From assembly GCA_030652805.1 (NCBI GenBank), contig JAUSPT010000073.1, forward strand, positions 1-21,557: DNA of 21,557 nucleotides, given 5' to 3'. The notes under the pieces were generated by a model. The model saw only the letters and a program-made list of their open reading frames with translations, ran no database searches and was not told where the DNA came from. Of the stretch, positions 1 to 21,557 are shown piece by piece (the stretch's first letter is position 1; each line of letters opens with the position of its first letter). Made by a program: the position numbers and the translations under genes. This DNA comes from a bacterium (GTDB lineage Bacteria > JAHJDO01).

Positions 1-90
1 CACGTCATCGAGCATGACATCGTCTTAACTCTGGATATCATCTTTCAGCACGCTCGAACTGGAAAGCGTAGCGACGTAATTGAGGTGTAA
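1..90 (+). CDS. 3' end of an unidentified protein (partial)
   Basis: Frame 1 is open from the window edge to a TAA at 88-90 and encodes the last 29 residues of a protein, beginning HVIEHDIVLTL and ending GKRSDVIEV. The other two plus frames hit stops within about 30 bases. The peptide has an amphipathic, helix-like composition, but it is too short for me to assign a family. If real, the gene converges tail-to-tail with the MBL hydrolase gene, leaving 28 bp between their stops. A chance open frame of this length is possible. Confidence 0.35.
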   Translation, partial: HVIEHDIVLTLDIIFQHARTGKRSDVIEV

Positions 91-118
91 TATTGAACAG
101 GCTCAATTTGCGTTTCCA

Positions 119-898
119 TTAAATTTTTATCTCTGAATTATCCTTTGCAACCAGCAACTCACAATTAAGATACCTCTTTCCAATCTCCAGTATTTTTTTC
201 TCCTGTGTATAGAACTCAGGATGAAAGTGCGTTACAACAACCTTCTTAATACTTGCCTTACTTAGCATGCTAAAAAGGTCTTCAAGAGGTATATGAACTC
301 CCTCAGTTATCAGTAGGTCAATTTCATCCTTTAATAAGGGGATTATATCCTCTATCTTTCCTATATCCCCAGTATAAACAATACGTTTTCCTCTGCATTC
401 AAAAGAGAATGAATAGGAAGTTTTTGATTTAGAAGATTGTCCCTGTAAATGAGTATTTGGGAACGCAGATACTCTCAACCTATCATCTTCGAAAAACTCT
501 CCCTCTTTTATGGGAATAATATTCACATCATATCTGAGTTCTGAGAGCCCAAGCGACATATCAAAAAAATTCTTAGAGGCCTCTATGCTGTCTTCCGGGA
601 GGTATAAATTCACTTTATATTTATCAGACGGTCTGAATTTGTAACTACCCCTCGGGCTTGAACACATCTGAAAAACAGAGAGGAGTTGGGCCAAACCTCC
701 TATATGGTCAGGATGGACATGTGAGAGAAAAACTGCTTTTATTGAAAAAATGTTATAGTTGCTGACATATAAAGTTGCACTACACGGCTCACCTGCATCT
801 ATAAGATAGGAAGAACTCCCTATCTGTAAAAGAATTGATGCGTTATACCGATTCAACCCTGCCAGCCCCGCAGCAGAGCCTAAAATTTTTATTTTCAT
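119..898 (-). CDS. MBL-fold metallo-hydrolase, RNase Z-like
   Basis: A 259-residue metallo-beta-lactamase-fold protein. The metal-binding signature is complete: H60-x-H62-x-D64-H65 followed by IGG, then H150 (NTH), D178 in YTGD, and H224-F-H226 near the C-terminus. This ligand set is typical of the RNase Z/ElaC-like and phosphodiesterase-like branch, which binds two metal ions and hydrolyses phosphodiesters. The insertion at about residues 85-130 is not the long flexible arm of true tRNase Z, so tRNA 3' processing is not secure; cyclic-nucleotide or other phosphodiester hydrolysis is equally possible. It is the last gene of the minus-strand operon, 23 bp after the NagB-like gene, with no strong ribosome binding site. 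It is probably a soluble cytoplasmic enzyme, since no signal peptide is seen. Confidence 0.85.
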   Translation of the reverse strand: MKIKILGSAAGLAGLNRYNASILLQIGSSSYLIDAGEPCSATLYVSNYNIFSIKAVFLSHVHPDHIGGLAQLLSVFQMCSSPRGSYKFRPSDKYKVNLYLPEDSIEASKNFFDMSLGLSELRYDVNIIPIKEGEFFEDDRLRVSAFPNTHLQGQSSKSKTSYSFSFECRGKRIVYTGDIGKIEDIIPLLKDEIDLLITEGVHIPLEDLFSMLSKASIKKVVVTHFHPEFYTQEKKILEIGKRYLNCELLVAKDNSEIKI

Positions 899-921
899 GA
901 CTTTATTCAGAACTTTAGATA

Positions 922-1872
922 TTAATTACAGTCTGCTACCAGTGGGCCTGCAAGCTCTTTAAGAAAGAAGAGTTTCCCAGCCAAAGTAGGCATAAAACTG
1001 GAAGGAATCCAGATGTTTGGCCCGTGTCTTAAAGTAACCCAGAGAGATAATCCCTGCCACATCATTCCCCTACCTAATGTCCCATCACATCCGCCGATTA
1101 TTTTATCCGCTTTGAGGAATAGACCCGGACCAATTGTATTGGCAAAACATGGAACCAGAGTTGTGCGGCTCTTAAAACTGGTTATTGCGTTCTGTTCTAT
1201 GGTCAAAGGATGTAGTTTTGCTCCCAATCTGTATTCCTGCTTCTTCCATTCTTCCTCTCCTGAAAATTCGCCGGCAAAATGCGGCTCCCAAAAAGCGATA
1301 TGAAACATTCTTCCAATACCAAAAACAACTATGAGTTTTGCCCCCTCTTCTTTGAGCTGTCCTATCTTCTCAGCATATGTGGGAAGAATATTCTTAAGCG
1401 CAAAATGTCGTTGGTTTTTTGGAACAGTCAGATCACCGAGCGGTCCATATAAAGCTTGCTGCATTGCATTTTGAAAAGCTCCTATATTATCAGAAGGCAA
1501 CGTATTCCCCTGTCTATCGCTCCATTCATCCATATTAAATCCATAAACATGTTTACAATCCACATTCCATTCCTTCAGAAAATAAACAGCCCATTTATAC
1601 ATTCCCATAGGGCCAACAGGCAATATAAACGCTATTTTTCTGCCCTCATCTCTTGCCCTTTTAATCTCTATAGCTATTTCATGACCCATCATAGTATCAA
1701 AATCACTCAAGGTTTCGCATGAAACAGGTTCAAACTTCTTGTTCCACCAATCCTGACGCTCAGTAACTGACTCCGGGGGATTATCACAACATTTATCCAG
1801 TTTCTCAATATTCCACCCTTGCGGGAAGAAATTCTCTAACAAAGATCCTTTAATTGTGCTCATTAAATCCAT
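922..1872 (-). CDS. NagB-like sugar-phosphate isomerase/deaminase homologue
   Basis: A 316-residue member of the glucosamine-6-phosphate deaminase/6-phosphogluconolactonase fold family. The phosphate-loop equivalent is [12 protein letters not shown] (residues 83-94), FNMDEW at 112-117 matches the NagB FNMDEY motif that holds the proton-transfer Asp (D115), and [13 protein letters not shown] at 185-197 matches the NagB GxGxDGHIAFNEP loop. In that loop His191 and Glu196 are kept, but the Asp that precedes the His by two residues in E. coli NagB is Met189, and the following Gly is Phe. The protein is about 50 residues longer than NagB. The start has a clear GGAGG (1879-1883) 6 bp upstream, inside the end of the PIG-L gene. 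Pairing with a deacetylase suggests amino-sugar metabolism, but the altered loop leaves the exact reaction open. Confidence 0.75.
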
Positions 1873-1874
1873 AA

Positions 1875-2651
1875 TTATCCTCCATTATCTTGTTTCTTAT
1901 ATTTAACCTTATTCTTTAACAACTTCTCTAAGATATTATCCTGAGGGAACGGATGTCCTTTATGCTGTCTGAATCCTTCGGCGTATTTTATGCCAATTTC
2001 TTTTCCTCTTCTGCTTGAAATCTCCTTCATAGTCTCTGTGTATTTGTCCATACCGTGCTGTCTTTTCAACCAGGAGCGTTGACTTTCATGTTTCCTTAAC
2101 ATGCTTGTTTTGGTTTCCATTACATCTTTAATATCTACAAAAAATTCAGGATGCACAGGATTGCCAAATCTATCCTTTAAATCCAGAGAATCTCCATAAT
2201 ATAGATATGGAATCTTGGATGTCGCTTTTGCTGGATTTACTAAGGCAGTGTGATAATTGGGAATTGGTGCGTTGAAACATCCGTCCCACACTAAATCAGC
2301 AGTTATCTCATGATCCTTCATATAATCCTGAGGAGACATGGTAATAACAATATCAGGGTCCACTTTTCGTATCATTTCTGTAACCATAAATCTTGTTGGA
2401 TTATCAAACACAACATGTAAACAGGATATGCCACAGCTAATATATTCTGCCCCAAGCAGTTCTGCTGATGACTTAGCTTCCGCATACCGTTTTCTGCTCA
2501 AGTCTGCTGGAACATACTCAACAGACCCCATATCCCCTGAACCCACGGTTGCAATGGTTATCTTATGCCCTTTTTTCTTCAGTAGAGCAAGAGTTCCAGC
2601 CATAATAAATTCTACATCATCAGGATGCATTCCAATACCAAAAATCTTCAT
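1875..2651 (-). CDS. PIG-L/LmbE family deacetylase
   Basis: A 258-residue protein opening with the family signature [11 protein letters not shown]. By analogy with MshB, His9, Asp12 and His114 (in YMKDHEIT) should bind zinc and Asp11 should be the catalytic base. The family removes N-acetyl groups from GlcNAc-type substrates: GlcNAc-PI, GlcNAc-inositol, diacetylchitobiose and bacillithiol precursors. No signal peptide is visible, so it probably acts in the cytoplasm. It ends 2 bp before the NagB-like gene, an arrangement that would let one enzyme deacetylate an amino sugar and the next isomerise or deaminate it. A GGAGG lies about 11 bp upstream of the chosen start. The exact substrate cannot be read from the sequence. 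Confidence 0.88.
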
Positions 2652-2672
2652 AATTTCATACCCTCCTTCCTT

Positions 2673-3455
2673 CTATTTTATCTTATGTTCGTATCTTTTC
2701 CCACTCTCTAATTCCACAGTAACACTGCTTCTGAGTATATTTAAATCAACCACCTTCCCCTGCCCATATTCTGTATCTACCGTTGCATCTATTTTAGGAA
2801 AAGACTTTTTCATCTCTTGATACGACTTTGATTCATATCTCAGGCAACACATCAAGCGACCACATAAGCCTGATATTTTTGAGGGGTCTAAGTGAAAATT
2901 CTGAGATTTAGCATTTTGAATGGTAACTGCCTGAAACTCCTTAATGAAACTTGCACAACAAAGAACCCTCCCGCAATGCCCACAATATCCTGCAATATTT
3001 TTTGCTCTATCTCGTACGCCCACTTGTCTTAATTCTATTCTTGTTTTTAATGTATGCTCAATGTCTTTTAACAGGTCTCTAAAATCCACTCTATCGTCTG
3101 CCACAAAATGGAATATTATTTTATTTCCCTCATGTATGTACTTTGCATCTATAACTCTAATTGGAAGATTATGTTTGGCTACTTTTTCTAAACATATTGC
3201 TAATGCCTTTTTCTCTCGCTCAAATATATCCTGTATCTGACTTATATCACTCTCTGTGGCAACTCTAATGATTTGCCCTCTCTCTTTAGAACATATACAA
3301 TCAGCTACCTCTTGTATCCCTGATACAATTTTAGCGTAATATTTATCGCCATCTACTTCTATTAGACAGTAATCATTATACCTGGCAACAGTGTTGCCAA
3401 TATCAAGCCATAATGTTCTGTCTTTGCAAATCCTAACCTGGATTATTTTATGCAT
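2673..3455 (-). CDS. ricT: PSP1-domain protein, RicT (YaaT) homologue
   Basis: A 260-residue PSP1 C-terminal-domain protein. The diagnostic cysteine clusters are present: C158 and C161 (GYCGHCGR), C166-C167, then C198 and C203-C204 (GLCGRLMCC). In Bacillus subtilis RicT forms a complex with RicA and RicF that carries Fe-S clusters and promotes RNase Y-dependent mRNA maturation. No RicA or RicF partner lies in this window. The gene overlaps the end of holB by 8 bp. The tmk-holB-ricT order is also common in Firmicutes, where ricT (yaaT) follows holB. In a diderm the protein's role in mRNA processing is inferred. Confidence 0.88.
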   Translation of the reverse strand: MHKIIQVRICKDRTLWLDIGNTVARYNDYCLIEVDGDKYYAKIVSGIQEVADCICSKERGQIIRVATESDISQIQDIFEREKKALAICLEKVAKHNLPIRVIDAKYIHEGNKIIFHFVADDRVDFRDLLKDIEHTLKTRIELRQVGVRDRAKNIAGYCGHCGRVLCCASFIKEFQAVTIQNAKSQNFHLDPSKISGLCGRLMCCLRYESKSYQEMKKSFPKIDATVDTEYGQGKVVDLNILRSSVTVELESGKRYEHKIK

Positions 3456-4458
3456 CTACTTTTCCTTGTATATCTAAAAACAACTTCTCCAGAATAAGCT
3501 GGGAACTGACATTGTTTCTTACATACGTCTTCATGTCAGTAATTGTGTTCAAAAACCTTTCAATCTGCGACAGAGAAAATTTATTCTCTAATTGCCTAAG
3601 ATCCTCGCTAATATCCAAATTAATAAGAGAAACTTGTTCTCCAGCCTGCTTCAAGATTGCAATATCTCTGAGGCATGTTGTAAGCATGTCTAAGCTCATA
3701 TGCAACTTGTTTCTATATTCTCTAACATCTCTGCTCCACTCACTATTAAATTCTCCTACAAGGCTAATCACATCTTCATTCTTCAACCTGCTAAGCATAT
3801 CCATTAACCTACTCTTTGCAAGAGGTATTTGTGTGTCATCCTTCAACTCAAGTGCCTCTCCTAAACTACCCTGTGATAAATTGGCTATGAAATGAGCAAG
3901 AGATTTGTCTACTCTATGATGTTCTACTAAAAAGCCCTCAATTCTATGAAGCTCTATCCTGTTAAAAGGAACTGCCTGGCAGCGTGAAACTATGGTCCGT
4001 AAAAGCAGATGCAAGCTTGTAGAGGTTAAGATTAATACGGAATTTTCAGGTGGTTCCTCCAAAGTTTTTAAAAGGCAGTTTGCAGCTTGAATAGTCATAT
4101 TTTCTGCTTCTGCAATAATATATACTTTTTTCTTACCCTCATATGTTTTAAATGATATTTGTGTTCTTAATTCTCTAATATTATCAATTGTTATAGATAA
4201 AGAAGACCCTGTTGGATAAATGCATTTCACATCCGGATGTATAGAAGCATCTATCTTTTTGCAACATACGCATCTATCACAAGGAATCTCACTAGACCCG
4301 TCACAATTCAATGCTTTGGCAAGATTAACTGCTGCCAACCTTTTACCTACTCCATGTGGGCCAATGAACAGATAAGCATGAGGAATTCTTCCATGTTTCA
4401 ACGAATTCCGCAAAAGCCCGACAGCTATTTCCTGCCCGATAATATCATTAAACGACAT
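3448..4458 (-). CDS. holB: DNA polymerase III subunit delta'
   Basis: A 336-residue AAA+ clamp-loader subunit. It has a P-loop GPHGVGKRL (33-41), in which the residue after Lys39 is Arg rather than Thr/Ser, fitting the non-hydrolysing role of many delta' subunits. A zinc module follows with C60, C63, C66 and a downstream HPD, then LLKTLEEPP, and a TIVSRCQ sensor with the SRC arginine-finger motif. It works in the clamp-loader complex that opens and loads the beta sliding clamp. The start overlaps the tmk 3' end by 11 bp and the stop overlaps ricT, so translation is probably coupled. DnaX is the main paralogue to exclude; the length and absence of a C-terminal tau/gamma extension favour delta'. 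Confidence 0.9.
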   Translation of the reverse strand: MSFNDIIGQEIAVGLLRNSLKHGRIPHAYLFIGPHGVGKRLAAVNLAKALNCDGSSEIPCDRCVCCKKIDASIHPDVKCIYPTGSSLSITIDNIRELRTQISFKTYEGKKKVYIIAEAENMTIQAANCLLKTLEEPPENSVLILTSTSLHLLLRTIVSRCQAVPFNRIELHRIEGFLVEHHRVDKSLAHFIANLSQGSLGEALELKDDTQIPLAKSRLMDMLSRLKNEDVISLVGEFNSEWSRDVREYRNKLHMSLDMLTTCLRDIAILKQAGEQVSLINLDISEDLRQLENKFSLSQIERFLNTITDMKTYVRNNVSSQLILEKLFLDIQGKVDA

Positions 4459-5110
4459 AACTATTTCTTCTCAATAAATCATCTATATGCTTCTGGATTT
4501 CTAACTGTGTCTCACTGATTTCACTTTTTACTGTAACTACTTTTATGCGTACTGGCTCTCTTCGAGCAAGATTAAGATATCCTTCCCGCACTCTTTTATG
4601 AAATTCAATATCTTCCTGTTCAATCCTATCACTCTCCCCTCTTGGAAAGGAATCCTTTGATAAGTGCAGAGATTTTTCTAACCCAATATTCACGTCAATA
4701 TCCAAAAGAATTGTCAGGGCTGGTTTTATCTTGTTTACAGCAAAGTCATTTATGTTCTTTATAATACTCAGATCTATTTCCCTTCCATACCCTTGATATG
4801 CAAATGTAGCATCATAGAAACGATCACAAATTACAGTAATGTTTTTTTCTAATGCAGGAATAATAATCTCATCAACATGCTGTGCCCGTGCTGCTTCGTA
4901 CAGTAGCAATTCGGTTCTTACTGACATATTCTTGTACAACGGAGAGAGCAGTAATTGCCTCATTTTTTCTCCTAATGCTGTGCTGCCCGGCTCTCTTGTA
5001 CAGTAAGTCTTAATCCCTTTCTGAGTAAGATAACCAGCGAGCAACCTGGAATGCGTAGATTTCCCACTACCCTCAGGCCCCTCCAATGTTAATAAAAACC
5101 CTTTTTTCAT
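4448..5110 (-). CDS. tmk: Thymidylate kinase
   Basis: A 220-residue dTMP kinase that phosphorylates dTMP to dTDP for DNA synthesis. It has a P-loop GPEGSGKST (11-19), a TREPGST segment (38-44) that binds the nucleotide, the D96-R97-F98 equivalent of the DRY/DRH motif, and a Gln-containing AYQGYGR loop. Length is normal. It is the first gene of the minus-strand operon. No Shine-Dalgarno sequence precedes the ATG; instead a TATAAT box sits only 9 bp upstream, which suggests a leaderless or nearly leaderless transcript. A later start would remove the P-loop strand, so this start is well supported. Confidence 0.95.
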   Translation of the reverse strand: MKKGFLLTLEGPEGSGKSTHSRLLAGYLTQKGIKTYCTREPGSTALGEKMRQLLLSPLYKNMSVRTELLLYEAARAQHVDEIIIPALEKNITVICDRFYDATFAYQGYGREIDLSIIKNINDFAVNKIKPALTILLDIDVNIGLEKSLHLSKDSFPRGESDRIEQEDIEFHKRVREGYLNLARREPVRIKVVTVKSEISETQLEIQKHIDDLLRRNSYVV

Positions 5111-5119
5111 AACGTGCCA

Positions 5120-5147
5120 ATTATAACATTACATGCTGTTTTGTCTA
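5120..5147 (-). promoter_or_regulatory. Sigma70-type promoter of the tmk operon
   Basis: On the minus strand, TAGACA (5147-5142) and a perfect TATAAT (5125-5120) are separated by 16 bp. The expected start of transcription, 6-8 bp downstream, is at about 5112-5114, only 2-4 bases before the tmk ATG at 5110. Confidence 0.7.
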
Positions 5148-5161
5148 TTGGAATTTGTATC

Positions 5162-5190
5162 TTGAACTGGGCTATGGTTTTTGCTAGTAT
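5162..5190 (+). promoter_or_regulatory. Sigma70-type promoter of tRNA-Arg and the cell-wall operon
   Basis: TTGAAC (5162-5167) and TAGTAT (5185-5190) are separated by 17 bp, with a TGC extended -10 (5182-5184). The expected transcript start near 5197 leaves about a 10-base leader before the tRNA. The -35 boxes of this promoter and the divergent tmk promoter are 14 bp apart. Confidence 0.7.
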
Positions 5191-5206
5191 ACTTAAAATT
5201 ATACTT

Positions 5207-5280
5207 GCGCCAGTAGCTCAGTTGGATAGAGCATCTGCCTTCTAAGCAGAGGGTCAGGGGTCCGAATCCCTTCTGGCGTA
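5207..5280 (+). tRNA. tRNA-Arg (anticodon TCT)
   Basis: A full cloverleaf folds by eye. The acceptor GCGCCAG pairs with CTGGCGT (the first pair is G-T), the D stem is GCTC/GAGC, the anticodon stem is TCTGC/GCAGA with loop CTTCTAA (anticodon TCT at 5241-5243), the variable loop is GGGTC, and the T stem is AGGGG/CCCTT. It reads AGA, a codon that is frequent in the neighbouring genes. CCA is not encoded. The T loop is TCCGAAT, so the base at the position normally T55 (pseudouridine) is C. The foldase gene begins 26 bp downstream with no terminator between them, so the tRNA is probably cut from a longer messenger. Confidence 0.95.
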
Positions 5281-5306
5281 CTTTTTGAATCAACGGAGAA
5301 AAATCA

Positions 5307-6911
5307 ATGCTTAAGTCTATAAGAAAAAACATGAAGCCGATAATGTGGATAACAGCATTAAGCTTTCTGGCTACAATATTCTTTGCATGGGGAATGGGTG
5401 TAACATCGAAAGCAAGAACAAATATTACCGTGGCAAAAGTAAATGGAGTTGCTATCAAGTATGAAGAGTTTAGATATGCTCTAACAGCTACGGAAAGAAA
5501 TTATAGAAGAATGTATGGAGATCAGTTTGACAGAATCAAAAAAAACATGGACATGGATAATCAGGTTCTAAATCAATTGATAGATCAAAAGCTTCTTATG
5601 CAGGAGATAAAGAAACAGCGCATAAAAATCTCAGACAAAGAGATTATAGATAGGATAAAACAAGATCCAGTATTTAAAAACAAGAAAGGCGGGTTTGATA
5701 AGGCAAAGTTTGAACAGTATGTAAATGGCATCCCTGCTTCTCAGTGGCAAGAGATTGAGAATGGGATTAAGAAATCTCTTGCGCTCGAGCATCTTTGGAA
5801 AAGAATCACTGATCCAGTTATAATAAGCGACAAGAAAATTTTAGACGAATTTATGCTAAAAAATGAAAAAGTAAAAATCAACTATATATGCTTCCGTGTA
5901 GACGAGTTCAAAACGCAGGTATCTGTGAATGATGAAGATATTGCTGAATATTTTTCTAAAAACAAAACTGAATTCAAGCAGCCTGATAGGGTTAATACAG
6001 AATACGTGCTTATCAAACCAGAGCCCTTTAAAGAAAAAACCGAAGTTTCAGATGATGAAATTAGAAAATATTATGCAGAGAATAAACAGGAATTTGAAGT
6101 AGTTGATAAAAAGCCTAAAGAAATTAAGCTTCTAGAAGAAGTAAGGGCTCAGATAAAAGAGAAACTTACAAAAGAAAAAGCAGAGCAATTAGCTCAAGAA
6201 AGAGCTTATGATCTCTCTATTGACCTGGGTGAAGAAAATAAATGGGAAGAGATACTAAAAAAAGAGAATCTCTTATCAAAGCAGACCGGGTATTTTGCAG
6301 AAGGAGAAGAAATCCTAGAGATAGGCTATTCCCGCGAGTTTTCCCAAAGCGCATTTTCTCTTGGCAAAGATGATATAAGCGACCCGATTAAAACGGCTAA
6401 AGGGTTTTGCATATTAAGACTTGTGGATCTAAAGCCATCCTACATACCCGAGCAGATAGAAGAAGTAAAGGAGGATGTCCGTAAAAGGTTAACTGCTCTT
6501 AAATCAAAGGAACTAGCTGAGAAAAAAGCAGATGAGTTCATCGAAAAATCTCAATCAGCAAAGAATATCGAAAAGTTAGCAAAAAAGTTTGGTTATGAGG
6601 TTAAGCAAACAGATTTCTTTGAAAGAGGAGTGTATACAAAAGACATTGGATATGCCCCTAAACTCATAGCAGAAGCGTTCCTTCTTAAAAAAGGTGATGT
6701 AAAAAAAGCATCAGAATCGCAAGATGTATTTGTAATAGAACTTGTTGAGAGAAAAGCTGCTGATAAAGGAGAATTTAATACACAGAAGGAGCAAATTAAA
6801 CAGACTCTGCTGCAAAAAAAGAAGCAGTCGGTATATGAGAAATGGTTCAAAAACCTAAAACAGGAAGCAAAGATTGTAAATAATCTTGATGAAATACGAC
6901 GTGCACAGTAA
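5307..6911 (+). CDS. Membrane-anchored PpiD/SurA-like foldase
   Basis: A 534-residue protein with a short positive N-terminus, one membrane segment (about 12-31), then an N-terminal SurA/PpiD-type chaperone region (about 35-230: VNGVAIKYEEF, then LIDQKLLMQEI). A parvulin-like core follows, whose clearest part is residues 328-375 (GYFAEGEEI, then FSLGKDDISDPIKTAKGF). A second, weaker parvulin-like half (about 420-500) follows, with charged helices throughout. The topology matches PpiD: anchored in the inner membrane and acting on secreted or outer-membrane proteins in the periplasm. The usual parvulin opening (A-x-HI) is not recognisable, so it may be a chaperone without strong isomerase activity. 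A GGAG at 5295-5298 supports the start. It is the first protein gene of the plus-strand operon. Confidence 0.85.
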   Translation: MLKSIRKNMKPIMWITALSFLATIFFAWGMGVTSKARTNITVAKVNGVAIKYEEFRYALTATERNYRRMYGDQFDRIKKNMDMDNQVLNQLIDQKLLMQEIKKQRIKISDKEIIDRIKQDPVFKNKKGGFDKAKFEQYVNGIPASQWQEIENGIKKSLALEHLWKRITDPVIISDKKILDEFMLKNEKVKINYICFRVDEFKTQVSVNDEDIAEYFSKNKTEFKQPDRVNTEYVLIKPEPFKEKTEVSDDEIRKYYAENKQEFEVVDKKPKEIKLLEEVRAQIKEKLTKEKAEQLAQERAYDLSIDLGEENKWEEILKKENLLSKQTGYFAEGEEILEIGYSREFSQSAFSLGKDDISDPIKTAKGFCILRLVDLKPSYIPEQIEEVKEDVRKRLTALKSKELAEKKADEFIEKSQSAKNIEKLAKKFGYEVKQTDFFERGVYTKDIGYAPKLIAEAFLLKKGDVKKASESQDVFVIELVERKAADKGEFNTQKEQIKQTLLQKKKQSVYEKWFKNLKQEAKIVNNLDEIRRAQ

Positions 6912-8424
6912 AAAATCCCGTAGATACACCACTCCGAAGATAACTGATCCTATCAAGCATATTTTAGAGGAATTCAAGATATCCCAAAATTTCCCAAAAC
7001 CAGTAATAGAAGAATGTGAAAACATTGATCCATTTATTTCTAAAGAAGAAATTAAAAAACGCCGCAACCTAACAGAGCTTACATGTTTTACAATAGACCC
7101 TGAAGATGCAAAGGATTTTGATGATGCAGTATCTATTGAAAAAACTGAGAATGGAGGTTTTTTACTAGGCGTTCATATAGCGGATGTTGATCATTATGTA
7201 AATAAAAATAAGCATATAGACAGCCAGGCTCTTTCCAGAGGAACAAGCATATATCTTTCCGATAGAGTGATTCCGATGCTGCCTTCCAAGCTTTCTGAGG
7301 ATCTGTGCAGCTTAAAGCCTGACGAGAACAGATTAACTTTAACAGTTATGATAAAAATAGATGCACAGGGCAATATTAGAGAATACGAAATCTTTGAAAG
7401 CTTAATTAAAAGCAAGGCAAGGTTATCCTATGAATCCGCAGAGGAATTAATACATTCCAACGAGGCAAGTAAAAACGCAGAAATATCATCATCCTTAAAA
7501 ATTATGTACAAACTAAGCAAGATATTAGATAAAAAAAGATTGGATAGAGGATACATTGACTTTGATATCCCTGAGGTTAAGATCTCACTTGATGGGAATG
7601 GGAAAGTCTTTGATATTCAAAAGAAGAAGAGATTATCCAGCCATGTTTTGATCGAGGAATTTATGCTTCTTGCAAATCAGTGTGTAGCAGAATACATTAC
7701 TAAAAATAAGGTTCCTATGATCTATCGCGTTCATGAAACTCCTGATGATTTAAAAATAAAGGACTTTGCATTGCTTGCAAAAACGCTGAATTACAGATTT
7801 GATCAAAATAAATCTAAAAATCCGAAATATATACAGGGATTTCTACATAAAACAAATGGGGAAAAGCACCATGCTCTTATTAGCCAGATTATTTTAACAT
7901 GTATGCAAAAAGCAATATATTCTACCAAGAATGTCGGGCACTTCGGGCTTGCATTAAACTGCTATACTCATTTCACATCCCCTATCAGACGCTATCCCGA
8001 TTTAATTATTCACAGAATTCTTAAAAACAAGTTCAAAAACCGAATAGATAATCTTCCTGAGATTGCAGGCATTGCTTCTGAAAGAGAACAAATAGCTGTC
8101 AATATAGAAAGAGAGACAATTAAGCTAAAACAAGTTGAGTTTATGAAAAATAGACTTGGGGATATATTTGAAGGCGTAATATCCGGTGTTCAGCCCTATG
8201 GCTTGTTTGTTGAGCTTAATGATACTCTTGCTGAAGGGCTTGTTCATGTAAGCGCATTAAAGAACGACTATTATACGTTCTCTGAGAAACAGTTTGCGCT
8301 TGTAGGAAAACGCACAAAGAGAAGATTCCAGCTTGGAGATTCAGTAAAGGTACAGGTAGTTAGAGTGGATAGTAATAAAAGGCTAATCGATTTTATATTG
8401 CTTGATGACAAAGAAAGAAACTGA
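6886..8424 (+). CDS. RNase R/RNase II family exoribonuclease, short form
   Basis: A 512-residue protein with an RNB catalytic domain (about 62-390) and a C-terminal S1 RNA-binding domain (about 425-508). The catalytic acidic cluster is intact: D71, D77, D79 and D80 in IDPEDAKDFDDAV. The downstream SPIRRYPDL carries the conserved arginines. The family degrades RNA 3' to 5' to nucleoside monophosphates. Typical RNase R is about 700-800 residues and has a winged helix and two cold-shock domains before the RNB domain. Here only about 60 residues precede it, so those domains are missing. The start could be TTG 6886 or ATG 6889; both lie inside the foldase gene and lack a strong ribosome binding site, which suggests coupled translation. 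The murC gene starts 2 bp after the stop. Confidence 0.88.
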   Translation: MMKYDVHSKKSRRYTTPKITDPIKHILEEFKISQNFPKPVIEECENIDPFISKEEIKKRRNLTELTCFTIDPEDAKDFDDAVSIEKTENGGFLLGVHIADVDHYVNKNKHIDSQALSRGTSIYLSDRVIPMLPSKLSEDLCSLKPDENRLTLTVMIKIDAQGNIREYEIFESLIKSKARLSYESAEELIHSNEASKNAEISSSLKIMYKLSKILDKKRLDRGYIDFDIPEVKISLDGNGKVFDIQKKKRLSSHVLIEEFMLLANQCVAEYITKNKVPMIYRVHETPDDLKIKDFALLAKTLNYRFDQNKSKNPKYIQGFLHKTNGEKHHALISQIILTCMQKAIYSTKNVGHFGLALNCYTHFTSPIRRYPDLIIHRILKNKFKNRIDNLPEIAGIASEREQIAVNIERETIKLKQVEFMKNRLGDIFEGVISGVQPYGLFVELNDTLAEGLVHVSALKNDYYTFSEKQFALVGKRTKRRFQLGDSVKVQVVRVDSNKRLIDFILLDDKERN

Positions 8425-8426
8425 AT

Positions 8427-9809
8427 ATGTTGGAGAATATAGAATCGATTCATTTTGTTGGCATCGGTGGTATAGGAATGAGCGGGATTGCCTATATCCT
8501 GCTTAAATCAGGATATCAGGTAAGTGGCTCAGATCAAAATAAATCTTCAATAACTAATAAACTCAAGATGAAAGGTGCCCGCATTTTTATCGGACACGAT
8601 GCTAAGCATATAATAGCTCAGGAGTTAGTTGTTTATTCCACGGCTATCTCAGAGTCTAATCCTGAACTTATTGAAGCTAGAAAGAGAAAAATCCCAATAA
8701 TTCACAGAGCAGAACTGCTCGCAAAAATAGCAAATAACAAAAAGAGTATATTTGTAACAGGTTGTCATGGAAAAACCACTGTAACATCAATGATTGCGCA
8801 TATGCTTATAGAAACAGGATATGACCCGACAGTAATTGTAGGAGGCGAGATTAGTTCTTTAGGGGGAAATGCTCGCTTAGGAGCAAGCCCATGGTTTGTA
8901 GCAGAGGCTGATGAAAGTGATAAGTCTTTTTTGAAACTAAATCCATATTTTGGCATTATTACAAACATTGATGAAGACCATCTGGAGCATTATGAAAATC
9001 TTGAGAATATCATAAATACGTTCCTGTATTTTGCAGAGCGCATAGATAAATCCGGCAGAATATTTTGCTGTATTGACAATAACAACGTAAAAGAATTGAT
9101 TTCCAAACTACATAAAGAAAAATTCAAAACTCCAATAACAACCTATGGAATGAGCAAGAATGCTGAGATACGGGCTGAGGGCCTGATATGCGAAGCGCTT
9201 TCAACACGTTTTGATGTATATAAAAATGCTGAATTACTTGGTTCTTTTACACTCAGCGTTCCGGGAAAACATAATGTACTCAATGCGCTTTCAGCAATTG
9301 CGCTTGGCGTGGAAATAGGATTATCCTTTGATGCAATACGGAAAGCCATGCAAGGTTTTAAAGGCGTTGACAGAAGATTCCAGATCAAGGCGAATATTGG
9401 AGATGTAATGGTTGTAAATGATTATGCTCATCATCCGACTGAAATTCAAGCTGTTTTAGAAACAGCTAAAAACTTAGGAAAAAAGCGTATTGTGGCTGTA
9501 TTTCAGCCTCATCGATATACAAGAACTGGCAAACTTTACAAACAGTTTGCTGTGTCTCTGTCAAAAGCTGATAAGGTCATATTAACCGATGTTTACAGCG
9601 CAGGAGAAGCTCCTATAAAAGGGGCCAATACAGATATAATCTTTAATGCTATGAAGAATAATGGTTACAAAAATGCCGTATATATTCCTGACAAAAGTAG
9701 AATTCTCAGTTATCTGAGCAATACTATAGAGAAAGGAGATATAATACTTTGTATGGGAGCAGGTGATATTTCTGCAGTAGCAGAGGGACTTGCCGATAAA
9801 TTAATATGA
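8427..9809 (+). CDS. murC: UDP-N-acetylmuramate--L-alanine ligase
   Basis: A 460-residue Mur ligase that adds L-alanine to UDP-MurNAc, the first peptide step of peptidoglycan synthesis in the cytoplasm. It shows the MurC-type N-terminal nucleotide fold GIGGIGMSG (12-20), the ATP loop GCHGKTT (112-118), EADESDKSF, and NDYAHHPTEI followed by FQPHRYTRT, all typical of MurC rather than MurD/E/F. Length is normal. It starts 2 bp after the RNase gene and its stop overlaps murB by 4 bp (ATGA). Confidence 0.97.
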   Translation: MLENIESIHFVGIGGIGMSGIAYILLKSGYQVSGSDQNKSSITNKLKMKGARIFIGHDAKHIIAQELVVYSTAISESNPELIEARKRKIPIIHRAELLAKIANNKKSIFVTGCHGKTTVTSMIAHMLIETGYDPTVIVGGEISSLGGNARLGASPWFVAEADESDKSFLKLNPYFGIITNIDEDHLEHYENLENIINTFLYFAERIDKSGRIFCCIDNNNVKELISKLHKEKFKTPITTYGMSKNAEIRAEGLICEALSTRFDVYKNAELLGSFTLSVPGKHNVLNALSAIALGVEIGLSFDAIRKAMQGFKGVDRRFQIKANIGDVMVVNDYAHHPTEIQAVLETAKNLGKKRIVAVFQPHRYTRTGKLYKQFAVSLSKADKVILTDVYSAGEAPIKGANTDIIFNAMKNNGYKNAVYIPDKSRILSYLSNTIEKGDIILCMGAGDISAVAEGLADKLI

Positions 9810-10747
9810 ATAAAAAATTGACTAAGGAGCTCTGTAATTTGATAAAAGGAGAGATCAGGTTTAATGAACTTTTATCCAAGCACACCTCTTTTAGAATTGG
9901 TGGACATGCGGATGTGTGGATATATCCAAAAGATATTTCAGATATCAAAAACACTCTCATGTTCTGCAATAGTTATAATATTCCTGTTACAATCCTTGGT
10001 GGAGGAACAAATGTTTTAATCAGCGATAAAGGAATAAGAGGCGTTGTGTTGAATTTGGAACATGGATTATGTGATATCAAAATAAAAGGAGAACGTATTA
10101 CTTGTGGGACTGGCGCCTTGCTCTCAAAGCTTCTAAAACAGTCTGCACGAAAAGAACTTACAGGGCTTGAATTTACTGCAGGAATTCCAGGGACTGTTGG
10201 CGGCGCAGTGAGTATGAATGCGGGAACAAAAAAAAATCAAAAATCAAAAATCAAAAATCAAAATTTAGAATATATGGGAATTGGGGATTTGGTTGAATCA
10301 GTAAAAGTAATTGACATGAATGGAAATATATCTGAACTTGGAAAAAATGACCTGAGTTTTGGGTATCGTAAATCTAATCTATATGAATACATAATAGTTG
10401 AAGCAGAGTTAAAACTAAAAAGAGGAAAAGAAAAAGAAATCAATGACCGCATATCCAGACTTTTGGAGCACAAAAAGTCCACACAGGTTCTTGACATACC
10501 AAGCGCAGGGTGTATATTTAAAAATCCGGATATCCATTCTTCCGGCAGGTTAATTGATAAAGCCGGTTTAAAAGGGCTTGTTATCGGAGATGCGCAGATT
10601 TCGGAGAAACATGCTAACTTTATTGTCAATAACGGCAATGCAAAAGCTCAGGATGTTTTAGAACTTATTAAAAAAATAAAATTAACAGTTTTTGAAAAAA
10701 CTGGTGTAAAATTAGAAGAAGAAATTAAAGTAATAGGTATGCAATAA
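9806..10747 (+). CDS. murB: UDP-N-acetylenolpyruvoylglucosamine reductase
   Basis: A 313-residue FAD enzyme that reduces UDP-GlcNAc-enolpyruvate to UDP-MurNAc. Family signatures are present: HTSFRIGG, LGGGTNVL, GIPGTVGGAVSMNAG, the type I GYRKSNL and SAGCIFKNP with the catalytic region, and a C-terminal substrate-binding domain. Between MNAG and the IGDLVESVKVID strand, an extra Lys/Asn/Gln-rich loop (about residues 140-153) is encoded by a heptanucleotide repeat that is not part of the usual family sequence. The reading frame stays open through it. murC and murB share an ATGA overlap. Confidence 0.96.
   Translation: MNKKLTKELCNLIKGEIRFNELLSKHTSFRIGGHADVWIYPKDISDIKNTLMFCNSYNIPVTILGGGTNVLISDKGIRGVVLNLEHGLCDIKIKGERITCGTGALLSKLLKQSARKELTGLEFTAGIPGTVGGAVSMNAGTKKNQKSKIKNQNLEYMGIGDLVESVKVIDMNGNISELGKNDLSFGYRKSNLYEYIIVEAELKLKRGKEKEINDRISRLLEHKKSTQVLDIPSAGCIFKNPDIHSSGRLIDKAGLKGLVIGDAQISEKHANFIVNNGNAKAQDVLELIKKIKLTVFEKTGVKLEEEIKVIGMQ
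10228..10264 (+). repeat. A9 run plus TCAAAAA heptanucleotide tandem repeat inside murB
   Basis: Nine A residues (10228-10236) are followed by four TC-starting 7-base units at 10237, 10244, 10251 and 10258; the last unit ends in T. Three units equal 21 bases, so the present number keeps the frame, but gain or loss of one unit would shift it. Confidence 0.95.
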
Positions 10748-10749
10748 TT

Positions 10750-12102
10750 ATGAAAAAAATAGAGCATCAGAAAAATGAATTTAAAGAAAGTTGGCATGAT
10801 AGCAATCTAAAAACTATATGTGCTTTTGCTAATACTGAGGGCGGAAATTTATATATCGGGATTAAGGATAATGGAGACATAAAGAAACTTAAGAATCTCA
10901 AAAAACTTATGGAAGATATTCCTAATAAAACAAGAGACATTCTTGGCATTACTCCAAAAATAAAGCTGGAGCAGAAAAAAGAGAATAAAATCATAAAAAT
11001 TGAGATTGACTATTCCTCTGCCCCAATTTCTTATCATGGGAGTTTTTATGTTAGAAGCGGAAGCACAACAACCGAATTAAAAGGGCATGAACTATCAGAT
11101 TTTTTAATAGCTAAATCAGGACAGGCATGGGATTCTTTTATAGAAGAAAAGAGTAGTATTGTCGATATTGATCTCCATACGATAGAAAAATTTAAAAAGC
11201 TCTCATTAAAAAGAGTTCCTTTTATAGCAGACGAAAAAGATCCTGAAGTTATTTTGGAAAAATTAAATCTGATTGAAAAAGGGAAATTAAAAAGAGCGGC
11301 GATTCTTCTTTTTGGCAATAATCCTAAGAAATTTTACACAACTGCCTATATTAAAATGGGCAAATTTATAACAGACACAGATGTTATAAGTACAGACGAA
11401 ATTGTAGGAAATCTTTTTCAGCAGATAGAGAAAACAATAGAACTTTTAAGGACAAAATACTTGATTTCCAATATAACCTATGAAGGAATATACAGAAAAG
11501 ATACCTTAGAATATCCTGAAGACGCTTTACGTGAGGCAGTGATCAATACAGTTGTCCACCGCAATTATATTGGGGCACATACTCAGCTAAAAGTATATCC
11601 CGACAGATTAAATTTATGGAATATAGGAAAATTGCCAAAGGATATACAAATAGAAGATTTAAAAAAGCCGCATTCATCTCGTCCAAGAAATGAATTAATG
11701 GCAGATATATTCTTTAAAGCAGGTTTAATAGAGGCTTGGGGAAGAGGAACTATAAAAATAATAGATAATTGCAAAAGAGCAGGATTGCCTGAACCTGAAT
11801 TCATGGAAGAGTTTGGAGGTTTTTCAATAACATTTTCCAAGACCAAAGCAATAAAAAAATTTACTGCAACTACCCAGAAAACTACCCAGAAAACTACCCA
11901 GAAAACTACCCAGAAAATATTAGAGTTAATTAAGAAAAACTCGCATATTACAAGAAAAGAAATGGCCAAAGCTATTGGCATCAGTGAAGACGGAATTAAG
12001 TTTAATCTCAATAAACTAAAGAAAAAGGGATTATTAAAAAGAGTAGGTTCGGATAAAGGTGGATACTGGAAAGCAATAGATATTGGAAGGATTGGAAGAT
12101 AA
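10750..12102 (+). CDS. Schlafen-AlbA_2 / HATPase_c_4 putative transcriptional regulator (COG2865 type)
   Basis: A 450-residue protein. An AlbA_2 (Schlafen-like) domain spans about 5-120 (NEFKES, then AFANTEGGNLYIGIKDNG, FYVRSGSTTTEL). A GHKL ATPase-like domain lies at about 250-345, with an N-box region EAVINTVVHRNY near 263, and LIEAWGRGTIKI near 326. A (TTQK)4 linker at 374-389 leads to a C-terminal winged helix (about 390-440). The family is widespread among mobile and accessory DNA and is usually called a putative transcriptional regulator or RecG-like; its function is poorly known. It starts 2 bp after the murB stop, without a strong ribosome binding site, and interrupts the usual murB-ddl order. 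Confidence 0.85.
   Translation: MKKIEHQKNEFKESWHDSNLKTICAFANTEGGNLYIGIKDNGDIKKLKNLKKLMEDIPNKTRDILGITPKIKLEQKKENKIIKIEIDYSSAPISYHGSFYVRSGSTTTELKGHELSDFLIAKSGQAWDSFIEEKSSIVDIDLHTIEKFKKLSLKRVPFIADEKDPEVILEKLNLIEKGKLKRAAILLFGNNPKKFYTTAYIKMGKFITDTDVISTDEIVGNLFQQIEKTIELLRTKYLISNITYEGIYRKDTLEYPEDALREAVINTVVHRNYIGAHTQLKVYPDRLNLWNIGKLPKDIQIEDLKKPHSSRPRNELMADIFFKAGLIEAWGRGTIKIIDNCKRAGLPEPEFMEEFGGFSITFSKTKAIKKFTATTQKTTQKTTQKTTQKILELIKKNSHITRKEMAKAIGISEDGIKFNLNKLKKKGLLKRVGSDKGGYWKAIDIGRIGR
11869..11916 (+). repeat. 12-bp tandem repeat encoding (TTQK)4
   Basis: Four perfect copies of ACTACCCAGAAA. The unit is a multiple of three, so copy changes alter only the length of the linker between the ATPase-like domain and the winged helix. 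The perfect DNA identity between units suggests recent expansion or ongoing slippage. Confidence 0.97.
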
Positions 12103-12130
12103 AAATTAAAATATTGAAAGAATGATGAAA

Positions 12131-12397
12131 TTATTTGAGAATAAAAGTTTCATCGGATGGATCAAAATCATCATAAGGAAAATGAATTTGGATTTTACCA
12201 TTTTTATAAATACTATAAGCAGGATGTTTATCGGTAGCATAAACATATTTTGTCCCAGTAATACGATTAATTCGAATGTATTCGCCTTCTTTTCTTTCAA
12301 AACGGAATAAAGGATTAAAAATGAGCCAAATTAAAGAAAGTAATATTATGCAGATAACCACTTTATGTCTTTTTAACCATTTCATAAATTTACCCAT
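12131..12397 (-). CDS. Small single-pass membrane protein, antisense to the operon
   Basis: An 88-residue protein starting MGKFMKWLKRHK, with a basic N-terminus, a hydrophobic helix (about 13-32: VVICIILLSLIWLIF) and a polar tail containing EYIRINRITGTKYVYAT and an acidic C-terminus. This composition looks like a true protein: N-in, with the tail outside the membrane. The frame can be extended to 12433 (100 aa), but a promoter-like sequence overlaps that extension, and ATG 12385 (84 aa) is another option. I recognise no family. It lies between the AlbA_2 regulator and the metalloprotease, on the opposite strand to every neighbour from 5207 to 21557. Confidence 0.6.
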   Translation of the reverse strand: MGKFMKWLKRHKVVICIILLSLIWLIFNPLFRFERKEGEYIRINRITGTKYVYATDKHPAYSIYKNGKIQIHFPYDDFDPSDETFILK

Positions 12398-12403
12398 ACG
12401 CAA

Positions 12404-12434
12404 ACAATACCATAACCAGAAAAGACCTGTCAAA
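12404..12434 (-). promoter_or_regulatory. Putative promoter of the small antisense gene
   Basis: On the minus strand, a perfect TTGACA (12434-12429) is followed after 19 bp by TATTGT (12409-12404), preceded by a TGG extended -10. The spacer is longer than ideal. Transcription would begin near 12397, at the chosen ATG. The -35 box overlaps the ATG of the divergent metalloprotease gene. Confidence 0.4.
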
Positions 12435-12871
12435 TGAGTTATTATAAAATTGATAAAGACTTATTTGATAAAATCACAGAGCACATCAATGAAAAACTTG
12501 ACGTCTCAATTGATTTTTTAGAATGTCTTAAGTTGGGTAATGCAAAATATTTTCCTCCTGACAAGGATGATGAAACAGGAATAATTGTTGTAGCTTGCAG
12601 AGAAAATAACAATAGGAATAGGAATTTTGATAACGAATTGGCATTATTGCTGCATGAAGTTGGGCATTTCCTCCAGTATAAAGAAAAAGATGACAAAACT
12701 GACTTGGAGAAAGAGGAAAATGCATGGGAAAGAGGATGGAAATATATGTTGAAAATTAAGAGAGAAAAAGAGATGCATATAGATATTGGTTTGTTTAAAA
12801 ATAAATATGAAGAAGTAAAGAAATTTTGTTTAGAGTCTTATAAAAAGAAATATTCAACACATGAAAAATAG
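12434..12871 (+). CDS. Small zinc-metallopeptidase-like protein (HExxH)
   Basis: A 145-residue protein with a zincin helix ELALLLHEVGHFLQY: His74, Glu75 and His78 are the expected zinc ligands and base. A downstream acidic helix EENAWERGWKYM (about 94-105) could supply the third ligand (Glu95), as in ImmA/IrrE-type peptidases. There is no signal peptide, so it is probably cytoplasmic. ImmA-like proteins cleave repressors and often accompany mobile elements or toxin systems, but the family here is inferred from the motif only. It overlaps ddl by 11 bp and so is probably co-transcribed with it. No clear ribosome binding site is seen. Confidence 0.7.
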   Translation: MSYYKIDKDLFDKITEHINEKLDVSIDFLECLKLGNAKYFPPDKDDETGIIVVACRENNNRNRNFDNELALLLHEVGHFLQYKEKDDKTDLEKEENAWERGWKYMLKIKREKEMHIDIGLFKNKYEEVKKFCLESYKKKYSTHEK

Positions 12872-13772
12872 GCGTATTGCTGTTTTGATGGGAGGGCCTT
12901 CTTCTGAGAGAGAAATATCTCTAAAAAGCGGGAATTGTGTACTAAAGGCTCTTAAAGAGGCTAATCTGCATGTTACTGCTTTTGATGTTAATAGAGAGTT
13001 GCCTGACAGGCTGATAAAAGAGAAAATAGATCTGGTATTCATTGCTCTTCACGGAAAACCCGGAGAGGATGGAACAATTCAGGGAATGCTCGATATATTA
13101 AACATTCCATATACAGGATCCGGAGTTATTGCAAGTGCACTCTCTATGAATAAAATAGCTTCCAAGCGTTTGTTTCAGACTGCTGGAATTCCGACTCCAG
13201 AGTTCAGAGTAATGAGCAAAGGCAAATGTCATATTAATCCTTTGGAGAACTTTCCTATAGTTGTTAAGCCATCTAGCGAGGGCTCAACAATCGGAATATC
13301 TATCGTAAGAAAAGAAGATGAATTCGAGAAAGCTCTGAAAACTGCTTTCCATTATGATGATAATATAATATGCGAAAAGTATATAGGCGGAAAAGAAATA
13401 ACAGTTGGTATATTAGAGGAGAAAGCCTTGCCGGTAATTGAAATTATTCCAAAATTCGGATTTTACGACTTTAATGCAAAATATAAGAAAAAATCCACGG
13501 ATTTCGTTGTGCCTGCAGAGCTGAAAAAAGAGAAAAGCGCCAGGATAAAGCAAATAGCTCTCAAGGCGCATAAGATACTTGGATGCTACGGGATGTCAAG
13601 AGTGGATATAAAACTTGACTGCAAACTAAATCCCTATGTTTTAGAGATTAATACAATCCCAGGTCTTACAGAAACAAGTCTTCTGCCAAAAGCCGCACAG
13701 GCGGCTGGAATAAGTTTCATAGAACTCTGTCTGAGATTACTGGATCTGGCAATCAAGAAACATGAAAAGTAG
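12861..13772 (+). CDS. ddl: D-alanine--D-alanine ligase
   Basis: A 303-residue ATP-grasp enzyme that joins two D-alanines for the peptidoglycan stem peptide. It shows GGPSSEREISLKSG (11-24), ALHGKPGEDGTIQG, VVKPSSEGSTIGI, MSRVDIKLD and EINTIPGLTETSL with the metal-binding Glu and Asn. Length matches the DdlB type found in division/cell-wall clusters. It overlaps the metalloprotease gene before it and ftsQ after it, each by 11 bp. Confidence 0.96.
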   Translation: MKNRRIAVLMGGPSSEREISLKSGNCVLKALKEANLHVTAFDVNRELPDRLIKEKIDLVFIALHGKPGEDGTIQGMLDILNIPYTGSGVIASALSMNKIASKRLFQTAGIPTPEFRVMSKGKCHINPLENFPIVVKPSSEGSTIGISIVRKEDEFEKALKTAFHYDDNIICEKYIGGKEITVGILEEKALPVIEIIPKFGFYDFNAKYKKKSTDFVVPAELKKEKSARIKQIALKAHKILGCYGMSRVDIKLDCKLNPYVLEINTIPGLTETSLLPKAAQAAGISFIELCLRLLDLAIKKHEK

Positions 13773-14619
13773 AAAAACAAAACTTCGCAAGAATGTTAAA
13801 ATAGCGCCTAGAATCTCTGCTGCGCCTCGTTCACATAAGAAGGTGATTAAAAAGAGAGCGTTACAGATAAGTAAAATAATAACTCTCTTTCTAATCATAT
13901 ATGCCACTTTCTTCATAGTATTAAAATTTAAAAAATTCATTATTCATTCAAATTACTTTTGTATTAATAATGTTATTGTAAATAACGATAAATTTCTTGA
14001 TAATGTAGTTATTTTAAAGGAAATTAATAGCATAAAAGGTAAGAATATTTTTACTCTTGATATCAACACGTTGAGATCACACTGTGAGGCACTAGCAGAT
14101 GTAAAGACGGTTGTTATTGAACGCTCGTTTCCAAATACAATTTTAGTAGATATAACAGAAAGAATTCCTATTGGACAAATATCATATAGTCGCAATATAT
14201 ATGGGATAGATGAAGATGGAGTAATTATTAGGCTTAATGAATCAAGAGGGTTGCCGGAAATAATAGGATTGAAAATAAACAATGTATATTCAGGAGAAAA
14301 TATTACATCTAATCCCGAAGTGTCTGAATTAATAAAAAAGATTATTACAATTATAAAAACTTATAATATGGGAAGACTTGCTGAATTTGGCAGTTTAAGG
14401 AATATAAATGTTAAAGAATCTAAAAATCTAATTCTTGACTTTATATGTCAAGATAATGAAATAAAAATCAAAATAGGCAAAACTAACTTTGAAGAAAAAC
14501 TCGCAATATTAGAGGATCTTCTAAGTAGACTTGGACAAACTCAAATGGAAAAACTTCTCTACATAGATCTGCGTTTTGGAGCGGATTTAAATGCTATTCC
14601 TGTAAAATACAGAAAGTAA
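13762..14619 (+). CDS. ftsQ: Cell division protein FtsQ
   Basis: A 285-residue bitopic membrane protein. It has a basic cytoplasmic tail of about 35 residues, one membrane helix (about 37-55), a POTRA domain (about 67-135: NNVIVNND, then VIERSFPNTILVDITERIP) and an FtsQ/DivIB C-terminal domain. FtsQ scaffolds the divisome between FtsA/FtsZ on the inside and FtsL/FtsB in the periplasm. Sequence conservation is low, as usual for the family, but its position between ddl and ftsA supports the call. The gap to ftsA is 4 bp. Confidence 0.92.
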   Translation: MKSRKTKLRKNVKIAPRISAAPRSHKKVIKKRALQISKIITLFLIIYATFFIVLKFKKFIIHSNYFCINNVIVNNDKFLDNVVILKEINSIKGKNIFTLDINTLRSHCEALADVKTVVIERSFPNTILVDITERIPIGQISYSRNIYGIDEDGVIIRLNESRGLPEIIGLKINNVYSGENITSNPEVSELIKKIITIIKTYNMGRLAEFGSLRNINVKESKNLILDFICQDNEIKIKIGKTNFEEKLAILEDLLSRLGQTQMEKLLYIDLRFGADLNAIPVKYRK

Positions 14620-14623
14620 ACTC

Positions 14624-15838
14624 ATGCGAACTCGAAAAGACATTGTAACAGCACTGGATATAGGAACCTCTAAAATATGCGCCATGGTTGGCAAATTGGA
14701 TAAAGAGAATAGTATAGAAATTATAGGAATAGGAACTGTTCCTACTAGAGGCCTGAAAAAAGGACTTATTGTTAATATTGATATTGTGACCGATGATATC
14801 AAGGAAGCTCTTAGAGAGGCAGAAAAGACATCGGAATTAGAAATTCCATCTGTATTCATTGGAATCGGAGGCGGACATATTAAAACAGTTAACAGTAAAG
14901 GAAGTGTTCCAGTTAGAAGAGAAGATAGAGAGATAACAATCGAAGATACTCGGAACGTGATAGAAACAGCTAGAGCAATTGCTTTGCCGGAAGGGAGGGA
15001 GATTATTCAAGTTCTGCCTCAAGACTTCATTATAGATGGACAGGCAGAGATTAAGGATCCAATCGGCATGAACGGTGTAAAACTTGAAATAATGACCCAT
15101 ATTGTTACTGGAATGGTAACACATACACAGAATTTCATAAAAAGTGTTAATCAGGCTGGGTTTAAGATAGAAGATATTGTATTTAATCTATTAGCCTCTT
15201 CTGAATCAGTACTATCGCAGAGTGAAAAAGAGCTTGGCGTTTTATTGATTGAAATGGGAGCTGGCACAACGAATTTTGTTATTTTTGAAAAAGATAGCTT
15301 GAAGTACTCTCAGGTGCTAGCAATAGGCGGTAATCATATAACAAATGACATAGCTATAGGTCTTCATATTTCTACACAGGAAGCGGAGAAAATAAAGAAA
15401 AAATATGGCGTTGGATTAGATATGGAAACCAATACTAATAATCAGGAGAATTCTGATCATTTCTCCATATATCAGCTTTCAGAGATTGTTCAACCAAGGA
15501 TTGCAGAAACTGTCCGGATCGTAAAGGAAGAGATAGAAAGAGCGGACTTCGTAAATATAATTGCCTCTGGAGTAGTTCTCACAGGTGGCAGTTCTTTACT
15601 TAAAGGAATGTCCTCAACCGTAAGAGATATATTTAATCTGCCAACAAGAATAGGTACGCCAAACCTTGCATACCAGCTTGGAGACATACCTGATAAACCA
15701 AGCTATTCAACGTGTATTGGTTTATTACAATATGGCTCTGACTTCAGGAAATTTGGAGGAACATCAAAATTTGAAAATAAAAATCTTATGGGTAGAATGA
15801 CAGGAAGTGTCAAGAAGATATTTGGAGATTTTTTTTGA
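14624..15838 (+). CDS. ftsA: Cell division protein FtsA
   Basis: A 404-residue actin-fold ATPase that tethers FtsZ filaments to the membrane. It shows VTALDIGTSKICAMVG at the N-terminus, the FtsA-specific 1C domain, LIEMGAGTTNFVIF (phosphate 2), VLTGGSSLLKG (adenosine motif), and a C-terminal amphipathic helix MGRMTGSVKKIFGDFF that should insert in the membrane. Length is normal. It is the last recognisable gene of the division cluster; ftsZ does not follow it in this window. Confidence 0.95.
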   Translation: MRTRKDIVTALDIGTSKICAMVGKLDKENSIEIIGIGTVPTRGLKKGLIVNIDIVTDDIKEALREAEKTSELEIPSVFIGIGGGHIKTVNSKGSVPVRREDREITIEDTRNVIETARAIALPEGREIIQVLPQDFIIDGQAEIKDPIGMNGVKLEIMTHIVTGMVTHTQNFIKSVNQAGFKIEDIVFNLLASSESVLSQSEKELGVLLIEMGAGTTNFVIFEKDSLKYSQVLAIGGNHITNDIAIGLHISTQEAEKIKKKYGVGLDMETNTNNQENSDHFSIYQLSEIVQPRIAETVRIVKEEIERADFVNIIASGVVLTGGSSLLKGMSSTVRDIFNLPTRIGTPNLAYQLGDIPDKPSYSTCIGLLQYGSDFRKFGGTSKFENKNLMGRMTGSVKKIFGDFF

Positions 15839-16056
15839 GAGAATTAATATAAAAGTGGATGTTCAATGATTAATGTTATATTTCATGTCGCTAATACCAA
15901 AGTTGCCTGCAAGGCTAAAAAAGAAAGAGGCTGTTGAAAACGAAACATAAATTAAATAAAATAATGACAAAATTGACTGACTTAGAAGATTTTATTTTAC
16001 CCCGACCCGCTTTTGCCTTTCGGGACAATTTAGGAAGACAACCCACATTTCACACA

Positions 16057-16099
16057 TTTGCAAGTCGCACGAGCCATTCTGCAAATCAAAACTTGCAAA
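16057..16099. repeat. 9-bp perfect inverted repeat with 25-base loop
   Basis: TTTGCAAGT (16057-16065) pairs perfectly with ACTTGCAAA (16091-16099). Outer ACAC and GTGT can extend the stem across a small internal loop. It lies just upstream of the helicase gene and could be an RNA leader structure, an operator or a recombination end. Confidence 0.7.
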
Positions 16100-16109
16100 A
16101 AAGTGTAAT

Positions 16110-16125
16110 TTTTGCCAACGCAAAA
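16110..16125 (+). promoter_or_regulatory. Hairpin abutting the helicase ribosome binding site
   Basis: TTTTGC and GCAAAA form a 6-bp stem with a CAAC loop, ending one base before the AGGA (16127-16130) that serves the helicase gene start at 16138. It may modulate translation start; a real effect is inferred only. Confidence 0.4.
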
Positions 16126-16137
16126 TAGGATATGGTT

Positions 16138-19100
16138 ATGAAAGATAAATACCTTCAAATATTCAGATATCTTCTTGAATTTTCGAAAATCAGAAGTAAA
16201 GCAGTTAGAAATATTGAAAATGCAAAAACAAACTATATTGATATTCTTTGGATGTCTGATTTGCCTGAGAATGAACTAATCGAATGCATTGTTAATGAAA
16301 ATTTTTCAACTGATTCTGATTTTTGGTTAAAGATCTCTAAACCAAAAGAACCAGAAAAACTGAAATTCCCAAGCCCTCCACAAAAATTAAAGGATTGGAT
16401 AAAAAGCGATTCATTATTAAACAAAAATGAATTCCCCGTTCTGTTAACTGAAATTGCTGATGAAAATGGTAAAACAAAACACTTAGATGATAACCACCAA
16501 ATAAAATTGCTTTTTGATAATTATTGCGAAAACAAATGGTTTTCTGATTCAGATGTATTTTGGAAGAATTATGAAATTTATGAAAAGGAATTTGCTGCTT
16601 ATGAAAAAATAAATGCTATTTACAAACAGCTATTCTCAATTTATAACAAATCGCAACAGTTTGGCGAAGAATATGAATTAATTATGGGGGTGGGATTAAT
16701 CCATTTCAGGGAAAATGAAAACACTCCTCTTGTGTGTCGGCATATAATTACATCAAAAGCTGAAATCAATTTTGAATACTCACAGAAAGATTCAAGACTT
16801 ATAGTAAAACAAAGTATATCTGATGGATTACAAATAGAAACAGATGCCATAATCGACCTTTTTGAACAATTTGATTCTAACGATATTCTTGAAGCAGAAA
16901 AGAAATCTATTGAACTGATTAAGGAAAAAGAACTTGTAAATCCATTTGATGATGATATTCATGATGTGCTCCAATTACTTGCAGAAAGAATTAAACCAGG
17001 TGATGGTAATTACAAAGATGATTTGGGAAGAGCAAAAGATGTTCCTTCAAAAGAAACTATATTTTTCTCACCAGCATTAATTTTAAGAAAAAGAAATACA
17101 AGGAGTTACACAGCTCTCTATGAAAAAATTATTTCAGACATTGAAAATGAAGATGAAATAAAAATACCAATATTAGATGATTTAATTGAACTGAAAAATA
17201 CAGATTCAAATTCTTCTGTTTCCAATACAAATAACGCTGAGTTAAATGAAACAGAAACCATCTATTTTCCCAAAAAATATAATGACGAACAAATTGCAAT
17301 TATCAATAAAGCAAGGTGCAATAATAAAGTACTTGTTCAAGGACCTCCAGGTACAGGAAAGTCTCATACAATTGCAAATTTAATTTGTCATTTGTTAGCC
17401 AACGGGAAAAAGGTACTTGTAACTGCTTATACAAAACGCGCATTAGAAGTGCTAAAAGACAAACTTCCTGACGATTTTAAAAACCTAACCGTTAATTTAT
17501 TAAGTGGAGATTCTTCTTCAATTAATGATTTGGAAGCCAGTGTAAACACGATAAATGATGAACTTTCAAATACTGATATTGAATCCTTGAAAACTAAAAT
17601 TGAGAAACTGGAATCGGAATTATCATCTCTAAAAGAAAATAGAGCAAAGAACACTAATGAATTACTAAAAATAAAAGAAAATTCTTCAAGAAGGTTTGAA
17701 ATAAACTCAGCATATTCTGGAACTTTAACTGAAATTACAGAAAAACTGGAAAAAGAAAAAGAAAAACATGAATGGTATAAAGATGATTTTGATGATATTA
17801 ATAATAATGAAATTATTCATCATGTAGAAAAATATTCTTTCTTGTTAAATCATTACTCTAATATTGATTGTTCTATTTTTGATTACAAACTTCCAGACAA
17901 GCAAAAGCTTTTTGAAATTAGTGATTTTCGAAAATTTCAACTACTAGATCTTAAGGCAAATGGTAGTGATGTTTCCAAAGAAACCATTGCATCTGTTAAA
18001 AGTATTGATTTCGATTTATTGCAAGTCTATTTAGCTGAACTAAAAATAGTTTTTGAAAAGATTGATATAAATCCACATCCATTTAAAAAAGAAATAATTA
18101 ATGACATTTTAAACTATCAAAAACGAAAATGGCAGAATAAAATAGATTGTAGTAAAACTGTGCTTTCTGATCTCGAAAAGTATAATTTAAAACTAATTGA
18201 CCGTAATGTTGAAATAAAATATCCAAAGGACAAGTCTTTAATAACTTTAAAAAATGATGCGAAAGTACTTCTTGGCTTTTTAGATGCAGGAAGCTCACTT
18301 TCAGGAATTGGCTTTAAATTAAAAAAAGCATTCCTTCCAACAGAGATTAAGGAAAAATTATATTTTCTTGACTTAGTCTTGGTTAATGACAGTCCTTGTA
18401 ATACTAAAGATGAATTCAATTATGTACTTGATGACATTAGAATCAAACAGAATTTTGAAGAAATTAATGATGCTTGGGAAAATGCAGATAAAACATCCAG
18501 ATCATTTAATGATAAATTTGTTTTTTACCAGAAACTGTATAAAGACACCTTAGCTTTATTTGAAAATATTGCATTAGCAGAAGAAAAGATTTCTTCGATT
18601 AAATCCGTTTCAAATATATTTATTGACAGTTTCAATATAGCGAATTTGAATCAAATTATTAAAAATGTTTCGGATTCTCTTGTATTGAATCAGATAGCAG
18701 AATTTGAGCAAAAAAGAAACCAAATAATCAGATATTTATCAGAAGATAACTTGCATTCTATCACATCTGAAATAGCAAAAGCATTTATGGCTTTAGATAT
18801 AGAATCGTATAAAATTCTTTTAAATCGTCTAAAAACACTTCAGAATGATAAGTTGATGTTTGCATCTTTCAAGAATCTTGAAAACGAATTAATGGCTTCT
18901 CTGCCCATATTGATTGAGGAAATTAATAATAATGTCTCTTTTACTCAAAGTAATATTAACTTATTAGAAAATGCCATTTCATTTAAGCATGCCAATTTTG
19001 AAACAAATAGACTTCTTAGCGAAGACTATGAAAAAAAATTAATAGAGCTGTTAAAATCATACGATTCAAAAGAAGAAAGCTTAATAGCTCAAATTGCTGC

Positions 19101-21228
19101 AAATAAATCATGGGTTTTTGTGTTAGAGAACTTACAAAAGAACAGATCTCTTAGACAGCATTTGCAAGCATGGGTTCAAGCAGTTAAAAAAATAGGGAAA
19201 ACTGGCAGAGGAAAACGAGCATTAAAATTCAGAAAGATTGCTCAAGAAGAAATGGAGTACTGTAAAACTTCAATTCCTTGCTGGATTATGCCCCTCTATA
19301 AAGTAACGGAAACAATACAACCCGAACAAGGGATTTATGATTATGTTATAACTGATGAAGCAAGCCAACTTGGACCAGATGCAATTTTCCTTCTGTATAT
19401 TTCAAAGAATATTATTATCGTTGGTGATGACAAACAAACATCTCCAGAATATATAGGTGTTGATGCAAACACAATGGTCCCATTTATTAATAAGCACTTG
19501 CAGGGAATTCCATTTAAAGATTTTTATGGAACTGAAACTAGCTTTTTTGACGTTGCCAAAATATTTTGTGAAGGAATCACAGTATTAAGAGAGCATTTTC
19601 GCTGTATGCCTGAAATCATTGAGTTTTCAAATAAGTTATTCTATGCTCCTGATGGTAAAGGTCTTTATCCTTTAAAACAGTATTCTGAAAATAGGCTAGA
19701 ACCTTTAATGCATGTGTATTGTCAAAATGGTTATATAGAAGGAAGCAGGCAGTCAATTCGCAATGAACCCGAAGCTGTGACTTTAGTTAATAAGATTGCA
19801 GAAATTGTTAAAGATGATAGATATTTGAAAAAGACTATCGGAGTTATTTGCTTACAAGGCAATGCTCAGAGTGCTTTAATAGAGAGTTTACTTGTTAAAG
19901 AGATTGGTGAAAAGGAATTTAAAGAGCGGAAAATTATTTGTGGTAACTCTGCAAGTTTCCAGGGTGACGAAAGAGACATAATTTTCTTAAGTTTAGTTAC
20001 AGCACAGAACCATAATAGAAGTGCTTTAGCACGTCCAGAAGATGAAAAACGTTTTAATGTTGCAGCCAGTCGCGCAGTTGAACAAATGTGGCTTTTCCAT
20101 TCAATATTGCTTGCTGATTTAAGTAACACTAACGACTTAAGATATAAACTTCTTAACCATTTTATTAATTATCGCCCACCAACTCCACCTGCTTCTGATC
20201 CTATCGAACGCACTTTGGGCAATCAACCGGAACCTTTTGATAGTTGGTTTGAAGTTGATATTTATAACGATATAGTTGCTAAAGGATATAGTGTCATACC
20301 CCAATACGAAGTTGCGAAAGGTAAATATCGTATTGACTTAGTCGCAATATTCCATGATGGAACCAAATTAGCGATTGAATGTGATGGGGACAAATGGCAT
20401 GGAGCAGACCAATATCAAAATGATTTAATGCGTCAGAAAGTTTTAGAACGTTGCGGATGGCAATTTTTTAGAATCAGAGGTGGCGACTATTATTCAAATA
20501 GAGAAAAAGCTCTTGTTCCATTATGGGAAATATTCGATAAAAAACCAATAAAGGATACTGAACCAATTGAAGAAAAAGATAAAAATTTAGAAATTGATGA
20601 TTCAAATATTGGAGATAACATTAAAAAAGAATTTGACGATAATTCAGAACTCACAGAAGATGTTATTAATAATATAAAAACATCAGATTTAGACTCTCTA
20701 TTTAATCAACGTGAGTTTTTAGTATTTACAGATCAATTTAATGTATATAAAAATCTGAATAAGGGTTTTATCAGTTTGCAACAAGTGACTTCAAACATTG
20801 AATTTAAAGAAGACGAAAAAATTATTTACATCACTAGTACAACCGATTATTCTGGATATATGTTGTTTGGATTTGAGAACGGGAAAGTAGCTAAAATATA
20901 CATGCAAAGCTACAGAACACTTACTAAGAGAAAAAGACTAAAAAATGCTTATAATAGCAATTCAAAACTTGTATTTATTGATTATACTGAAACAGACATT
21001 CATTTAGCAGTAATTAGTTCCATTTATAAAGTAATTGTTTTTAATACGAATCAAATCAACCCTAAAGAAAGTAAAGGTGCCCAGGGTAATCAGGTTATTA
21101 AATCAAAGAATAATAGTGTAATGAGAGAAATAAAAAAAACTAATCAAGTAACTTTTGAAAATATTGAATACTATAATAAAAATATTCCTGCTGCGGGAAA
21201 TTATTTATTGCCTCAAGATGATTTTTAA
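16138..21228 (+). CDS. Giant SF1 helicase - Vsr/DUF559-like nuclease fusion, putative defence protein
   Basis: A protein of about 1,696 residues; ATG 16138 is chosen over ATG 16132 because AGGA lies 7 bp upstream of it. Residues 1-390 are of unknown fold. The SF1 UPF1/DNA2-like helicase has motif I GPPGTGKSHT (402-411), Ia TAYTKRA, a long insertion (about 450-1060) with a coiled coil near 465-506, motif II DEAS (1073-1076), LREHFRC, motif V QGDERD (about 1275-1280) and motif VI NVAASRA with Arg1312. A PD-(D/E)xK nuclease like DUF559/Vsr follows (about 1366-1465: D1400, E1414-C-D1416-G). The C-terminus (about 1564-1661) looks like gyrase-pinwheel blades. Large helicase-Vsr fusions such as Hhe (DUF4011-helicase-Vsr) are antiphage proteins; this one resembles that group, but I see no clear DUF4011. 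The gene stands alone, is more A+T-rich to the eye than the division genes, and was probably acquired. Confidence 0.85.
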   Translation: MKDKYLQIFRYLLEFSKIRSKAVRNIENAKTNYIDILWMSDLPENELIECIVNENFSTDSDFWLKISKPKEPEKLKFPSPPQKLKDWIKSDSLLNKNEFPVLLTEIADENGKTKHLDDNHQIKLLFDNYCENKWFSDSDVFWKNYEIYEKEFAAYEKINAIYKQLFSIYNKSQQFGEEYELIMGVGLIHFRENENTPLVCRHIITSKAEINFEYSQKDSRLIVKQSISDGLQIETDAIIDLFEQFDSNDILEAEKKSIELIKEKELVNPFDDDIHDVLQLLAERIKPGDGNYKDDLGRAKDVPSKETIFFSPALILRKRNTRSYTALYEKIISDIENEDEIKIPILDDLIELKNTDSNSSVSNTNNAELNETETIYFPKKYNDEQIAIINKARCNNKVLVQGPPGTGKSHTIANLICHLLANGKKVLVTAYTKRALEVLKDKLPDDFKNLTVNLLSGDSSSINDLEASVNTINDELSNTDIESLKTKIEKLESELSSLKENRAKNTNELLKIKENSSRRFEINSAYSGTLTEITEKLEKEKEKHEWYKDDFDDINNNEIIHHVEKYSFLLNHYSNIDCSIFDYKLPDKQKLFEISDFRKFQLLDLKANGSDVSKETIASVKSIDFDLLQVYLAELKIVFEKIDINPHPFKKEIINDILNYQKRKWQNKIDCSKTVLSDLEKYNLKLIDRNVEIKYPKDKSLITLKNDAKVLLGFLDAGSSLSGIGFKLKKAFLPTEIKEKLYFLDLVLVNDSPCNTKDEFNYVLDDIRIKQNFEEINDAWENADKTSRSFNDKFVFYQKLYKDTLALFENIALAEEKISSIKSVSNIFIDSFNIANLNQIIKNVSDSLVLNQIAEFEQKRNQIIRYLSEDNLHSITSEIAKAFMALDIESYKILLNRLKTLQNDKLMFASFKNLENELMASLPILIEEINNNVSFTQSNINLLENAISFKHANFETNRLLSEDYEKKLIELLKSYDSKEESLIAQIAANKSWVFVLENLQKNRSLRQHLQAWVQAVKKIGKTGRGKRALKFRKIAQEEMEYCKTSIPCWIMPLYKVTETIQPEQGIYDYVITDEASQLGPDAIFLLYISKNIIIVGDDKQTSPEYIGVDANTMVPFINKHLQGIPFKDFYGTETSFFDVAKIFCEGITVLREHFRCMPEIIEFSNKLFYAPDGKGLYPLKQYSENRLEPLMHVYCQNGYIEGSRQSIRNEPEAVTLVNKIAEIVKDDRYLKKTIGVICLQGNAQSALIESLLVKEIGEKEFKERKIICGNSASFQGDERDIIFLSLVTAQNHNRSALARPEDEKRFNVAASRAVEQMWLFHSILLADLSNTNDLRYKLLNHFINYRPPTPPASDPIERTLGNQPEPFDSWFEVDIYNDIVAKGYSVIPQYEVAKGKYRIDLVAIFHDGTKLAIECDGDKWHGADQYQNDLMRQKVLERCGWQFFRIRGGDYYSNREKALVPLWEIFDKKPIKDTEPIEEKDKNLEIDDSNIGDNIKKEFDDNSELTEDVINNIKTSDLDSLFNQREFLVFTDQFNVYKNLNKGFISLQQVTSNIEFKEDEKIIYITSTTDYSGYMLFGFENGKVAKIYMQSYRTLTKRKRLKNAYNSNSKLVFIDYTETDIHLAVISSIYKVIVFNTNQINPKESKGAQGNQVIKSKNNSVMREIKKTNQVTFENIEYYNKNIPAAGNYLLPQDDF

Positions 21229-21235
21229 GGAGAAA

Positions 21236-21255
21236 AAAAGGGACAGCATCCTTTT
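21236..21255 (+). terminator. Weak stem-loop after the helicase gene, possible terminator
   Basis: AAAAGG (21236-21241) pairs with CCTTTT (21250-21255) around an 8-base loop, 8 bp after the helicase stop. The T run is part of the stem and is followed by AACCTTTAAC, so termination would be inefficient. Confidence 0.3.
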
Positions 21256-21303
21256 AACCTTTAACTCACTCAAATTCCCCCCTCAAGCAGGAGAATAACA
21301 AAC

Positions 21304-21337
21304 GAGATTGCTTCGCTTCGTTCGCAATGACAGAAAG
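21304..21337. repeat. Intergenic inverted-repeat element, copy 1
   Basis: GAGATTGCTTCG followed by TTCGCAATGACAG, with ATTGC and GCAAT arms. The same ends occur again at 21377-21417 with a different middle, so this is a small family of hairpin-forming intergenic repeats (REP-like). Confidence 0.75.
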
Positions 21338-21347
21338 AATAACAGAT

Positions 21348-21371
21348 AACCGCCAGCTAAAGCAGGCGGTT
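21348..21371. repeat. Palindromic hairpin AACCGCC/GGCGGTT
   Basis: A perfect 7-bp stem extended, past an A-A mismatch, by GCT/AGC with an AA tip. No T run follows, so it is more like a small mobile palindromic repeat than a terminator. It sits between the two copies of the GAGATTGC element. Confidence 0.75.
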
Positions 21372-21376
21372 GCGAT

Positions 21377-21417
21377 GAGATTGCTTCAGGATTTTATCCT
21401 TCGCAATGACAGGAAGA
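21377..21417. repeat. Intergenic inverted-repeat element, copy 2
   Basis: It starts GAGATTGCTTC and ends TTCGCAATGACAGGAAGAA like copy 1, but the centre is AGGAT-TTT-ATCCT, a second perfect stem. Conserved ends with a different but still self-complementary centre imply that the folded structure is what is preserved. Confidence 0.75.
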
Positions 21418-21427
21418 AAAAATTTTA

Positions 21428-21457
21428 TTGACAGCAATAGTTATCATATGCTATCAT
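21428..21457 (+). promoter_or_regulatory. Strong sigma70-type promoter of the last gene
   Basis: A perfect TTGACA (21428-21433), 18 bp spacer, TATCAT (21452-21457) and TGC extended -10 (21449-21451). Transcription should begin near 21464, leaving a leader of about 15 bases that contains the ribosome binding site. Confidence 0.75.
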
Positions 21458-21466
21458 TAGCTATTG
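21435..21466. promoter_or_regulatory. Operator-like repeats within the promoter
   Basis: CAATAG (21435-21440) and CTATTG (21461-21466) form a perfect inverted repeat that brackets the promoter spacer, the -10 box and the transcript start. Inside it, TATCAT occurs twice exactly 10 bp apart (21442 and 21452). Tandem sites one helical turn apart are typical of ribbon-helix-helix repressors, which the downstream gene may encode. Confidence 0.5.
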
Positions 21467-21478
21467 GAGGTGAAAACC

Positions 21479-21557
21479 ATGGAAAAAGCATTATTAGGGG
21501 CACGATTGCCTGTAAATCTAATTACAGAATTAAGAAGCTTTTGTAAACCACGCGGGA
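21479..21557 (+). CDS. Putative ribbon-helix-helix (antitoxin-like) protein, partial
   Basis: The first 26 codons begin MEKALLGARLPVNLITELRS and run off the window edge. A short beta-strand (LLGARLP) followed by a helix (NLITELRSFCK) is the usual start of ribbon-helix-helix DNA-binding proteins of the CopG/MetJ type. A perfect GGAGGTGA (21466-21473) lies 5 bp before the ATG. If it is an antitoxin, a toxin gene should follow just outside the window. The family call rests on a very short segment. Confidence 0.6.
   Translation, partial: MEKALLGARLPVNLITELRSFCKPRG

Follow-up and report, generated by a model that had tools for sequence, protein, structure and literature searches.

The present locus raises the question of what a single giant protein, encoded among the cell division genes of a bacterium of the JAHJDO01 lineage, does, and where the parts that surround its helicase and nuclease domains come from. 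The window analysed here is the whole stretch of 21,557 nucleotides (contig JAUSPT010000073.1). A first-pass annotation, made from the letters alone, had proposed the gene as a candidate for an undescribed defence system. The main new result of our analysis concerns the C-terminal tail of the protein, which sequence and predicted structure identify as the C-terminal domain (CTD) of a type IIA topoisomerase A subunit.

The gene and its genomic site

The gene is real and occurs in a single copy in the 2.0 Mb genome assembly, as one gene of the length first proposed. A stop-free open frame extends from 16132 to 21228 on the forward strand, with the gene itself at 16138-21228 (1,696 codons, from the ORF list and translation). 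The starts of its relatives are equivalent to 16138, giving a product of 1,696 amino acids, and the ATG at 16132 is also compatible. The features are collected in Table 1. The noncoding segment upstream (15839-16131) had no match among the loci compared.

Table 1. Features of the window discussed in the text (positions in the window)
Feature	Position	Strand	Basis or remark
ftsA, left border of the insertion	14624..15838	+	directly abuts ftsZ in two congeners
Helicase-nuclease-topoisomerase-CTD gene, 1,696 aa	16138..21228	+	ORF, translation; alternative start 16132
N-terminal region, residues 1-380	16138..17277	+	family-wide conservation; structure prediction
RecA-like helicase domain 1, AAA_11 380-543, Walker A 402-409	17275..17766	+	Pfam, motif positions
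Stretch between helicase halves, residues about 544-1028, without family	17767..19222	+	gap between Pfam matches
RecA-like helicase domain 2, motifs II-VI, AAA_12 1145-1319	19225..20127	+	Pfam, motifs
REase_MTES_1575 nuclease domain, residues 1371-1464, D1400/E1414/D1416	20248..20529	+	Pfam, 1.4e-26
Acidic linker, residues 1467-1518, pI 4.2	20536..20691	+	identity to relatives with other tails drops here
Type IIA topoisomerase A-subunit CTD (GyrA/ParC beta-pinwheel), residues 1519-1696, pI 9.2	20692..21225	+	sequence, profile, model
Ribbon-helix-helix-like 84-aa gene, start only, cut by contig end	21464..21557	+	continues on contig C52

The end of the contig overlaps contig C52 over 119 bp with 100% identity. 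The joined order is ftsA, the helicase gene, a pair formed by the ribbon-helix-helix-like gene and a weakly ParE-like partner (ParE_toxin match of E 0.005, below the cut-off), a conserved gene of ca. 310 aa and then ftsZ. The gene had been described as sitting alone, apparently acquired, beside the division operon. Of this, the acquisition stands, but the joined gene order places the insertion inside the operon, between ftsA and ftsZ and together with further genes. A chimeric contig is unlikely: on the left the sequence matches the operon of the congener G002 at 92-95% identity, and on the right it runs into the ftsZ contig through the overlap just given. We could also rule out a housekeeping gene of the division operon, because ftsA and ftsZ are adjacent in two congeners (G002 and G004) and the helicase-nuclease gene is missing from all four, which are the only other genomes of the phylum compared. 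This absence, the position between ftsA and ftsZ, and a patchy distribution over several phyla plus one archaeon support the view that the gene was acquired horizontally; close full-length relatives were found in only 2 of 395 sampled Bacteroidota genomes. A prophage gene was also considered and set aside, the whole protein having neither a relative in viral contigs nor a full-length phage record.

Insertions seem to recur at the ftsA-ftsZ junction within the division operon, since the congener G003 carries different cargo at this same point (contig C125; L070, 318-2626), namely a Schlafen AlbA_2 protein and a DUF5677 protein. Immediately ahead of ftsZ, both G000 (L075, 4684-5622) and G003 (L070, 2814-3608) encode a conserved protein of ca. 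265-313 aa that no Pfam family matches; it is absent from that position in G002 and G004. Elsewhere in the window, a Schlafen AlbA_2/HATPase_c_4/winged-helix protein is inserted between murB and ddl (10750-12871) together with a small protein that has a metallopeptidase-like HEVGH motif; the murB-ddl junction is uninterrupted in G002.

The core, the N-terminal region and the related defence families

The complete SF1 helicase motor read at first pass is borne out by a full set of motifs in the right order (GPPGTGKS at 402-409, DEAS at 1073-1076, VGDDKQTSP at 1095, FQGDERD at 1274 and NVAASRA at 1307) and by Pfam matches to both AAA_11 and AAA_12, the motor being Upf1-like. The three acidic residues then assigned to a Vsr/DUF559-like nuclease were placed exactly, and lie within a Pfam REase_MTES_1575 domain (92.8 bits against a gathering cut-off of 38.2) whose acidic motif is kept by every relative listed. 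MTES_1575 is a Vsr-fold nuclease, described in a protein that also bears an SF1 helicase (PMC3710099).

The N-terminal region is conserved throughout the family, with invariant L12, E180, G184, G186, P312 and R317, down to ca. 20% identity. Its predicted structure (pLDDT 84) has a long helix (residues 120-174) and a beta domain. In the PDB, Foldseek gave nothing under E 0.001 and the best VIA Z was 4.2; we have taken these fold matches as noise, and likewise the weak Pfam matches to Rad9 and PriX. This agrees with the region of unknown fold of the first reading, in that the predicted structure has no significant PDB match, although the absence of a match for a predicted fold does not show that the fold is new. 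DUF4011, which had not been recognised either, gave no Pfam match in the full protein nor in the N-terminal regions of 32 family members, and the first 385 residues matched none of the PDC-S37, ProA or Hhe models.

PADLOC matched the protein to PDC-S37, a single-gene candidate system (4.7e-62, residues 342-1497 against model positions 254-1366 of 1550), with Hhe at 3e-32. Among the NCBIfam models, ProA (NF058533) matched at 3e-61 and Hhe at 9e-44, but with 207.3 bits against a cut-off of 1500 and 149.3 bits against a cut-off of 2000, respectively, scores that rule out a full-length Hhe or ProA. Scores of the other family members are of a comparably low order (210-257 bits for ProA). What the protein has in common with PDC-S37 and with the anti-phage protein ProA is the helicase-nuclease core. 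However, the first 253 positions of PDC-S37 are unmatched, the N-terminal regions of the 32 family members have no match to it and no topoisomerase tail is aligned, while in ProA the N-terminal 607 positions are unmatched and the score falls far under the cut-off. Hhe (DUF4011-helicase-Vsr) is alike in the second half of the helicase, in the nuclease and in the order of SF1 followed by a Vsr-type domain, but it has DUF4011, which the giant protein lacks, and a different tail. Given the low family scores and an N-terminal region that is unmatched yet conserved, the protein is, as judged from its sequence, a separate branch of the Hhe/ProA/PDC-S37 superfamily. The separation from Hhe that had been suspected at first thus holds, and applies equally to ProA. 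Our search of the literature found nothing on ProA or PDC-S37.

The C-terminal tail and its exchange

A further C-terminal region, outside the architecture known for such proteins, had been reported. It is indeed present, but its nature has changed, to a topoisomerase IIA CTD that is one of several exchangeable tails. By tblastn, residues 1523-1694 match the ends of phage gyrase A subunits, with 42.7% identity to Geobacillus virus E3 (E 3e-34), 37% to Bacillus phages (E about 1e-27) and 33-38% to Lactococcus phages, and all matches in plasmid records were topoisomerase A subunits. Among 398 Bacillota genomes the best non-helicase matches were clostridial topoisomerase A subunits (43-47%, E about 1e-40) in open frames of 727-793 residues, with canonical GyrA genes matching weakly (about 1e-5). 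A profile of the four tails of this kind (type A) recovered the GyrA CTD structure 1suu (E 5e-4). The top 20 Foldseek rows for an AlphaFold2 model built from seven sequences (pLDDT 78) were all GyrA/ParC CTDs, with E down to 8e-9, and in VIA-align 17 topoisomerase entries reached Z of 11.8-15.1, whereas the next, unrelated one had 2.8. The tail is also the only clearly basic part of the protein (pI 9.2, and 9.2-9.9 across type A members), the other parts being acidic.

Fold and sequence are therefore those of the GyrA/ParC CTDs, but these are attached to a topoisomerase and measure ca. 245-320 residues when solved, whereas the tail has ca. 178 aa and is attached to a helicase-nuclease. The same holds for the clostridial and phage A subunits (ca. 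715-790 aa), to which the tail is up to 47% identical over its full length and up to a common C-terminus: they keep the topoisomerase core, and the giant protein has the helicase-nuclease core in its place. GyrA CTDs wrap DNA, and this wrapping relies on the GyrA-box. A canonical box of the QRRGGKG type was not seen in the sequence of the tail, and DNA wrapping by the tail is uncertain, since it is shorter than the solved CTDs and wrapping by GyrA needs the box. A limited search of the literature gave no description of a defence helicase-nuclease with a topoisomerase CTD joined to it.

Sequence comparison makes it clear that the tail was captured from a topoisomerase. In a tree of 28 CTDs, including the four A tails and seven from large Firmicutes phages, the A tails form one group (support 100/99) that is sister to the seven phage gyrase CTDs (90/91). 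The phage domains would accordingly be the nearest sister, although a grouping with cellular clostridial enzymes, at p-AU 0.074, stays above rejection. No topoisomerase with a CTD of this type was found in a search of 16 genomes of hosts and congeners, so the tail was not copied from an enzyme of the host itself.

For comparison we fetched 47 related loci. The relatives, from Bacteroidota, Bacillota, an archaeon and others, have a common core and differing tails, and some have no tail after the nuclease. Tail A is carried by the window protein, an archaeal Thermoplasmatota MAG, BMS3Bbin03 and Thermincola; tail B is found in Bacteroidota and a few others. The nearest relatives of the core in the window are proteins of Prolixibacteraceae and other Bacteroidales that bear tail B. 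Identity to these Bacteroidales proteins is ca. 80% over the nuclease but only 16-30% over the tail, where the archaeal protein retains ca. 66%. The join falls within the acidic, weakly conserved linker. B tails are 56-83% identical to one reference B tail, though forcing their carriers into one clade on the core tree lowers the log-likelihood by 282 and is rejected (p-AU 7.5e-6). Because the tree thus rejects a single origin of tail B in the Bacteroidota, tails have been exchanged between cores as modules.

Tail B may tentatively be a distant relative of the topoisomerase CTD (hhalign P 2.4e-5); its own searches gave no PDB match and no phage match. In several members a GreA/GreB C-terminal domain comes after it (34.1 bits in L017, from the cultured Mariniphaga anaerophila, against a cut-off of 26.9, and 22-25 bits in two others), seen in L017 (8119-9417) and at the C-termini of L005, L006 and L024, which suggests a possible contact with RNA polymerase. 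By eye, further tails on the same core look winged-helix-like, like cysteine-rich zinc fingers, or of other kinds (L022, L015, L032, L033, L039, L040).

Possible roles of the protein

How large helicase-nuclease defence proteins locate foreign DNA is largely an open question, and exchanged tails make it experimentally direct, with a recognisable gyrase domain in one tail and a GreA/GreB C-terminal domain in another, on one chassis. The reading that we prefer, with slightly more belief than doubt, is that of an acquired single-protein enzyme against invaders, in which the core (an SF1 helicase plus an MTES_1575/Vsr-type nuclease) would be the effector and the swappable tail its targeting module. 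From the role of GyrA CTDs in wrapping, the basic pinwheel would bind and bend duplex DNA, perhaps with a preference for topologies such as the crossovers or supercoils that arise in phage DNA during active replication or transcription. It would thereby load the helicase, which, to judge from the families of helicase and nuclease, would translocate until the nuclease cuts.

Defence as the biological role is suggested mainly by kinship with characterised families, with mobility and, weakly, the neighbourhood pointing the same way. We surveyed 131 neighbours of 19 relatives, within four genes, and found type I and IIG restriction enzymes, PD-T4-2 A and B, AbiEi, ShosA, bSEFIR and PDC-M36. As a control we took 121 proteins encoded at other places in some of these genomes, and among them were a type III CRISPR locus and a single IIG enzyme; as the control also included defence genes, the association is only suggestive, supportive and not decisive. 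Among the three other tail A loci (ten neighbours scanned), a restriction gene was near L004 only.

Some neighbours are metabolic, for example the SIS-domain/glutamine-amidotransferase gene beside L018, which would suit an ordinary helicase-nuclease of DNA repair or recombination whose CTD tracks supercoiled or damaged chromosomal DNA. SF1 helicase-nuclease fusions occur among such enzymes too, and Dna2 matches weakly. We consider this unlikely, however, for a gene so rare and patchy, scattered over phyla and absent in the congeners, and whose nearest kin among characterised or candidate families act, or are proposed to act, against phages. A quite unlikely alternative is that the protein restricts modified phage DNA in a type IV-like manner, with an N-terminal region that would read the modification and a tail that would only add affinity; conservation of this region even in members without a tail might indicate that it holds an essential recognition function, but neither Pfam nor the fold searches recognised a modified-base-reader domain in it.

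Very unlikely, in our opinion, is an integrated decoy or docking device, in which the tail mimics a phage gyrase CTD and the helicase-nuclease is recruited or triggered by whatever normally engages gyrase A, be it a phage protein or the phage replication site, a scheme that would fit the phage sisterhood of the four tails and the lack of a host source, but fits poorly with the surviving clostridial grouping, with clostridial enzymes that are in part slightly more similar than the phage ones (up to 47% versus 43%) and with compared phages that infect Firmicutes, while an archaeon and unrelated bacteria are among the hosts. Its extension, that a captured phage-gyrase CTD acts as a homing device and that exchange of tails retargets one chassis to different phage-DNA machinery, is equally improbable, and it is a similarly long shot that the topoisomerase CTD, the CTD-like tail with the GreA/GreB domain, the winged helix and the zinc finger are a series of such retargeted tails.

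Separately from the helicase-nucleases, ca. 14 of the 398 sampled Bacillota genomes have an extra topoisomerase A subunit of ca. 730-790 aa (L088-L101), with a CTD that differs from that of canonical GyrA and is common to phages. According to the note in its record, the gyrase gene of Geobacillus virus E3 (gp69; L077, 1434-5537) has an in-frame stop codon, and peptide sequencing shows a fusion product.
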